This document shows positions 1-64,000 of a DNA stretch of 64,000 bases, piece by piece. Made by a program: the position numbers and the translations under genes. The notes under the pieces were generated by a model, which searched no databases, was not told where the DNA came from, and worked only from the letters and a program-made list of their open reading frames with translations. The stretch's first letter is position 1. Every line of letters begins with the position of its first letter. Source of the stretch: Segetibacter sp. 3557_3 (GTDB taxonomy: Bacteria > Bacteroidota > Bacteroidia > Chitinophagales > Chitinophagaceae); assembly GCF_004354985.1 (NCBI RefSeq), contig NZ_SMSK01000001.1:682001-746000 (forward strand), written 5' to 3'.

Positions 1-1070
1 GTTTGATAAAACGTTTCAGGCCCATTGGCAGGCGCAACCCAGGGTTTTGCCTTTTTATAGTTCGGCGATGCAGGATCAAAGGCATCCCAGTGATAAACCA
101 TTAGGTTGGGATCAAAGCGTGGCCCCCATGAGCGGGGCGCAAAGGTTGGAACAATGGGATCGGGAGTACCGTCGCCATCGACATCGGCCAACAAAAAACC
201 ATTTCTGTCGTATGGATCCGATCGGCCTGCACCATATTCTTTCTGGTACTTCACGAAAGTTGATGGATCGATCATGCCAATGATGGTTCCTGAATTAACA
301 GTGACACCTAAGCCCGAGCGGGCCTTTTTGGTGGTGATCATAATTACCCCGTTAGCTGCACGCGAACCATATAAAGCGGAAGCAGCGGCACCTTTGAGAA
401 CATTGATGCTTTGTATATCGTCGGGATTAATATCGGCTGCAGCATTCCCGTAGTCGTAACCACCTGCACCCGTGCGTTGACCGTTTGTATTTTTGTTCGT
501 GTTGTCTACGGGCACGCCATCCACTACAAAAAGTGCCTGGTTATTTCCTGTGAGGGATTTTGCCCCACGAATAACAACATTAACGGAGCCACCGATGCCA
601 TTTCCCTGTGTAATCTGAAGTCCGGAGATTTTGCCCGACAGGCCACTTGCCAGGTTGCTTATCCGCGTTTTGTTTACTTCTTCGCCGCTGATGGTTTGAG
701 CGGCATATGGAAGTGTGTTTTTCTCCCTTCTAATACCAAATGCTGTTACAACAACTTCATCCAATTGCTTGTCGGATTTTTGGAGCACCACATCAATGGG
801 CTGAGTACCATCGGCAGAAACCTGTTGTTCGGCGAAACCGACACCAGAAATTAAAAGGGTTGCTCTACCATTAAGGGGTATTGTAAAGGTACCGTCATCC
901 TTGGACACAACACCAGTTGTGGTCCCTTTGACGTTGATGGAAGCACCTGCTACCGGGCTGCCATCCGGTTGCCGTATCTTACCCTGTACCTGCCTCGTTT
1001 GGGCAGCGAGTGACCCGGTAAAAAGATGAGCGGTAAGCAAAATCAGGAGCACGACTACGGCTTTTCTCAT
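1..1070 (-). CDS. SusC/RagA-family TonB-dependent receptor, N-terminal part (cut by left edge)
   Basis: Outer-membrane receptor that imports glycans or peptides with TonB energy; normally paired with a SusD lipoprotein. About 356 N-terminal residues are visible and the frame runs off the window. Seen: a signal peptide starting MRKAVVVLLILL and ending near SLAAQ, a carboxypeptidase-like regulatory domain (GKIRQPDGSPVAGASINVKG), the family hinge DEVVVTAFGI, and a plug domain with VLKGAAASALYGSRAANGV. The start is the ATG whose complement lies at 1068-1070, directly before the signal peptide. No SusD or enzyme partner is visible because the gene is transcribed towards the edge, so the substrate cannot be guessed. 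Family call is very secure. Confidence 0.93.
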   Translation of the reverse strand, partial: MRKAVVVLLILLTAHLFTGSLAAQTRQVQGKIRQPDGSPVAGASINVKGTTTGVVSKDDGTFTIPLNGRATLLISGVGFAEQQVSADGTQPIDVVLQKSDKQLDEVVVTAFGIRREKNTLPYAAQTISGEEVNKTRISNLASGLSGKISGLQITQGNGIGGSVNVVIRGAKSLTGNNQALFVVDGVPVDNTNKNTNGQRTGAGGYDYGNAAADINPDDIQSINVLKGAAASALYGSRAANGVIMITTKKARSGLGVTVNSGTIIGMIDPSTFVKYQKEYGAGRSDPYDRNGFLLADVDGDGTPDPIVPTFAPRSWGPRFDPNLMVYHWDAFDPASPNYKKAKPWVAPANGPETFYQ

Positions 1071-1612
1071 GGCGATGGTTTTTTAGATTGTTGGAAAACT
1101 GGCAATAACAAATGCTTTCTGCAATGTTAAACCCAGGTGGAAGTAATCGTTTAAATACCGTTGGAAGAAATTACAGGATGAACAGCCAGAAGGACCAATG
1201 ATAATTCAGCTAAAGTTCCCGATAAGTACGAACCGGTAATACGTAGATATTATCTACAAGTCAACCGATATTAACATGTGTTTATCCCGCAATTCCACTA
1301 TAATTTACAACAATTCACATGAAACCAAGGCAAGAAGAGCAACCTATTTATCAAATCCCGGAAGTTTTCGAGCATAGCACACAGGCAGTTGGGCAGGTAC
1401 GATTAAAATGAAGGTAAAGTGGGTTGGAACAAATCATACAGACATGATTACGAAAAGGTGAATCCTGCTAAACAGGACTTTGAACCCAGTCGAATAAATG
1501 GGTAATTCAAGCCGGGCGAACATTTTTCTTAACCTGGCTAAGTGATTGCCGGACCAAAAAAAGAGGTTTTCTCAAGAGGTTGCCTTTTAACGGGGCTGCC
1601 AAACTTAGGACT
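1071..1612. other. Intergenic region upstream of the left-edge susC
   Basis: About 540 bases without a convincing gene. It must hold the promoter of the leftward susC, but no clear TAnnTTTG box was found on the minus strand. The only structured element noticed is a perfect inverted repeat at 1243-1257. A 30-codon frame at 1319-1411 (+) has no recognisable features. Confidence 0.5.
1243..1257. repeat. Perfect short palindrome, possible operator
   Basis: Arms GTAGATA and TATCTAC around a single central T, about 175 bp upstream of the leftward susC start. The size and symmetry would suit a dimeric regulator, but no regulator gene is adjacent and AT-rich palindromes arise by chance, so the role is only a guess. 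Confidence 0.3.
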
Positions 1613-2380
1613 TTATTGCACTTGTTTTTCCGTAAGGTATTTCCAATACCGGCGCGGCATGTGTTGGAGGTGAAGCTTTGTATTTTTTCTCGCCACGATA
1701 TTAACGCTGGTAAAATACTGCTGCCATAATTGTTGGTATAATTCTTCTTTCTCGTCGAAAACTGCCTGCAGGTTCTTCCCGCTCCCTGCTTCTTCAGAAA
1801 ACGATAGACTGACCGTTTCCACCGTATTGAGGTCATAATATATCCCGTATTTCCGGGTGCTGTCATAGATCAGCCATCGTTGATCGGCGTACCGCTCGCG
1901 GAAATGGTTTTGTAATAATGGGAGCACGTTGTAATCTGGTTGACAGATAGCATAATACAAGCCGTCGCCTGTTAACTGGAAACGAATAAACGCTTCCATC
2001 CGGTGTTTTTCACGCCGGACTTTTTGATCGGTTTGTTTAATGAAGAGCACAAATGAATTGCTATAATCATACTCCACCGACAACTTACTGGAGAATACGT
2101 AAAGGACGTATTGATAGAGCTTGTCTTCGATACCAGGCAACTCCGAGAGAAATGCGCGATGCAGCTGGTTCAGTGCTGCCGTGGAGACTTTTTTCTTAAG
2201 CCCGAGCCAAACCCGCTCAGCTTTCACCGGATCTGAAGTTGATTGCCGGTGATCGTTGAAAACATTGGCCTGTGCCCTATCTGCAGGTACAATTGATACA
2301 TCTGAAAAACGATATTCATAAATCTCGAATATCGCGGTCAGTAAACCTTCGAAACTTCCGTCGTAGGTAAGCGTAACCAT
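1613..2380 (-). CDS. TIGR03915-type DNA metabolism protein, partner of radical SAM protein
   Basis: 255 aa. It resembles the TIGR03915/DUF4130 family of putative DNA metabolism proteins that are encoded beside a radical SAM protein: N-terminus VTLTYDGSFEGLLTAIFEIY, a middle VRREKHRMEAFIRFQ, and a C-terminal YYDLNTVETVSLSF segment. In many genomes this domain is fused to a uracil-DNA-glycosylase-like domain; here the protein ends without one. Its ATG shares one base with the stop codon of the upstream radical SAM gene (TAATG at 2378-2382), so the two are very likely translationally coupled and act together. The biochemical role of the family is not established; a repair or base-modification role is inferred from the families it travels with. 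Confidence 0.82.
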   Translation of the reverse strand: MVTLTYDGSFEGLLTAIFEIYEYRFSDVSIVPADRAQANVFNDHRQSTSDPVKAERVWLGLKKKVSTAALNQLHRAFLSELPGIEDKLYQYVLYVFSSKLSVEYDYSNSFVLFIKQTDQKVRREKHRMEAFIRFQLTGDGLYYAICQPDYNVLPLLQNHFRERYADQRWLIYDSTRKYGIYYDLNTVETVSLSFSEEAGSGKNLQAVFDEKEELYQQLWQQYFTSVNIVARKNTKLHLQHMPRRYWKYLTEKQVQ

Positions 2381-3633
2381 TAAAACAATTTGATCTGCGG
2401 TGAAAAATTCGGCTGGTATTTGCTTGCGCCCTGCGAAAGAATCCGTTGCTTGATTTGCATTGGCATAAGGTCTTTCAATTCAAATTCTTTGCTTTGGCAG
2501 GTAATGAAGTACCGTGCCCGGTTTACTGCTATGCCAATTTTCTTCAGGTGTTCCCAGGTAAGCTTGCTAAATTGCCGCGCTGACACTATTTTTTTGGCTG
2601 ACTGCACTCCAATGCCGGGGATACGCATAATCACCTGTAGATCTGCTTTATTAATGTCTACCGGGAAAATCTGCAGATTTCTGAGCGCCCAGCTTAGTTT
2701 CGGATCAATGTCGATATCGAGGTGTGGGTTCTCTGGGCTGACAATCTCATTAACTTTAAAGCCGTAGAAACGCATGAGCCAGTCGGCCTGGTAAAGCCGG
2801 TTTTCCCTGATCATCGGAACGGGAGTACCAATTGCCGGTAAGCGGTTATCGTTACTGATTGGCACGTAGCCTGAATAGTAAACACGCTTTAACTGCATCT
2901 GCTTATAAAACTGGCTTGCCATGAACAACACTTCCAGATCGCTCTCAGGTGTGGCTCCGATGACCATTTGTGTACTTTGACCGGCCGGGGCAAACTGCGG
3001 TGCTTTCTTGAAAAGCTTCTTTTCTTCCCTGTTTGCTATGATTGCTCCCTTCAAATAGTTCATCGGCTGGATCATGTCCTCGCGTTTCTTATCGGGGGCT
3101 AACAACTTAAGGCTTTGCTCAGTCGGCATTTCAACATTTACGCTTAACCTGTCGGCATACAAGCCGGCTTCTTTTAACAGTTCGTCACTTGCACCAGGGA
3201 TTGTTTTCAGGTGTATATACCCATTGAAATTATGCTCTTCCCTCAGCTTGCGGGCAACAAGTACCAACCGTTCCATAGTATAATCGGCGTTCTTGAAAAT
3301 GCCGGAACTAAGAAACAGACCTTCAATATAATTTCTCCGGTAGAAATTAATGGTTAGGTCAACTACCTCCTGCACTGTAAAGGCAGCTCGTTTAACGTCG
3401 TTGCTTTTTCGGCTCACGCAATAAGCACAGTCGAAAATGCAGTGATTGGTTAAAAGGATTTTCAATAAAGAGACACAACGGCCATCTTCGGTGTAGGCAT
3501 GACAAATGCCATTGCTGGCATTACCCAATCCCTTGTCTTTATTCTTGCGGTCGCTACCACTGGAGGAGCAGGAAACATCGTATTTGGCGGCGTCGGCCAG
3601 TATGGAGAGTTTTTCAAGTGTACGGTCAGACAT
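2380..3633 (-). CDS. Putative DNA modification/repair radical SAM protein (TIGR03916-like)
   Basis: 417 aa. The N-terminal motif KYDVSCSSSGSDR (about residues 18-29) is characteristic of this family. The radical SAM 4Fe-4S motif CX3CX2C is at Cys65, Cys69 and Cys72 (HCIFDCAYC). A helix-hairpin-helix near residues 330-350 (INKADLQVIMRIPGIGVQSA) points to DNA binding. Length matches the family's usual 400 or so residues. First gene of a two-gene leftward operon with the TIGR03915-type protein. Family assignment is strong; the actual substrate is unknown. Confidence 0.88.
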   Translation of the reverse strand: MSDRTLEKLSILADAAKYDVSCSSSGSDRKNKDKGLGNASNGICHAYTEDGRCVSLLKILLTNHCIFDCAYCVSRKSNDVKRAAFTVQEVVDLTINFYRRNYIEGLFLSSGIFKNADYTMERLVLVARKLREEHNFNGYIHLKTIPGASDELLKEAGLYADRLSVNVEMPTEQSLKLLAPDKKREDMIQPMNYLKGAIIANREEKKLFKKAPQFAPAGQSTQMVIGATPESDLEVLFMASQFYKQMQLKRVYYSGYVPISNDNRLPAIGTPVPMIRENRLYQADWLMRFYGFKVNEIVSPENPHLDIDIDPKLSWALRNLQIFPVDINKADLQVIMRIPGIGVQSAKKIVSARQFSKLTWEHLKKIGIAVNRARYFITCQSKEFELKDLMPMQIKQRILSQGASKYQPNFSPQIKLF

Positions 3634-3727
3634 GCTAAAGAATTACCGTGCAATTTACTAAATATATTAGCACCCCAAGCGCTTGTTGAACTTTGTCAGA
3701 ATAATTAACGTATTCGTTAAGCAAAGT

Positions 3728-5482
3728 CTAACCCGCTATTGCAGGCTTCACCTGCCTGGATGGGACAAGCTTTTGCAGCAGCAGGCTAATGAATATTACC
3801 AGTAAAGCTCCGGCGACGTTTAGCCAAAGGAAACTCAGCCCGATAATCTTGTATTCATTCAATACAAACAGGGTAATAATCGCAATTTCAGATATAATTG
3901 CTGCAATGAAAACCGGTCTTGCGCTGATATTTTTTAAATAAAAAGCCACCAGGAAAATGCCAAGGATAACACCATAGAAAAGAGAGCCAAGAATGTTAAC
4001 CGCCTCAATGAGACTACCCATTCGATTGGCAAATTCGGCTACGATAATCGAAAATACCCCCCATGCAAGCGTATAGTATTTTGATATTTTATACTGGCCT
4101 ATCTCGACCTCAGAAACACTACGCATATCCTCTTTGCAGAAACGCAGATGGAAATCAATTACCGAGCACGAGGCTAATGAATTAAGGGCTGCGGCAATGG
4201 AACCCCATGCAGCCAGGAAAATGATGGCGATCAAAAGGCCAACCAGCCCTACGGGAAGATAATCAACGACAAACCGGAGGAAAATATAATTGGTATCGTT
4301 GTTATCGGAAACAGGCATGGCCTTGCGGATAAAGCCGCGGTAATTTGTTCGAAGACTGTCGAGTTGTTTGTTGCCCTGCTGAAGACTGTCCCTGATGGTA
4401 TTGCGATCCGCTTCAGCACCAGCCTTATCCGCGGTTACATATGCAAGGCTCAGCGCATTTTGCCTTTTGTTTAACTGGTTATACTGGTTGCTGATTGGAA
4501 CAAGGGAGTCGCGAAATGGCGTTTTGAGTGCCTGCGTTTCAACTGCCTTATTGTGAAAAACCGGTGCGGGGCTAAATTGGTAAAAGGAAAACAATAGCGC
4601 GCCGATCAGGAGTATTGCAAATTGCATAGGAACCTTGATCAGGCCATTGATCAGGAGGCCCAACTTACTTTCGCGGGTATTTTTTGCCGTAAGGTAGCGA
4701 CCTACCTGGCTTTGGTCGGTACCAAAATAAGAAAGGGCCAGAAAAAAACCGCCGATCACCCCGCTCCACATGTTGTATTTATCGTTCCAATCGAAATTTC
4801 CCTTCTCTGCACCTGTTGTGATTACATTTAGTTTGCCCAGGGCACCACTAACCTTTAACGCATCTGTAAAACCCACGTCCTGCGGCAATAGGTGAACAAT
4901 CATGTATCCGGCGAGAAACATGCCGATGAAAATGATGATCAACTGGAGCTGCTGGGTATATGCAACAGCTTTGGCTCCTCCGGTTACGGTATAAATGATG
5001 AGCAACCCACCCATAACAATATTGGTCAGGAAAATATTCCAGCCCAATAACGACGACAGGATAATTGAAGGTGCGTAGATACTAATCCCTGTGGAGAGAC
5101 CCCGCTGCAGGAGAAACAGAAATGAAGTCAGCGTTCGGGTTTTGCGATCGAAGCGTTTTTCGAGGTATTCGTAAGCCGTGAAAACCTTCAGCTTTGCAAA
5201 CAGGGGAACAAACGTGATACACAATACAACCATTGCGAGAGGAAGGCCGAAGTAATATTGAACGAAACGCATACCATCGGTAAAAGCCTGGCCCGGTGCT
5301 GACAGGAAGGTAATGGCACTTGCCTGGGTGCCCATGATGCTTAAAAGCACCAGGTACCAGGGCATACTCCGGTTACTTAAAAAGTAACCCTCAAGGTTGC
5401 GGGTAGAACTGCTTTTATACAGGCCATAGCCAATTATACCGAGCAAGGTTAAAGAAAGAACAACCCAGTCTATCCCACTCAT
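3728..5482 (-). CDS. Sodium:solute symporter (SSS family)
   Basis: 584 aa, inner membrane, about 13 predicted hydrophobic segments. The N-terminus DWVVLSLTLLGIIGYGLY, the loop GYFLSNRSMPWYLV, and GTQASAITFLSAPGQAFTDG are typical of the solute:sodium symporter fold, the last including the Na+-site region. About residues 305-400 form a long hydrophilic helical insertion (from SPAPVFHNKAVETQ to RKAMPVSDNNDTNY) between membrane segments, which is unusual for the family. Its ATG overlaps the stop of a 35-codon membrane peptide gene by four bases, and it is the last gene of an operon with a PIG-L deacetylase. The substrate is unknown; a sugar or amino sugar made available by the deacetylase is a reasonable inference. 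Confidence 0.9.
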   Translation of the reverse strand: MSGIDWVVLSLTLLGIIGYGLYKSSSTRNLEGYFLSNRSMPWYLVLLSIMGTQASAITFLSAPGQAFTDGMRFVQYYFGLPLAMVVLCITFVPLFAKLKVFTAYEYLEKRFDRKTRTLTSFLFLLQRGLSTGISIYAPSIILSSLLGWNIFLTNIVMGGLLIIYTVTGGAKAVAYTQQLQLIIIFIGMFLAGYMIVHLLPQDVGFTDALKVSGALGKLNVITTGAEKGNFDWNDKYNMWSGVIGGFFLALSYFGTDQSQVGRYLTAKNTRESKLGLLINGLIKVPMQFAILLIGALLFSFYQFSPAPVFHNKAVETQALKTPFRDSLVPISNQYNQLNKRQNALSLAYVTADKAGAEADRNTIRDSLQQGNKQLDSLRTNYRGFIRKAMPVSDNNDTNYIFLRFVVDYLPVGLVGLLIAIIFLAAWGSIAAALNSLASCSVIDFHLRFCKEDMRSVSEVEIGQYKISKYYTLAWGVFSIIVAEFANRMGSLIEAVNILGSLFYGVILGIFLVAFYLKNISARPVFIAAIISEIAIITLFVLNEYKIIGLSFLWLNVAGALLVIFISLLLQKLVPSRQVKPAIAG

Positions 5483-5586
5483 GAAAAATGTTTAGTAAAC
5501 CATGTAAAAAACACGATTAGAAGCACCAGGAATATGATCACAGCTGCGTACCAGTAATTCCATCTTATTTCGGGAGGTGCAGGCAT
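5479..5586 (-). CDS. 35-aa single-pass membrane peptide coupled to the SSS symporter
   Basis: The frame starts MPAPPEIRWNYWYAA, crosses the membrane once with VIIFLVLLIVFFTWF and ends KHFS. It stops in an ATGA overlap with the symporter start (stop 5481-5479, symporter ATG 5482-5480), which strongly suggests translational coupling. The pattern recalls small accessory membrane subunits encoded just before SSS symporters in other bacteria (YjcH before ActP, YhdT before PanF in E. coli), but this peptide is much shorter and shows no clear sequence match to them. Function as a symporter partner is inferred from position only. Confidence 0.65.
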   Translation of the reverse strand: MPAPPEIRWNYWYAAVIIFLVLLIVFFTWFTKHFS

Positions 5587-5665
5587 TTAAAAAGTTTAGA
5601 ACGCTTGATGAGCAATATACCAGCAACACAGGCTGCAGGTATTCATAACTTAAGCATAGATGCTG

Positions 5666-5827
5666 TTATTGATCATGCTTGTTTTTGGTGCTTGCAACCA
5701 TACCACTTGCGAGCAAGCCTAACAACAGGCCCAGCACAAGGCCAAGCGCTACACGTTTAATGGCGAACCCAATAAGCAAACCTATAATTATCAGGGTGAT
5801 AAAACCAACTTTTCGTCTCTTCTGCAT
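5666..5827 (-). CDS. Small two-helix membrane protein, 53 aa
   Basis: The sequence begins MQKRRKVGFITLIIIGLLIG and contains a second hydrophobic run GLVLGLLLGLLASGMVA, then a charged tail STKNKHDQ. Glycine-rich helix GLVLGLLLGLLASG suggests tight helix packing or oligomerisation. I chose the ATG at 5827 rather than an upstream in-frame start because the latter lies deep inside the preceding gene; at 5827 the gene begins one base after the deacetylase stop. Third-party homology not recognised. Position implies co-expression with the deacetylase and symporter. Confidence 0.6.
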   Translation of the reverse strand: MQKRRKVGFITLIIIGLLIGFAIKRVALGLVLGLLLGLLASGMVASTKNKHDQ

Positions 5828-5828
5828 A

Positions 5829-8366
5829 TCATTCCATTGAAGTTTTTGCCTTCCCGGTAACCTCTTGCCCGCCGGCATCGTTTTTTGGTAGGGCAACCAG
5901 GTTTGCCATTAAGCGGTAAGCCCCGGGAACTCCGGCCGGTAACTGCCGGAAAAGTACAAGGCTTACATAAGCAAAATAGCCCTTACCATACTTAGCGATT
6001 ACGAGGCTACCATTACCCTGCTTTTCATTGGTATCATTCATTCCCAGGAGCTTTTCGTACCGCCCATCTGCCTGGTCTACCTGGTATGTGCTACGCTCCT
6101 GTACCCATCCTTCAAAATCTTTGTCGGTAATTTTGTTTGGGTAGTTCAAAGCCGGATGTTCCGGTAAAAGAAACTGAACCTTAGCATCTTCTTCAGTAAC
6201 CCGCGATCCCGAACTTATGCTAAAAGGATAAGGTCCCACCTTAATTCTTTTTGTTCCTACCTGGTTACTCTTCATGTATTGCACAACCAGGTTTCCCCCT
6301 TCCTGCACGTAGGTATTCAGGATATCGTTTTTATTGCTCAGGTATTCGTAAATATTATGCGCCCGAATTCCAATTACAATTGCGTCAAATTGTTTGAGGT
6401 TGTCGATGTTAACGTCGTTGTCGTGAAGAAAAGTCACCTCATAACCCATAGCCGTAAGTGCGTCCGGCACCTTATCGCCCGCACCAGTAATATAGCCCAC
6501 TTTTTTACCAACAATTTTCAGGTCGGCTTTCACAAGGTTGGCCGTTGCCTTTGGAAAATAAGTTATAACGGGAATATGATCATAAGGTATCTGCCGCGTA
6601 AATCCCTGGTATCTGCCATCAGCTGAATTGATGGTTAACGGCTCTGCGAAATTGGTGGAAGAAGATTGTTGTGTTAGTGTTGCTGCGGCATAGCTTTCTG
6701 TTAAACCTGGTGTGGTAAAGCTGAATGAAGAATGATCAGCAAGCCACTGCTTCGAATGCCCCAAAGCAAATTGGTACGATGCCTGTTCGCGTAGGTTGGA
6801 CTTGAAATGTACCTGTGGCTTAACCGGCGCACCATTTATCGAAACCATATTGTCGCGAGCGAAATTAACTTCCACTTTTGGCAATATTGCGAGTGGCTGG
6901 TACAATTCGCCTTTTGCAGGATCAACCACTTTATACTGAACAGGTCGGTTGATGATAAAATCAACACCCCCGATGTTAACGGTGTAGGTTACCATAAACG
7001 ATGGATCACTAAGCGCTTTACCAATAAGCGATTGATCGTTTACCTCGAAGGCACCTTCGGTTTGAGGGTTTTCGAGCCAATAAGGTTGTGAGATCTTTTT
7101 ATCCGGCGATACTGCCAGCAGTTGATTTATAGAGGTATTTTGGTTAATGCCCAAACTCAGGGAAAGGCTGCTGTCAAAACCTTCGAGACGAATGTTTTTA
7201 AGTGTTGCATTTGTAGCCTTTCGCTTATTCAGAAAGAAGCTTACCCGGAGCGTATCACCTTGCACAACTGATGGTTGCCCTGTAGTTGCTTCGGAAAACA
7301 AACCTGAGCATGCCTCGATAATCTCCTGGGTTTCCTCCAGCTTTTTGTTCCTCCACATGCTGGCCGGCAGGGCTTTAATGGCCTGGTACAACTTTACGAG
7401 TGCCGGCACAGAAAGTTCGGGTTGCTCAAAATTGTATTTAGCAACGATTTTGGCGACCCCTGATTTGATTGCGGCGCCACCTTTTATCCTCGACCAGTCG
7501 TAAACAATCCCATCCATGAGATCGGTTTTGGCCGGTTCGCCGCCAGTTGTAATAAAGTATTCTATCACCGGGCCCCTTCGCCTTGGCCGCCCCTCTCCCT
7601 GGCTTTTGTGCATACTTCTTGCCTCGCCCCCGAGTTCACCGTAACTTTTACCAAGCAAGGAGTTGAAACCACCAACGTCGATTTTGAGCTGATCCTCGCT
7701 GGTGGTGTTTGCACCACCAAAGTTGAAGGTGTTCCAAACAATCCGTTTTGCCTGCCAGGGCGTAACTCCAAGCTTCAATTGCTCAGGAAACCGTTTTGGA
7801 TCTGCTGCGGCAGTAAAGGCCTCGTCGGCTAAAATAGCCGAAGCCGAATGGTGGCCATGACCTGCACGGGCATCTGGCGGAAAACGTTTTATGATAACAT
7901 CGGGCTGGTATTGGCGAATTACCCAAACAACGTCGCTCAGGATTTTTTCATGGCCCCAGAATTTAAGCGCCTCGGCGGCACTTTTGCTGAAGCCAAACTC
8001 ATATGCACGGGTAAAAAACTGGTCGGCACCGTCTATCCTTCGGGCTGCCAATAATTCTTCCGTCCTTATCAGCCCCAGTTCAATGCCTTGTTCGCTGCCA
8101 ATAAGGTTTTGTCCACCGTCGCCGCGGGTTAGGCTAAGGTAGCCTGTACGGTAAAGCTTCTCTTTAGCAAAATAAGGAAGCAAGCCATTGTTTTCGTCGT
8201 CGGGGTGCGCGGCGACATACAATACACTTCCCAAAACATTTAATTTCTTCAGCTGCAGGTATATATCGGCGCTGCTGTTAACAACCGGGATTTGTGCTTT
8301 TAAGAAATACTGACTACAAAGAAAAAAAAGGAAAAACGGGAACCAGGTCCCTCTTCTATAAATCAT
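5829..8366 (-). CDS. PIG-L/LmbE family deacetylase, exported, multidomain
   Basis: 845 aa from the ATG at 8366, which directly opens a signal peptide (MIYRRGTWFPFFLFFLCSQY, cleavage near FLKAQ); an in-frame start 32 codons upstream has no such feature. The metal-binding PIG-L motif AHPDDE is at residues 53-58, with the second conserved block GHGHHSASA about 150 residues later; these bind Zn in N-acetylglucosamine-type deacetylases. The PIG-L domain covers roughly the first 300 residues. The C-terminal 250 residues include a class I glutaminase-like/ThuA-like fold segment (VGYITGAGDKVPDALTAMGY, FDAIVIGIRAHN, EGGNLVVQYM). First gene of an operon with two small membrane proteins and an SSS symporter. 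The substrate is unknown. Confidence 0.87.
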   Translation of the reverse strand: MIYRRGTWFPFFLFFLCSQYFLKAQIPVVNSSADIYLQLKKLNVLGSVLYVAAHPDDENNGLLPYFAKEKLYRTGYLSLTRGDGGQNLIGSEQGIELGLIRTEELLAARRIDGADQFFTRAYEFGFSKSAAEALKFWGHEKILSDVVWVIRQYQPDVIIKRFPPDARAGHGHHSASAILADEAFTAAADPKRFPEQLKLGVTPWQAKRIVWNTFNFGGANTTSEDQLKIDVGGFNSLLGKSYGELGGEARSMHKSQGEGRPRRRGPVIEYFITTGGEPAKTDLMDGIVYDWSRIKGGAAIKSGVAKIVAKYNFEQPELSVPALVKLYQAIKALPASMWRNKKLEETQEIIEACSGLFSEATTGQPSVVQGDTLRVSFFLNKRKATNATLKNIRLEGFDSSLSLSLGINQNTSINQLLAVSPDKKISQPYWLENPQTEGAFEVNDQSLIGKALSDPSFMVTYTVNIGGVDFIINRPVQYKVVDPAKGELYQPLAILPKVEVNFARDNMVSINGAPVKPQVHFKSNLREQASYQFALGHSKQWLADHSSFSFTTPGLTESYAAATLTQQSSSTNFAEPLTINSADGRYQGFTRQIPYDHIPVITYFPKATANLVKADLKIVGKKVGYITGAGDKVPDALTAMGYEVTFLHDNDVNIDNLKQFDAIVIGIRAHNIYEYLSNKNDILNTYVQEGGNLVVQYMKSNQVGTKRIKVGPYPFSISSGSRVTEEDAKVQFLLPEHPALNYPNKITDKDFEGWVQERSTYQVDQADGRYEKLLGMNDTNEKQGNGSLVIAKYGKGYFAYVSLVLFRQLPAGVPGAYRLMANLVALPKNDAGGQEVTGKAKTSME

Positions 8367-8501
8367 GTCACGAAGATAAAGGTTAGCCGCAAATGGAAGA
8401 AAGCACGTTTTGCTGCCCTGTAGTTTTTTTAGGCAACAAGTACATAAGCCAGGTGCAGTCAAAAGACTGGTGACCTGCCGGATAATCTAGACCCTGGACC
8501 A

Positions 8502-8613
8502 GTTTAGGTGATGCCACCTGCTACACCGATGAACCGAGCCTGTCCAAATGGTCAGCCGGGCGGACGTGGCAACGATGATGCTTTGAAATACAATTGTTGG
8601 TCACCAAAAAAAC
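8502..8613 (+). repeat. Dispersed intergenic repeat, copy A
   Basis: Lies between the DUF2071 gene and the PIG-L gene. Shares with copy G the opening GTTTAGGTGATGCCA, then TGCTAC and GAAC, the GC-rich hairpin segment around AGCCGGGCGG, the core GGCAACGATG, and shares with copy E the segment TTGGTCACCAAA/CTGGTCACCAAA. Orientation is given by the core CAACGATG. Confidence 0.65.
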
Positions 8614-8635
8614 AATAAGGGAGGGCTGAGCCTTT

Positions 8636-9367
8636 TCAGGAACGCAGGAACACTGGCTTTCGGATAATAACTGGTGACCCTTTGGCCATTAACACAGATG
8701 AAGGTTCAGCAGATGCGAGGTGTTTGAATTGTGCCCCATACAACCCCGCAAAGTCGCAATTAACCCGCCAATTGGTAATCTTTTGTACCTGCCAGACATC
8801 GTGCTCGACACCGTATTCCACAGTTGTAGCTGCATCGTAACGATTGTACCCCCAGTAGTGCTCAAAAATGAACTCCTCTTCGCTGCCTTTTATGATAGAA
8901 TTTAGCGACGCTGATGCACTAACCTCAAGGGTATTCCAATTGTTCCTGTATTTCCAGCCATAATTTAGGGATAAGAGACCTTGCCGCAACTCCATTCCAT
9001 GTTTCATAGGCATAGCTTTGTACGCCTCATGATATAGTTTGTTGGCCATAATGGCAATGATAGGACTGGGAACAATTTCAGAGATGAAGACCACACCACG
9101 TTTCCATTTCTGTCCATCGAAGTGTTTGACATAAAAACGCAGGTTCACTTCTTCGAAATGGGTGTGCCATGGCCATTTTACGCCAAACACTTTGGTATCC
9201 CTAAACATAAAACCTACCAGGCTAATGAGGTGTTTACCTTCAAACGTGTCGAGCTCAGTAAACCGGGGTAGAAAAGGTTGGAGCAATTCAGGTTGCACCT
9301 GGTAGTTTACCATGACCAGGTTTTCCCATCGGGCTGTCAGAAAGATTTTCCGTTGCAATTGCGTCAT
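8636..9367 (-). CDS. DUF2071 (YqjF-like) protein
   Basis: 243 aa from the ATG at 9367, giving MTQLQRKIFLTARWENLVMV; a longer frame from 9430 adds 21 residues with no family likeness. Matches the YqjF/DUF2071 pattern: start with TARWENLVMVNYQVQPELLQ, LISLVGFMFRDTKVFGVKWP in the middle, and FVKHFDG-like/GVVFISEIVPSP. Members are cytosolic, about 240 residues, function unknown; the fold is related to acetoacetate decarboxylase. It is a single gene, divergent from the YciI-like gene. Confidence 0.82.
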   Translation of the reverse strand: MTQLQRKIFLTARWENLVMVNYQVQPELLQPFLPRFTELDTFEGKHLISLVGFMFRDTKVFGVKWPWHTHFEEVNLRFYVKHFDGQKWKRGVVFISEIVPSPIIAIMANKLYHEAYKAMPMKHGMELRQGLLSLNYGWKYRNNWNTLEVSASASLNSIIKGSEEEFIFEHYWGYNRYDAATTVEYGVEHDVWQVQKITNWRVNCDFAGLYGAQFKHLASAEPSSVLMAKGSPVIIRKPVFLRS

Positions 9368-9533
9368 ATTGATGGGGGCTAACCGCTTTTTATAAGTGGT
9401 AGAAAGGTACGAGCACCTGCATGGAAACACCGTCTGTTCAAAATAGTTGAAAGAACCCCTGGTTTCTAGTGTATCTGATGCGCTCGTGGTAAACTGATTA
9501 CCTTAAAAGTTTTCTAAAGGTGGTGAAACCCGT

Positions 9534-9562
9534 TGTGATAAAGAAATGCCTTGTTATATTTA
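9534..9562 (+). promoter_or_regulatory. Possible promoter of the YciI-like gene
   Basis: A -7-like TATATTTA at 9555-9562 with a TTG at 9534-9536, 18 bases upstream. It deviates from the Bacteroidota consensus TAnnTTTG in the last base. The gene starts 20 bases downstream. Confidence 0.35.
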
Positions 9563-9581
9563 AACCACATACTTAACCCTA

Positions 9582-9929
9582 ATGTCCACGGCAATGACCA
9601 TAACAGATGAGTACATGATGCAGATGATTGCTAAAACAAAAAGTTACTGTGTCGTTATTTTAAAGGCGGGCCCTCTTTTTACCGATGAAGCCTCAAAGCC
9701 AATCGTATGGGAGCATGGCCGCCGTAACTTCAGCTTACGCGAACAAGGCCTGTTGTCGATTGTGTGCCCGGTTATGGATGGAAGCGAGTTAACGGGTGTT
9801 GCGGTTTACAACGCAAGCCTTGAAGAAACGAAAAAACTTATGGAAGAAGACCCCGGAGTACAGGCAGGCATATTCACCTACGAAGTGCACGAATGCCGCA
9901 GCTTTCCGGGCGATCAGCTTCCTTCCTGA
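9582..9929 (+). CDS. YciI-like (YCII-related) domain protein
   Basis: 115 aa, cytosolic. Short ferredoxin-fold protein of the YCII-related type: SYCVVILKAGPLFTD, IVWEHGRRNFSLREQGLLS with the conserved His, then a strand-helix-strand with ASLEETKKLMEEDPGVQAG. Members bind small ligands or act in dehalogenation-like chemistry but most are uncharacterised. The frame is followed 22 bases later by the esterase gene on the same strand, so the two may form an operon. Confidence 0.65.
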   Translation: MSTAMTITDEYMMQMIAKTKSYCVVILKAGPLFTDEASKPIVWEHGRRNFSLREQGLLSIVCPVMDGSELTGVAVYNASLEETKKLMEEDPGVQAGIFTYEVHECRSFPGDQLPS

Positions 9930-9951
9930 TTTACAAAACAATGTCTTCAAC

Positions 9952-11082
9952 ATGCGATTTTTCCTGATACTACTATTCATATCTTTTGTACAACCAACCA
10001 TTGCGCAATACACCCTGCGCCTGGTAGTAAATGAGGCTGCCACCCGGCAAAATGAAACCTTTTATGCAAGCGGCAGTTTTAATAACTGGTCGCCGAATGA
10101 TCCTGCCTACCTGCTTAAACCTTATGGTACAAAGAGGAAAGCCGTGGTACTACGCAATATTCCTGCCGGCACGTACACTTTTAAGTTCACACGTGGCAGT
10201 TGGGAGAAAGTTGAGACTGCAGCCAACGGCTCCGACATCGAAAATCGTGAGGTGAAGGTTACGGGCGACACTACCGTAGCCGTTTCAGTTGCAGGCTGGA
10301 AGGACGACTTCCCGGTAAAACCAAAGCGGTTTACCGCGACCCCCCAGGTTAAACTGCTGGACAGTGCTTTTAAAATACCTCAACTGAATCGAAGCAGGCG
10401 GATTTGGATTTACCTTCCCCGGAGTTACGCAAGTTCGAAAAAGTCCTACCCCGTTATCTACATGCACGACGGGCAGAACCTGTTCAATGAACAAACGGCG
10501 GGTTCTGGAGAATGGGGTGTTGACGAAGCACTGGACAGTCTACAGCTCAAGACCGGCAAAGAAGCCATTGTTGTTGGCATAGACCATGGCGGGGACAAGC
10601 GGATGAATGAGTACAACCCTTACGACACGAAAGAGTTTGGCAAGGGAGAAGGTGATCTTTACCTTGAATTCCTGACAGCAACGTTGAAACCTTTTATCGA
10701 CAAGCAATACCGCACCCTTACCGGGCCGGTGCATACCTATATTGCCGGCAGTAGTATGGGTGGATTGATCAGCTTTTATGCCATTGTCAAATACCCAAAC
10801 GTATTTGGCGGTGCCGGCATCTTCTCCCCGTCATTTGCCGTAGCACCGGCGATCTACGAAGCAGCTCAGAAAGCCACCTGGACCACCGTTCGGCCAAAGT
10901 TGTTTTTTTACGCGGGCGGACAGGAAGGTCCATATATGGTTCCCGATATGAAGAAGATGGTAACGCTGGTGCAAAGTAAGCAAAGCTTTGCCGTTAGGGA
11001 CCTGGTATCACCCCTGAACAAACACAATGAACGGGCATGGCGGGAAGAGTTCCCTAACTTTTATAAGTGGATAATGCAATAA
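9952..11082 (+). CDS. Secreted esterase with N-terminal CBM48/CBM20-like module
   Basis: 376 aa from the ATG at 9952, which opens a signal peptide (MRFFLILLFISFVQPTIAQ); a longer frame beginning with TTG has 52 extra residues without features. Residues 20-115 resemble a starch-binding/isoamylase-N-like beta sandwich (FYASGSFNNWSPND, IPAGTYTFKFTRGSW). Residues 125-370 are an esterase D-type alpha/beta hydrolase: VIYMHDGQNLFNE, nucleophile Ser268 in GSSMGG, and a late His in NKHNERAW. Such proteins hydrolyse feruloyl, acetyl or siderophore esters; the substrate here is open. The gene ends 1 bp from the stop of the convergent gene. Confidence 0.83.
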   Translation: MRFFLILLFISFVQPTIAQYTLRLVVNEAATRQNETFYASGSFNNWSPNDPAYLLKPYGTKRKAVVLRNIPAGTYTFKFTRGSWEKVETAANGSDIENREVKVTGDTTVAVSVAGWKDDFPVKPKRFTATPQVKLLDSAFKIPQLNRSRRIWIYLPRSYASSKKSYPVIYMHDGQNLFNEQTAGSGEWGVDEALDSLQLKTGKEAIVVGIDHGGDKRMNEYNPYDTKEFGKGEGDLYLEFLTATLKPFIDKQYRTLTGPVHTYIAGSSMGGLISFYAIVKYPNVFGGAGIFSPSFAVAPAIYEAAQKATWTTVRPKLFFYAGGQEGPYMVPDMKKMVTLVQSKQSFAVRDLVSPLNKHNERAWREEFPNFYKWIMQ

Positions 11083-11083
11083 G

Positions 11084-12628
11084 CTATCGCATCCGAAGTA
11101 GGTATTTATTCCGGATAATATTTTCAACCGGCTCTCCGCTGATTTTACTTTCCAACCAGGAAGGAATATCGAGGTACAGGAACGCCCTGGTCTCGTAGTG
11201 GTCCTGTTCAAGGCTCTTCAACTTATTCAGCAGCTTTTCAAATTCAGGCTTAAGCTTACGATACGATGTATGAAAGGTGTTCCGGATAAACTTAAAAATC
11301 TCTACCTCTACAACGCTCAGACTTTCCATTTTGGCCATAAAGCGGTAAACGGATTTAATCAGGTATTCAAGTATGTCTACATTACCCAGTTCATAATGCG
11401 CGATCAGGTGTAATAGCCGGGCATAACACTGCAGGTCGGTGCGCAGGTCAACCTTCCAATTGATGATTTTATTCAGGTAATCAATCGTTTTATTATAGTC
11501 GCCGCTACCGAAATAAAGCGAAGCAATCTTGTAGTAAAACACTAGAACCCGGTGTCGGTCAAGGTACAGGGTGTACTCTTTTAATTTCTCTTCAATCTCC
11601 GGCACCAGCGAGAGCCCTTCGGTAAAGCTGCCCTGTAGAAAGTGCCTGTTGAGTTTGGATATGTTTAGGTAAACAAAAGTTTGTATCCGGTTATTATCAT
11701 TTTGCTTTACCAGTTCCGAGGCTGCAAACGCCTCAAACCTCGTTAGTTCTTCATCCAGCTTCCGGTAATTCTGAAGGTCAAAGTGGGCGCCCATCAGGTT
11801 GTGCATGCCTTTAATATAATGCCCGGTTTCCAGTTCGATCATCATGGGTTCCTTATTAAACAGGTCAACCCAACGTTGCGTATACCGGTAGTACATCAGG
11901 AAGTCCTGGCGGATAAACGCATACCAGCAATAGCTTTGGTACAGGTACAGCTTTTCGTAAAAACTGGTCGCTTTCTCCTGCCCTCCCGGTAGCTGATCCT
12001 CAAAAAACGATTTAATGGCCGCGGCATCCTGCTCGTTTCGTGCATGCCCGTGTTTAATGTACCAACTGTACAACTTCAATGACAGGTTAGAAAACCGCGT
12101 GATCATGGCCAGCCGGGTAGTCACATATTCTGCCTGGCCGGCGAGGTTGTCGGCACGGTCTTCCATACTGCGGGTTATGTGCAGGGCCTCGATCTTCTTT
12201 TCGAGGAACAACACCTGTAATAGAAAGCTTAACTGGTTGTGTTCGGTAGCTACCTCCTTAATCTTATCAAGTATACGCAGGCTTTGGTGATATAAGCCTT
12301 TGTTGTAAAGAATACGGGCATAATCCAACTGGTCATTCAACTGCAGGTCAATTGCATCCTGGCTTTTCAATAAACGCAGGCTGGCAAGGAGTTGTTTGTA
12401 CAGGTGCGCCTTCATGTTTGAAAGCTGCTGTTTTTTGATGCCCGGATTTTTGCGTAATAACAGCTCTTCATCATACTCCGTCATTTTCTCGAGCGCGTCA
12501 AACAACTGAATTACCTTTAAGTCTTCTGACGACGAGTTGCGGGTGACATAGAGCTTGAAGTTTCGCTTTTCTGCCTTTGTAAGTGAGTAAATCAGTTGAA
12601 AAAGTGCATCCGTCGACGAGTTGGGCAT
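11084..12628 (-). CDS. Hypothetical helical-repeat protein, 514 aa
   Basis: No function recognised. The protein is almost entirely helical with no signal peptide or membrane segment. Its first 90 residues (TDALFQLIYSLTKAEKRNFK, LFDALEKMTEYDEELLL, LSNMKAHLYKQLLASLRLL) resemble a conserved N-terminal motif seen in long hypothetical proteins of this phylum; later parts have TPR-like spacing (ARILYNKGLYHQSLRILDKI, IASLYFGSGDYNKTIDYLNK). A scaffold or regulatory role is only a guess. Transcribed alone, divergent from leuA, convergent with the esterase. Confidence 0.7.
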   Translation of the reverse strand: MPNSSTDALFQLIYSLTKAEKRNFKLYVTRNSSSEDLKVIQLFDALEKMTEYDEELLLRKNPGIKKQQLSNMKAHLYKQLLASLRLLKSQDAIDLQLNDQLDYARILYNKGLYHQSLRILDKIKEVATEHNQLSFLLQVLFLEKKIEALHITRSMEDRADNLAGQAEYVTTRLAMITRFSNLSLKLYSWYIKHGHARNEQDAAAIKSFFEDQLPGGQEKATSFYEKLYLYQSYCWYAFIRQDFLMYYRYTQRWVDLFNKEPMMIELETGHYIKGMHNLMGAHFDLQNYRKLDEELTRFEAFAASELVKQNDNNRIQTFVYLNISKLNRHFLQGSFTEGLSLVPEIEEKLKEYTLYLDRHRVLVFYYKIASLYFGSGDYNKTIDYLNKIINWKVDLRTDLQCYARLLHLIAHYELGNVDILEYLIKSVYRFMAKMESLSVVEVEIFKFIRNTFHTSYRKLKPEFEKLLNKLKSLEQDHYETRAFLYLDIPSWLESKISGEPVENIIRNKYLLRMR

Positions 12629-12686
12629 CGTAATAATTTTGCTTTGAAATGCAGTACCAGTAAGAACTTCACTGCATTAGCACTCA

Positions 12687-12716
12687 TTTAAAATCCGTAG
12701 AAGCATATTAATTTTG
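12687..12716 (+). promoter_or_regulatory. Candidate promoter of leuA
   Basis: Consensus -7 box TAATTTTG at 12709-12716 (TAnnTTTG) with TTTA at 12687-12690, spaced by 18 bases. This leaves a 5' leader of about 100 bases before leuA, in which no leucine-rich leader peptide or terminator was found. Confidence 0.45.
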
Positions 12717-12826
12717 TATGAAATATGCTTTAGCACGTACGTAAATTCGTCTGCAGGAGGTTTCAAACGGTAAGCATAGTTCACAAATATAAACCCCCGC
12801 TGATTTTCAACCTTTAAAAATTAGTT

Positions 12827-13999
12827 ATGAGTGGTAAGCAGGTTTACATATTCGACACCACCCTCAGGGATGGTGAACAGGTTCCGGGCTGTAAACTGAA
12901 TACCGAAGAAAAAGTTGACCTCGCAGTAAGGCTCGAGGAGATGGGAGTCGACATTCTTGAAGCAGGCTTTCCCGTTTCCAGTCCGGGCGACTTTCAATCG
13001 GTAACCATGATCTCCCGCACCCTTAAACATGCTGTTGTGTGCGGACTTACCCGCGCCGTGCAGAAAGACATAGAAGTTGCGGCCCAGGCGCTCAAATATG
13101 CAAAACGTTCACGTATTCATACCGGTATCGGCACATCTGACTCTCACATTAAAGGAAAATTTAATTCAAATCGCGAAGACATTTTAAAGCGGGCCGTGCA
13201 GTGCGTTAAATGGGCAAGGAACTTTACCGACGATGTTGAATTTTATGCTGAAGATGCTGGTCGTACCGATAACGAATACCTGGCAAGAATCTGCGAAGCT
13301 GTGGTAAACGCAGGAGCAACTACCCTTAACATTCCTGATACAACCGGTTATTGCCTTCCACACCAATATGGCGAAAAAATCGCCTTTCTTGTAAACAACG
13401 TGCCTAATATTGACAAGGCGGTAATTTCCTGCCATTGCCATAACGATCTTGGACTGGCTACCGCAAATGCCATTGCCGGTGTAATCGGGGGCGCGCGCCA
13501 AATCGAATGTACGATCAATGGTCTTGGCGAAAGGGCTGGCAACACTTCGCTTGAGGAAGTTGTTATGATCATCAACCAACACAAACACCTGGGCTTTTAT
13601 ACCAACATTAACCCCAAACTGCTTAATCCAATGAGCAGGCTGGTATCCGATACCATGCGTATGCCGGTTCAACCAAACAAGGCTATCGTTGGCTCTAATG
13701 CTTTTTCACATTCATCAGGTATCCACCAGGATGGTTTCCTTAAAGATGCAACCACATATGAAATCATCAACCCTGTTGAGGTTGGTGCAGACGAAAGCAA
13801 GATTGTGCTTACTGCCCGCAGCGGGCGGAGCGCACTCGCTTTCCGGTTACAACAACTTGGTTTTACCTTTAACAGAAATGATATTGACGTGATTTATGAG
13901 TCTTTTTTGAAGACCGCCGACGTAAAAAAAGAGGTTATGCAGGAAGACCTGTATGAACTTGCGAACGCCTACCAGTTACAGGTATCCCCCGTAAATTAA
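12827..13999 (+). CDS. leuA: 2-isopropylmalate synthase, short form
   Basis: 390 aa. First committed step to leucine: acetyl-CoA plus 2-oxoisovalerate gives 2-isopropylmalate. The TIM-barrel HMGL domain is complete: [13 protein letters not shown] with the metal-binding Asp, [20 protein letters not shown] with metal-binding His residues, and [15 protein letters not shown]. The subdomain with [11 protein letters not shown] follows. The protein ends near residue 390, so the C-terminal LeuA allosteric dimer domain (about 120-150 residues in classical 510-aa enzymes) is missing. First gene of leuA-leuC-leuD-leuB, and distinction from homocitrate or citramalate synthase rests mainly on this context. 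Confidence 0.92.
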
Positions 14000-14003
14000 A
14001 TAT

Positions 14004-14054
14004 GGACCCGGCACTATCGCGCCATTTAACATCGTTGCGTCGCACTCTTGTACT
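14004..14054 (-). repeat. Dispersed intergenic repeat, copy B (between leuA and leuC)
   Basis: On the minus strand it reads GTACAAGAGTGCGACGCAAC GATG then a degenerate stretch and GCCGGGTC, matching copies D and F over both ends. It fills most of the 95-bp gap between leuA and leuC, so it is transcribed within the leu operon. Confidence 0.7.
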
Positions 14055-14094
14055 ATTTGTACTTTTTTCATCTATAAACAATTGCTCAATTTAA

Positions 14095-15507
14095 ATGGCA
14101 AATACACTTTTTGATAAAATCTGGGACAGGCACGTAGTAAAGTCAATTCCCGACGGACCTTCGGTGCTGTACATCGACAAACATTTTATTCACGAAGTAA
14201 CCAGCCCACAGGCTTTTAGTGGTATCGAGAAAAGGGGTCTTAAAGTATTCCGGCCCAAACAGGTTGTTGCTACAGCCGACCATAACGTACCTACTAAAGA
14301 CCAGCACCTGCCGATAAAGGAATATTTATCGCGGATGCAGGTAGAGAAACTCACCGAAAATTGCGCAAATCACAACATCGAATTATACGGTTTAGGACAT
14401 CCATATCAGGGAATAGTTCATATTATCGGCCCTGAACTGGGCATTACGCAGCCTGGGATGACGATTGTTTGCGGTGATAGCCACACCTCCACACACGGCG
14501 CTTTTGGTGCCATTGCATTCGGAATTGGCACCAGCGAAGTGGAAATGGTTTTTGCTTCGCAATGCGTGTTACAAACAAAACCAAAATCGATGCGCATCAA
14601 TATCGAAGGCGAGTTGCCTCCCGGTGTTGTATCGAAAGATATCGTACTTTATATTATTGCTAAGATTTCTGCCGCCGGTGCTACGGGGTATTTTGTAGAG
14701 TTTGCCGGATCAGCCATCAGGCGGCTTTCGATGGAAGCCCGTATGACCATCTGCAATATGAGTATCGAAATGGGTGCAAGAGGTGGAATGATCGCTCCCG
14801 ATGAAACCACCTTTGAATACATGAAAGGTCGCCGCTTTGCACCAGTCGGTGCTGAATGGGATCGGAAGGTCGCTGAATGGAAAGAACTCGTTTCAGCTGA
14901 CGACGCCGTTTTTGATAAGGAAATCTTCATCAAAGCAGAGGATATCCAACCAATGATCACTTACGGCACCAACCCGGGTCTTGGAATTGCGGTAAACTCG
15001 CTTATCCCCGTTGCAGAAACGATCCCTGATGAAGGAGAAAGAAAAAATCTTGAAAAAGCACTTGCGTATATGGGTCTTACCGGCGGTAAGTCGCTGATTG
15101 GTATGCCAGTGCAGCACATCTTTATCGGTAGTTGCACCAACGCCAGGATCGAAGATTTAAGACTTGTGGCCGGGGTTGTAAAAGGAAGAAAGAAAAACGA
15201 ACATGTGCAGGTAATGATCGTTCCCGGTTCGCAGCAGGTAGCCAGGCAGGCGCACGAAGAAGGATTGGACCAGATCTTTATCGAAGCTGGCTTTGAGATC
15301 CGCCAGGCAGGCTGTAGTGCATGCCTTGGTATGAACGAAGACAAAATTCCTGCAGGTGAATACTGCATTTCAACAAGTAACCGGAATTTCGAAGGCAGGC
15401 AAGGTGCCGGCGCCCGTACCTTACTGGCAAGTCCACTTACTGCAGCCGCTGCTGCCATCACCGGGGTAGTTACCGATATTCGTGATCTTCCACCAGTGAA
15501 CAGCTAA
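14095..15507 (+). CDS. leuC: 3-isopropylmalate dehydratase, large subunit
   Basis: 470 aa, the usual length. With LeuD it isomerises 2-isopropylmalate to 3-isopropylmalate using a 4Fe-4S cluster. Seen: [18 protein letters not shown] at the start, [20 protein letters not shown], the first cluster cysteine in [13 protein letters not shown] (about residue 347) and the other two in [11 protein letters not shown] (about residues 406-409). The heteromeric form is confirmed by the separate leuD 31 bases downstream. Confidence 0.97.
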
Positions 15508-15538
15508 TAACATAAATAGTTAAACGAGGTATTTAGGT

Positions 15539-16126
15539 ATGGAAAAATTAGAAGTTCTTCAAAGCAGGTTTTATCCTTTACCGGCTGAAAATGTGGATAC
15601 CGACCAGATCATTCCGGCGCGTTTTCTTAAAGCAACTACCCGCGATGGTTTTGGAAAAAACCTTTTTCGCGACTGGCGCTACCTAAACGACAATGAACAA
15701 ACACCAAAGCCAGACTTTGTTTTGAACCAGCCGCAATACAGCGGGCAGATACTTGTGGCCGGAAAAAACTTCGGCAGCGGTTCATCACGCGAGCACGCAG
15801 CCTGGGCCCTTCTCGACTTTGGGTTCCGGGTTATCATATCAAGCTTCTTTGCCGACATTTTTAAAAACAATGCCCTCAACAATGGAGTATTGCCGGTGCA
15901 GGTTTCCGAACAGTTTCTTACGAGAATATTACAACTTGGCCCCGAAGCTACATTAACCGTAAACGTTGCCGCGCAAACAGTGACCATCGATGAAACAGGA
16001 GAACAGGAAACTTTTGAAATCAATAACTATAAAAAGACCTGCCTGATCAATGGTTACGACGATATCGACTACCTGCTGAGTGTGCGTGCCGAAATACAGG
16101 AGTACGAGAACCTTGCATCACACTAA
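15539..16126 (+). CDS. leuD: 3-isopropylmalate dehydratase, small subunit
   Basis: 195 aa. Swivel-domain partner of LeuC. Diagnostic motifs: [17 protein letters not shown] near residue 20 and [20 protein letters not shown] near residue 75, followed by [20 protein letters not shown]. Length is typical. Between leuC and leuB in one operon. Confidence 0.97.
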
Positions 16127-16208
16127 TCCCCTTCTTCCCGGAAGGTATTCAACACCACAAACGCATTACTCGGGAAGTAATGACGTAGCCGACCAAAGCA
16201 GCAAACGA

Positions 16209-17324
16209 ATGAATAAAAATATTGCAGTCATATTGGGAGATGGAATTGGGCCTGAAGTAACGCAGCAATCCATTAAGGTGCTTGATGCTATCGGTCGCCA
16301 GTTCAAACACACTTTTGAATATTCATATGGTCTCATGGGTGCCGATGCCATAGATAAGACCGGTAATCCCCTGCCCGATGAAACCCTTGAAACCTGTTTA
16401 AAAAGCGACGCCATCCTTTTTGGAGCCATTGGGCATCCCAAATACGATAACGATCCAACGGCCAAAGTGCGGCCCGAGCAGGGTTTGCTGAGGATCAGGA
16501 AAGAACTGGGTCTATTTGCCAACATCCGGCCGGTAACTACCTATCCATCTTTGCACCATTTGTCGCCGTTAAAAAATACTCGGCTCGAGGGAGTTGACTT
16601 TATCATCTTCCGTGAGCTCACGGGTGGAATTTACTTTGGCGATAAAAATCTGAGTGAAGACGGCAACCAGGCTTCAGATAATTGTGTATACAACCGTTCT
16701 GAAATCGAGCGGGTAGCCCACCTGGCTTTTCAAAGTGCACGCCAACGAAGAAAGATGCTCACTCTTGTTGATAAGGCCAACGTTCTAGAGACCTCACGTT
16801 TATGGAGAAAGGTCGTGCAGCAGCTTTCTAGCCAGTATGCCGATGTGAAGGTGGATTATATGTTTGTTGATAATGCTGCTATGCAGATTATCCTGAATCC
16901 AAAGCAATTTGATGTTATCCTCACCGAAAATATGTTTGGTGATATCATCAGCGACGAAGCAAGTGTAATTGCCGGGTCGCTTGGTTTACTGCCCTCGTCG
17001 TCTGTTGGAAGTAAACTCGCCCTGTTCGAACCCATTCATGGCAGTTATCCGCAGGCAGCAGGAAAAGACATTGCTAACCCCATCGGCTCAATCCTATCCG
17101 CGGCGATGATGCTTGATTATTTTGGGATGCTTAAAGAAGCCGCAATGATAAGAGAAGCTGTTGGGTGGACACTTGGCAATTCATTGGTTACCAAGGACAT
17201 CGATCCCATCAATTTCTATTTTACTTCTACCATTGGTGAGCTTGTTACCGATTATATTATCAACCCGGATCACCAAAAAATTAACAAGCATAACGTAGAG
17301 TTGAGAAAGTCTACGATTATATAA
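16209..17324 (+). CDS. leuB: 3-isopropylmalate dehydrogenase
   Basis: 371 aa from the ATG at 16209, which begins MNKNIAVILGDGIGPEVTQQ; an in-frame upstream extension overlapping leuD has no family likeness. Oxidative decarboxylation of 3-isopropylmalate with NAD+. Motifs: GDGIGPEV, the substrate-binding RELTGGIYFG, the Mg-binding region VDNAAMQIILNPKQFDVILT and ENMFGDIISDEAS, and NAD-binding FEPIHGSYPQAAGK. Last gene of the leu group; the ilv attenuator begins a few bases after its stop. Confidence 0.96.
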   Translation: MNKNIAVILGDGIGPEVTQQSIKVLDAIGRQFKHTFEYSYGLMGADAIDKTGNPLPDETLETCLKSDAILFGAIGHPKYDNDPTAKVRPEQGLLRIRKELGLFANIRPVTTYPSLHHLSPLKNTRLEGVDFIIFRELTGGIYFGDKNLSEDGNQASDNCVYNRSEIERVAHLAFQSARQRRKMLTLVDKANVLETSRLWRKVVQQLSSQYADVKVDYMFVDNAAMQIILNPKQFDVILTENMFGDIISDEASVIAGSLGLLPSSSVGSKLALFEPIHGSYPQAAGKDIANPIGSILSAAMMLDYFGMLKEAAMIREAVGWTLGNSLVTKDIDPINFYFTSTIGELVTDYIINPDHQKINKHNVELRKSTII

Positions 17325-17331
17325 AAAGTTC

Positions 17332-17363
17332 TTTGTTTTTCTAATTCACGGGAGTTATATTTG
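17332..17363 (+). promoter_or_regulatory. Promoter of the ilv leader and operon
   Basis: A perfect Bacteroidota-type promoter: TTTG at 17332-17335, 20-base spacer, TATATTTG at 17356-17363 (TAnnTTTG). The likely transcription start falls around 17368-17371, only a few bases before the leader-peptide ATG at 17374. This lets the ilv genes be transcribed separately from leuACDB. Confidence 0.65.
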
Positions 17364-17373
17364 CTTCAACCTC

Positions 17374-17478
17374 ATGTTGAAAAGCAGATTACATAATGGC
17401 CTTACACTAGTCACCCGAATTATTGTGGTGGTCATTATAATTATTCCCGCTTTCACCGGAGGTGCACTCAGTATTTAA
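17374..17478 (+). CDS. ilv operon leader peptide (attenuator), 34 aa
   Basis: Reads MLKSRLHNGLTLVTR, then nine consecutive Ile/Val residues (IIVVVIIII, residues 16-24, codons at 17419-17445), then PAFTGGALSI and stop. Five Leu codons also occur. The Ile/Val run followed by proline and a GGAL-like tail is very similar to the E. coli ilvGMEDA leader (which I recall as VVVIIIPPCGAALG). It is directly followed by mutually exclusive antiterminator and terminator helices and by ilvE. Low charged Ile- or Val-tRNA would stall ribosomes on the run and open transcription. A control peptide, not expected to have its own function. Confidence 0.85.
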   Translation: MLKSRLHNGLTLVTRIIVVVIIIIPAFTGGALSI

Positions 17479-17510
17479 AATCTAAATCAAAATACTTAAA
17501 GCCCACCTCC
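17458..17510 (+). promoter_or_regulatory. ilv antiterminator structure
   Basis: GGAGGTG at 17458-17464 (inside codons 29-31 of the leader) is perfectly complementary to CACCTCC at 17504-17510, the left arm region of the terminator. A second helix, AGTATTT at 17470-17476 with AAATACT at 17490-17496, stacks inside it. Both helices cannot coexist with the terminator. A ribosome stalled on codons 16-24 would leave 17458 onward free, so the geometry fits attenuation. Confidence 0.8.
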
Positions 17511-17527
17511 AAAAAGGTGGGCTTTTT
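17498..17527 (+). terminator. ilv attenuator terminator
   Basis: Intrinsic terminator: AAAGCCCACCT at 17498-17508 pairs with AGGTGGGCTTT at 17515-17525 around a short loop, followed by a T-run. It lies between the leader peptide and ilvE, 20 bases after the leader stop. Confidence 0.9.
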
Positions 17528-17545
17528 TATTTCAACAACCTCGGT

Positions 17546-18439
17546 ATGTATTACAACGAAAACACGATCATCTACCTGAATGGCCAGTTTGTAAAAGCCG
17601 CAGAAGCAAAGGTCGACCTCTTTGGTCAGACACTTCATTATGGCTATGGCGTGTTCGAGGGGATCCGCTCCTACAAGACGGCTGCTGGCGAAACCCGGAT
17701 ATTTAAAGCAGAAGAGCATTTTGAGCGCCTCAGGAATTCAGCACAAGCTTTAAATCTCCCATATCGTTGGTCAGTAGATGAACTGATCGACGCAACTTAC
17801 CAGGTGCTCAGGCAAAATGAACTACAGGATGCTTATATACGCCCGCTTGTTTACGCACCTGCCAACATGAGTTTCAATGTAAATACGGCTTCTTATATTA
17901 CCATCCAGGCCTGGCAAATGCAACCATTTTTGGGTGAAAAACTCCTGCGCGTATTTACTTCTTCGTTTCAGCGACCAAACCCAAAAGGTTTCAAAATAGA
18001 AGCAAAAGCTAATGGGCATTATGTAAATTCTATACTGGCGAGCCAGGAAGCTAAATCCAACGGTTTTGATGAGGCTCTGCTTACCGATATGAATGGGTAT
18101 GTAGCGGAAGGGCCGGGAGCAAACATGTTTTTTGAGCAAAACGGTAAGTTGATCACACCTGCTAAAGGCAACATTTTACCAGGAATCACAAGGGCTACTG
18201 TATTGGAGATTTGTTCCACGCTCGACATTGAAGTGGAAGAAAAACTCTTTACTACTGAGGAAGTGAAAGGTGCTGAAGCAGCCTTTTATTGTGGTACCGC
18301 TGCTGAAGTAATTGGCTGGGAAAGCCTGGACAATGTACCTTTTTCAAAGCCCTGGAGCGAAACCCTAAGTAAACGGGTGCAAGCTGCTTATGCTGCACGG
18401 GTAATCGAAGCCGAAGTCTATGCTGAAGCCTCCGTTTAA
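17546..18439 (+). CDS. ilvE: Branched-chain amino acid aminotransferase
   Basis: 297 aa, PLP fold type IV, the short bacterial form. Last step of Ile, Val and Leu synthesis, with glutamate as donor. Seen: GQTLHYGYGVFEGIRSY, the PLP lysine region IEAKANGHYVNSILASQEAK, and the cofactor phosphate loop region YVAEGPGANMFF and ILPGITRATV. The ATG lies 18 bases after the attenuator T-run, so ilvE is the first gene controlled by it. Confidence 0.95.
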   Translation: MYYNENTIIYLNGQFVKAAEAKVDLFGQTLHYGYGVFEGIRSYKTAAGETRIFKAEEHFERLRNSAQALNLPYRWSVDELIDATYQVLRQNELQDAYIRPLVYAPANMSFNVNTASYITIQAWQMQPFLGEKLLRVFTSSFQRPNPKGFKIEAKANGHYVNSILASQEAKSNGFDEALLTDMNGYVAEGPGANMFFEQNGKLITPAKGNILPGITRATVLEICSTLDIEVEEKLFTTEEVKGAEAAFYCGTAAEVIGWESLDNVPFSKPWSETLSKRVQAAYAARVIEAEVYAEASV

Positions 18440-18558
18440 GTGGATTGAAAAAGGCGTAACTCGTTCTGAAACCCAAGACCATGTGCTGATCGTTGCTTCT
18501 CCCATCGGCAAATAACAATTATCAAAACTTCACATATTTAAAACCAGGTGTGCTTACA

Positions 18559-20241
18559 ATGAGCGAATTAAATAGATACAGCAAAACCATCACCCAGGAT
18601 GAAACACAGCCTGCAGCCCAGGCAATGCTTTATGGCATTGGCTTAACCGATCACGACCTTACCAAAGCACAGGTCGGTATTGTAAGCATGGGGTACGATG
18701 GCAATACTTGTAACATGCACCTGAACGATCTTGCAAAAGTTGTGAAGCAAGGTGTATGGGACGAAGAACTTGTTGGACTCATTTTTAATACAATTGGCGT
18801 AAGCGACGGTATCAGCAATGGAACTGAGGGAATGCGTTATTCCCTGGTAAGCCGCGATATTATTGCCGACTCTATCGAAGCGGTATGTGGGGCACAGTAT
18901 TATGACGCTTTAATTGCGCTGCCGGGCTGCGACAAAAATATGCCGGGATCACTGATAGCTATGGGGCGGCTGAACAGGCCGGCGATCATGGTTTATGGTG
19001 GCACCATCGCCCCGGGGCATTATAATGGGGAAGACCTGAACATCGTTTCGGCATTTGAGGCACTCGGAAAAAAGCTTGCAGGAACACTAACGGATGTCGA
19101 CTTCAAGGGTATTGTGCAAAACTCCTGTCCCGGTGCCGGAGCCTGCGGAGGTATGTATACCGCTAACACAATGGCAAGCGCCATTGAAGCACTTGGCATG
19201 AGTCTCCCCTACTCTTCCAGTAATCCGGCCTTAAGCGAAGACAAAAGAAATGAATGCCTGGCAGCAGGTAAGGCTATCCGCCTGTTGCTTGAAAAAGATA
19301 TAAAGCCGTCAGACATCATGACGCGCAAAGCGTTTGAAAATGCAATCACCGTTATCATGGTACTGGGCGGAAGCACAAATGCGGTACTTCACCTCATCGC
19401 AATGGCGAAAAGTGTAGATGTACCCCTAACCCAGGATGATTTTCAAAAAATCAGCGACCGTGTTCCCATGTTGGCTGATTTTAAACCAAGCGGCAAATAC
19501 CTGATGCAGGACCTGCACAAATACGGCGGGGTACCAGCAGTAATGAAATACCTGTTAAAAGAAGGATTGCTTCATGGTGATTGTCTTACGGTAACCGGCA
19601 GAACATTAGCTGAAAATCTTGCCGGCGCACCCGACCTTGATTTTGAAGATCAGAAGATTATTCTTCCCCTCGAAAGGCCGATTAAAACAACCGGCCACCT
19701 CCAGATTTTATACGGAAACCTTGCAGAGGGCGGAAGCGTAGCAAAAATCACTGGTAAAGAAGGTGAACGTTTTGAAGGAACGGCCAGGGTGTTCGACGGT
19801 GAGTTCGAACTGATCGCTGGTATTCATTCCGGCAAAATCGGCCACGGCGACGTAGTGGTTATTCGCAATGTTGGTCCGAAAGGCGCACCTGGTATGCCCG
19901 AAATGCTTAAACCAACATCAGCCCTAATTGGAGCAGGTCTTGGAAACAGTATAGCCCTTATTACCGACGGCCGGTTTAGTGGTGGCACCCACGGGTTTGT
20001 AGTGGGCCATATAACCCCCGAAGCTTTTGAAGGTGGGCTCATAGCCCTTGTTGAGGACGACGACATCATTGAAATAAGCGTTGCAACAAAAACGATCACC
20101 CTTAAGATTGACGAACAGGTGTTGGCCGAAAGAAAAAGCAGGTGGCAAAAACCGGCATTAAAAGCAACTAAGGGCGTTTTATACAAGTATGCAAAACATG
20201 TTAGCACAGCGGCTGAAGGCTGCGTAACCGACGGCGAATAA
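18559..20241 (+). CDS. ilvD: Dihydroxy-acid dehydratase
   Basis: 560 aa from the ATG at 18559 ([20 protein letters not shown]); an in-frame start at 18493 adds 22 residues unlike the family. Dehydrates dihydroxy acids to the 2-oxo acids of Val and Ile, using an Fe-S cluster and Mg2+. Motifs: [36 protein letters not shown] with the cluster cysteine, [12 protein letters not shown], and [20 protein letters not shown]. Length and motifs match the family. Confidence 0.97.
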
Positions 20242-20337
20242 CGGGTAAGTACATAAACTGAATTAGGAGTAATTCTTTGTAATAAACTCATAATCAATAT
20301 TGCTCATTAATTGATTTCGAGCACAAATCTCAAGCGT

Positions 20338-22107
20338 ATGAATTCCATACTGGACATTGAAGAACAAATCGTAGTAAAGGAAAAGAAGCCCTCACCGGTA
20401 ATGCCGAGAGAAGGCTCAGGCAAATTCACGGGATCGCAAGCGGTTCTTGAAGCATTTATTGCCGAAGGTGTTGAGACCATATTCGGATATCCCGGTGGTG
20501 CCATTATGCCTATCTATGATGCCTTATACGATTACAATGATCGGTTAAAGCACATCTTGGTACGTCACGAACAAGGGGCCATACATGCCGCCCAGGGTTT
20601 TGCGCGCAGCTCCGGCAAAGTGGGTGTAGTGTTTGCTACCAGCGGTCCCGGCGCTACAAACCTCGTCACGGGCCTTGCCGATGCCATGATCGATAGTACA
20701 CCTCTTGTTTGTATAACCGGACAGGTGTTCGCACACTTACTCGGAACAGACGCCTTCCAGGAGACAGATGTATTAAATATTACAACTCCTGTAACCAAGT
20801 GGAACTACCAGGTTACAGATGCAAAAGAAATCCCGTCTGTGCTGGCCAAAGCTTTTCACATTGCCAAAACCGGGCGTCCAGGTCCTGTACTCATCGACAT
20901 CACAAAGAATGCACAACTCGATAAGTTCGACTACGATGGCTATCATCGGTGCGATCATATTCGCAGCTACCGGCCAAAGCCAATTGTGCGCAGGCAATAT
21001 ATCGAGCAGGCAGCCGAACTCATTAACAATGCAAAGAAACCTTTTGTAATCTGGGGCCAGGGCGTAATCCTGGGCAAAGCGGAACAAGAGTTCAAAACTT
21101 TCATAGAAAAAACAGGAATTCCCGCAGCCTGGACGATCCTGGGTCTTAGCGCAATTCCAACGGATCACCCGTTGAACGTGGGCATGCTTGGTATGCACGG
21201 CAACTATGGTCCTAACGTACTCACCAACGAATGTGATGTTCTAATCGCGATTGGTATGCGCTTCGACGACCGGGTTACCGGCAGGCTGGATAAATACGCG
21301 AAACAGGCAAAAATCGTCCACCTCGATATCGACCCTTCCGAAATCGACAAAAATGTAAAAGCGACTGTGGGTGTTTGGGGCGATTGTAAAGAAACCCTCC
21401 CGATACTTACCGACCTGGTTAAAGCAACAAACCATACCGCCTGGCTTGAAAAGTTTTACGATTATCGCCGGCAGGAAGAAGATATTGTTATAAAGCATGA
21501 ATTACACCCGACAAGCGGTAAAATGACCATGGGTGAAGTCATCGACTCGCTTAACCAACTAACCAATGGCGATGCCGTTGTGGTTACGGATGTAGGGCAG
21601 CACCAAATGGTTACTTGCCGTTATGCAAAGTTTAACCAGTCACGAAGCAATGTTACTTCAGGTGGACTAGGAACAATGGGCTTTGCCCTTCCCGCAGTTA
21701 TTGGAGCCAAGTTTGGCGCACCTGAAAGAACAGCGGTCGCCATTATTGGCGACGGTGGTATCCAGATGACGATCCAGGAGCTTGGAACCATCATGCAGAC
21801 CAAGGTTAATGTCAAAATAATAATCCTGAATAACGAGTACCTGGGTATGGTTCGCCAATGGCAGCAGTTATTTCACGACAAGCGATATTCATTTGTTGAC
21901 ATCGGGAGCCCGGATTATGTTACCGTGGCAAAGGGATACCATATCGAGGGCAACCGCATCACCGATCGCGAAGACCTGGTTCCGGCACTTAAAACCATGT
22001 TGGAGCATAATGGTTCTTACCTGTTAGAAGTTATGGTTGGCAAAGAAGACAACGTATTTCCAATGGTGCCCCAGGGATGCAGTGTGAGTGAAATACGGCT
22101 CAAGTAA
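20338..22107 (+). CDS. ilvB: Acetolactate synthase, large (catalytic) subunit
   Basis: 589 aa from the ATG at 20338; a TTG nine codons upstream is less likely. Condenses two pyruvates, or pyruvate and 2-oxobutyrate, with TPP and FAD. Motifs: ETIFGYPGGAIMPIYDALYD with the catalytic Glu in RHEQGAIHAAQGFARSSGK, FAD region IGMRFDDRVTGRLDK, and the TPP-binding GDGGIQMTIQEL to LNNEYLGMVRQWQ. The first 40 residues are a nonconserved extension. Its regulatory partner ilvN is next, separated by repeat copy C. Confidence 0.96.
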   Translation: MNSILDIEEQIVVKEKKPSPVMPREGSGKFTGSQAVLEAFIAEGVETIFGYPGGAIMPIYDALYDYNDRLKHILVRHEQGAIHAAQGFARSSGKVGVVFATSGPGATNLVTGLADAMIDSTPLVCITGQVFAHLLGTDAFQETDVLNITTPVTKWNYQVTDAKEIPSVLAKAFHIAKTGRPGPVLIDITKNAQLDKFDYDGYHRCDHIRSYRPKPIVRRQYIEQAAELINNAKKPFVIWGQGVILGKAEQEFKTFIEKTGIPAAWTILGLSAIPTDHPLNVGMLGMHGNYGPNVLTNECDVLIAIGMRFDDRVTGRLDKYAKQAKIVHLDIDPSEIDKNVKATVGVWGDCKETLPILTDLVKATNHTAWLEKFYDYRRQEEDIVIKHELHPTSGKMTMGEVIDSLNQLTNGDAVVVTDVGQHQMVTCRYAKFNQSRSNVTSGGLGTMGFALPAVIGAKFGAPERTAVAIIGDGGIQMTIQELGTIMQTKVNVKIIILNNEYLGMVRQWQQLFHDKRYSFVDIGSPDYVTVAKGYHIEGNRITDREDLVPALKTMLEHNGSYLLEVMVGKEDNVFPMVPQGCSVSEIRLK

Positions 22108-22116
22108 AACCAGGAA

Positions 22117-22201
22117 TTTTTGTGTCCAGGCAGAAGAATATGGATTAAACATCGTTGCGTCGCCCGCCTGTCCGAATGGCTTCAGCCAGGCGGGCTTGTA
22201 C
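22117..22201 (-). repeat. Dispersed intergenic repeat, copy C, with inserted hairpin (between ilvB and ilvN)
   Basis: On the minus strand it has GTACAAG, then a GC-rich palindrome (plus strand CCCGCCTG at 22163-22170 with CAGGCGGG at 22187-22194), then GCGACGCAACGATGTTTAAT and a degenerate CTTCTGCCTGGAC tail. Copies B, D and F have only AGT where the hairpin sits. The transcript of ilvBN will contain this stable hairpin. Confidence 0.7.
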
Positions 22202-22249
22202 GGCAAAGCAACATCAGCGATGAAATCGGAACAATACAATTAATCAAAC

Positions 22250-22894
22250 ATGAGCACGCAAAAAATAGCAACGGTTCTTGCAGAACCCAGCAGGATCGCA
22301 CCTGACGTGAAACAGGAATTCACCTTTACCATCTATACCGAAAACCAGATCGGGTTGCTGGTCAGGATTGCTATCATATTTTCCCGGAGAAAAATCAACA
22401 TAGAAAGCATCAATAGCTCGCCTTCTGAAATTGATACCATTTCACGGTTTACGTTGGTGATTAATGAGACGGAAGATGTAGTGAAGAAAGTTGCCCGCCA
22501 GATTGAAAAGCAGGTAGAGGTACTGAAAGTCTATTATAATACCAACGACGAGATCATATGGCAGGAGATGGCACTTTATAAGGTAAGCACCGATGAAATA
22601 GCCGAAAAGGTAAAAGTAGAACGGTTACTTCGTGAATACGGAGCCCGCGCAGTGGTGATCAGGAAAGACTACACGGTATTTGAAACCAGTGGCCATCGCG
22701 AAGAAACGCAGAAGTTGGTGGAAGTGCTCAGTGAAGTGGGCCTCATCGAATTCGTTCGAAGCGCCCGGGTCGCCATTATAAAAGGAAGCCGTGGTTTCCA
22801 TGAAAAGCTACGCGAATTCGAAGCCGCTCAACCCGGAGAAGAAGCAGTTGAAAACGAATACCTGAATAAACAGGATGAAGTCTTCAGCATGTAA
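22250..22894 (+). CDS. ilvN: Acetolactate synthase, small (regulatory) subunit
   Basis: 214 aa. Regulatory partner of IlvB that gives valine feedback control. An ACT domain is clear at residues 22-95 (FTFTIYTENQIGLLVRIAII, RRKINIESINSSPSE, FTLVINETEDVVKKVARQIE). A second ACT-like region follows (AVVIRKDYTVFETSGHREET, LVEVLSEVGLIEFVRSARVA). Longer than the 160-aa proteobacterial form, as usual for the two-domain type; the final 30 residues are acidic and nonconserved. Confidence 0.94.
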   Translation: MSTQKIATVLAEPSRIAPDVKQEFTFTIYTENQIGLLVRIAIIFSRRKINIESINSSPSEIDTISRFTLVINETEDVVKKVARQIEKQVEVLKVYYNTNDEIIWQEMALYKVSTDEIAEKVKVERLLREYGARAVVIRKDYTVFETSGHREETQKLVEVLSEVGLIEFVRSARVAIIKGSRGFHEKLREFEAAQPGEEAVENEYLNKQDEVFSM

Positions 22895-23058
22895 TTCATA
22901 AGAAACGTTCTGAACGTTTGACCTGGTTGTCGGGCTCTCTTCTGGATAGTGATAACGGGTACAGCAAAAAACTGTTTCTCCATACAAAAATGCTTTAGCA
23001 TTCTGATTTAAACTCTAAAAAAACAAACCCCGGAGTGGGGTAAACTAAAACTTGCATT

Positions 23059-24171
23059 ATGGCAAAACTAAATTTTGGTGGTGTTGAAGAAAACGTGGTT
23101 ACACGTGAAGAATTTCCATTGGAGAAAGCACAGGAGATATTGAAAGACGAAGTTGTTGCGGTGATTGGATATGGTGTTCAGGGACCCGGACAAGCATTGA
23201 ACCAGAAAGAAAATGGTATTAATGTTATTGTTGGCCAACGTCAAAACTCAAAATCGTGGGAAAAAGCTGTTCGCGACGGATTTGTACCTGGCGAAACGCT
23301 TTTCGATATCGAGGAAGCACTCGAAAGGGGAACGATCATTTGTTACCTGCTTAGTGATGCCGCTCAAATTCAGTTATGGCCAACCGTTAAAAAGCATTTG
23401 ACCAAAGGAAAGGCACTTTATTTTTCTCATGGCTTTGGCATTACTTATAAAGAACAAACAGGGATTGTACCCCCGGATGATGTTGATGTTTTCCTGGTGG
23501 CGCCAAAAGGTTCAGGCACGTCATTAAGAAGAATGTTCTTACAGGGTCGTGGGCTAAACAGCAGCTATGCAATCTTCCAGGATGCGACCGGCCGTGCTTT
23601 CGAGCGTGTTGTGTCTTTAGGAATTGCAATCGGTAGCGGCTACCTCTTTGAGACCGATTTCCGTAAAGAGGTTTTCTCCGACCTTACAGGAGAGCGCGGG
23701 ACGTTGATGGGTGCAATACAAGGTATTTTTGCAGCACAGTTCGACGTATTGCGTTCAAAAGGGCACTCTCCTTCCGAAGCATTTAACGAAACCGTAGAAG
23801 AACTAACGCAATCGCTTATGCCGTTGGTGGCTGAGAATGGTATGGACTGGATGTATGCCAACTGCTCAACAACAGCACAAAGGGGCGCACTGGATTGGTG
23901 GAAAAAATTCAGGGATGCAACCTTGCCGGTGTTTAACGACTTATACGAAAGCGTTGCGAGTGGCAAAGAAGCAGCTAAATCAATCGAAAGCAACAGTAAA
24001 ACCGATTACCGTGAAAAGCTGGAGGAAGAATTAAGGGAACTGCGCGACAGTGAAATGTGGCAAGCGGGTAAAACAGTACGGAGTTTACGCCCGGAAAACC
24101 AGGCTCCGGCATTCGAAACCCAGGAAAGTGCAGGCAAATCAGCTGTTACAGTAGATCCGGTTTCTGTATAA
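23059..24171 (+). CDS. ilvC: Ketol-acid reductoisomerase, fungal-like class I
   Basis: 370 aa. Converts acetolactate and acetohydroxybutyrate to dihydroxy acids with NADPH and Mg2+. Rossmann motif GYGVQGPGQALN at residues 38-48 and cofactor loop GQRQNSKSW at 59-67 (Arg and Ser residues suit NADPH). Knotted C-terminal domain with SDLTGERGTLMGAIQGIFAA, GHSPSEAFNETVEELTQSL and CSTTAQRGALDWW. The segments LYFSHGFGITYK, VAPKGSGTSLRRMF and GRGLNSSYAIFQD, and the extended C-terminus (TVRSLRPENQ), look closer to yeast Ilv5, as I remember it, than to E. coli IlvC. The 164-base gap before the gene holds a 7-bp hairpin at 22903-22919 with no T-run. Confidence 0.96.
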   Translation: MAKLNFGGVEENVVTREEFPLEKAQEILKDEVVAVIGYGVQGPGQALNQKENGINVIVGQRQNSKSWEKAVRDGFVPGETLFDIEEALERGTIICYLLSDAAQIQLWPTVKKHLTKGKALYFSHGFGITYKEQTGIVPPDDVDVFLVAPKGSGTSLRRMFLQGRGLNSSYAIFQDATGRAFERVVSLGIAIGSGYLFETDFRKEVFSDLTGERGTLMGAIQGIFAAQFDVLRSKGHSPSEAFNETVEELTQSLMPLVAENGMDWMYANCSTTAQRGALDWWKKFRDATLPVFNDLYESVASGKEAAKSIESNSKTDYREKLEEELRELRDSEMWQAGKTVRSLRPENQAPAFETQESAGKSAVTVDPVSV

Positions 24172-24190
24172 AGAAAAACTAACCAGATAA

Positions 24191-25477
24191 ATGCAAAATC
24201 AGCAACCAAATATCGGAACAGGAAGAACCCGTAATTCTACGGGTGTGGAGCTCGATTTTGCCTCAGCTGCAGAAAGAATAAAGCAAGTGGTGAATAAAAC
24301 ACCACTTGCTTATCATCACCACCTTTCCAGGAAGTTTGCTTGTAACATCTTCTTGAAACGGGAGGATTTGCAGGTAGTGCGTTCGTATAAGATAAGAGGC
24401 GCCTACAATATGCTTAGCAGCCTGCCTGCGGAAAGCCTGAAGTGTGGGGTGGTTTGTGCGAGTGCGGGCAATCATGCACAGGGGTTTGCGCTATCGTGTA
24501 AAAAGCTGAATGTAAAAGGGGTTGTATTTATGCCCTCGATAACCCCGCACCAAAAGATTCAGCAAACCAGGATGTTTGGCGAAGAAAATATTGAGATCGT
24601 TTTGACGGGCGATACCTACGATGATTGTGCAGCAACCGCGAAGAAGTATACCCGCGATCACAACATGACGTTTATACCCGCTTTTGATGATTACAGGATT
24701 ATAGAGGGCCAGGCAACCGTAGGGGTGGAAATTCATGAGGAATTATCACCAATAGATTACATCTTTCTGCCGGTTGGTGGTGGCGGCCTTGCTGCCGGGG
24801 TTGGAAGTTATTTTAAAACGGTTAGTCCAAAAACCCGGCTGATCGGTATTGAACCCGAGGGCGCGCCATCAATGCTAACGGCGATAAAACAAGGCCATCC
24901 TGTAACCCTCGATAACATCGAGCGCTTTGTAGACGGTGCTTCCGTAAAAAGGGTTGGCGATCTTACCTTTTCGATTTGCAAGGATGTACTAAGTGATATG
25001 CACCTGGTTGCAGAAGGTAAAGTGTGCTCAACCATATTAAAACTGTACAACGAAGACGCCATTGTAGTAGAACCTGCAGGTGCACTTTCGATTGCAGCAT
25101 TAGATGATTATGCCGACCAGATCAAAGGCAAAACAGTAGTTTGTATTGTTAGCGGTAGCAATAACGATATTGCCCGCATGCAGGAGATTAAGGAAAGGGC
25201 GCTTCAATACGAAGGATTAAAGCACTACTTCCTGATCCGTTTTGCCCAACGGCCTGGCGCATTAAAAGAATTTGTAAATGATGTTCTAGGTCCAACTGAT
25301 GATATTACCCGCTTTGAATACATTCAAAAGCATAATAAAGAATCCGGCCCCGCTTTGGTGGGGGTTGAACTCGAATCCAAAGAGGATTACGAGATCTTAT
25401 TGCGAAATTTGGATCGCTTGCACATCAATTATACAGAACTGAATAAAAATAATAACCTGTTTGAATACCTGGTTTAA
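24191..25477 (+). CDS. ilvA: Threonine ammonia-lyase, biosynthetic
   Basis: 428 aa, PLP fold type II. Deaminates threonine to 2-oxobutyrate, the first step to isoleucine. PLP lysine in VRSYKIRGAYNML (about residue 64), cofactor loop VGGGGLAAGVGS, and VCIVSGSNND. The C-terminal 85 residues form one ACT-like regulatory domain (YFLIRFAQRPGALKEFVNDV), the single-domain type rather than the double-domain E. coli enzyme. The ilvCA spacing is 19 bases, so it belongs to the ilv operon. Confidence 0.93.
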   Translation: MQNQQPNIGTGRTRNSTGVELDFASAAERIKQVVNKTPLAYHHHLSRKFACNIFLKREDLQVVRSYKIRGAYNMLSSLPAESLKCGVVCASAGNHAQGFALSCKKLNVKGVVFMPSITPHQKIQQTRMFGEENIEIVLTGDTYDDCAATAKKYTRDHNMTFIPAFDDYRIIEGQATVGVEIHEELSPIDYIFLPVGGGGLAAGVGSYFKTVSPKTRLIGIEPEGAPSMLTAIKQGHPVTLDNIERFVDGASVKRVGDLTFSICKDVLSDMHLVAEGKVCSTILKLYNEDAIVVEPAGALSIAALDDYADQIKGKTVVCIVSGSNNDIARMQEIKERALQYEGLKHYFLIRFAQRPGALKEFVNDVLGPTDDITRFEYIQKHNKESGPALVGVELESKEDYEILLRNLDRLHINYTELNKNNNLFEYLV

Positions 25478-25524
25478 CACTTAACGATTGCCGAAGCCAA
25501 GTGCTTTACTGAACTATTAAACTT

Positions 25525-28500
25525 ATGACTATGACAGGCTCCGGATTATATTCTCCAGAATTTGAACACGACTCCTGTGGTATCGGCTTTATTGCAAACA
25601 TAAAAAGCAACAAGTCGCACCAGATCGTTTCGGATGCACTTACCATATTGGAAAATATGGAACACCGAGGTGCCTGTGGTTGTGAAAACAACACAGGTGA
25701 TGGCGCCGGGCTGACCATTCAGACCCCGCATGAATTCTTCTTTGATGAGTGCATTAAGCAGGGTGTTCACCTGCCCGCCTTTGGTAAGTATGGCGTCGGC
25801 ATGATCTTTTTCCCGAAAGACGTTCCTCTTCGTGAAGAATGCCGCGACATCTTTAACCGGGCTGCTGAAAAGCTCGGCCTGGAAGTGTTGCATTATAGAA
25901 AGGTTCCTGTAAATCCCGATGATATCGGTGCTACTGCCCTATCGGTAGAACCAGAAATCGAACAGGTATTTATTGGCTGTCCCGATCACATCTTCAATCG
26001 CGAAGATTTCGAACGAAAGTTGTTTATACTGCGCAACTATGCCACACATACCATTAATAATACCGTAAGAAAAGATGAAATCGGGTTTTACCTGGCTTCA
26101 CTTTCTTACAAGATCATCATATACAAAGGGCAACTAACCAGTACCCAGCTTCGCCATTACTTCCCTGATCTACGTGATAAAAGGGTAGTCTCGGCTTTCG
26201 GTCTGGTTCACTCGCGTTTTGCTACCAACACTTTTCCTTCCTGGAAGCTTGCACAGCCGTTCAGGTTTATCGCTCATAACGGTGAAATAAATACATTGCA
26301 AGGTAACCTTAACTGGCTTAAAACCAGTGAAAAGGGCTTTTCATCTCCATTCTTCTCGAGAGAAGAAATGGACATGATCTTACCCCTAGTCACGCCCGGG
26401 CAGTCGGACTCTGCATGCCTTGATAATATGATTGAGCTACTTACACTAAGTGGCCGATCGCTACCCCACGTCATGATGATGCTCATTCCCGAAGCATGGG
26501 ATGGCAACGAAAGTATGGACCCGGTGAAGAAGGCTTTCTATGAGTTCCATGCCTGCTTCCAGGAACCATGGGACGGACCGGCATCCATTTCGTTCACCGA
26601 CGGTAAGATCATCGGCGCCACACTTGACCGGAACGGATTACGTCCGTCGAGGTATTGCATAACATCTGACGACAGGGTTGTGCTTGCATCGGAGACCGGT
26701 GTTGTACCTATTGATCCCAGCCTGATTATTGAAAAAGGCAGACTTCAACCGGGCAAGATGTTCGTGGTTGACCTTGAGCAAGGCAAAGTGATCAGCGATG
26801 ATGAATTGAAGAAAACCATCTGCTCTCAAAAGCCTTATGCAGAATGGTTGAACAAGTATAAGATCAGGTTGGAAGAACTACCGGAGCCCCGTGTTATGTT
26901 TACCCACCTTGAACACGATGCGATCGTAAAATACCAGAAAGCATTTGGCTATACATCAGAGGACATCGAGAGAATAATCACACCGATGGCTATCGACGGT
27001 AAAGAACCCATTGGCTCTATGGGAACGGATGTTCCCCTTGCCGTGCTGAGTGATCAGCCCCAACACCTGACCAGCTATTTCAAACAGCTGTTTGCTCAGG
27101 TGACAAACCCGCCGATCGACCCTATTCGCGAGCGATTGGTGATGTCGTTGGCAACATTTGCCGGCAGCAATGGCAACATCCTGGCTGAAGATCCACTGGC
27201 CTGCCATACGGTTGCACTTAACCACCCTGTGCTAAGCAACAGGGAGCTTGAGAAAATACGAAGTATCGATACAGGCATTTTCCAGGCAAAAACGCTCCAG
27301 ACCTATTTCAACGCAAATGGGAAGCCTGGCGCATTACAGCGTGGACTGGACCGTTTATGCCGCTACGCAGTAGATGCAGTAGACGATGGTTTTGAAGTGC
27401 TGGTGCTTTCAGATCGTGCAATCGACTCCGAGCACGCACCGATCCCTTCACTGCTTGCCGTATCAACCGTGCATCATCACCTTATCAGGAAGGGTTATCG
27501 CGGAAAGGTTGGGCTTATTGTAGAGGCGGGAGACGTATGGGAAGTTCATCACTTTGCCTGCCTGATTGCATTTGGAGCAACGGCAATCAATCCTTACCTC
27601 GTATTATCAACCATACGTGATCAGAAGATCTCGAATAAGATTGAAACTGCTTTGGATGATAGCCAGTTGAAGAAAAACTACATCAAGGCCGTAAATGATG
27701 GCTTGTTGAAAGTGTTTTCTAAAATGGGGATCTCCACCCTTCAATCGTACCAGGGAGCACAGATTTTTGAAATTATCGGTCTGAATAAAAGTGTTGTGGA
27801 CAAGTGTTTCACAGGAGCCACTTCCCGGATTGAGGGCATGGGGCTTGATGAAATTGCAAGAGAAGCACTAACCAAACACCTTGTTGCCTTTTCGAAGAAG
27901 GCAAGTCCCTTCGAGCGCCTGCCCGAAGGAGGGGTGTATGAGTGGAGAAGAAAAGGTGAGTTCCACCTGTTTAACCCACAAACCATTCACCTTTTACAGT
28001 ATTCAACCCGGATGAACGATTACGGGGTATTTAAAAAGTATACAAAACTGGTGGACGACCAGGGTGAAAAAGCCTGTACGATCCGGAGCCTGTTCCAGTT
28101 CAAACCAAACAGGCCGTCCATCTCAATAGATGAGGTAGAGCCTGCTGAAAATATATGGAAGCGTTTTGCAACCGGCGCAATGAGCTTTGGCTCCATTTCG
28201 CACGAGGCTCACTCAACGCTTGCCATTGCAATGAACCGCCTTGGCGGTAAAAGTAATACCGGTGAGGGTGGCGAAGACGAACTGCGTTACGAACGCCTTG
28301 AAAACGGCGACTCAATGCAATCTGCAATCAAGCAGGTAGCCTCTGCAAGGTTTGGCGTAACAAGCTATTACCTTACAATGGCGCAGGAACTACAAATCAA
28401 GATGGCACAAGGTGCAAAGCCGGGTGAAGGTGGACAATTACCAGGTCATAAAGTTGATGATTGGATTGGCAAAGTCAGACATGCAACCCCTGGAGTTGGT

Positions 28501-30057
28501 TTGATTTCTCCCCCACCCCACCATGACATCTATTCGATCGAAGACCTTGCTCAATTAATCTTTGATTTAAAAAATGCAAATCGAGCCGCAAGGATAAACG
28601 TCAAGTTGGTATCAAAGGCAGGGGTTGGAACGATCGCCGCGGGTGTGGTGAAAGCAAAAGCCGATGTTGTGCTTATTGCCGGTAACGACGGAGGAACGGG
28701 TGCTTCCCCAATCAGTTCAATCAAACACGCAGGTTTACCATGGGAGCTTGGACTTGCCGAAACCCACCAGACCCTTGTTAAGAACAGGCTCAGGAGCCGG
28801 GTTGTTGTGCAGACCGACGGGCAGTTGAAAACTGGTCGCGACATAGCCGTTGCAACCTTGCTTGGTGCAGAAGAATGGGGTATTGCTACCGCTGCCCTTG
28901 TAGTTGAGGGATGTATTATGATGCGCAAATGTCACCTGAATACTTGTCCGGTGGGTATCGCAACACAGGATGCTGAATTAAGAAAACGCTTCCCCGGTGA
29001 TGCTGACCACGTGGTTAACTTTTTCAAATTCATCACTGAAGAGTTCCGGGAAATCATGGCTGAACTCGGCTTCAGAACCGTTGATGAAATGGTTGGACAA
29101 GTAGATTGTCTTGAAGCACGGACCGACGTTAAGCACTGGAAGTATGGCAAACTTGATTTGTCACCTATCTTATACAAACAGCCTGCAGACGCATCTACCG
29201 GTTTATACAACCAGGAAGCACAGGATCATGGCTTGACTGAATTACTTGATTGGAAACTTCTTAAAGCAGCACAACCTGCCCTGAAAAATGCGCAAAAGGT
29301 AACCGCGGAATTCACAATAAAGAATACTGATCGTACTGCCGGGACCATTCTGTCGAACGAGATCTCTAAACTCTACAAATCAACTGGGCTGCCTGAAGAT
29401 ACCATCCATTACAAGTTCTATGGTACGGCCGGCCAAAGTTTCGGAGCCTTTAATACCAGTGGTGTCACGCTTGAACTTGAAGGTGACGCTAACGACTACT
29501 TTGGTAAGGGTTTATCTGGTGCCAAATTGATTGTGTATCCATCGCAAAATGCCGGGTTTATACCTGAGGATAATATCATCATCGGTAACGTTGCGTTTTA
29601 TGGCGCCACATCCGGAACTGCCTACATCCGGGGAAAGGCCGGTGAAAGGTTTGCGGTAAGAAACTCTGGTGTTAGTGCAGTAGTGGAAGGAGTTGGCGAC
29701 CATGGATGCGAATACATGACCGGTGGAAGGGTTGTAATACTTGGTGATACCGGCAGGAACTTCGCAGCTGGAATGAGCGGTGGACTCGCCTATATATACG
29801 ACGTAAAAGGAACCTTTGCTACGCTTTGTAACATGGAAATGGTAGACCTCGACTGGTTATCGGACCAGGATTGGGTTGAGTTGAAACAGTTGATTTCAGA
29901 TCATTACGCTTATACCAATAGCAGTGTTGCTAAGTTTATCCTGGAAGATTTCGAAAACCAGTCGAAGAACTTTGTAAAGGTCTTTCCAAAAGACTACAAG
30001 CGTGTATTGGCTTCGAAACCGCGTACGAGCGAAAAAGAAACCGTTCGGAAAGATTAG
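25525..30057 (+). CDS. gltB: Glutamate synthase, large subunit
   Basis: 1510 aa. Transfers the glutamine amide to 2-oxoglutarate. The N-terminal class II amidotransferase nucleophile is Cys18 (EHDSCGIGFIA), exposed after removal of a 17-residue propeptide. Then the central domain (PLAVLSDQPQHLTSYFKQLF), the FMN-binding barrel (NTGEGGEDE, QLPGHKVDDWIGK, GNDGGTGASPISS), the 3Fe-4S cysteines in RKCHLNTCPVGIATQD, and the C-terminal beta-helix rich in glycine (GMSGGLAYIYD). Complete and typical length. Co-directional with gltD, 81 bases away. Confidence 0.97.
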   Translation: MTMTGSGLYSPEFEHDSCGIGFIANIKSNKSHQIVSDALTILENMEHRGACGCENNTGDGAGLTIQTPHEFFFDECIKQGVHLPAFGKYGVGMIFFPKDVPLREECRDIFNRAAEKLGLEVLHYRKVPVNPDDIGATALSVEPEIEQVFIGCPDHIFNREDFERKLFILRNYATHTINNTVRKDEIGFYLASLSYKIIIYKGQLTSTQLRHYFPDLRDKRVVSAFGLVHSRFATNTFPSWKLAQPFRFIAHNGEINTLQGNLNWLKTSEKGFSSPFFSREEMDMILPLVTPGQSDSACLDNMIELLTLSGRSLPHVMMMLIPEAWDGNESMDPVKKAFYEFHACFQEPWDGPASISFTDGKIIGATLDRNGLRPSRYCITSDDRVVLASETGVVPIDPSLIIEKGRLQPGKMFVVDLEQGKVISDDELKKTICSQKPYAEWLNKYKIRLEELPEPRVMFTHLEHDAIVKYQKAFGYTSEDIERIITPMAIDGKEPIGSMGTDVPLAVLSDQPQHLTSYFKQLFAQVTNPPIDPIRERLVMSLATFAGSNGNILAEDPLACHTVALNHPVLSNRELEKIRSIDTGIFQAKTLQTYFNANGKPGALQRGLDRLCRYAVDAVDDGFEVLVLSDRAIDSEHAPIPSLLAVSTVHHHLIRKGYRGKVGLIVEAGDVWEVHHFACLIAFGATAINPYLVLSTIRDQKISNKIETALDDSQLKKNYIKAVNDGLLKVFSKMGISTLQSYQGAQIFEIIGLNKSVVDKCFTGATSRIEGMGLDEIAREALTKHLVAFSKKASPFERLPEGGVYEWRRKGEFHLFNPQTIHLLQYSTRMNDYGVFKKYTKLVDDQGEKACTIRSLFQFKPNRPSISIDEVEPAENIWKRFATGAMSFGSISHEAHSTLAIAMNRLGGKSNTGEGGEDELRYERLENGDSMQSAIKQVASARFGVTSYYLTMAQELQIKMAQGAKPGEGGQLPGHKVDDWIGKVRHATPGVGLISPPPHHDIYSIEDLAQLIFDLKNANRAARINVKLVSKAGVGTIAAGVVKAKADVVLIAGNDGGTGASPISSIKHAGLPWELGLAETHQTLVKNRLRSRVVVQTDGQLKTGRDIAVATLLGAEEWGIATAALVVEGCIMMRKCHLNTCPVGIATQDAELRKRFPGDADHVVNFFKFITEEFREIMAELGFRTVDEMVGQVDCLEARTDVKHWKYGKLDLSPILYKQPADASTGLYNQEAQDHGLTELLDWKLLKAAQPALKNAQKVTAEFTIKNTDRTAGTILSNEISKLYKSTGLPEDTIHYKFYGTAGQSFGAFNTSGVTLELEGDANDYFGKGLSGAKLIVYPSQNAGFIPEDNIIIGNVAFYGATSGTAYIRGKAGERFAVRNSGVSAVVEGVGDHGCEYMTGGRVVILGDTGRNFAAGMSGGLAYIYDVKGTFATLCNMEMVDLDWLSDQDWVELKQLISDHYAYTNSSVAKFILEDFENQSKNFVKVFPKDYKRVLASKPRTSEKETVRKD

Positions 30058-30138
30058 TCAAACCGAACAGCATTAGAGCGCAGTAAGATATCAAATCACC
30101 ATTAACTCCTGCTAGCAGGGCTTAAATAATAGCACGAA

Positions 30139-31563
30139 ATGGGTAAACCCACTGGATTTTTAGAATTTACAAGAGAACTGCCAGCCAAGCGGCCCGTTGA
30201 AGAACGCGTTCACGATTTCAAAGAATTCGTTCACCGGTACGAAAGCGACAAGTTAAACCGGCAGGCTGCGCGGTGTATGGATTGCGGTATTCCTTTCTGC
30301 CACCAGGGTTGCCCCCTGGGCAATATCATCCCGGAATTTAACGACGCTGTTTACCGGGAGAACTGGGCAGAAGCCTATGAGATCCTTTCGGCAACCAACA
30401 ATTTCCCGGAATTTACCGGAAGGATTTGTCCGGCACCATGCGAAAGCGCATGCGTATTGGGCATCAACCAGCCGCCGATTACCATTGAAGAGATTGAGAA
30501 ACATATTATTGAAGTTGCCTTTGATAAGGGCCTGGTCAAACCGTTTAAATCCATCACAAGAACTGGTAAAAGTGTAGCTGTTGTTGGCTCCGGTCCGGCA
30601 GGACTTGCTGCAGCGGCGCAACTGAATTATGCCGGACACTCGGTAACCGTTTTCGAAAGAGATGACGAACCAGGCGGCTTGCTGCGTTATGGTATTCCGG
30701 ACTTCAAGTTGGAAAAGTGGGTTGTTGAAAGAAGAATCAACCTGATGATTGAAGAAGGGATTGTTTTTAAATGCAACGCGGAGGTAGGTGTTAACGTTAG
30801 TATTCATGACTTATTAAGAACTTTTAATGCCATCGTTCTTGCTGGCGGATCTACCATACCACGTGACCTGAATATTCCGGGAAGAGAACTAAATGGTGTT
30901 GCTTTTGCAATGGATTTTTTAACACAGCAAAACCGAAGGGTGAGTAACAAACAGGTAGATCGCGAACTACTTGCAGGTGGTAAAGACGTTGTTGTAATTG
31001 GGGGTGGCGATACTGGCAGCGATTGCGTGGGTACCTCAAACCGGCAAGGTGCAAACTCCGTAACACAATTCGAGCTGCTACCTAAGCCGCCAGCCAGTCG
31101 AACTGATTTCATGCCCTGGCCGTCGTTCCCGATGGTACTCAAAACAACGTCATCACATGAAGAAGGTGCTGATCGCAAGTGGGCTACTGCAACAAAGGCT
31201 TTCCTGGGAGATGAAAATGGTAATTTAAGAGCTTTAAATATCGTTGACCTGGAATGGAAGCTGAGCCCCGATGGCAGGCCCGCCCAGTTTGTAGAAATCG
31301 CTGGTTCGGAGCGGGAAATACCGTGTCAGCTTGCCTTGCTTGCAATGGGTTTTGTACACCCCCAACACAAGGGACTGATTAACGATATGGGTGTTGAAGT
31401 AGATGAACGGGGGAACGTAAAGGCGACCGAAAAAAGCTACCAGACCAATATCCAAAAGGTATTTTCGGCAGGTGATATGCGAAGGGGGCAGTCGCTGGTT
31501 GTATGGGCAATAAACGAAGGTAGAGAATGTGCAGAAAAAGTGGACCAGTACCTGAAAGTATAG
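30139..31563 (+). CDS. gltD: Glutamate synthase, small subunit
   Basis: 474 aa. Feeds electrons from NAD(P)H via FAD and 4Fe-4S clusters to GltB. N-terminal cluster cysteines in CMDCGIPFCHQGCPLGN (residues 46-62) and GRICPAPCESACVLG (94-108). FAD-binding VVGSGPAGLAAAAQL, substrate part RDDEPGGLLRYGIPDFKLEK-like region, NADPH-binding VIGGGDTGSDCVG. Typical length. An intrinsic terminator follows 40 bases after the stop. Confidence 0.97.
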   Translation: MGKPTGFLEFTRELPAKRPVEERVHDFKEFVHRYESDKLNRQAARCMDCGIPFCHQGCPLGNIIPEFNDAVYRENWAEAYEILSATNNFPEFTGRICPAPCESACVLGINQPPITIEEIEKHIIEVAFDKGLVKPFKSITRTGKSVAVVGSGPAGLAAAAQLNYAGHSVTVFERDDEPGGLLRYGIPDFKLEKWVVERRINLMIEEGIVFKCNAEVGVNVSIHDLLRTFNAIVLAGGSTIPRDLNIPGRELNGVAFAMDFLTQQNRRVSNKQVDRELLAGGKDVVVIGGGDTGSDCVGTSNRQGANSVTQFELLPKPPASRTDFMPWPSFPMVLKTTSSHEEGADRKWATATKAFLGDENGNLRALNIVDLEWKLSPDGRPAQFVEIAGSEREIPCQLALLAMGFVHPQHKGLINDMGVEVDERGNVKATEKSYQTNIQKVFSAGDMRRGQSLVVWAINEGRECAEKVDQYLKV

Positions 31564-31606
31564 AAAATTAGGCCGTAGAGGATCCTTAAGCAGATTTTAA
31601 TACTGT

Positions 31607-31646
31607 AAGCACCGGTTAGTTGCAAAACTAGCCGGTGCTTTTTTTT
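31607..31646 (+). terminator. Intrinsic terminator after gltD
   Basis: A 15-bp stem, AAGCACCGGTTAGTT at 31607-31621 against AACTAGCCGGTGCTT at 31626-31640, loop GCAA, followed by a run of T. It separates gltBD from amtB; the next 200 bases are AT-rich and should hold the amtB promoter, but no clear consensus box or sigma-54 site was found. Confidence 0.92.
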
Positions 31647-31852
31647 GCGCCTTTTAAGAATTGAAATGCAATGAGTTATCTATTGACTAATTTGTCTTCT
31701 ACTGGCATTCGAAAGGGGTGAAAAGTATCATACCAATCATATATGAATTATAAAAATATGAGTTATTTGATAAACATCTAAGTTCTACACTGTATTTTTA
31801 GGCTGATAAGATATATTAATATATTTTATAATCATTAACCTAAATCTTTTGT

Positions 31853-33244
31853 ATGAGGACTTTGACTTTCAGAAATGCCGCTCCGTTTATTGTTTTAGTG
31901 GCAATAGCATTCGGGGCGATTTTTATTCCTTCCCTACCCAATTTCGATGATGCCGGCAAGTACAGCAGCGCAGACATTGCCTGGATTATTGTAGCAACCG
32001 CGCTGGTTTTTCTAATGACTCCGGGTCTCGCGTTTTTTTACGGCGGTATGGTTCATCGTAAGAACGTGATCTCCACCATGATCAAAAGTGTGGTGGCAGC
32101 AGGGGTGGTTAGTATTCTATGGGTAACTGTTGGTTATAGTCTTTGTTTCGGAGAATCCTTTCACGGGTTTATTGGTAACCCAATGACGCACTTCTTTTTC
32201 AAGGGCGTAAACTCAGGTGCTCCATGGAGCCTTGCACCAACAATTCCGCTAACGCTATTTGCATTGTTCCAGCTCATGTTTGCGATTATTACGCCCGGAC
32301 TGGTTGTGGGTGCTGTAGCGGAAAGAATTCGTTTTACTTCCTACATTCTCTTCATTGCAATATTCAGCCTGGTAGTGTATGCGCCACTTGCACACTGGAC
32401 ATGGCACCCTGAAGGTTTCCTTTTTAAAATGGGGGTACTTGATTTTGCGGGCGGAACAGTGGTACACATTTCTGCAGGTATGGCCGCCCTTGCCGGTGCG
32501 CTGGTGTTAAAGCGCCGCAAATCGCATCTTGAGAAGCAGGAAATACCACCAGCAAACATTCCTTACGTGTTAATTGGAACAGGTTTACTTTGGTTTGGCT
32601 GGTTTGGCTTTAACGCAGGTTCAGCACTGGGTGCAAACGCCCTCAGCGTTTCTGCTTTCGCGACAACTAATACAGCCGCAGCGGCAGCTGGCTTATCCTG
32701 GATGTTCTTTGATGTATTAAGGGGTAAAAAACCTTCTGTACTGGGTTTTTGTATCGGTGCTGTTGTTGGCCTTGTTGCCATAACACCAGCAGCAGGATTT
32801 GTAGCCATCCCACAAAGTATCTTTATCGGTGTAGTAGCCGCAATCATTTCGAACGTAGCAGTTTACTATAAATCCAAATCAAAATTGGATGATACACTTG
32901 ACGTTTTCCCTTGCCATGGTGTAGGCGGTATGGTAGGTATGTTAATGACCGGGATCTTCGCTTCAAAGACGGTTAATCCTGCAGGAAACGACGGGCTATT
33001 TTATGGTAATGCAACATTCTTCTTCACACAGTTAAAAGCACTCGGACTTGTAGTCGCATACAGTTTCATAGTGTCTTACGCAATCTTTAAACTGATCAAT
33101 TTAATTCAGCCAATCAGGGTTAGCTCTGCTGATGAAGAATTGGGTCTTGATGCAAGCCAGCACAACGAAAAATACCTGCAGGGAACCTTGCTGGTTTCTT
33201 CTAATGGTGTAGTTAAACAAGAAGAAAGAGCAGAAACACTGTAA
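31853..33244 (+). CDS. amtB: Ammonium transporter
   Basis: 463 aa, inner-membrane channel for ammonium with about 11 transmembrane helices plus an N-terminal hydrophobic segment. Signature motifs: DIAWIIVATALVFLMTPGLA, FFYGGMVHRKNV, HWTWHPEGFLF, GGTVVHISAGMAALAGAL with the first conserved pore His, and DVFPCHGVGGMVGMLMTGIF with the second. The cytosolic tail is about 45 residues. No glnK (PII) gene is adjacent, which is a common partner elsewhere. Confidence 0.96.
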   Translation: MRTLTFRNAAPFIVLVAIAFGAIFIPSLPNFDDAGKYSSADIAWIIVATALVFLMTPGLAFFYGGMVHRKNVISTMIKSVVAAGVVSILWVTVGYSLCFGESFHGFIGNPMTHFFFKGVNSGAPWSLAPTIPLTLFALFQLMFAIITPGLVVGAVAERIRFTSYILFIAIFSLVVYAPLAHWTWHPEGFLFKMGVLDFAGGTVVHISAGMAALAGALVLKRRKSHLEKQEIPPANIPYVLIGTGLLWFGWFGFNAGSALGANALSVSAFATTNTAAAAAGLSWMFFDVLRGKKPSVLGFCIGAVVGLVAITPAAGFVAIPQSIFIGVVAAIISNVAVYYKSKSKLDDTLDVFPCHGVGGMVGMLMTGIFASKTVNPAGNDGLFYGNATFFFTQLKALGLVVAYSFIVSYAIFKLINLIQPIRVSSADEELGLDASQHNEKYLQGTLLVSSNGVVKQEERAETL

Positions 33245-33307
33245 AAACTTGTCGCAAAAGTTCTTACGGTTCTACTCTTTCTATTTACAAAAACAAAAAC
33301 GTCAACA

Positions 33308-34378
33308 ATGTTAAGAAAAATTTTCACAACGGCCCTCGGGCTGGCTACAATCGGCTGCATTCAAGCGCAGGATTCAAAAGACAGCTCCAAAACAGCGGCC
33401 TTTAAGCTCTCAGGATCAGCGGATGTTTATCACCGTTATAATTTTCATAATCCTGAGTCTGCGCCTTACAACAATCTAACAAGTTTCACCAATTCACACA
33501 GATCATTTGAATTAGGGATGGCTTCCATTAAGGCCGAACACAGTATTGGAAAAGTAGGAATGGTTGCCGATCTTGGCTTTGGTCGCCGCGCAGATGAATT
33601 TTCGTACAACGATGCAAATTCAAGGGTAGCGATCAAGCAACTTTATCTTACGTATGCGCCTTCTTCTGCTGTAAAGTTTACCGCCGGTAGTTGGGGCACC
33701 CATATTGGATACGAGTTGGTAGATGCCTATTTAAACAGGAACTACAGCATGAGCTATATGTTCTCTTACGGTCCATTTTTCCACACCGGGATTAAAGCAG
33801 ATTTTGCTCTTGGTGGCAAGACTGGTTTGATGGTGGGCTTAACCAATCCAACCGACCTGAAAACTGCTACGGGAATGCCGAAGATGGTCATTGGCCAGTT
33901 TTCAACCGGCAGTAAAGACGACAAATTCAAAGCTTACGTTAACTTCCAGGGCGGAAAGTACAACGACTCAGCCCGGTTAAACCAGGGTGATGTTGTATTG
34001 ACTTATGCCTTTTCTCCAAAGTTCAGCATGGGCTATAATGGCACGGTGCAATCAAGATCGGGTAAGAATGCCAAAAAAGAATGGTTGGACGGCAACACCT
34101 GGTGGGGTTCTGCCTTATACCTGAACGCCGATCCGACTGACTGGTTTGGCTTGACTCTAAGGGGAGAATACCTGAGCGATGATAAGTCGGTACTTGGCTT
34201 TGATGGCAATGTATTCGAGACTACACTTTCTGCAAACTTCAAGATCGACAACCTTACCTTAATCCCTGAGATCCGCCTGGATAATGGCAGTACGCCACAA
34301 GGCCTATTTGTAAAAAACAGTGGTGCATCAACAAAGTCGACCGGCAGCCTTTTACTTGCAGCAGTTTACCACTTTTAA
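33308..34378 (+). CDS. Outer-membrane beta-barrel porin (BBP2/OmpL-like)
   Basis: 356 aa. Signal peptide MLRKIFTTALGLATIGCIQAQ, then alternating strands throughout and a C-terminal aromatic (LLLAAVYHF), as expected for an outer-membrane barrel. Segments such as LSGSADVYHRYNFHNPESAP, AIKQLYLTYAP and GSWGTHIGYELVDAYLNRNY resemble the putative beta-barrel porin-2 family (PF07642). Located 63 bases after amtB and before a terminator, so it likely lets ammonium or other small nitrogen compounds cross the outer membrane; the link to nitrogen is from context. Confidence 0.8.
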   Translation: MLRKIFTTALGLATIGCIQAQDSKDSSKTAAFKLSGSADVYHRYNFHNPESAPYNNLTSFTNSHRSFELGMASIKAEHSIGKVGMVADLGFGRRADEFSYNDANSRVAIKQLYLTYAPSSAVKFTAGSWGTHIGYELVDAYLNRNYSMSYMFSYGPFFHTGIKADFALGGKTGLMVGLTNPTDLKTATGMPKMVIGQFSTGSKDDKFKAYVNFQGGKYNDSARLNQGDVVLTYAFSPKFSMGYNGTVQSRSGKNAKKEWLDGNTWWGSALYLNADPTDWFGLTLRGEYLSDDKSVLGFDGNVFETTLSANFKIDNLTLIPEIRLDNGSTPQGLFVKNSGASTKSTGSLLLAAVYHF

Positions 34379-34468
34379 TTACCAGCTAATTAACGCCACC
34401 CAAAATATTTACGGTTATTAAGACAATGAAAACCCGTTGACCAATTTCATATGGCAAGCAATCGTTAT

Positions 34469-34501
34469 AGGCCGTCCATTTCCATGGACGGCCTTATTTT
34501 T
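34469..34501 (+). terminator. Intrinsic terminator after the porin gene
   Basis: Stem GGCCGTCCAT at 34470-34479 with ATGGACGGCC at 34484-34493, loop TTCC, then TTATTTTTT. Ends the amtB-porin unit. Confidence 0.9.
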
Positions 34502-34607
34502 TGATTGACCATTTTCCGCGCCGGGTCCGTTCGATTGAATTAAAAATTAAAAATGTAAAATGTAAAAATGGGCCTTGACGAGTTGGCGCTTATACAACTT
34601 TTAAATC

Positions 34608-34726
34608 AATGTCGTTTAGTTCAACTAATTGGCCGATAAAAGCTATGCAGTACAAGAGTGCAACGCAACGATGTTCAATAGAAATCCTTCAGCCGGGACC
34701 ATAAAAAAACCTCACTTAAAAACATT
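34608..34726 (+). repeat. Dispersed intergenic repeat, copy D
   Basis: Starts AATGTCGTTTAGTTCAA, has the core GCAGTACAAGAGTGCAACGC then AACGATGTTCAATAGAAATC and CTTCAGCCGGGACC, and ends CTTAAAAACATT, a decayed form of the terminal inverted repeat of copy E. Lies in the convergent gap between the porin and ppc. Confidence 0.75.
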
Positions 34727-34829
34727 CTTTACAATCAGAAGAATCTTTTTTTTAATAAAGAGACAAGCATTATTTATCAACGAACATCTGTCAATGCATT
34801 CCTCTTATCCGCGATGCGTATTCCACTAA

Positions 34830-35330
34830 CCTCCTCTCTGCGCAAACCTCTGCTGCTCCCGTTCTCTGCGGTTATTCTTCGAGCAATCCGCAATTCGCTA
34901 ATCCGTAATCCGCCAATCCTCCTCTCTGCGCAAACCTCTGCCTCTCCCATTCTCTGCGGTTATTCGTCAAGCTATCCGCTATCCGCAAATCCGTAATCCG
35001 CCAATCCTCTTCTCTGCGCAAACCTCTGCTGCTCCCGTTCTCTGCGGTTCTTCTTCGAGCTATCCGTAATTCGCCAATCCTCTTCTCTGCGCAAACCTCT
35101 GCTTCTCCCATTCTCTGCGGTTATTCTTCAAGCTATCCGCTATCCGCAAATCCGTAATCCGCCAATCCTCTTCTCTGCGCAAACCTCTGCTTCCCCGATT
35201 CTCTGCGGTTATTCTTCAAGCTATCCGCTATCCGCAAATCCGTAATCCGCCAATCCTCTTCTCTGCGGTTCTTCTTGGACCTATCCGTAATCCGCTAATC
35301 CGTAATCCGCCGATCCGTAATCCGCCAATC
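34830..35330. repeat. 88-bp minisatellite, about six units
   Basis: Units start with TCTCTGCG at 34835, 34923, 35011, 35084, 35172 and 35260, giving periods of 88, 88, 73, 88 and 88. The third unit lacks about 15 bases and the last is partial. Each unit has TCTCTGCGCAAACCTCTGC, a second TTCTCTGCGGTT, and a nested ATCCGTAATCCGCCAATC-type 7-9 base repeat. It ends six bases before the ppc stop codon. No protein-coding meaning is apparent. Confidence 0.92.
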
Positions 35331-35335
35331 GGGGT

Positions 35336-37909
35336 TTACGCTGAGTTTCTACCCGCATTGATAATACCAAACGAAGTACGAACAACCAGTCGCTCGAAGG
35401 AATCCTTTATCACGTCTTTTACCATTCTTGCTTCCATATCGCGGATCCGGCTGATGGCATACTGTTGAATGGTGGTAAGCGGTAGCACGATCCGCTCGCG
35501 CATTTCAATTGATAACGACTCAACAGGGTAACCTTCCATGAGTTTGCTGTTTCCGGTTAGCTTGAGCAGGTACTTTTCAGTAAGCTGGTACTCATCAAAG
35601 ATCATGCGCCAGATCTCACCATATTGCGGGTGCGCGGACAGGTATGCGGTCAGTGGAAAAAAGCACTTCTTCATCGCCATCTCGCAGTTATCAATCAGGG
35701 TTTTGAAGTACAGCGAGGAGGCATACAACGCTTTTAACTTGTTTAGCTGACCCCCGCTTTCAGCAGCTTTCAAGGCAGTTCCTACTCCATAGTATCCAGT
35801 AACATTTTGTTTCAACTGGCTCCATGCACCAACAAATGGAATAGCCCTGAGATCTTTTAATGTCAGGCGGGATGAACCCCGGCGGGTTGGCCTGCTACCG
35901 ATGTTGGTTTCGCCATAAAAATTCAGCGGACTTACATAAGCAAGGTAGCTTAGAAAACAAGGATGATTCTTTAAGGTCTTATAGGCTTCAAAACTACTGT
36001 TTGAAAGTTCCTGTATCAACTGGTCGTCTTCGGTAGAAAGGGTCTTTTCTTTGGTTGAAAAAAGCTCGTTGGAAATACCTGCATTCAGCAGCTGCTCAAT
36101 GTTAAAACCAGCAGAGTCGTCGGTTCCGAAATTGGAACTAATGGTTTGACCTTGTATGGTAAGCTGAATTTCTTCGCTGGAAATATTTTTTCCCATCGAG
36201 GCATAAAACTGGTGGGTTTTACCACCGCCGCGCGCTGGCGGACCACCCCGGCCATCAAAGAAAACAACCTCGATGCCGTGCTCGCGCGAAATACGTGTGA
36301 GCTCTTCTTTAGCCTTATAGATGCCCCAATTTGCCATCAGGTAGCCACCATCTTTTGTACCGTCGGAAAAGCCTACCATGATGGTTTGCCTGTTCTTCCG
36401 GCGCTTCAGGTGCTTATGGTACACCGGGTTTGTATAAAGCGTTGACATGATTTTAGAAGCATTCTGAAGGTCGTCGATGGTTTCAAAGAGCGGAACAATA
36501 TCGACGGTAAGTTCATCTGTCTTCCAGCCATTCAACAGGAACAAGCCAAATACTTCTATTACATTAAGTGCAGAATTGCACTGGCTGATGATATAGCGGT
36601 TGCATCCATTTTCACCGTTGTGTTGCTGTATGGACCTGATCGCAGTCATGGACTGCATCGTATCTTTTATTACCCCGTCTTCGTAAAGTTCGATATTCGC
36701 CGAGCCGGAGCAATTCGTCAGCAACGCCAACTTCTCCTCTTCGTTTAGCGTATTGTAGTTTTTTGGCAACAGATCCTCGCGTAGACTGATTGCCTCCAAA
36801 ACCTGGTTGTGAACAGAACTTTCCTGCCTGATATCAAGCGCCGCGAAATACAATCCAAATACACCAACCTTGCTCATAAGGTTATCTACCAGGTGAACAA
36901 ACAAACCGTTGTGCTCGTATATGATGATCTCACGAATCTTCTGCAGGGTTTCATAAATTTCCTGGCTCGAGATATCTGTCCGTTGGTTGGGGACAAAAAT
37001 ATTGTTATAGAGCTTAACCTCCAGGTCTGCCACAATCGTTTCGAGCCCTTTAAAAGTGAGACGCCTTTTCAACCGGCGTACATCCTGGTAATAACATTTG
37101 ATGATTGCTGAACGAAGCGCCTCTGCAACGCGAACCGTAGTTTCGGTTGTTACATTCGGGTTGCCATCGCGGTCGCCACCCGGCCAGAAGCCCATAGTAA
37201 TAACCGGGTTTTGCGTAGACAGCGCATGCGGAAACTGGCCCCTTAAATTGGAGATGATTTTTCCTGCTGCAGAATAAAAAACGTTTTCGAGATACCACAG
37301 AAGGCTTATCGCCTCATCGTAAGGCGTAGGTTTTTGTTTCTTATAAAATGGTGTTTTACCTAGTTGTCTCAGGTACATATTTACCTGGCTGGTATTATCG
37401 TCGTTTAAGGCACGTGCAAGGTCGTTGATGATACCAAGCACTGATCCGGGATAAAACTGGGTTGGATGCGCGGTGAGTACAAGGCGAATGGAAAAGTCTT
37501 TTAACTTCTTGGCGAGTTTATCCTCCGCACCGGCCTGTTGTATTTCCGAGGCGAGGTGTTTGAGTGTACCCATTCCACTGATGTCGTGAACCTCGCGAAA
37601 TGCAGCATCCTCGAGGGCATCGAAGAGTACAACCTGGCGTTCAACATACTGAACAAAGCGGAACAACATATCGGCCTTTTCACGATCATTACTTACCGTA
37701 ACATAGCGGTTGAAAAAATCTTCAAGTATCTGAACCGGGCTTTGATTCTTTTTGTAACCCTCTTCACAGTGGTTTAATAAAAGGGAAAGCAGGATCCCTG
37801 TCTTTTCAATTCTATGAAAAGGCAGTGCAGTAAATAAGCTGTTGTACAGCTGAAATTTAAGCCCGACGTGATTATTGAATTGCTGCAAACTCCTCGACTG
37901 GTGAAACAT
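35336..37909 (-). CDS. ppc: Phosphoenolpyruvate carboxylase
   Basis: 857 aa, cytosolic. Carboxylates phosphoenolpyruvate to oxaloacetate, refilling the TCA cycle and supplying aspartate. Catalytic His148 in VLTAHPTQ, the substrate loop GFWPGGDRDGNPNVT, the second signature VGFSDGTKDGGYLMANW, the glycine-rich loop FFDGRGGPPARGGGKTH, and a short C-terminus ending RTSFGIINAGRNSA, where allosteric aspartate-binding residues would normally lie. Slightly short (883 in E. coli). Transcribed divergently from thrA, which needs aspartate. Confidence 0.96.
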   Translation of the reverse strand: MFHQSRSLQQFNNHVGLKFQLYNSLFTALPFHRIEKTGILLSLLLNHCEEGYKKNQSPVQILEDFFNRYVTVSNDREKADMLFRFVQYVERQVVLFDALEDAAFREVHDISGMGTLKHLASEIQQAGAEDKLAKKLKDFSIRLVLTAHPTQFYPGSVLGIINDLARALNDDNTSQVNMYLRQLGKTPFYKKQKPTPYDEAISLLWYLENVFYSAAGKIISNLRGQFPHALSTQNPVITMGFWPGGDRDGNPNVTTETTVRVAEALRSAIIKCYYQDVRRLKRRLTFKGLETIVADLEVKLYNNIFVPNQRTDISSQEIYETLQKIREIIIYEHNGLFVHLVDNLMSKVGVFGLYFAALDIRQESSVHNQVLEAISLREDLLPKNYNTLNEEEKLALLTNCSGSANIELYEDGVIKDTMQSMTAIRSIQQHNGENGCNRYIISQCNSALNVIEVFGLFLLNGWKTDELTVDIVPLFETIDDLQNASKIMSTLYTNPVYHKHLKRRKNRQTIMVGFSDGTKDGGYLMANWGIYKAKEELTRISREHGIEVVFFDGRGGPPARGGGKTHQFYASMGKNISSEEIQLTIQGQTISSNFGTDDSAGFNIEQLLNAGISNELFSTKEKTLSTEDDQLIQELSNSSFEAYKTLKNHPCFLSYLAYVSPLNFYGETNIGSRPTRRGSSRLTLKDLRAIPFVGAWSQLKQNVTGYYGVGTALKAAESGGQLNKLKALYASSLYFKTLIDNCEMAMKKCFFPLTAYLSAHPQYGEIWRMIFDEYQLTEKYLLKLTGNSKLMEGYPVESLSIEMRERIVLPLTTIQQYAISRIRDMEARMVKDVIKDSFERLVVRTSFGIINAGRNSA

Positions 37910-38059
37910 GAGAGCGGATTTTTGATCGTTACAAAAGTATGGCAGGCAGCAGTAGAAAGTGCCGGGTGAAAATAGTTATATCTCCTGATTCCGTATTCTC
38001 TTTTATTATTTTGTTTAACGGTTATCATTTTTAATTATCTTGTACCCCATTATCTATTC

Positions 38060-38143
38060 GTGATACCGACTCCGGAATATATTATCCCTTTTACGGTCAG
38101 CGTGGCTACCTCAGCTATTCGCATTATTATTGCAACCCGTTAG
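38060..38143 (+). CDS. Possible thr operon leader peptide (Thr/Ile-rich), low confidence
   Basis: A 27-codon frame from GTG at 38060: VIPTPEYIIPFTV then SVATSAIRIIIATR and TAG. Eleven of 27 residues are Thr or Ile, the two amino acids that control thr attenuation in enterobacteria. An 8-bp hairpin (38131-38138 with 38143-38150) covers its stop codon but is not followed by a T-run, and the start is GTG with no ATG in frame. A second Thr-containing frame (38152-38223) follows, and both carry ATATTATCCCT (38079-38089 and 38159-38169). Suggestive only. Confidence 0.3.
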   Translation: MIPTPEYIIPFTVSVATSAIRIIIATR

Positions 38144-38234
38144 GGTTGTACATGTTCCATATTATCCCTCGGGCCACAAGCCGCACAAACCTTAGCGGTT
38201 CAAGTACTACTTTTATTCATTAAACAAAAGGTTC

Positions 38235-40676
38235 ATGCAAGTTTTAAAATTTGGTGGAAGTTCAGTTGCAAATGCTGCCAACATTCAAAAGGTGGTTTCC
38301 ATTTTACAACAATCATCCAACGAAAAGAAAGTTGTTGTGGTGTCTGCATTAGGCGGCATCACCGACATTTTACTCGAATGTGGTTCCCTGGCAGCGTCGG
38401 GGAATGAATTATATAAAGAGAAACTTGAGATTATTGAGAGCCGCCATCTTGAAACCATCCGCGAACTCATACCAGTTACCCACCAGAGCAGGATACTCAG
38501 CCTTGTAAAAACACAGTGCAACGAACTGGAAGATATCTGTAATGGCATCTACCTGTTAAAAGAACTTTCGTTAAGAAGTAAGGACAGAATTGTTAGTTAT
38601 GGCGAATTACTATCCTCGCAGATCATTGTTGCAAGGCTACAAACGATGGAAGTAAATGCGGGCTGGAAAGATGCGAGAGAAATCATCGTAACCGACAGCA
38701 ACCATACTTTTGCAGCCGTTGATTTTACAGAAACCAACAAAAAAGTTGTAGCCTGGTTTACGGGCAACGAAGCCGATATCACCATCGTGCCGGGCTTTAT
38801 TGCAGGCGATGCCAACGGTGTTGCGACAACACTTGGCCGTGGTGGTTCTGATTATACCGCAGCAATTATCGCTGCTGCACTTGATGCATCGCTTGTGGAA
38901 ATATGGACGGATGTATCGGGCATGATGACCGCCGATCCAAGGTTGGTTTCCACAGCAAAAGTCATCCCCCACATCTCCTACCAGGAAGCAATGGAACTTT
39001 CGCATTTTGGCGCAAAGGTTATCTACCCTCCTACCATCCACCCGGTAATGAAAAAAGGAATCCCGGTTTGGATCAAAAACACATTTGCCCCCGCCGACGA
39101 AGGCACCCTTATCGAGCGGGTATCACCAAAAAACGGCAACAGTATTCGCGGAATATCCAGTGTTAACCGCATTGCATTGCTTAGCCTTGAAGGTAGCGGA
39201 ATGGTGGGCATACCAGGCTTTTCAAAGAGGTTGTTTGAAGCTTTGGCGAACCAGAAAGTAAACGTAATACTCATCACGCAGGGATCGTCGGAACATTCTA
39301 TTTGTGTTGGTATCGACGAGGCAAATGCCGGGCTTGCAAAAACAACGATCGATAATGCTTTTTCCTACGAGATTGAAACAGGTCGCGTAGAACCCCTGAA
39401 CATTGAACAGGGTCTATCAATTGTTGCTCTGGTTGGCGACAATATGAAGAGCCACCCTGGTATCAGCGGAAAAATGTTTGGCGCCCTTGGCAGAAATGGG
39501 GTGAATGTGCGTGCAATTGCACAAGGCTCTTCCGAAAGAAATATATCAGCAGTAATCTCAAATGCTGATGTAAAAAAAGCAATCAACATTCTGCACGAAG
39601 AATTTTTCGAAACCACCTATAAACAGATAAACCTTTTTATTGCCGGCACCGGAAATGTAGGCAGCAAATTACTGGCGCAGCTCATTCAGCAGCAGGCTTA
39701 CCTGCAGGAACACATGCGGTTACAAATTAGGATTGTTGGCATTGCAAACAGCCGCAAAATGTTCTTTAACGATGAGGGTATAGATGGCTCGAACTGGAAA
39801 GCATTACTCGACCAGGGCGAAGCGATGAACATAGAACGTTTCATCAACATTATTCAATCGAAGAATATGCGCAACGCCGTATTTGCCGACGTTACCGCGA
39901 ATAGTGAAATAGCCACTTATTATGATCGCTTACTTAGCAAGAGCATCTCGATTGTTGCCTGCAATAAAATAGCGTGTTCATCAGCTTATGAATACTATAA
40001 AAAGCTGAAGGACCTTGCGCGCGAATACAATGCACAGTTCCTGTTTGAAACAAACGTTGGGGCCGGTTTACCAGTGATCGGAACTTTAAACGACCTGTTA
40101 AGAAGTGGCGACGAAGTAAACCGGATGGAAGCGGTTTTAAGCGGCACCCTCAACTATGTGTTCAATAATTACAATGGCGACAAACCCTTTGCAGAAGTGG
40201 TGAAGCAGGCACAAGATGAAGGCTATACAGAACCCGATCCTCGACTCGACCTCAGCGGCACTGATGTTGTTCGCAAGATCATGATCCTTGCCCGCGAAAC
40301 AGGTGAACAAATTGAAATGGAAGACGTAACGAATAATTCTTTTATGCCGCCGTCGTGTATGGAAGGAACCGTGGCAAACTTTTACGAGGAAATGCCAAAA
40401 CATGAAGCCCACTTTAAGCAATTATTTAAGGAAGCAAACGCACAGGGCAATAAACTAAAATTTGTGGCGAAGTACGAAAATGGGAAGGCTTCTGTTGGAC
40501 TTCAACATATCCATCCGCAACACGACTTATATCATCTTTACGGAAAAGACAACGTAGTGCTGTTTTACACCAATCGTTACCCGGAGCAACCGCTTGTTGT
40601 AAAAGGTGCAGGGGCTGGGGCAGAGGTCACGGCTTCAGGTGTATTCGCCGATATCATCAGGGCGGGTCGAAATTAA
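38235..40676 (+). CDS. thrA: Bifunctional aspartate kinase / homoserine dehydrogenase
   Basis: 813 aa, the usual fused ThrA/MetL type. Residues 1-290: aspartokinase (MQVLKFGGSSVANAANIQKV, TTLGRGGSDYTAAIIAAALD). Residues about 310-455: two ACT domains (ALLSLEGSGMVGIPGFSKRL, SIVALVGDNMKSHPGISGKM) for threonine or other feedback. Residues 460-813: homoserine dehydrogenase (INLFIAGTGNVGSKLLAQLI, LFETNVGAGLPVIGTLNDL, LSGTLNYVFN). ThrA rather than MetL is inferred from the following thrB and thrC. Confidence 0.95.
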   Translation: MQVLKFGGSSVANAANIQKVVSILQQSSNEKKVVVVSALGGITDILLECGSLAASGNELYKEKLEIIESRHLETIRELIPVTHQSRILSLVKTQCNELEDICNGIYLLKELSLRSKDRIVSYGELLSSQIIVARLQTMEVNAGWKDAREIIVTDSNHTFAAVDFTETNKKVVAWFTGNEADITIVPGFIAGDANGVATTLGRGGSDYTAAIIAAALDASLVEIWTDVSGMMTADPRLVSTAKVIPHISYQEAMELSHFGAKVIYPPTIHPVMKKGIPVWIKNTFAPADEGTLIERVSPKNGNSIRGISSVNRIALLSLEGSGMVGIPGFSKRLFEALANQKVNVILITQGSSEHSICVGIDEANAGLAKTTIDNAFSYEIETGRVEPLNIEQGLSIVALVGDNMKSHPGISGKMFGALGRNGVNVRAIAQGSSERNISAVISNADVKKAINILHEEFFETTYKQINLFIAGTGNVGSKLLAQLIQQQAYLQEHMRLQIRIVGIANSRKMFFNDEGIDGSNWKALLDQGEAMNIERFINIIQSKNMRNAVFADVTANSEIATYYDRLLSKSISIVACNKIACSSAYEYYKKLKDLAREYNAQFLFETNVGAGLPVIGTLNDLLRSGDEVNRMEAVLSGTLNYVFNNYNGDKPFAEVVKQAQDEGYTEPDPRLDLSGTDVVRKIMILARETGEQIEMEDVTNNSFMPPSCMEGTVANFYEEMPKHEAHFKQLFKEANAQGNKLKFVAKYENGKASVGLQHIHPQHDLYHLYGKDNVVLFYTNRYPEQPLVVKGAGAGAEVTASGVFADIIRAGRN

Positions 40677-40785
40677 TCAATGATAGAAACATAGACAGCA
40701 TAGAACGAACGTCGATGATCATAGATGGCCTGAATTATTCCGGAGTTTCCATCGACATACCCTTCAGTTTTGAAAATAGTTAAAC

Positions 40786-41769
40786 ATGCAAGCATCACCA
40801 CATGGTAAATCTATAACCGTACATGCGCCAGGCACTGTAGCAAACCTCGTATGTGGTTTCGATGTTTTAGGCATGTGCCTGAATGAACCGCACGATATCA
40901 TGCATGTTACCTTACTCGATGAGAGAAAGGTAGTAATAGAAAGTTTAGACGGCTATCCCCTTCCGTCCGATCCCCAGCAAAATACCGCCGGGGCGCCACT
41001 CATCGAAATGTTACATGAACTTGATCGTCAGATCGGCTTTCATGTTCAGATAAAAAAACAGATTAAACCCGGAAGTGGTATTGGCTCAAGTGCTGCGAGC
41101 GCAGCCGGTGCTGTTGTTGCGGCAAACCATTTACTGAACAATGTATTTACGAATACCGAAATGGTTCGTTTTGCTATGGCAGGCGAGAAAGTGGCCAGCG
41201 GTGTAAAACATGCCGACAATGTAGCACCCTGTATTTACGGGGGAATAACACTTATTCGATCAATTTTCCCCCTCGACATTATTGCCATACCTGCACCGGA
41301 TTTGTATGTTACCGTGGTTCACCCCCAAATTGAAGTACGTACTGCTGACGCGAGGCAAATACTACGCAAAGAGGTATTACTTAAAGATGCTATTAAGCAA
41401 TGGGGGAACATTGCCGGCCTCGTTGCAGGATTTATGAAAGGCGACCTTGAATTAATCGGCCGTTCACTGGAGGACGTAATCATTGAGCCCGTTAGAAGCA
41501 TTCTCATCCCGGGCTTCAACGACGTAAAAACCAGGTGCCGCCAGGCTGGCGCTTTAGGTGGCGGAATATCGGGTTCAGGTCCGTCGATATTTATGTTAAG
41601 CCGCGACAAACAAACAGCAGACAACGTTGAAGGTGTTATGCAGGAAATTTATACCGCAATTGGTATCGACTTTCATACCTATGTTACCACCATTAACAAA
41701 CAAGGCGTAACAGTTGCCCTTAAAGAGTTAAATCCGATACACGGGGAGGAACAACAGATCACAGGCTAG
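40786..41769 (+). CDS. thrB: Homoserine kinase
   Basis: 327 aa, GHMP kinase fold. Phosphorylates homoserine for threonine synthesis. N-terminal ITVHAPGTVANLVCGFDVLG, ATP-binding PGSGIGSSAASAAGAVVAAN at about residues 92-112, and C-terminal GALGGGISGSGPSIFMLSRD. Somewhat longer than the 310-aa proteobacterial enzyme. Lies between thrA and thrC with 109 and about 144 bases of spacing. Confidence 0.95.
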   Translation: MQASPHGKSITVHAPGTVANLVCGFDVLGMCLNEPHDIMHVTLLDERKVVIESLDGYPLPSDPQQNTAGAPLIEMLHELDRQIGFHVQIKKQIKPGSGIGSSAASAAGAVVAANHLLNNVFTNTEMVRFAMAGEKVASGVKHADNVAPCIYGGITLIRSIFPLDIIAIPAPDLYVTVVHPQIEVRTADARQILRKEVLLKDAIKQWGNIAGLVAGFMKGDLELIGRSLEDVIIEPVRSILIPGFNDVKTRCRQAGALGGGISGSGPSIFMLSRDKQTADNVEGVMQEIYTAIGIDFHTYVTTINKQGVTVALKELNPIHGEEQQITG

Positions 41770-41913
41770 CCGACTTTGTGTAGCAGGCCCGCATGGCATG
41801 CACATAAAGTTGCCATTGCCACCGCCCCATTTTATCAAGAGGGTTGCACTGCCGGAATAATCTTTGTTGAACAATGGCCATTAAACTTATGGCCCACATT
41901 AAATCAGAAGAAG

Positions 41914-43206
41914 ATGTTTTACTACAGTACCAATAAACAATCGTCAAAGGCAGACTTCAGGGAAGCAACCATTAACGGCCAGGCGCCTGATAAAGGCTTG
42001 TATTTTCCTGAACATATGCCTACTGTTCCTGCTGAAATGCTCAGCAACCTCGCCGGGTATTCCAAAGAGGAGATTGCCTACACCGTGATTGAACCTTATG
42101 TAGGCGACACCATCTCAAAAACGACGTTGCAAAAAATTGTCAGCGAAACAATCAATTTTGATTTTCCACTGGTAGCTGTTAACGAAAACATTTCTGCGCT
42201 GGAATTGTACCACGGACCTACACTAGCCTTTAAAGATGTGGGCGCACGATTCATGAGCCGGTGTTTGGGTCATTTTGTACAAGACAATAGCCGAAACGTA
42301 ACCGTACTGGTAGCAACTTCGGGCGACACCGGTGGTGCAGTCGCAAACGGATTCTATGATGTAGATGGCGTCAATGTCGTTATTCTTTACCCATCAGGAA
42401 AGGTGAGCAGCGTGCAGGAATTACAGCTCACAACACTGGGCAAAAACATTCGTGCTATTGAAGTGAACGGCACGTTTGATGATTGCCAGCAGCTCGTCAA
42501 GCAGGCATTCTCCGATACCGGTTTAAATGAGCAGGTCTTTCTCACCTCTGCCAATTCTATCAACGTGGCAAGATGGCTACCACAGCAGTTCTACTATTTC
42601 TTTGCATTACGTCAGTGGCAGGAAAGCGAGCCGCCGGTAATATGTGTGCCAAGCGGAAATTTTGGAAACATTTGTGCAGGCCTCCTGGCACACGTTTCAG
42701 GGCTGCCGGTGAAACATTTTATAGCAGCATGTAATGCAAACGACGTTGTACCCCGGTATCTGAACAACGGCACTTATGAAACCCGTTCGTCCGTTTCTAC
42801 GCTCTCAAATGCAATGGATGTTGGCAATCCAAGCAATTTCACGCGAATACTCGAAATGTTTCGCCACAGTTTTCCGGAGATAAAAGATGTACTCAGCAGC
42901 ATTAGTGTTTCCGATGAGCTTACACGGCAAACCCTAAAATCGGTACTGGAGAAATATGATTACCTCACCGATCCTCATGGTGCGGTAGGCTACTATGCAC
43001 TCGAACAATACCTTCAGCAACATCCGGGTGATAAGGGTATCTTCCTGGAAACAGCACATCCCATTAAGTTTTACGATGTAGTTGAACCCATTACTGAGAA
43101 AACGATAACTAAACCAGATGTCGTCACGGCTATCCTGAAGAAAACCAAAATGAGTTTCCAGATGGCCAACGACTACAGCATGTTGAAAGACTACCTCGTT
43201 AGTTAA
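41914..43206 (+). CDS. thrC: Threonine synthase
   Basis: 430 aa from the ATG at 41914, preceded by a purine-rich AGAAGAAG; the frame extends 46 codons upstream without family likeness. PLP enzyme converting O-phosphohomoserine to threonine. PLP lysine in ELYHGPTLAFKDVGARFMSR (about residue 107), LVATSGDTGGAVANGFYDVD, VILYPSGKVSSVQELQLTTL, and CVPSGNFGNICAGLLA for the phosphate loop. Completes thrABC. Confidence 0.96.
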   Translation: MFYYSTNKQSSKADFREATINGQAPDKGLYFPEHMPTVPAEMLSNLAGYSKEEIAYTVIEPYVGDTISKTTLQKIVSETINFDFPLVAVNENISALELYHGPTLAFKDVGARFMSRCLGHFVQDNSRNVTVLVATSGDTGGAVANGFYDVDGVNVVILYPSGKVSSVQELQLTTLGKNIRAIEVNGTFDDCQQLVKQAFSDTGLNEQVFLTSANSINVARWLPQQFYYFFALRQWQESEPPVICVPSGNFGNICAGLLAHVSGLPVKHFIAACNANDVVPRYLNNGTYETRSSVSTLSNAMDVGNPSNFTRILEMFRHSFPEIKDVLSSISVSDELTRQTLKSVLEKYDYLTDPHGAVGYYALEQYLQQHPGDKGIFLETAHPIKFYDVVEPITEKTITKPDVVTAILKKTKMSFQMANDYSMLKDYLVS

Positions 43207-43302
43207 TTCTCAATGTCAATACGTTTTTATTGAACGACGTTTAAAGTTCTTGCATTCGGTAATTAAATTTGGTTAAAAACTTCGCCATTTCTGAATCATA
43301 CT

Positions 43303-43310
43303 TATATTTG
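43303..43310 (+). promoter_or_regulatory. -7 element of the pheA leader promoter
   Basis: TATATTTG, a perfect TAnnTTTG box identical to the one before the ilv leader. The -33 part is weak: TTCG at 43281-43284 with an 18-base spacer. The leader ATG is at 43318, only seven bases after the box. Confidence 0.5.
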
Positions 43311-43317
43311 CCCCACA

Positions 43318-43389
43318 ATGAACAACACAATCGCTTTCTTTGGTTTTTATTATTACTTCTTTAGTAAGAAGCCGGGAAGCTTTTGTTGA
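43318..43389 (+). CDS. Aromatic operon leader peptide (attenuator), 23 aa
   Basis: Reads MNNTIAFFGFYYYFFSKKPG then SFC and stop. Residues 7-15 contain eight Phe or Tyr codons in nine (43336-43362), and a further Phe is near the end. A terminator and a complementary antiterminator follow, then pheA. This is the same logic as E. coli pheL, but with both Phe and Tyr, which suits an operon that makes both. A short hairpin CTTCTT/AAGAAG (43356-43371) overlaps the aromatic codons and could serve as the pause or 1:2 structure. Confidence 0.85.
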   Translation: MNNTIAFFGFYYYFFSKKPGSFC

Positions 43390-43429
43390 AACTGATTGAA
43401 TAAAGAAATCAACATAAAAACTCCCGGCT
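43370..43429 (+). promoter_or_regulatory. Aromatic operon antiterminator structure
   Basis: AGCCGGGA at 43370-43377, inside the leader codons, is perfectly complementary to TCCCGGCT at 43422-43429 in the terminator's left arm. An inner helix TGTTGA (43384-43389) with TCAACA (43409-43414) stacks inside, extendable through TTT/AAA with one bulge. The two-helix layout repeats that of the ilv attenuator. Confidence 0.8.
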
Positions 43430-43452
43430 CAAAAGGCCGGGAGTTTTCTTTT
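43417..43452 (+). terminator. Aromatic attenuator terminator
   Basis: 12-bp stem AAAACTCCCGGC at 43417-43428 with GCCGGGAGTTTT at 43436-43447, loop TCAAAAG, then CTTTTTG. Lies between the leader peptide and pheA. Confidence 0.92.
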
Positions 43453-43478
43453 TGTACCAATTACAACTTGCTTATCTG

Positions 43479-44306
43479 ATGGCGGTTAAGATTTCGATAC
43501 AGGGTTTTGAAGGCAGCTTTCACCAGGCGGCTGCTCAACATTTTTTTGGCGACGTAGAAGTAATCACTTGTGCAACATTCAGGGAAGTGGTAAAAATTGC
43601 CGGCAATAAAAAAGAAAGCGACGGTGGCATAATGGCCATCGAAAATTCGATTGCCGGAAGCATCTTACCAAACTACAACCTTCTTCAAAAAAGCAACCTC
43701 CGGATTGTCGGCGAAATTTACCTGCAGATCAAACAAAACCTGCTTGTAAACCCCGGTATTAAACTTGAAGACATCCGTGAAGTGCATTCCCACCATATGG
43801 CATTACAACAATGCCTCGAGTATCTCGACAAGTTTAACTGGAAACTGGTTGAAACAGAAGATACTGCACTTAGTGCAAAACATATACATCAAACCAGGAG
43901 CAAACATATAGCTGCCGTAGCCAGCAAACTCGCCGCTGAACTTTATAACCTCGATGTGATTAGTCCGAATATTCACACGATGAAAAATAACTATACACGT
44001 TTCCTGGTGCTGCAGCGCGAGGGTTCGTTTGAACCGGTTGCACAGGCCAATAAGGCGTCTGTAAATTTTACCACCGATCACTCGAAAGGCAGCCTGGCAA
44101 AAGTGCTTACGCGAATAGCCGACGCAGGGATCAACCTGAGTAAGTTGCAGAGCTTCCCTATACCTGGCAGCGATTGGAAGTATAGCTTTCACGCCGATAT
44201 GGAGTTTGAAAACATGCAACAATTTGATGTTGCCATTGAACAAATCAAGCCGGTAACCGAAGAAGTAAAAGTTTACGGCGTATACAAAAAAGGTAAAACC
44301 ATTTAA
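43479..44306 (+). CDS. pheA: Prephenate dehydratase
   Basis: 275 aa from the ATG at 43479 (MAVKISIQGFEGSFHQAAAQ); the frame could begin with TTG at 43452, inside the attenuator's T-run, which is unlikely. Converts prephenate to phenylpyruvate. Seen: GGIMAIENSIAGSILPNYNL, VHSHHMALQQCLEYL, NYTRFLVLQREGS with the catalytic-site Thr/Arg region, then a C-terminal ACT domain (LAKVLTRIADAGINLSKLQS) for phenylalanine binding. It has no chorismate mutase domain; that is fused to the DAHP synthase at the end of the operon. Confidence 0.95.
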   Translation: MAVKISIQGFEGSFHQAAAQHFFGDVEVITCATFREVVKIAGNKKESDGGIMAIENSIAGSILPNYNLLQKSNLRIVGEIYLQIKQNLLVNPGIKLEDIREVHSHHMALQQCLEYLDKFNWKLVETEDTALSAKHIHQTRSKHIAAVASKLAAELYNLDVISPNIHTMKNNYTRFLVLQREGSFEPVAQANKASVNFTTDHSKGSLAKVLTRIADAGINLSKLQSFPIPGSDWKYSFHADMEFENMQQFDVAIEQIKPVTEEVKVYGVYKKGKTI

Positions 44307-44312
44307 GCGGCT

Positions 44313-45476
44313 ATGAAACTATCGGATCGTTTAAACGGCATTGGTGAATATTATTTTTCCCAAAAGCTAAAGGAGATACAGGAGATGAACCAGGCCGGCG
44401 ACAATGTCATCAACCTGGGCATCGGAAGTCCTGACCTTCCCCCGCATCCTGATGTAATTAAAACATTGCAGGACGAATCGGCAAAACCAAATGTGCACGG
44501 CTACCAGGGTTATAAAGGTGTCGACATCTTACGGAATGCCTTTGCGTCATGGTATAATAAATGGTACGGGGTATCATTAAATCCCGTCACCGAAATTCTA
44601 CCGCTGATGGGTTCAAAGGAAGGTATCATGCATATTTGTATGACCTATCTTAACCAGGGTGACGAGGTACTTATTCCTAACCCGGGATATCCTACTTACA
44701 GCAGCGCGGTTCAGCTGGCGGGTGGTACCTGTATTACTTACGACCTTACCGAAGAAAACAACTGGTTTGTTGATTTTGAAAACCTGGAAACAAGGGATCT
44801 CTCCCGGGTGAAACTGATGTGGGCCAACTACCCCCAAATGCCTACCGGTCAATTGCCGGATACGCAGCAGTTTGAGGCACTGGTAGCGTTCGGGAAAAAA
44901 CACGATATCCTCATCTGTCACGATAATCCTTACAGTTTTATACTCAATAAGAATCCGATCAGCATATTGGCTGTGGAGGGAGCAAAAGAAACGGCGATAG
45001 AATTGAATTCACTCAGCAAGTCGCATAATATGGCGGGCTGGCGTATGGGGGTTATGGTGGGTGCAAAAGAACGCATCGAAGAAGTGTTGCGTTTTAAAAG
45101 CAATATGGACAGCGGCATGTTTTTGCCACTTCAGCTTGCCGCCGCCAAAGCGCTTTCGCTTGAGCAGGATTGGCTCGAACAGGTGAACGCAGTTTACGCC
45201 AACAGAAAGCAAAAAGCTTATGCCTTGCTCGATCTACTAAACTGTACCTACGCCAAAGAACAGGCAGGTTTGTTTGTATGGGCAAAAATCCCTGCCGGCT
45301 ACCAAAGCGGCTTCAAGCTAAGCGATGAAATACTTTATAACGCAAAAGTCTTTATCACTCCCGGCGGTATTTTTGGCCAGGCCGGCGACGGATTTATCCG
45401 CGTCAGCCTCTGCAGCCCTGAAGAAAAGTTTGACTTGTCCATAGAGCGAATACAAAAATTCTTAACAGCAAAATGA
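44313..45476 (+). CDS. Class I/II aminotransferase of the aromatic operon
   Basis: 387 aa, PLP fold type I. N-terminal FSQKLKEIQEMNQAGDNVIN, NLGIGSPDLPPHPDVIKTL, substrate-loop GYQGYKGVDILRNAFASWY, PLP lysine in LNSLSKSHNMAGWRMGVMVG, and the final Arg region FIRVSLCSPEEK. The sequence looks like the group that includes aspartate and LL-diaminopimelate-like aminotransferases. Position between pheA and tyrA implies it converts phenylpyruvate and 4-hydroxyphenylpyruvate to Phe and Tyr; this is from context. Starts 6 bases after pheA. Confidence 0.9.
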   Translation: MKLSDRLNGIGEYYFSQKLKEIQEMNQAGDNVINLGIGSPDLPPHPDVIKTLQDESAKPNVHGYQGYKGVDILRNAFASWYNKWYGVSLNPVTEILPLMGSKEGIMHICMTYLNQGDEVLIPNPGYPTYSSAVQLAGGTCITYDLTEENNWFVDFENLETRDLSRVKLMWANYPQMPTGQLPDTQQFEALVAFGKKHDILICHDNPYSFILNKNPISILAVEGAKETAIELNSLSKSHNMAGWRMGVMVGAKERIEEVLRFKSNMDSGMFLPLQLAAAKALSLEQDWLEQVNAVYANRKQKAYALLDLLNCTYAKEQAGLFVWAKIPAGYQSGFKLSDEILYNAKVFITPGGIFGQAGDGFIRVSLCSPEEKFDLSIERIQKFLTAK

Positions 45477-46312
45477 CCGTAACCATTATAGGTGTTGGCC
45501 TCATCGGCGGATCTTTGGCATTGGCGCTCAAGGACAATGGCCTCGCAGGCAAGGTGATCGGCGTTGAAAGCAATAACCATCATGCGCAACGTGCGTTAGA
45601 GCTTGGCCTGGTGGATGAGATTAAAACCTTGACCGAAGCCATTTCCAGCTCGCAACTGGTGGTATTGGCCATCCCGGTAACCCAGGTTATGCAGGCCTTG
45701 CCATCGGTACTCGACCATGTTACCAACCAGGTGGTAATGGACGTGGGTTCCACGAAAGAAGGGGTTATAGCAGCGGTAACCAATCACAAAAACCGGTCGC
45801 GTTTTGTAGCGACGCATCCTATGTGGGGTACTGAATACAGTGGTCCTGAAGCCGCCCAGCACCAGGCATTTCGCGAAAAAGCCACCGTAATTTGCAACCG
45901 GGAAGAAAGTGACGGTGAGGCTGTAGCGCTGGTGGAGAATTTGTACCGGCAACTGGGTATGCACCTGTTGTACATGAATGCAAAAGATCACGACGTACAC
46001 GTCGCCTATATCAGTCATATCTCCCACATTACGTCTTTCGCGCTGGCAAATACAGTTCTGGAAAAAGAGAAAGAAGAAGATGCGATCTTTGAACTGGCGA
46101 GTGCAGGTTTCGCAAGCACCGTGCGTCTGGCAAAGAGCAATCCCGCTACATGGACCGACGTTTTCCGGGAAAACAGGGAGAACGTGTTGGATGTATTAAA
46201 TGAACACATCAGCCAGTTGCGGAAGTTTAAAGCCAGTCTTGAGAAAGAAAACTATGAATACCTCGAAGAACTGATGACCAATGCAAACAAGATCAAGCGG
46301 ATCTTGAAGTGA
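45473..46312 (+). CDS. tyrA: Prephenate dehydrogenase
   Basis: 279 aa. Oxidative decarboxylation of prephenate to 4-hydroxyphenylpyruvate. Rossmann motif VTIIGVGLIGGSLALALKDN at the N-terminus, VMDVGSTKEGVIAAV, FVATHPMWGTEYSGPEAAQ with the catalytic His, and AYISHISHITSFALAN. No ACT or chorismate mutase domain. Its ATG overlaps the aminotransferase stop (ATGA at 45473-45476), so the two are coupled. Confidence 0.94.
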   Translation: MTVTIIGVGLIGGSLALALKDNGLAGKVIGVESNNHHAQRALELGLVDEIKTLTEAISSSQLVVLAIPVTQVMQALPSVLDHVTNQVVMDVGSTKEGVIAAVTNHKNRSRFVATHPMWGTEYSGPEAAQHQAFREKATVICNREESDGEAVALVENLYRQLGMHLLYMNAKDHDVHVAYISHISHITSFALANTVLEKEKEEDAIFELASAGFASTVRLAKSNPATWTDVFRENRENVLDVLNEHISQLRKFKASLEKENYEYLEELMTNANKIKRILK

Positions 46313-46337
46313 GAAAGGGAGTGATGAATGATGAACC

Positions 46338-46467
46338 AATGTCGTTTACTTAAGGTGAGTGGCAGAAATTGGTGATTAAAGGGATGCGGTACAAGGGAGT
46401 GACACAACGATGTCAAATAGAATTCCCACAGCTGGTCACCAAAGATTTCTCTTAAATAAACGACATT
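46338..46467 (+). repeat. MITE-like dispersed repeat, copy E, with terminal inverted repeats
   Basis: 130 bp. The ends AATGTCGTTTACTTAAG and CTTAAATAAACGACATT are inverted repeats of 17 bases with one mismatch. GAATGATGAAC occurs directly on both sides (46326-46336 and 46468-46478), like a target-site duplication, although the region is rich in GATGAA. The inside has GGTACAAGGGAGTGACACAA, CGATG and CAGCTGGTCACCAAAG, shared with other copies. No protein is encoded. Confidence 0.8.
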
Positions 46468-46520
46468 GAATGATGAACTATAAATGATGGATGACCTGGG
46501 AGGGCCAAAAAGTAGATTGA

Positions 46521-46583
46521 TTTTTTTGGGACCCGGCTGAAGAATTTCTATAGAGCATCGTTGCGTCGCACTCTTGTACTGCA
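46521..46583 (-). repeat. Dispersed intergenic repeat, copy F
   Basis: On the minus strand GCAGTACAAGAGTGCGACGC, AACGATGCTCTATAGAAATT and CTTCAGCCGGGTCCC then A-run; almost identical to copy D over 60 bases. It has no visible terminal repeats and lies 54 bases after copy E, in opposite orientation. Confidence 0.78.
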
Positions 46584-46659
46584 GTTACTTTACTGAACGC
46601 CGCGCTTTGTTTAATGAGAAGCTAATTGTTGAATAGGGTTTGTACTGACGAAGCACTTG

Positions 46660-46880
46660 GGAATGTTGAAGAGGAAGCTATGTTGAATGTTGTGTGTTAA
46701 ATGTTAACCGGCGAAAGCAGGTCGGGATGTTGAAGAAGAAGCTACTTTGAATGTTGTATGTTCAATGTTGAAGGGTTTGTACCAGCGAAAGCAGTTGGGG
46801 ATGTTGAAGAGGAAGCTATTTTGAATGTTGTATGTTCAATGTTGAAGGGTTTGTACCAGCGAAAGCAGTTGAGAAATTGA
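46660..46880. repeat. 74-bp tandem repeat, three units
   Basis: Units begin with GATGTTGAAGAGGAAGCTA or close variants at 46661, 46726 and 46800 (periods 65 and 74). Each includes TTGAATGTTGTATGTTCAAT, GTTGAAGGGTTTGTACCAGC and GAAAGCAGTTGG. Units two and three are nearly identical, so the array is recent. Confidence 0.9.
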
Positions 46881-46904
46881 AGATGAATTACCAGATGTTG
46901 AAGG

Positions 46905-47110
46905 GGTTTTGACTTTTGCCTTTGACTTTTGCCTTTTGATTTTTGACTTTTGACTTTTGCCTTTTGACTTTTGACTTTTGCTCTGCACATGATACTCAGC
47001 CGTACTACGTACCTTTATCCAACGTTATTATAACAGGGAAGTCTTTCTGCTGCAAAAGCTGCGGATTCTGACTTTTGAATTTTGACTTTTGACTTTTTAA
47101 TTTTGACTAA
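46905..47110. repeat. TTTTGAC/TTTTGCC simple-sequence tract upstream of the DAHP synthase gene
   Basis: Seven-base units of TTTTGAC, TTTTGCC and similar run from about 46905 to 46982 and reappear at 47070-47108, separated by unique sequence. A reversed reading gives a Lys/Ser-rich frame that is only a by-product. It sits between tyrA and the DAHP synthase gene and may contain its promoter. Confidence 0.85.
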
Positions 47111-47136
47111 ATTTTACGTTATCTAAATATAATACC

Positions 47137-48228
47137 ATGCAGGCAACAGACACGCATCAGGAGGTAAAACCTTTAGACCAGGTGTGGAACAAGCGACCAC
47201 TTATTATTTCAGGACCATGTAGTGCCGAAACAGAGCAGCAGGTGATGGAAACCGCACAAAGGCTGGCTGCCACCAATAAGGTTGACGTATACCGTGCCGG
47301 CATTTGGAAACCCCGTACCCGTCCCGGAAACTTTGAAGGGATTGGAACAAAAGGACTGCCCTGGTTACAACAGGCGAAGAAAACCACGGGCTTATTAACT
47401 GCCGTTGAGGTAGCTACTTCAAAACAATTGCAGGATGCCCTCCACTTCGACGTAGACATTGTATGGTTAGGCGCACGAACCACCGTTAATCCATTTAGCG
47501 TTCAGGAAATTGCCGATGCCCTGCGTGGTGTTGATGTTCCTGTTCTGATCAAAAATCCCATCAATCCCGATCTTGAACTTTGGATCGGTGCGGTAGAGCG
47601 GGTTGCAAAAGCTGGTATCAAAAATATCGGGCTCATCCATCGTGGATTTTCTTCATACGGCAACTCTGAATATAGAAATGCCCCTATGTGGCACCTGGCG
47701 ATCGAGATGAAACGCCGTTACCCCGAACTGATGATGATCAATGACCCGTCGCACATCTGCGGCCGCCGCGATATTCTTCAGGAAGTTGCTCAAAAAGCTA
47801 TAGACCTCGACTACGACGGCCTTATCGTTGAAAGCCACATCGATCCTGATAATGCATGGAGCGATGCCAAACAACAAATTACCCCCGAGCGCCTGAGCGA
47901 AATGCTTGAAAATATTATCTGGAGAAAAGAGGACGTTCAATCGGAAGAATACCACAACGCGCTGGAGAAGTTGCGTAACCAGATCAATCACCTCGACGAT
48001 GAACTGATGCAAATTCTTGGTCAACGGATGAAAGTTGCCGAAAAAATCGGCCAGTTTAAAAAGGAAAATAACATCACCATCCTTCAAACCAACCGGTGGA
48101 ATGAGATTCTTGAACGCGCATTCAGGAAAGGTGAAAAACTTGGATTAAGCAAAGAATTCATCACCCGCTACTTCGATGCGGTCCACCTGGAGAGTATCAA
48201 CCACCAGACCAGGGTTCTGAACTCCTAG
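47137..48228 (+). CDS. Bifunctional DAHP synthase / chorismate mutase (type II)
   Basis: 363 aa. Residues about 15-265: DAHP synthase of the KDO8P-synthase-like type (PLIISGPCSAETEQQVMETA, IWKPRTRPGNFEGIGTKG, WLGARTTVNPFSVQEIADAL, INDPSHICGRRDILQEVAQK). Residues about 280-363: chorismate mutase AroQ helices (LEKLRNQINHLDDELMQILG, RMKVAEKIGQFKKENNITIL). It thus catalyses the first step of the shikimate pathway and the chorismate to prephenate step, completing the pheA-tyrA branch. 824 bases of repeats lie between it and tyrA, so it may have its own promoter. Confidence 0.94.
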   Translation: MQATDTHQEVKPLDQVWNKRPLIISGPCSAETEQQVMETAQRLAATNKVDVYRAGIWKPRTRPGNFEGIGTKGLPWLQQAKKTTGLLTAVEVATSKQLQDALHFDVDIVWLGARTTVNPFSVQEIADALRGVDVPVLIKNPINPDLELWIGAVERVAKAGIKNIGLIHRGFSSYGNSEYRNAPMWHLAIEMKRRYPELMMINDPSHICGRRDILQEVAQKAIDLDYDGLIVESHIDPDNAWSDAKQQITPERLSEMLENIIWRKEDVQSEEYHNALEKLRNQINHLDDELMQILGQRMKVAEKIGQFKKENNITILQTNRWNEILERAFRKGEKLGLSKEFITRYFDAVHLESINHQTRVLNS

Positions 48229-48256
48229 TTAAAGGCTATTTATACGATATGGTCTG

Positions 48257-48289
48257 CTCCCTGTGGCTTAGTTGCTACAGGGAGTTTTT
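48257..48289 (+). terminator. Intrinsic terminator after DAHP synthase/chorismate mutase
   Basis: CTCCCTGT at 48257-48264 pairs with ACAGGGAG at 48277-48284, with further GC pairs in the loop (GGC/GCT), then TTTTTG. Ends the aromatic genes. Confidence 0.88.
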
Positions 48290-48310
48290 GTTTAAAGAGA
48301 TGGTGGATTG

Positions 48311-48365
48311 TTAGTAGGAATTGGGTATTGAGGTTTTGGGTATTGAGGTATTGGGCAATGAGGTA
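48311..48365. repeat. Short direct repeats of GGTATTGAGG
   Basis: About three imperfect copies of GGGTATTGAGGTTTT-like sequence in tandem. Low complexity, no function visible. Confidence 0.6.
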
Positions 48366-48466
48366 ACAATGATGGATTGTGGAGCAGTGATTTGCGGATG
48401 GCGGGAAGGTTTTGGCTGATTGTTAGTTAGGATATAGGTTGATAAAATTAATGGTATAAGATATAT

Positions 48467-48575
48467 CGTTTAGGTGATGCCATATATGCTACAGTTGAAC
48501 GGAGTCGCCCATTCGACTGGCGGAGCCGGGCGGGCAACGATGTCGCTTCGAAGTGCGATGTTGGTATCAAAAGCA
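48467..48575 (+). repeat. Dispersed intergenic repeat, copy G
   Basis: Begins CGTTTAGGTGATGCCA like copy A, has TGCTACAGTTGAAC, the GC-rich CCATTCGACTGGCGG and AGCCGGGCGGGCAACGATG block, and then ATGTTGGTATCAAAAGC, resembling the right part of A and E. Terminal repeats are partly lost. Confidence 0.65.
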
Positions 48576-49263
48576 TCGCCATTATTTTCGCGCGGAATTG
48601 TTGCGGAGGTGATCGTATCAATTTAAGCACTGGTTGTTCTTTCATGATTAATTTGGGCAGAAACTTAACCTTAAATGAACGTCACGCCATCCGTCAGGAA
48701 CACCATGGTAGGGACTTAAGGTTTATATGTTATACAAGAAGTTTTACATTGGTAAAATTTTCTTAATTTTTCACCTGAACGCTTTGTAATGCACGCCATC
48801 CTGCTTCGGAATTATTCCTATGCTGTGACTGGATTGTTCAGTGCAAGGTCAATTGACGATCAGCGATTGTTTATCCTTACCAAGGTTACTCCATATGACT
48901 AAAATAACGCAACTTCATTTTTGCGCTGCTTACCTGTTGCGCGTGTACTCCCCGTATTCAGCTGTCTATAGCTCTTCTGCTTACTCCTTAGCATTAAACA
49001 CAATGGCTGAACAGTTCAACGATCTGTTTCCAGAAACCGGGGCTCACAAAACGTGCGTTTATTCGAAATCCGTTACGACCTGATCAACTTTTCTGATTGC
49101 CCCGCAAACCCGTATTCCCATCTCTTTAATTGGCCCTAAAACGATAAGCTGTATGAATATTTTTACACGACCCTCCTGCAGGTTATATGCTTACCCGCAT
49201 ACGAACAACCTGAATTATTCACCACATGAGCCTTCTAATGGCTTGCGCTTTCAGCACTTAATA
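48576..49263. other. Intergenic region before the polysaccharide utilisation locus
   Basis: About 690 bases without a convincing gene. It must contain the promoter of the susC operon. A frame of about 80 codons at 48841-49083 starts with GTG and has no recognisable features. No sigma/anti-sigma pair or hybrid two-component regulator is encoded here. Confidence 0.5.
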
Positions 49264-52200
49264 ATGCGGCTGAGCTTTACATTCGCGCTACTACTGATCA
49301 TAGTCATCGGCATTGCCGCACCGGTGACCGGAACGGTTACCGATGAAAAAGGTGCTGCTATCTCAGGTGCCACGGTCGCACTGAAAGGAACATCTGTCGG
49401 AACCTGGACAAACGCAGAGGGCCGTTACACTATTAACGTTCCAGACCTCAAAGGAACACTGGTGTTTACCTCGGTGGGGCATGCCTCGCAGGAAATAGAG
49501 GTAAACGGAAGAACCACGATTGACGTTAAATTGGCGGAAGCTACTACCGCCTTGAACGACGTTGTGGTTGTGGGGTATGGCCGTCAAAAGAAGGTTAACC
49601 TTGTTGGTTCGGTCTCTACATTGAATGTTGATGAAAAACTTACCAGTCGAGCCCTGCCGAATATCTCATCCGGATTATCGGGGTTAATACCCGGGCTTGC
49701 TGCTGTTCAGTCGTCGGGTATGGCGGGAAATAATGAAGCAAGTCTCGTTATACGTGGACTCGGCACCGTAAATAATGCCGGTCCGTTGATCGTTGTGGAT
49801 GGAATGCCCGATGTTGACATCAACAGGATAAACATCAACGACATTGAGACGGTTACCGTATTAAAAGATGCCAGCTCAGCATCGGTATACGGCTCACGTG
49901 CAGCAAACGGGGTAATCCTTATTACAACCCGCACCGGCAAGGGACAACGGAAAACAGCAATCAACTTTACCAGTAACAGTTCCATTACCGATCCAACAAA
50001 GGCAATGGCGTTTATGGCCGATTATCCAAGAGCCCTGACGCTGCACCAGCAAAGAGCGGCGGTAAATACCCTTCCCGGAAGTCAGCAGTTCAAAAATGGC
50101 ACCGTTGACCAGTGGATGGCAATGGGTATGGTCGATCCGCTTCGCTACCCTAATACCGATTGGTGGGACGTGATCATACGACCCGGCACATTCCAGAACT
50201 ATAATCTTTCAGCCAGCGGCGGAAATGAATTGTCAAACTTTTTTGTATCGGTGGGACTTAAAGATGAAAAGGGCCTGCAGATCAACAACGACTATAAGCA
50301 ATACAATGCCCGGTTCAACTTCGATTACAAGGTCAAAAAGAACATGAACCTGGGTGTACGTTTTAATGGTAACTGGTCGAATTTTACGTTTGCGCTGAGC
50401 GAAGGATTTACGGATCCTGATCCGGTAAATACGGCAGGTAATGATATGCAATATGCAATCGCCGGAATCCTTCCATACGATCCGAAGTCGGGCAATTTTG
50501 GTGGGGTCATGGCCTATGGCGAGGACCCGCAGGCTTACAATCCCTATACACTGTACATCAATAGCCTGAACAAACGAACAAGACAGGAAGCCAATACCAG
50601 CATGTATTACGACTGGACCCCTTTTGAGGGCTTGACTGCCCGCGTCGACTATGCACTGAATTACTATAACGATTTCCGGCTAAATGCTCCGATGCCAAAC
50701 CAGGCGTTTAACTTTCAAACGAACACTTTTGGCAGCCGGGTTTATGTTGGTGCTAACGCAGGTGTTTCAAATGAAACCCGCACCGGTTACAAAACCTTGT
50801 TGAACGGCAGGCTGAACTATACAAAGAAGTTCAACGAAAATCATGAACTCGGCGCACTCTTCGTTTACAGCGAGGAGTATTGGTACGACCGTTCGCAGGT
50901 TAGTGCCAGGAATGACCGGTTGCATCCATCCCTCACCGAAATTGACGCGGCGCTTACGGATATTCAAACAACAGGCGGTAATTCGTTCGCCGAAGGCCTG
51001 CGCTCTTATATCGGGCGTGTAAACTATACAGCTTTTAACAAGTACCTGTTTGAGGCAAACTTCAGGGCAGATGGTTCATCCAAGTTCCTCGAAGGCAGCA
51101 GGTATGGTTACTTCCCATCTGTTGCCGTTGGATGGCGTTTTACGGAAGAGCAATTTCTTCAGCCAGTAACCAGTAAGTTCTTAACAAATGGTAAGTTCAG
51201 GGCATCTTATGGTAGCCTCGGCAACAATAGCTCCATTGGCCGCTATGAACAATTGCCAACGCTTAATGCCCTCAATTATGTTACGGGTACAAACGTGCAA
51301 AGAGGATTTGTAAACAGCAAGATGATCAACCGATTCTTGTCGTGGGAAACAACCACTGTTTTCAATACCGGTCTTGACCTAGGATTCCTTAGAAACAGGC
51401 TTACAGTAGTGCTGGATTACTACGACAGACTTACCACGGGAATGATCCGGCCTTCCCAGATGTCCATCATGTTGACCGGTGCTTACAATGCTCCAAGAAC
51501 CAATATCGGGAACATGAGAAACCGCGGTGTGGAAGGTGACTTCACCTGGCGGGAGAAGGTGGGGCAGGTACAATACGGTTTAAACGTAAATGTATCGTAC
51601 AACAGGAGTGCACTGGAAAAATGGAACGAATTCATTGGCCGCGGTGCTGCATTTAATGGAAACCAACTCGCGCTGGGATTACCCTTTGGTTTTCTGTATA
51701 CCTACGAAGACATGGGAATAGCGCAGACCTGGCAGGATATCTACAATGCCACACCGCAGGGCGCATCACCCGGGGACCTGCTCAGGAGGGATCTGAATGG
51801 TGACGGCCGTATCGACGGAAATGATCGTAAGGCTTATCCCAATATTCAAACGAACAGGCCAACTACCTTTTTTGCGTTTAATGGCAACATAGCCTGGAAA
51901 GGATTTGATCTGTCCGTGTTGCTACAGGGCTCGTCCGGCAGAAAAGACTTTTGGATCAACAACTTCAATAATGTCAATTTCGGTAGCCAGCGTTACGCTT
52001 CTACCTGGCAACATTGGACCAACCCGTGGTCAGTTGAGAACCGGAGTGGATTATGGCCCCGTTTAGGCGGCCCGGGTGGCAATCGCGAAGAAACGAGGTT
52101 CTGGCTCGACGATATGAGTTTTTTACGGGTTAAAAATATCCAGCTGGGTTATAGTGTCCCTTCAAAACTGCTGGGGCGGATAGGCGTAAATAACCTTCGT

Positions 52201-52332
52201 CTGGTGGGTTCTGCTGAAAACATTGCAACCATCACCAGCTATCGCGGCCTCGACCCGGAGAAGCAGGCTGACGATAACAACCTCTACCCTATCAACCGGT
52301 CATATTCCATTGCCGTAAATCTTTCGTTTTAA
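49264..52332 (+). CDS. SusC/RagA-family TonB-dependent receptor
   Basis: 1022 aa from the ATG at 49264, which opens the signal peptide MRLSFTFALLLIIVIGIAA; an ATG 37 codons upstream (49153) adds a hydrophilic stretch and is less likely. Then a carboxypeptidase-like domain (VTGTVTDEKGAAISGATVAL), LNDVVVVGYGRQKK, plug domain (VLKDASSASVYGSRAANGVI) and a 22-strand barrel, ending in YSIAVNLSF. No N-terminal STN signalling domain. Forms an importer with the SusD protein encoded 11 bases downstream; with the lyases nearby it likely takes up uronic-acid oligosaccharides. Confidence 0.95.
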   Translation: MRLSFTFALLLIIVIGIAAPVTGTVTDEKGAAISGATVALKGTSVGTWTNAEGRYTINVPDLKGTLVFTSVGHASQEIEVNGRTTIDVKLAEATTALNDVVVVGYGRQKKVNLVGSVSTLNVDEKLTSRALPNISSGLSGLIPGLAAVQSSGMAGNNEASLVIRGLGTVNNAGPLIVVDGMPDVDINRININDIETVTVLKDASSASVYGSRAANGVILITTRTGKGQRKTAINFTSNSSITDPTKAMAFMADYPRALTLHQQRAAVNTLPGSQQFKNGTVDQWMAMGMVDPLRYPNTDWWDVIIRPGTFQNYNLSASGGNELSNFFVSVGLKDEKGLQINNDYKQYNARFNFDYKVKKNMNLGVRFNGNWSNFTFALSEGFTDPDPVNTAGNDMQYAIAGILPYDPKSGNFGGVMAYGEDPQAYNPYTLYINSLNKRTRQEANTSMYYDWTPFEGLTARVDYALNYYNDFRLNAPMPNQAFNFQTNTFGSRVYVGANAGVSNETRTGYKTLLNGRLNYTKKFNENHELGALFVYSEEYWYDRSQVSARNDRLHPSLTEIDAALTDIQTTGGNSFAEGLRSYIGRVNYTAFNKYLFEANFRADGSSKFLEGSRYGYFPSVAVGWRFTEEQFLQPVTSKFLTNGKFRASYGSLGNNSSIGRYEQLPTLNALNYVTGTNVQRGFVNSKMINRFLSWETTTVFNTGLDLGFLRNRLTVVLDYYDRLTTGMIRPSQMSIMLTGAYNAPRTNIGNMRNRGVEGDFTWREKVGQVQYGLNVNVSYNRSALEKWNEFIGRGAAFNGNQLALGLPFGFLYTYEDMGIAQTWQDIYNATPQGASPGDLLRRDLNGDGRIDGNDRKAYPNIQTNRPTTFFAFNGNIAWKGFDLSVLLQGSSGRKDFWINNFNNVNFGSQRYASTWQHWTNPWSVENRSGLWPRLGGPGGNREETRFWLDDMSFLRVKNIQLGYSVPSKLLGRIGVNNLRLVGSAENIATITSYRGLDPEKQADDNNLYPINRSYSIAVNLSF

Positions 52333-52343
52333 AATGCTTTCAA

Positions 52344-54194
52344 ATGAAAAGACAACTTGCTTCTATACTTTTTCTTATACTTTCTACCGGCTTAATCACC
52401 CTGTCATCCTGTAAAAAGGACCTGCTTAACCAGGCACCAACTACCGACCTTGGAGCAGAAGCATTCTGGAAGACCGAGGGTGATGCGACCATAGCACTTA
52501 TGGGTGCCTACGCAGCGACCAGGGCCGTATTCGATCGCGACTACTACTTCGAAGGACACTCCGAGTATACCCGTGTTCGCGGAACAAGTACACTAAACAA
52601 CCAGATACTTAGAGGCGATGCTTACCAAAATGGCAATTACGATCCTTCAGGTTATGGCGGAAGCTTCGACAAATACTATCGCTATCTGTATGGTGCCGTA
52701 AACCGAACCAATTACGTAATTGAAAACGTAACCAACCTTATGCTCCCGACGGCGAGCGGCACTTCCAGGGCAAACCTTGAAGCGATCATCGGTGAGGCAC
52801 GCTTGCTTCGCGGTATGACCTATTTCAGGCTGATTTCGATGTGGGGTGATGTTCCCTATATTGGTCGGGTCGTCAACGAAAATGCTGAGGTTGCAGATAT
52901 AACAAGAATGCCAATAGGCCAGGTCAGGGACTCCATACTTGCCGACTTTACTTATGCTTTCGAAAAACTGCCGGCAAAACCGCTCGCGCTGGGCAGGTCA
53001 GCGAAACCCGCTGCGCTTGCATTCCGCGGAAAACTAAACCTGTACTGGGGAAGCTGGAAAAAGAATGGCTGGCCTGAACTTGCAGGTTTTAAGCAGGATG
53101 CCGGAGAGGCCACGGCGGCATTTACGGCTGCGAGCCTTGACTTTAAAAAGGTTGTTGATGATTACGGGCTCACGCTTTTTAAAGGTGGGGACCCCGGCCA
53201 GATAGATGTATTGGGTAAGGCAGATATCCTTCCAAACTATTACGAGCTTTTTACGCCAAAAGCAAACGGTAACCCTGAAATGATTATGTCGTTTACACAT
53301 ATGGGCACACCCGCAAATCCCTCCCAGGGCGAAGAGCTGATGCGGGATTTTGGCGGAAGAACAATCGAGGGTTCGCAATTGTGGGTGCATCCCCGGTTCG
53401 AGCTTGCTGACCGGTATCAACTTATTGCGACAGGAGATTTTGCCCCGAAGCTAATACCCATGAACCCTTCTACAAACCCTGCTGCAAGAACAACCCTCAA
53501 CTCGGCAGTAAATCCAAACAGCTATGCCGGCAGGGATTACCGGATGAAGGCAACAATGCTGTGGGATTACGAAATGATCATCGGGCTTACCTCGCTGAAA
53601 TCAACCGGCTATGCACCTTTCATTTATCAAACCTGGGCCTCTAATGTGAATATTAACGGAACAAATTACCTGAGCTATAATACGGATGGAAACAATTCCG
53701 GGTACATCTTTCGAAAGTTTGTTCGCAATTACGAGGGGCTCGGACGAAGTGAAGGGGATTTTGCCTGGCCGGTGATGCGCCTGGCCGACGTTTACCTCAT
53801 GTACGCAGAAGCCTCAAACGAAGTTTACGGACCACAGGGTGACGCAATCGGGTTGGTTAACCTTGTTCGCCGCCGCGGCAGCCTTCCGGCGTTGAAGGCT
53901 GATAAGACGGCCAGTAAAGAAGCATTTTTCGATGCTATTGAACAAGAGCGCATAGTTGAACTTGTCGCCGAGGGACACAGGGGTTTTGACCTTCGTAGAT
54001 GGAGAGCAATTGAAAGGGTCTGGGGACCTCCGGGTAGTGCGGGTGTTTGGCGGCAGGATACATTTGGCGCCAATCAACAACGGTACTACCAGAATACATC
54101 TGATCGTACTTACCAGCAGAACTATATTTTTAGAATTCCGCCGGGTGAACGCGATCGCAACCCTAATCTAACCCAAAACACTCCCTGGCTATAG
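52344..54194 (+). CDS. SusD/RagB-family nutrient-binding outer-membrane lipoprotein
   Basis: 616 aa. Lipoprotein signal with lipobox LSSC, Cys23 acylated, then the SusD pattern: LLNQAPTTDLGAEAFWKTEG, MGAYAATR, IIGEARLLRGMTYFRLISMW, and the C-terminal RLADVYLMYAEASNEVYGPQ, LVNLVRRRGSLPALKADKTA and ERIVELVAEGHRGFDLRRW. It caps the SusC barrel and binds the glycan. Longer than average for SusD (about 550). Confidence 0.95.
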   Translation: MKRQLASILFLILSTGLITLSSCKKDLLNQAPTTDLGAEAFWKTEGDATIALMGAYAATRAVFDRDYYFEGHSEYTRVRGTSTLNNQILRGDAYQNGNYDPSGYGGSFDKYYRYLYGAVNRTNYVIENVTNLMLPTASGTSRANLEAIIGEARLLRGMTYFRLISMWGDVPYIGRVVNENAEVADITRMPIGQVRDSILADFTYAFEKLPAKPLALGRSAKPAALAFRGKLNLYWGSWKKNGWPELAGFKQDAGEATAAFTAASLDFKKVVDDYGLTLFKGGDPGQIDVLGKADILPNYYELFTPKANGNPEMIMSFTHMGTPANPSQGEELMRDFGGRTIEGSQLWVHPRFELADRYQLIATGDFAPKLIPMNPSTNPAARTTLNSAVNPNSYAGRDYRMKATMLWDYEMIIGLTSLKSTGYAPFIYQTWASNVNINGTNYLSYNTDGNNSGYIFRKFVRNYEGLGRSEGDFAWPVMRLADVYLMYAEASNEVYGPQGDAIGLVNLVRRRGSLPALKADKTASKEAFFDAIEQERIVELVAEGHRGFDLRRWRAIERVWGPPGSAGVWRQDTFGANQQRYYQNTSDRTYQQNYIFRIPPGERDRNPNLTQNTPWL

Positions 54195-54229
54195 CGCCGG
54201 GCAAACTCTAAATCGATTACTACAAACCA

Positions 54230-54628
54230 ATGAAAATGTATTCAAAAATACTATGCTCCTTCCTGGTGATTAGTGTATTGTTTGCCGGCTGCAAAAAAGA
54301 CCTTCCGGTGGATGAAGATGGCCTGCTGATTACAGGTCGCGCAGAATGTTATGTTGGCAACTTTGAGTTGTTGGGATCTGACTTTGTAACGGTTCGTTCG
54401 AAAGCGGCTGTTATCGACACGGTGGCCCAAACCATCAACGTTGAAGTATTATTCGGGACAGACCTGAAAAACGTTTACCCCCAATTTTCACTTGCATCGG
54501 ATTGCAAACTGGAACCCAAAATTGTAGGTAAGCAAGACTTTTCCGATCTGGCGAATCCAAAAACTTTCACTGTGGTTTCGGGTAACCGGCTCGTTAGAAA
54601 GCCGTACAAAGTGATCGTGAAATTTTAA
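54230..54628 (+). CDS. Small surface lipoprotein of the locus (DUF5018-like), 132 aa
   Basis: Lipoprotein signal MKMYSKILCSFLVISVLFAG with Cys21 (FAGC), then about 110 residues rich in beta strands (YVGNFELLGSDFVTVRSKAA, VDTVAQTINVEVLFGTDLKN-like region, FTVVSGNRLVRKPYKVIVKF). The ordering of strands resembles the Ig-like DUF5018 domain that often follows SusD in such loci. A surface glycan-binding role is inferred from position. Confidence 0.65.
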   Translation: MKMYSKILCSFLVISVLFAGCKKDLPVDEDGLLITGRAECYVGNFELLGSDFVTVRSKAAVIDTVAQTINVEVLFGTDLKNVYPQFSLASDCKLEPKIVGKQDFSDLANPKTFTVVSGNRLVRKPYKVIVKF

Positions 54629-54647
54629 CCCAACTTAAAAACACACT

Positions 54648-55634
54648 ATGTACCCATTACTAATAAACAGATTTTATGCGCTGCTCATCATTTCCTTTAC
54701 ATGCTTAATCGCGAGTTGTAAAAAGGAGGAATACGCGATTCCGGACCCGGTATCGGAGCTTACAAACGATTGCATCAAAAGAACACTGGGTCCTAACATT
54801 GCAACGATGCCCATTGAATTTGCCTACGCCATGGCACTTCCAAAAAGCAAAGGAAAAATAATTTCGGCACAGGTTGAAGCTTCCATTGCAGGTGGAACCG
54901 GAACTTACCTGGAACACAATTCATACTTTACAAATCCGAGCGGCCAGGATGTGCCTGTGCGGGTAGGTACCCCATCAGTAAACGACGGGTTAACAACAAA
55001 GGTGAACTTCAACGTAGACACCAATGCAGCCACACTCCGGTATTATTACACGATACCTGAAGAAGCCCGTGGCAAAACGGTCACCTTTACTTTTTCAAGC
55101 ACGGCCAGCGATGGCAGCAGTGCTTCTTACAAGATGGGTCCATATACCATTTCAAAAATGGATATCAAAAGGAACCTGGCCGTGAGCAATGGAAACGCTG
55201 CCTACGTTTCCATCGAAGACATGGCGGTTTACAACAACACAACAGCCCCAGCAAATGCCGCTAAGATTGACCTGGTATACCTGTTCAGGGCTACGCCAAC
55301 AACCTTTTTGCACGCATTGGTTTCACCTGCAGCTGATGCGCAGTACCTGCCGGGGGTAACACTTCCCGCAGGCGTTAACCGAAGCACCAAATTGAGAAAA
55401 GTGTTCAACCTGCAGGATTACAACCTGGCAAGGATAAACGTTGGCCTTTATATCGAAGACCGCGACTTCCAGGAGATCAATCTTGCAGACGCACCCAATT
55501 ATGCTATAGCCCTGAGGGCTGAAGCCGGTACTTGGATCCAAACTACCGATAATAAATACCGTGCTTACATTTATCTCAATTCAGTAAATGCAAATGGCAG
55601 TGCTGTAATCAGTATGCTGCGGTATGCATTGTAA
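54648..55634 (+). CDS. Surface lipoprotein of the locus (DUF4466-like), 328 aa
   Basis: Lipoprotein signal with lipobox IASC (Cys24), followed by KKEEYAIPDPVSELTNDCIK RTLGPNIATM-type sequence, a strand-rich body and a C-terminal half with AYVSIEDMAVYNN and FLHALVSPAADAQYLPGVTL. The opening and strand pattern recall DUF4466/DUF1735-like surface proteins of polysaccharide loci; I am not certain of the family. Last gene of the rightward operon; a 20-bp palindromic terminator follows. Confidence 0.6.
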   Translation: MYPLLINRFYALLIISFTCLIASCKKEEYAIPDPVSELTNDCIKRTLGPNIATMPIEFAYAMALPKSKGKIISAQVEASIAGGTGTYLEHNSYFTNPSGQDVPVRVGTPSVNDGLTTKVNFNVDTNAATLRYYYTIPEEARGKTVTFTFSSTASDGSSASYKMGPYTISKMDIKRNLAVSNGNAAYVSIEDMAVYNNTTAPANAAKIDLVYLFRATPTTFLHALVSPAADAQYLPGVTLPAGVNRSTKLRKVFNLQDYNLARINVGLYIEDRDFQEINLADAPNYAIALRAEAGTWIQTTDNKYRAYIYLNSVNANGSAVISMLRYAL

Positions 55635-55660
55635 TTGGATCGTGTCGAGTTCTTGTAACA

Positions 55661-55705
55661 GGTATAAAACAAACTCCCGGACATGCCGGGAGTTTGTTTT
55701 ATACC
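55661..55705. terminator. Bidirectional intrinsic terminator with perfect 20-bp stem
   Basis: The 20 bases at 55661-55680 are perfectly complementary to 55686-55705, loop of five. GC core CTCCCGG flanked by AAAACAAA/TTTGTTTT on both sides, so it can terminate both the rightward susCD operon and the leftward PL8 gene, whose stop is 49 bases away. Confidence 0.93.
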
Positions 55706-55753
55706 TCATAGACTTTAGCAATAGAATGTAAAGCATGTAGCGAATAGCGCACG

Positions 55754-57982
55754 CTATTTTATCTGCTTGCCAGCGTTTACCACAACACTTTGCCCGGCAT
55801 AACCTTCACCGGGCAACTTAACCCTGAGTACCGTTTCATTTTTCTTGCTATCCCAGCTGTTACTCCAGCTTTCGCCGGATGCATCCATTTTACCAGCTAA
55901 GCGTAACGTTACGTGGGTCAGCTTATGCTTGGGATCTGATACTGCAACCGACTGGACCTGTTTTCCGGTTGTTTTCACCATTACAAGGCAAGGTTGGTCA
56001 ACACTAAGCAACTGATTGCCGGGAAGTGCAATTGAGCCTTGCTTATAAAACACAGCGGAAGTCAGGTTCAGGGCTCGATGGTGTACAGCCTGCAGTTCAG
56101 CCGTGTTCGACAAAATCACGACCTCACCCTTTTTGTTGTACTGATCAACACCAGTTGAAGATAACCCGGATACAACGATATAGGCATAATTCGCTGCCTG
56201 TGGCTGCCGCCCGTGATCAAGCCAAAGTGTAAACACATCTTTCTGAACCTCGTCGGTAGTTGACCATGGATGGTGGTTAATCTGCCGCCAGTTACCCTTA
56301 GCTACGTTATTCCCAACATTTACCTTTCCGGGGTTTGGAAAAATATAAGCGATGCTGTCGTGAACCACCCACGAAACATTGTTGAGTTGATGTTCTCCTT
56401 TCTTTAGTGAGGTTGTACTTCCACCTGCGTTCGCAACAACATCGTTTACAAGCAAACATTGGTTGAGGGTGGTGGCAACCGGGAACTCCGATGTAGAATT
56501 AATTCCGGTGCCGAGGCATACATATTCCCGGTCGAATAAAAACCAGGCTTTTTTTGCCTGCAAGGGATCATGAGGGCTGCTGAAATCAAAGGCGGCTGCA
56601 CCAAAGTTTCCGTCAGATACACCGCCGGTAAAATCGCGAAGTCCCTTTTTCGCAATCTCATTCCAGTGGGGAAGTGCAGGTTTTTGTACCACCGTTGTAC
56701 CAGGTATCTTCTGCCAGTCCCAAACAGGAAATATATCAACGTATTCTTTAGCAGTACGTGAAATGAAATTGCTCCCATCTGCATAATGATGGTTCTTAAG
56801 TCCTTCTTCATTATAGGGCATCTCCATATTATTCTGCCTTGAAGAATGCATTCGAATGGAAGTAAAATAATGCTTTCGTTGATGTACGAAATAGGCCGAG
56901 TTCCAGAAAAACCTGTTCCACGACAAGATCGAGGGTTGCTTGCCCCGCCGGATGTTGATAAGCTGTTGCAATTCGTTTTTCCGGTAGTCCGAGGCCGCCA
57001 TTAAATTTTTTATGATGTCCGTACCCGCGGGGTCAAGTGTCCCCTTCCGGGTGATGTCGCGGTTTTTTGCGCCGGGGTCGGGATAAGTACTATAACTCAT
57101 GGCTTTCGAAATGCCATCTATATAGTAATCGATAACGATCTTTATTTTCTCGGCAGGCAGCATGAATGATGTTCCCGCAAGTTTCGCTGCCCAATACGAA
57201 AATGAACTCGCATAGCCTGTTCCGTACGTATGAATGGAAATAACATTGTCGGTACGGTGATGAAAACTTTGGTCGGGCTGGAGGCCCCTGCCTGTAGTAA
57301 TAACAACTTCTCCGGCCATTACTTTGGCCACTCTTTGTATGATGGCTTCGTCACCTTTAAACAAGCCTTGCTTGCCCAACATCCCTGCAATAGGTATAAG
57401 GTCACCCCCGGGTCGCGCACCGAAACCTTCAAGGTTTGCCCGGCCAGCTATACGTAAACCTTCGGTACGTTGTCTTTGGGTAAGGTCTGTATCAAACACA
57501 AGCAGTGTATTGATCATCCAGTTTGGCGTACCCATTTCATTCCACCACCAGTTCTCGGAAATAAAATCGTGATCGATCCAATAATCCAGCGCTGACGACA
57601 ATGTTTTTTTCACATCAGCATTACCGATGAAAGGTGAGCCCGGCTTTCGAAATGCAATAGCAAGATTGAGCATATTTTCCAGGTGCACGCTATGCTGAAA
57701 CCCGGTCCTGGAAGTATCCACATAGTTAATACCTGGCCAGGTGCCGTCGGGTTTAAGCGTTTTAACCAGTGTACGGATTTTGTCGGTTTCAACCTCCGGC
57801 TCAAGCAGGTCTTTTATGATTCGGCCTTTTACTTTCAACAGGTCTGCGGAGGTCTTCTGTTTAAGCGTACTGATGTTTTTTGTTGGGATACTTTGCGGCT
57901 GTGAGTTTGAAATCATCGGCAAACCAGTGCCGGCTATCAACAATAACAAACCATATAACCCCTTTGAAATGTGTTTATTCAT
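55754..57982 (-). CDS. Polysaccharide lyase family 8 (hyaluronate/chondroitin AC lyase-like)
   Basis: 742 aa, secreted (signal peptide to about residue 28, ending NSQPQ). Alpha-toroid domain with NWWWNEMGTPNWMINTLLVF, ARPGGDLIPIAGMLGK, and the active-site block FHHRTDNVISIHTYGTGYAS containing the His and Tyr that act as base and acid in PL8 enzymes; then the beta-sandwich with SSRQNNMEMPYNEEGLKNHH near the catalytic Glu. Length fits PL8 (700-800). PL8 members cleave chondroitin, hyaluronan or xanthan at uronic acids; which one cannot be said. Its start overlaps the CE15 stop by 8 bases. Confidence 0.9.
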   Translation of the reverse strand: MNKHISKGLYGLLLLIAGTGLPMISNSQPQSIPTKNISTLKQKTSADLLKVKGRIIKDLLEPEVETDKIRTLVKTLKPDGTWPGINYVDTSRTGFQHSVHLENMLNLAIAFRKPGSPFIGNADVKKTLSSALDYWIDHDFISENWWWNEMGTPNWMINTLLVFDTDLTQRQRTEGLRIAGRANLEGFGARPGGDLIPIAGMLGKQGLFKGDEAIIQRVAKVMAGEVVITTGRGLQPDQSFHHRTDNVISIHTYGTGYASSFSYWAAKLAGTSFMLPAEKIKIVIDYYIDGISKAMSYSTYPDPGAKNRDITRKGTLDPAGTDIIKNLMAASDYRKNELQQLINIRRGKQPSILSWNRFFWNSAYFVHQRKHYFTSIRMHSSRQNNMEMPYNEEGLKNHHYADGSNFISRTAKEYVDIFPVWDWQKIPGTTVVQKPALPHWNEIAKKGLRDFTGGVSDGNFGAAAFDFSSPHDPLQAKKAWFLFDREYVCLGTGINSTSEFPVATTLNQCLLVNDVVANAGGSTTSLKKGEHQLNNVSWVVHDSIAYIFPNPGKVNVGNNVAKGNWRQINHHPWSTTDEVQKDVFTLWLDHGRQPQAANYAYIVVSGLSSTGVDQYNKKGEVVILSNTAELQAVHHRALNLTSAVFYKQGSIALPGNQLLSVDQPCLVMVKTTGKQVQSVAVSDPKHKLTHVTLRLAGKMDASGESWSNSWDSKKNETVLRVKLPGEGYAGQSVVVNAGKQIK

Positions 57983-59210
57983 ACAACGTTCTCGTAAGTT
58001 TTTGTTGACGATCTGTTTTATTTCGATCCACTCCCTTTAGATGGATACCGGCGAAAACGACAAAGTTCCTCCAATCCCAGGCCGTAAGATTATGTTCACC
58101 TTCCCGGTTGTGGTAACCCATGCGGGACTGGTGCAGGGCAGAACCTGGTGAGGGCAACTTTTCGGGAAGCGTACTCTTTATGCCGTAAAGCGCGTACACC
58201 GGTGCCGCATTTTTTAACGACAAGTAGGTACCCGTTGGATCAGCCCACAGGTCTTTGGAAGCACTGGTCACATATAAAAGCCTGGGTGCTACAAGCGATA
58301 AAAGCATGTGTTGATCCACCGGAACCGCCTGTTCATTGTCGTTATACTTCTTGTAATTTTCGCAAAACCAGTGCGGAAATTGTTCGTTAATCCGGCGAAT
58401 GGTTTCACCAAATTTTCTCCTGGCGAGGGCGGCACCTGTGTTGCCCGAACAATTGGATACGACCATTGCAAATCGCTGGTCCTGTGCGCCGGCCCACAAA
58501 GCTGCTTTGCCACCCCTGGAATGACCGACAATGCAAACTTTTTTTGCATTTACCTCAGCGTCCCTTTCAAAGTAATCCATAATCCTGCGTGCCGCCCAGG
58601 CCCATGCACCAATTGCTTTCATGCCATTAGGCTGAATAAGCATTTGAGGGTACAACTGCAAGACACCGGTGTGGTAAGTGTCTTTATTATCCGGCGCGGC
58701 ATCGCTAACCTGGAATGCAGCTACCGCATACCCACTATCGATCAGCATCTCAGCCGGCCAGAACCCGCTCTTTACTACTCGTGTTGGATCTGTATTGTTT
58801 TTATCCCGGTTGTTTAAAAGAAGAAATACTGGCGGAGGTGCCGCAACATGCTTAGGTATAAACAATACAAGCTCCAGTCGCACAGATTTCCCCGATTTAA
58901 ATACGGCAACCTCAACGATTTTCAGTTTAGCCCTTCCATTCATCGCATGTTCATTTACAAGAACCGGCCTGATACTTAAAGAGTCATAATCATTACGTAT
59001 CGCGCCATAAACATGATCAGCAAAAAGCGTAAGCAATTCCGTTCGCCTGCTGTTCTCCCATTCAACTTGTGAGCTAATTCTTTTTTGCAAGGCCGTTACC
59101 AGTGGATCAGGCAAGACATATGCGGGTACTTTTGCCTCATCGTAATTTTGAGCGGCGGCGGCAACCGAAATGGCAATTAATAGGCTGCATAGTTTGAAAA
59201 ACCTGATCAT
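57975..59210 (-). CDS. CE15-like glucuronoyl esterase
   Basis: 411 aa from the ATG at 59210; a TTG two codons earlier is possible. Signal peptide MIRFFKLCSLLIAISVAAAA. Alpha/beta hydrolase with nucleophile Ser231 in IVGHSRGGKAALWAGAQDQR, the family pattern VVSNCSGNTGAALARRKFGE, VTSASKDLWADPTGTYLS and catalytic His in REGEHNLTAWDW. Family CE15 enzymes cleave esters of glucuronic acid, best known from lignin-xylan. Here it sits between two lyases acting on uronic acids, so it may remove methyl or other esters from the uronate before lysis (inference). Confidence 0.87.
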   Translation of the reverse strand: MIRFFKLCSLLIAISVAAAAQNYDEAKVPAYVLPDPLVTALQKRISSQVEWENSRRTELLTLFADHVYGAIRNDYDSLSIRPVLVNEHAMNGRAKLKIVEVAVFKSGKSVRLELVLFIPKHVAAPPPVFLLLNNRDKNNTDPTRVVKSGFWPAEMLIDSGYAVAAFQVSDAAPDNKDTYHTGVLQLYPQMLIQPNGMKAIGAWAWAARRIMDYFERDAEVNAKKVCIVGHSRGGKAALWAGAQDQRFAMVVSNCSGNTGAALARRKFGETIRRINEQFPHWFCENYKKYNDNEQAVPVDQHMLLSLVAPRLLYVTSASKDLWADPTGTYLSLKNAAPVYALYGIKSTLPEKLPSPGSALHQSRMGYHNREGEHNLTAWDWRNFVVFAGIHLKGVDRNKTDRQQKLTRTLYE

Positions 59211-59294
59211 CAGCAAAGATGTTTTAGAAGGTTCCGGCTTTACAAAGGAGGATGCTGAGACTCGCTGCCATTATGCAACAAGGTTTGTTGTGCA

Positions 59295-61172
59295 TTACTT
59301 GTTCCATGTTGCAAGCGGTTGCGGTCCAGGCAACCCTTTTGTATCGCCTTCGGGCACAAGTAAAACAGAAATGTTTGACTTGCTGTTTGCCGGCAACTTT
59401 ACTTCAAAGCCCACGAGTGTGGTCCCCGGGTTGGGTGCATCGTAGTCATGCGGGGGATCAGTAGACCACGTTTTCATTGTGACTGTTGCGGGTTCCTGCA
59501 CTTCAAGTAAAAGGCTTTTACCATCCTTTGTAAGCTCTGCCCTATTACTGCCCGTGATCTTTACGGTAGCGGGAGTTAACATCGTCCAGCGAAGGGTTGT
59601 CTCTTCATGAAGGGTTTCAACTTCATCGCGTACCAAAACGGCCTTTTGATTTAAGATACCTACACCGCGAACGGCTTTTGCGATAGCTCCTTTATATACT
59701 TCCGTCATGTCGACCGTTGCATTCATAAATAATGGTTTCGCCGAGGAGCCGGTAATTGGAGCATGACCCGTTACACGTTGATGCTGGTTATTAAGGGTAA
59801 GCGTATTGTGCACAAGGTTGGTATAACGAAACACGGTCCACCGTTGAGCATCCTGTGTTCTGCCAAAGAGTTGAATGCCCCTGGATTCAAGTGTTTCGTA
59901 TTCCTGCATGCCAAAGTCCATCGCCCACCTCACACCGTTTGCTTCCATAATAAAGGATCCAATGTCCATATGGGCATGATTGACAGAGACCGATCCACCT
60001 TTCATTGCAACATAGATGGCGTTTGGATCTGTCCATGATGTCCGCATCAAGGCTACGGGGTTTTTTCCCTGGCCTACCCACATCAACTGTTTTGGTGCAG
60101 TGATCCTGTTCATATTGGATCCTGCACCCCAAAGCATAATCGCGGGCAGCAACCTGTCTTTAACGTGAGCGGAAAACTTGTTGTTCATCAATTGGCTTCT
60201 CTCAACCCACAATAATGACGGATCTTTCAGCTTCGATGCAAACCAGAACATAGCAGGATGCAACCCCCCGCGTGATCCTGCATCGGAATAGTTGAAGGGG
60301 TTATGCGAGGGACCAGTCATATTTTCAAGAAAGCCTGCTGTTTTCAAAAACCCCGGTTGATCACTTAAGCCAAAGTCATTCCCGTAAGCTTTTTCGATAG
60401 CATTAATAAACATAACATTAAAGCTGGTACCGTAACCCCAATAGCCGTACCCTTCTGGATAGGCACCATCCGGCGCATAGTCCTTCATCGGTAAAACAAT
60501 TGTTTCGATGGCACGGTTGATCACCTGTTTTGCGAGTTCAGGATGATCTTCGTAAACTGCAAGCGCACCGTAAGCCATACCGGCATTGCATACCTGGTTC
60601 CAGTTGTGTTCGGCCCGTAAAAAGCTGCCGTTTTTACTTTCCAGCGATGGCTCAATACCCTTTTTAACAATCGCTTCCCGGATGGTTGACCGCGACGTCG
60701 CCTGTAATTGGTCGTAAAGCCAGTCGTAGCCGATAGCCATTGCCATCGTCATTTCGGCAACATCTAAAAAGTGTGAAGGGTTCCAATCGCGAAATGCTGA
60801 TATCGCCAACATTTCCTGCTCGGCCCTTTGTGCATATTGTTGTTCCCGGGTGAGCCGGTAGGCATAGGAAAGAAAAAAAAGACGGCGCAGCGCCTCCCTT
60901 GATTTATCAAGTAAACGGCGGCCAATTTGAATACGTTCAACAGGTGGCCTTAAGAGCATCGAATCACATTCAGCAATGATAGCCTTGTGTAATCCTGTCC
61001 AGGTTTTATCGTTGGAGGCATTCTTTTTAATGGCTTGTTCTTCACCTGCCAACATCAATATGCGCGGATGCTTTGGCAGCTGGTAAGCACCAGTAAAATC
61101 GGTTTGTGCAGTAGCAACAGAAAAGATCAGGAGAAAACAAATGGAAAGACAAGCGTTGAGACGTTTTTTCAT
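59295..61172 (-). CDS. Heparinase II/III-family polysaccharide lyase
   Basis: 625 aa from the ATG at 61172 (MKKRLNACLSICFLLIFSVA, signal peptide ending VATAQ); a TTG five codons upstream is less likely. Alpha/alpha toroid with RAEHNWNQVCNAGMAYGALA containing active-site Asn/His, GAYPEGYGYWGYGTSFNVMF with the catalytic Tyr region, then the C-terminal beta-sheet domain VSVNHAHMDIGSFIMEANGV with the metal-binding/His motif typical of the family. Members act on heparin, heparan sulfate, alginate or related uronates (PL12, PL15, PL17, PL21); subfamily not decided. First gene of the leftward enzyme operon. Confidence 0.88.
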   Translation of the reverse strand: MKKRLNACLSICFLLIFSVATAQTDFTGAYQLPKHPRILMLAGEEQAIKKNASNDKTWTGLHKAIIAECDSMLLRPPVERIQIGRRLLDKSREALRRLFFLSYAYRLTREQQYAQRAEQEMLAISAFRDWNPSHFLDVAEMTMAMAIGYDWLYDQLQATSRSTIREAIVKKGIEPSLESKNGSFLRAEHNWNQVCNAGMAYGALAVYEDHPELAKQVINRAIETIVLPMKDYAPDGAYPEGYGYWGYGTSFNVMFINAIEKAYGNDFGLSDQPGFLKTAGFLENMTGPSHNPFNYSDAGSRGGLHPAMFWFASKLKDPSLLWVERSQLMNNKFSAHVKDRLLPAIMLWGAGSNMNRITAPKQLMWVGQGKNPVALMRTSWTDPNAIYVAMKGGSVSVNHAHMDIGSFIMEANGVRWAMDFGMQEYETLESRGIQLFGRTQDAQRWTVFRYTNLVHNTLTLNNQHQRVTGHAPITGSSAKPLFMNATVDMTEVYKGAIAKAVRGVGILNQKAVLVRDEVETLHEETTLRWTMLTPATVKITGSNRAELTKDGKSLLLEVQEPATVTMKTWSTDPPHDYDAPNPGTTLVGFEVKLPANSKSNISVLLVPEGDTKGLPGPQPLATWNK

Positions 61173-61406
61173 ATGACAGGGCTTCAATCAGGAACAGTGA
61201 GTAGAAAAAACACTTTTGAATGAAAATCGAAACTGGCAATCGTTGTATAAGAAAACTAAAATAAGCTTCTTTCAAAACATACAATTAAATATCAGCAGCT
61301 TTTTAGCCATGTGCGAGCTGCAACGCTGGTGATGGCGAATTGTAACTAATCAATGCTTCTCTGAACATCGCAATGAGTACCTATGCAGAAGAACCGTTTG
61401 ATGGCA

Positions 61407-62318
61407 CTATGTACCATTATCGCCGCCAGCTTGTCCGAGTTCAACAGGTACTTTTTGTGGAGGTAAGCCACCTTTTATGCCAAAGTCGAGTGTGCGTATA
61501 GGGAATGGAATGGTAATATTGTTGTCATCAAATGCTTTTTTGATCTTAATAATCGCATCGCTTTGCACCTGCAGATAGTTCGGTTGTTCTGGGCTTTTTG
61601 CCCATAGCCGAATAACAAAATTAATCGAGCTCTCATCGAACCCGGTAAAGAATAAAGTTGGTTGCTCGTCGGCGCTGAGCCCTTCCATATCCCTGACCGC
61701 GTTCAGCGTTATGGCTTTTACTTTCTCGAGATCTTCACCATAAGAAACCCCAACAGTAAGATCCATTCGTCGTTTGCCGAACATAGAAAAGTTTTCAATA
61801 GGGTTTTGAAAGACGTCTTTGTTCGGAATGATTACGAGTTGCCCCTGGAACGTCTGAATTACAGTGTCACGGAGATTTATCTCGATTACCTTGCCCATAA
61901 AATCTTTGATCTGTACGATGTCCCCGATGTGAAGCGGTCTTCGCAAGGAAAGAAAGATACCCGACATAAAGTTTGCGGCAATATCCTGAAAAGCAAATGC
62001 CAGTGCCAATCCGATAATCCCCGCTCCGGCAAGGATTGAGGTAACTGCTTTGTCGAGTTTAAGAATACTTAGCGCGATAAAGATGATCACTCCAAGGGAA
62101 AAAATATGCACCACAGAGGTAAAAAGGCCACTGATGGTCTCGTTGTGAAAGATCCGTTTAAATACACGGCGCACCAGGTTCTTCAATCGCCCGGCAACAA
62201 AAAAACCAATGACTACAATTAAAGTTGCCAGTGCGATGTTGGGTAAAAGCCTGATGGTCTCCCTCAACCAAAAGGCCAACTTATCCACGATAATTTGGTA
62301 TGCCTTGCTTAGATCCAT
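61407..62318 (-). CDS. Small-conductance mechanosensitive channel (MscS family)
   Basis: 303 aa. Three membrane helices; pore-lining TM3 GAGIIGLALAFAFQDIAANF with the alternating Ala/Gly pattern, the following beta domain (RRPLHIGDIVQIKDFMGKVI, VIIPNKDVFQNPIENFS), and the C-terminal alpha/beta domain ending in IPFPIRTLDF. Releases solutes on hypo-osmotic shock. A 20-residue tail after the last domain is proline/glycine-rich. Stands alone between the polysaccharide locus and the histidine kinase. Confidence 0.95.
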   Translation of the reverse strand: MDLSKAYQIIVDKLAFWLRETIRLLPNIALATLIVVIGFFVAGRLKNLVRRVFKRIFHNETISGLFTSVVHIFSLGVIIFIALSILKLDKAVTSILAGAGIIGLALAFAFQDIAANFMSGIFLSLRRPLHIGDIVQIKDFMGKVIEINLRDTVIQTFQGQLVIIPNKDVFQNPIENFSMFGKRRMDLTVGVSYGEDLEKVKAITLNAVRDMEGLSADEQPTLFFTGFDESSINFVIRLWAKSPEQPNYLQVQSDAIIKIKKAFDDNNITIPFPIRTLDFGIKGGLPPQKVPVELGQAGGDNGT

Positions 62319-62630
62319 TCAATCTTTTTTACGCCTGATATAGAATAGTGCGAATTGCCGTCGCCCTGATATCAAATCTTGACTTAAAAAACGATGCCTC
62401 ATAGAATGGCTGGAGAAGTGTACCAGAGTTATGCGTATCGACCAATACCGGGTTGATTTGTGGCAAGAGGCGCTCAAGCATGGTTAGACGCTGATTCTGC
62501 CTTACCGTCGAGTCAATGGGGGGTCACTAACGTGCACCACAAAATCGTTCAGCGAACAAAGGGGAAGAACACAATTGTCGCAAGATATAATCTCCATGAT
62601 CCTAAACAGAGATAGTTATTATGGAGCTGA
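62319..62630. other. Intergenic region between histidine kinase and MscS genes
   Basis: About 310 bases without a gene. It contains the end of the histidine kinase transcript and the promoter of the MscS gene, neither resolved by a clear motif. No terminator hairpin or repeat copy was seen. Confidence 0.5.
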
Positions 62631-64000
62631 TTATACAAGTTCTACAGGCAGGTAAACATCAAAGGTTGCACCTTCACCTGGCCGTCCTTCGGCTTCGATA
62701 TAGCCGTGATGATTTTCAACAACTTTTTGCACAATTGCAAGCCCAACCCCGGTGCCCTTGAACTCGCTGTTGCCGTGCAGCCGCTGAAACATCTGGAATA
62801 TCTGCCCGGCATATCTTTGCTCGAAGCCGATACCATTGTCAGCAATGGAGATCTTGTGATACTGTGTATGTTCACGTAGCAATGCTTCCGGTTGCTGGAC
62901 GCTGTCCTGAACCGCGCAATAGCTGATTGTAACGTGTGGTGGTGAAGCTTTGTGGTGGTACTTAAGGGCGTTACTCACCAGGTTTTGAAATAATTGCTGT
63001 AATTGTCTTTTGTGACCGGGAATAACCGGAAGTTCATCAACTTGAATAGTTGCATGTTTTTCCTGCACCATAAGCTCAAGGTCTTCGATTACTGTAGCAA
63101 CAACCTGATTTAGGTCAACCATGTCATCTAGATCGGCAACAATACTTACGTGTGAGTATTCGAGCAAATCGTCTATCAACAAACGCATCCTTGTGCTTGC
63201 AAGTTCAAGTTTATTAAAAGTGTTTGCAGCATTATCATCCATGTTACCAAATACTTTCCGCAGCTTATCCGTGAAAAACTGGATTTTTCGGATTGGTTCT
63301 TTTAAGTCGTGAGAAGCAGCATGTGCAAAGTCTTCCAGCTTCCTATTCGATCGCTCCAACTCTTCCATCTTTTCTTCCATCTGCAATTGCAACCTCTTCA
63401 GTGGTGTAAAATCGGTGAAAGTAACCAGCAGTTCGTTCCCTACTCTTGTACTCATCAGGTCGAGATAAACGTTAATGCCATCAACATTATAGTGGAAATT
63501 TCTGCGGTTTGTTTTGCCGGTCAGGTAGGAGTCGCGATACATCTCGAAAACGCCGTTTGTGAGGTACCCCGGAAACCATTTGCTGCCGAGGTCGCCTTCC
63601 AGGTTTTCAGGAGGCTGTCCCACATAGGATGATAAGGTGCGGTTAACGATAACAAACCGGAAGTCGGTGATCTCACCAAGTGCGTCCAGGATTGGCGAAA
63701 AGGTGAACATACCCGACTGAGATGCGTTGAATACCGCGTTCAAACGTTCTGCTGAGAGCCGGAAATTTTCCTGTAACTTTTTCAGGTGGGTGTAGTCGTG
63801 AAAAGTAACGAGCAGGTCATCACCAAACTTAGTGGATCGTACATCGAGCCAAAGATCCAGCCCATCTTTGTGGTAGTGGGTTTCATTTTGTTGCTGTACT
63901 CCGGATAATATACTTGCAACGTACTGGGGAAAAACCGGGGTGTCAACATACCCCGGGAAATAGGTGCTCAAAAGGCTGCCCACCAGGGATTCATCAGTTG
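62631..64000 (-). CDS. PAS-domain sensor histidine kinase, C-terminal part (cut by right edge)
   Basis: At least 456 residues; the frame is open to the window edge. Two tandem PAS-like domains resemble each other: NETHYHKDGLDLWLDVRSTK ... DDLLVTFHDYTHLKKLQ and NRRNFHYNVDGINVYLDLMS ... NELLVTFTDFTPLKRLQ, each preceded by a WFPGYL/YFPGYV motif, so they are a duplication. Then a coiled coil (LQMEEKMEELERSNRKLEDF), the HisKA box FAHAASHDLKEPIRKIQFF with the phospho-accepting His, and the HATPase (NALKYHH, DNGIGFEQRYAGQIFQMFQR, GTGVGLAIVQKVVENHHGYI). No receiver domain follows; no response regulator is visible. Confidence 0.93.
   Translation of the reverse strand, partial: TDESLVGSLLSTYFPGYVDTPVFPQYVASILSGVQQQNETHYHKDGLDLWLDVRSTKFGDDLLVTFHDYTHLKKLQENFRLSAERLNAVFNASQSGMFTFSPILDALGEITDFRFVIVNRTLSSYVGQPPENLEGDLGSKWFPGYLTNGVFEMYRDSYLTGKTNRRNFHYNVDGINVYLDLMSTRVGNELLVTFTDFTPLKRLQLQMEEKMEELERSNRKLEDFAHAASHDLKEPIRKIQFFTDKLRKVFGNMDDNAANTFNKLELASTRMRLLIDDLLEYSHVSIVADLDDMVDLNQVVATVIEDLELMVQEKHATIQVDELPVIPGHKRQLQQLFQNLVSNALKYHHKASPPHVTISYCAVQDSVQQPEALLREHTQYHKISIADNGIGFEQRYAGQIFQMFQRLHGNSEFKGTGVGLAIVQKVVENHHGYIEAEGRPGEGATFDVYLPVELV

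Follow-up and report, generated by a model that had tools for sequence, protein, structure and literature searches.

A putative phenylalanine/tyrosine attenuator ahead of the pheA operon in Segetibacter and its relatives, with a predicted near-leaderless start

The DNA ahead of pheA in Segetibacter sp. 3557_3 carries a short open reading frame crowded with phenylalanine and tyrosine codons and, behind it, an intrinsic terminator, which raises the question of whether a single switch reads the supply of both amino acids there. We propose, with a probability of roughly nine in ten and on the strength of sequence comparison, that the element is a ribosome-mediated transcription attenuator that would sense the charging of both tRNA-Phe and tRNA-Tyr. 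The features concerned are listed below with the evidence for each. All lie on the + strand of the window, by which we mean the whole 64-kb stretch of DNA that was analysed, taken from a genome of 6.75 Mb.

43303..43310, + strand: sigma-A -7 box TATATTTG (TAnnTTTG), by motif; predicted transcript start at 43315
43318..43389, + strand: leader ORF MNNTIAFFGFYYYFFSKKPGSFC, by sequence reading and the aromatic leader in relatives
43327..43386, + strand: protector hairpin 1:2, 43327-43357 with 43363-43386, by folding and partial cross-locus support
43336..43362, + strand: Phe/Tyr codon run, eight of nine codons, by sequence reading and a window-wide frame scan
43370..43377, + strand: region 2, the 5' strand of the antiterminator, within the leader ORF, by duplexes, folding and cross-locus comparison
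43384..43414, + strand: inner helix of the antiterminator, 43384-43389 with 43409-43414, by folding; weak across loci
43417..43453, + strand: intrinsic terminator 3:4 with its U tract, by terminator search and folding
43422..43429, + strand: region 3, common to antiterminator and terminator, by duplexes, folding and cross-locus comparison
43479..44306, + strand: pheA, prephenate dehydratase, ATG at 43479; PF00800 at 190.1 bits, over the cut-off
44313..45476, + strand: operon aminotransferase; NCBIfam matches it best to LL-diaminopimelate aminotransferase models, under their cut-offs
45473..46312, + strand: tyrA, prephenate dehydrogenase, scoring above the cut-off of a model for that enzyme
47137..48228, + strand: DAHP synthase-chorismate mutase, models below their cut-offs

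An earlier note, made from the sequence alone, had read the genes behind the element as a pheA-aminotransferase-tyrA operon, and profile searches bear out these identities, with the pheA product falling below the cut-offs of the NCBIfam prephenate dehydratase models. The DAHP synthase gene sits 824 bp past tyrA, and the order PheA, aminotransferase, TyrA, DAHP synthase recurs in full in 66 of 80 loci and as a shorter piece in the remaining 14. We further note that the intergenic stretch 46313-47136, from tyrA to the DAHP synthase gene, holds degenerate repeats, as judged by eye, and no ORF of 100 aa.

The leader MNNTIAFFGFYYYFFSKKPGSFC runs for 23 codons from the ATG at 43318 to the TGA at 43389, and its codons 7-15 (43336-43362) read FFGFYYYFF, with glycine as the sole non-aromatic residue. 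Both the leader and its eight Phe/Tyr codons in nine are as the earlier note had described them, and the run is unique: across the six frames of the 64-kb window it is the only nine-codon stretch with at least eight F/Y, and 40 first-order Markov shuffles of the window gave no such stretch.

Aromatic leaders recur widely ahead of pheA in the family. PheA was detected in 133 of 195 Chitinophagaceae genomes, from which we compared the DNA ahead of pheA at 87 loci (nine from the genus itself, 60 sampled at mostly one per genus and 18 chiefly divergent), counting a leader as aromatic if at least six of nine or ten codons were F/Y/W. By this measure 83 of the 87 loci have one, 67/69 in the first set and 16/18 in the divergent set. 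Four loci are exceptions. In L058 and L063 only 49 and 37 nt separate pheA from an ORF ahead of it; L269 has no aromatic leader and retains the terminator; the fourth is L271. The earlier note had proposed comparing pheA upstream regions for aromatic codon runs and covarying helices, and had counted relatives without run and terminator as evidence against an attenuator; runs and helices both recur in relatives, and the loci to be set against them are only these four of 87, L269 still with its terminator. One genome carries two pheA copies, L058 behind its ORF and L275 with a leader.

A second set of 80 named-record loci (PheA 63-84% identical; some of their genomes overlap the other family set) is labelled with Chitinophagaceae genera, Sphingobacteriales, bare Bacteroidetes, one Flavobacterium and one Ignavibacteriales. 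Where at least 200 nt of upstream sequence could be read, 77 of 79 have at least six Phe/Tyr codons in ten and a terminator, and L186 has five in ten and a terminator. Outside the family, 123 genomes contain PheA and loci were read from 62. Other families of the same order or class have the leader in 24/28 loci (23/26 and 1/2); in the four that lack it, another ORF lies shortly before pheA. Of 34 loci from farther away in the phylum, three have it. The leader search outside the family extended to 1200 nt upstream (to 700 nt at two loci and 251 nt at L126) and could miss leaders before distant operon starts; an ORF with six Phe/Tyr codons in ten lies far upstream in L105, has no terminator and was not counted. 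The three distant loci with a leader (L096, L097 and L098) encode PheA proteins 42-49% identical, as against at most 40% for other matches there, and a transfer of gene and switch together is possible. Similarly, the contig labelled Ignavibacteriales (L209) encodes a PheA 63% identical to that of the window behind the same kind of leader, and may reflect either horizontal transfer or misbinning.

The finer comparisons below use 154 distinct loci, namely 67 from the family, 65 from named records and 22 from other families; an earlier set of 158 had counted four loci twice (duplicates L139, L173, L196 and L200) and gave closely similar counts. The 18 divergent family loci were added later and are not part of the 154. 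Four loci with terminator-like stems on inspection were missed by the terminator rule and fall outside the set, three for having few G-C pairs (L074, L075, L080) and one for its long loop (L081). Also left out were L155, with 45 nt upstream, L207, which has a terminator and probably lost its leader at the contig end, and L073, L082, L089, L058 and L063, which have no leader and carry pheA close behind another ORF. In L268 and L277 a leader is present and the rule used finds no terminator.

Phe and Tyr codons occur together in 154/154 of these leaders, in keeping with the earlier note's view that mixed codons suit one operon making both amino acids. The closest competitor to our reading accepts the attenuator and supposes that it is tuned in practice to Phe or to Tyr alone, the other codons being neutral filler. 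Either residue can indeed be scarce, with a minimum of 2 Phe and 1 Tyr in any run, and the consensus of the Rfam Phe_leader reads as Phe codons without Tyr. Against this, the nine-codon run holds 4.4 Phe and 3.3 Tyr on average, and both residues persist in every leader. When leaders were compared in 56 pairs, each used once, the runs differed at 102 amino acids, and 70 of these differences were Phe-Tyr swaps and 32 were other changes, where only about one change in seven would be expected to be such a swap from single-base codon neighbours (counted from the code table and blind to mutation bias). The property conserved in the runs would seem to be 'aromatic', which fits a single sensor for the two products of one operon, and we consider tuning to one amino acid unlikely.

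The RNA behind and within the leader offers the alternative structures that a sensor of both amino acids would use. At the window locus the terminator stem (43417-43447) has 13 pairs followed by CTTTTT; the 12-bp stem of the earlier note is there, with one G-U pair added to 12 Watson-Crick pairs. Region 2, AGCCGGGA at 43370-43377, is complementary to region 3, TCCCGGCT at 43422-43429, over a perfect 8 bp, which confirms the competing pair claimed earlier, and the second helix placed inside it (43384-43389 with 43409-43414) does form when the antiterminator is folded. By prediction each of the three helices known from the classical scheme can form here, and their strengths are similar, with -17.6 kcal/mol for the 1:2 hairpin, -19.7 for the antiterminator and -21.9 for the terminator. 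The stretch 43290-43480 as a whole has a predicted folding energy of -43.7 kcal/mol, where shuffles average -31.05 (z -3.36), and one of 200 dinucleotide shuffles does equally well. The architecture first described stands in its run, terminator and competing helix; not included in that description were the 1:2 pairing between run and region 2 and the near-leaderless promoter placement, discussed below.

The competing helix is retained among relatives. Region 2 pairs with the 5' arm of the terminator at a mean of -14.2 kcal/mol over the 154 loci, compared with -5.8 in shuffles, and in 147/154 loci at most 2 of 50 shuffles match it. Region 2 starts 5-17 nt past the last aromatic codon in 149/154 loci as against 25% of shuffles, a position that was not imposed in the duplex search. 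Regions 2, 3 and 4 also change jointly, at least once in each of ten arm columns, in a comparison made partly circular by the selection of the best duplex at each locus. Arm column 6, for example, reads C/G/C in 131 loci and G/C/G in 9; column 7 reads C/G/C in 116, G/C/G in 6, T/A/T in 3 and A/T/A in 2; and column 8 reads G/C/G in 82, A/T/A in 6 and C/G/C in 4. Region 2 is seldom unpaired in core columns 3-6 and frequently so in outer columns (77/141 in column 0). By this comparison the antiterminator strand covaries with the terminator arms.

Other tests of the pairing vary in strength. RNAalifold predicted no pairs on two MAFFT alignments of the antiterminator (53 family and 22 class sequences), in our opinion because region 2 was aligned out of register, and per-locus duplexes with shuffles and swapped arms took the place of this consensus. 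In the swap test on 27 loci with unusual arms, native arms averaged -11.9 and foreign arms -7.7; the result is modest, as two family-consensus arms reached -11.0 and -9.8 and at least one foreign arm equalled the native in 20/27 loci. The 1:2 pairing has a mean z of -2.29 against codon-order shuffles, with 95/154 loci at 3/60 or better, and the inner helix a weak mean z of -1.20, with support in 38/153. The antiterminator region is weaker than the terminator in 73/158 loci (the set with four loci doubled), and L052 has leader and terminator and no good region 2.

The placement of these helices relative to the leader is also consistent with control by a translating ribosome. Region 2 precedes the end of the leader stop codon in 150/154 loci, and the terminator begins 13-50 nt (median 23) past the stop codon in 154/154, and so at least 12 nt beyond it in every locus; whether a ribosome at the stop codon leaves the terminator free was judged by the ribosome footprint. 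These positions fit an arrangement in which a ribosome on the run would leave region 2 free and one at the stop codon would leave the terminator free. Region 2 is read in all three frames, by 88, 34 and 15 of 137 loci with GGG, so that leader peptides end differently (RPG..., SSRVV... or KSRD...) over the same RNA, and it therefore seems to be the RNA and not the peptide that is under selection.

From this anatomy, its conservation and its covariation, we infer that the leader is translated, that transcription can terminate behind it, and that charging of either tRNA provides the signal, along the following lines. Transcription would start about three bases before the leader ATG, as the promoter box suggests, and the first ribosome would load close to the very 5' end. 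When either charged tRNA is scarce, this ribosome would wait at the 43336-43362 run and break the 1:2 hairpin, and region 2, now free, would pair with nascent region 3 and block the terminator, letting RNA polymerase enter pheA, the aminotransferase gene and tyrA. If both are plentiful, the ribosome would reach the stop codon, on or near the 5' strand of the antiterminator, or depart and allow 1:2 to re-form; in either case 3:4 would form and transcription would end at about 43453. This scheme needs kinetics, as do classical attenuators, because two equilibrium folds alone do not yield the right switch: in the stalled-ribosome state with the terminator complete, the terminator is favoured, and in the ribosome-free state with RNA polymerase just past region 3, 2:3 is preferred over 1:2.

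Two further readings deny the element this role, and both are highly improbable. In the first, the terminator is constitutive and accompanies a chance ORF, or it ends the transcript of thrC, which indeed finishes at 43206 on the same strand upstream of the element. A ThrC match is absent from all 80 named-record loci (flanks up to 5 kb), leader and terminator being kept nonetheless in 77 of the 79 readable ones; the promoter box lies between thrC and the element, and the competing helix covaries. Given that the element is kept in relatives without an adjoining ThrC, we reject this reading. The second, that a T-box or a riboswitch-type ligand sensor happens to hold an aromatic ORF, can draw on the element being structured and on amino acid genes being T-box targets in Firmicutes, and was rejected on an Rfam search in which no family reached its gathering score within the window and the T-box was absent among 46 matches up to E 5, with conservation mostly limited to the codon run, regions 2-4 and a short inner helix.

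Returning to the attenuator for both amino acids, its promoter suggests how a ribosome might reach the run. In Flavobacterium psychrophilum the TAnnTTTG box spans -12 to -5 of the transcript start (PMC9723704), and for the window box TATATTTG the predicted start at 43315 lies three bases upstream of the leader ATG at 43318; the -33 element is TTC and not TTG. An exact box stands 11-21 nt before the leader ATG in 99/154 loci, compared with 0.017 per locus expected over a 14-base range from the box frequency farther upstream. Boxed loci comprise 51/67 of the family, 47/65 of the named-record and 1/22 of the other-family loci, and many of the 55/154 without an exact box carry a close variant at the same place, as judged by eye. 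Of the 99 exact boxes, 71 have a TTG 21-23 nt upstream. The predicted 5'UTR measures 0-6 nt in 94/99 boxed loci and is longer in four, one locus shows a one-base overlap, and the median is 3; for these figures the leader was taken to begin at whichever in-frame ATG was closest to the run, a choice that may favour short 5'UTRs where two ATGs exist. The box stands at -12 in 11 loci and at -11 in one, and none is nearer in a scan to the ATG; such a sharp edge is expected if a transcript can do without its 5'UTR but must keep the ATG.

Ordinary genes in the same DNA are arranged differently. Their box most often falls 21-30 nt ahead of the first ATG, with 39 cases as against 11 at -18 to -11, and 0/19 of their strict promoters fall within the leader's box range, a background that is drawn from homologous loci, so that its cases are not independent. 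Leaderless mRNAs make up 5.5% in F. psychrophilum (PMC9723704), and 87% of predicted transcripts in F. johnsoniae carry leaders longer than 10 nt (PMC6847099).

The ilv element of the window (17356-17530) offers a comparison within the same DNA. Its leader (17374-17478) has a terminator behind it, and an I/V-rich leader with a terminator recurs in 17/20 family ilvE loci (L211-L230; L226 is cut by a contig end), much as the earlier note had described an ilv attenuator of the same architecture. Like the pheA element it joins a leader of product codons to a terminator, with Ile/Val in place of Phe/Tyr. The window ilv box stands at -18, giving a predicted 6-nt 5'UTR; boxes or variants in relatives lie mostly 22-28 nt before the ATG, by eye, and the five exact ones are at -18, -24, -25, -28 and -38. 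The boxes of other-family pheA leaders also sit further upstream. The idea that all family attenuators start near-leaderless was dropped on account of most ilv leaders, and we limit the claim to the family's pheA leaders because these ilv leaders and 21/22 class loci differ. The predicted near-leaderless start looks to be mainly a property of the Chitinophagaceae pheA leader.

We regard as evenly balanced the further proposal that this leader is a selected near-leaderless ORF, its promoter pinned so that the ATG falls 0-6 nt from the start, on which a ribosome would load without Shine-Dalgarno pairing and whose mixed run would make one sensor for two products. Bacteroidota lack Shine-Dalgarno sequences (PMC6847099), and if the proposal holds, loading once the RNA appears would give such a phylum the tight start-up coupling that attenuation needs.

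Separately, a Thr/Ile-rich short ORF (38060-38143, with a GTG start in the window) precedes thrA and is found by eye in about 17/19 family loci (L241-L259; L253 could not be judged and L257 is without). At nine loci these leaders have a hairpin over the stop codon, of the CAACCC-GTTAA-GGGTTG or ATCCGC-TAA-GCGGAT types, with no T run behind. This is perhaps an attenuator without an intrinsic terminator.

A conserved, covarying attenuator suggests that in Bacteroidota the coupling of transcription to translation is tight enough for regulation, and the element could serve as a natural reporter of such coupling and of leaderless initiation there. It further illustrates how one switch may serve a pathway with two end products, and the analysis supplies a precise annotation for an element that no Rfam model fits at threshold.

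Among known systems the closest in plan is the proteobacterial pheA leader of the E. coli pheL type (RF01859, Phe_leader), which likewise places a leader with end-product codons, alternative helices and an intrinsic terminator before pheA. Out of 4227 Rfam families Phe_leader matches the element best, at 31.6 bits over model positions 1-125; this lies under the gathering score of 55, with His_leader close at 28.8 bits, and two of 20 relatives searched with the model reach E 0.05 or better (40.3 and 39.3 bits). The element would work like Phe_leader yet, by its score below the Rfam threshold, is no member. The RF01859 consensus run holds Phe codons and no Tyr codon, whereas the Segetibacter leader mixes the two, and the element differs further in its terminator sequence, its predicted near-leaderless start and an operon that includes tyrA.

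Leaderless leader ORFs have counterparts elsewhere: polycysteine leaderless ORFs of mycobacteria were reportedly described by Canestrari in 2020. The peTrpL leader peptide of Sinorhizobium meliloti is leaderless, with a reported 5' end (PMC7298713). In both, as is predicted for our element, an attenuator ORF has its start codon at the transcript 5' end, although phyla and amino acids differ and the 5' end reported there is predicted here.

Nearest in phylum and gene is the pheA 5' element from the F. psychrophilum transcriptome, conserved in Flavobacteriaceae and with clues of a leader peptide (PMC9723704), of which the Segetibacter element is probably the counterpart. In the passages covered, the main text of that study gives no codon run, mechanism or Tyr for pheA, whereas the Segetibacter-type element is traced here across families with covariation, and its family form is predicted to be near-leaderless. 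Among the matches listed, no other Phe/Tyr leader of Bacteroidota is described, and the element may have been predicted earlier. The kind of switch is already known from E. coli trp and phe; what looks new is the combined Phe and Tyr sensor, its spread and its predicted near-leaderless start.
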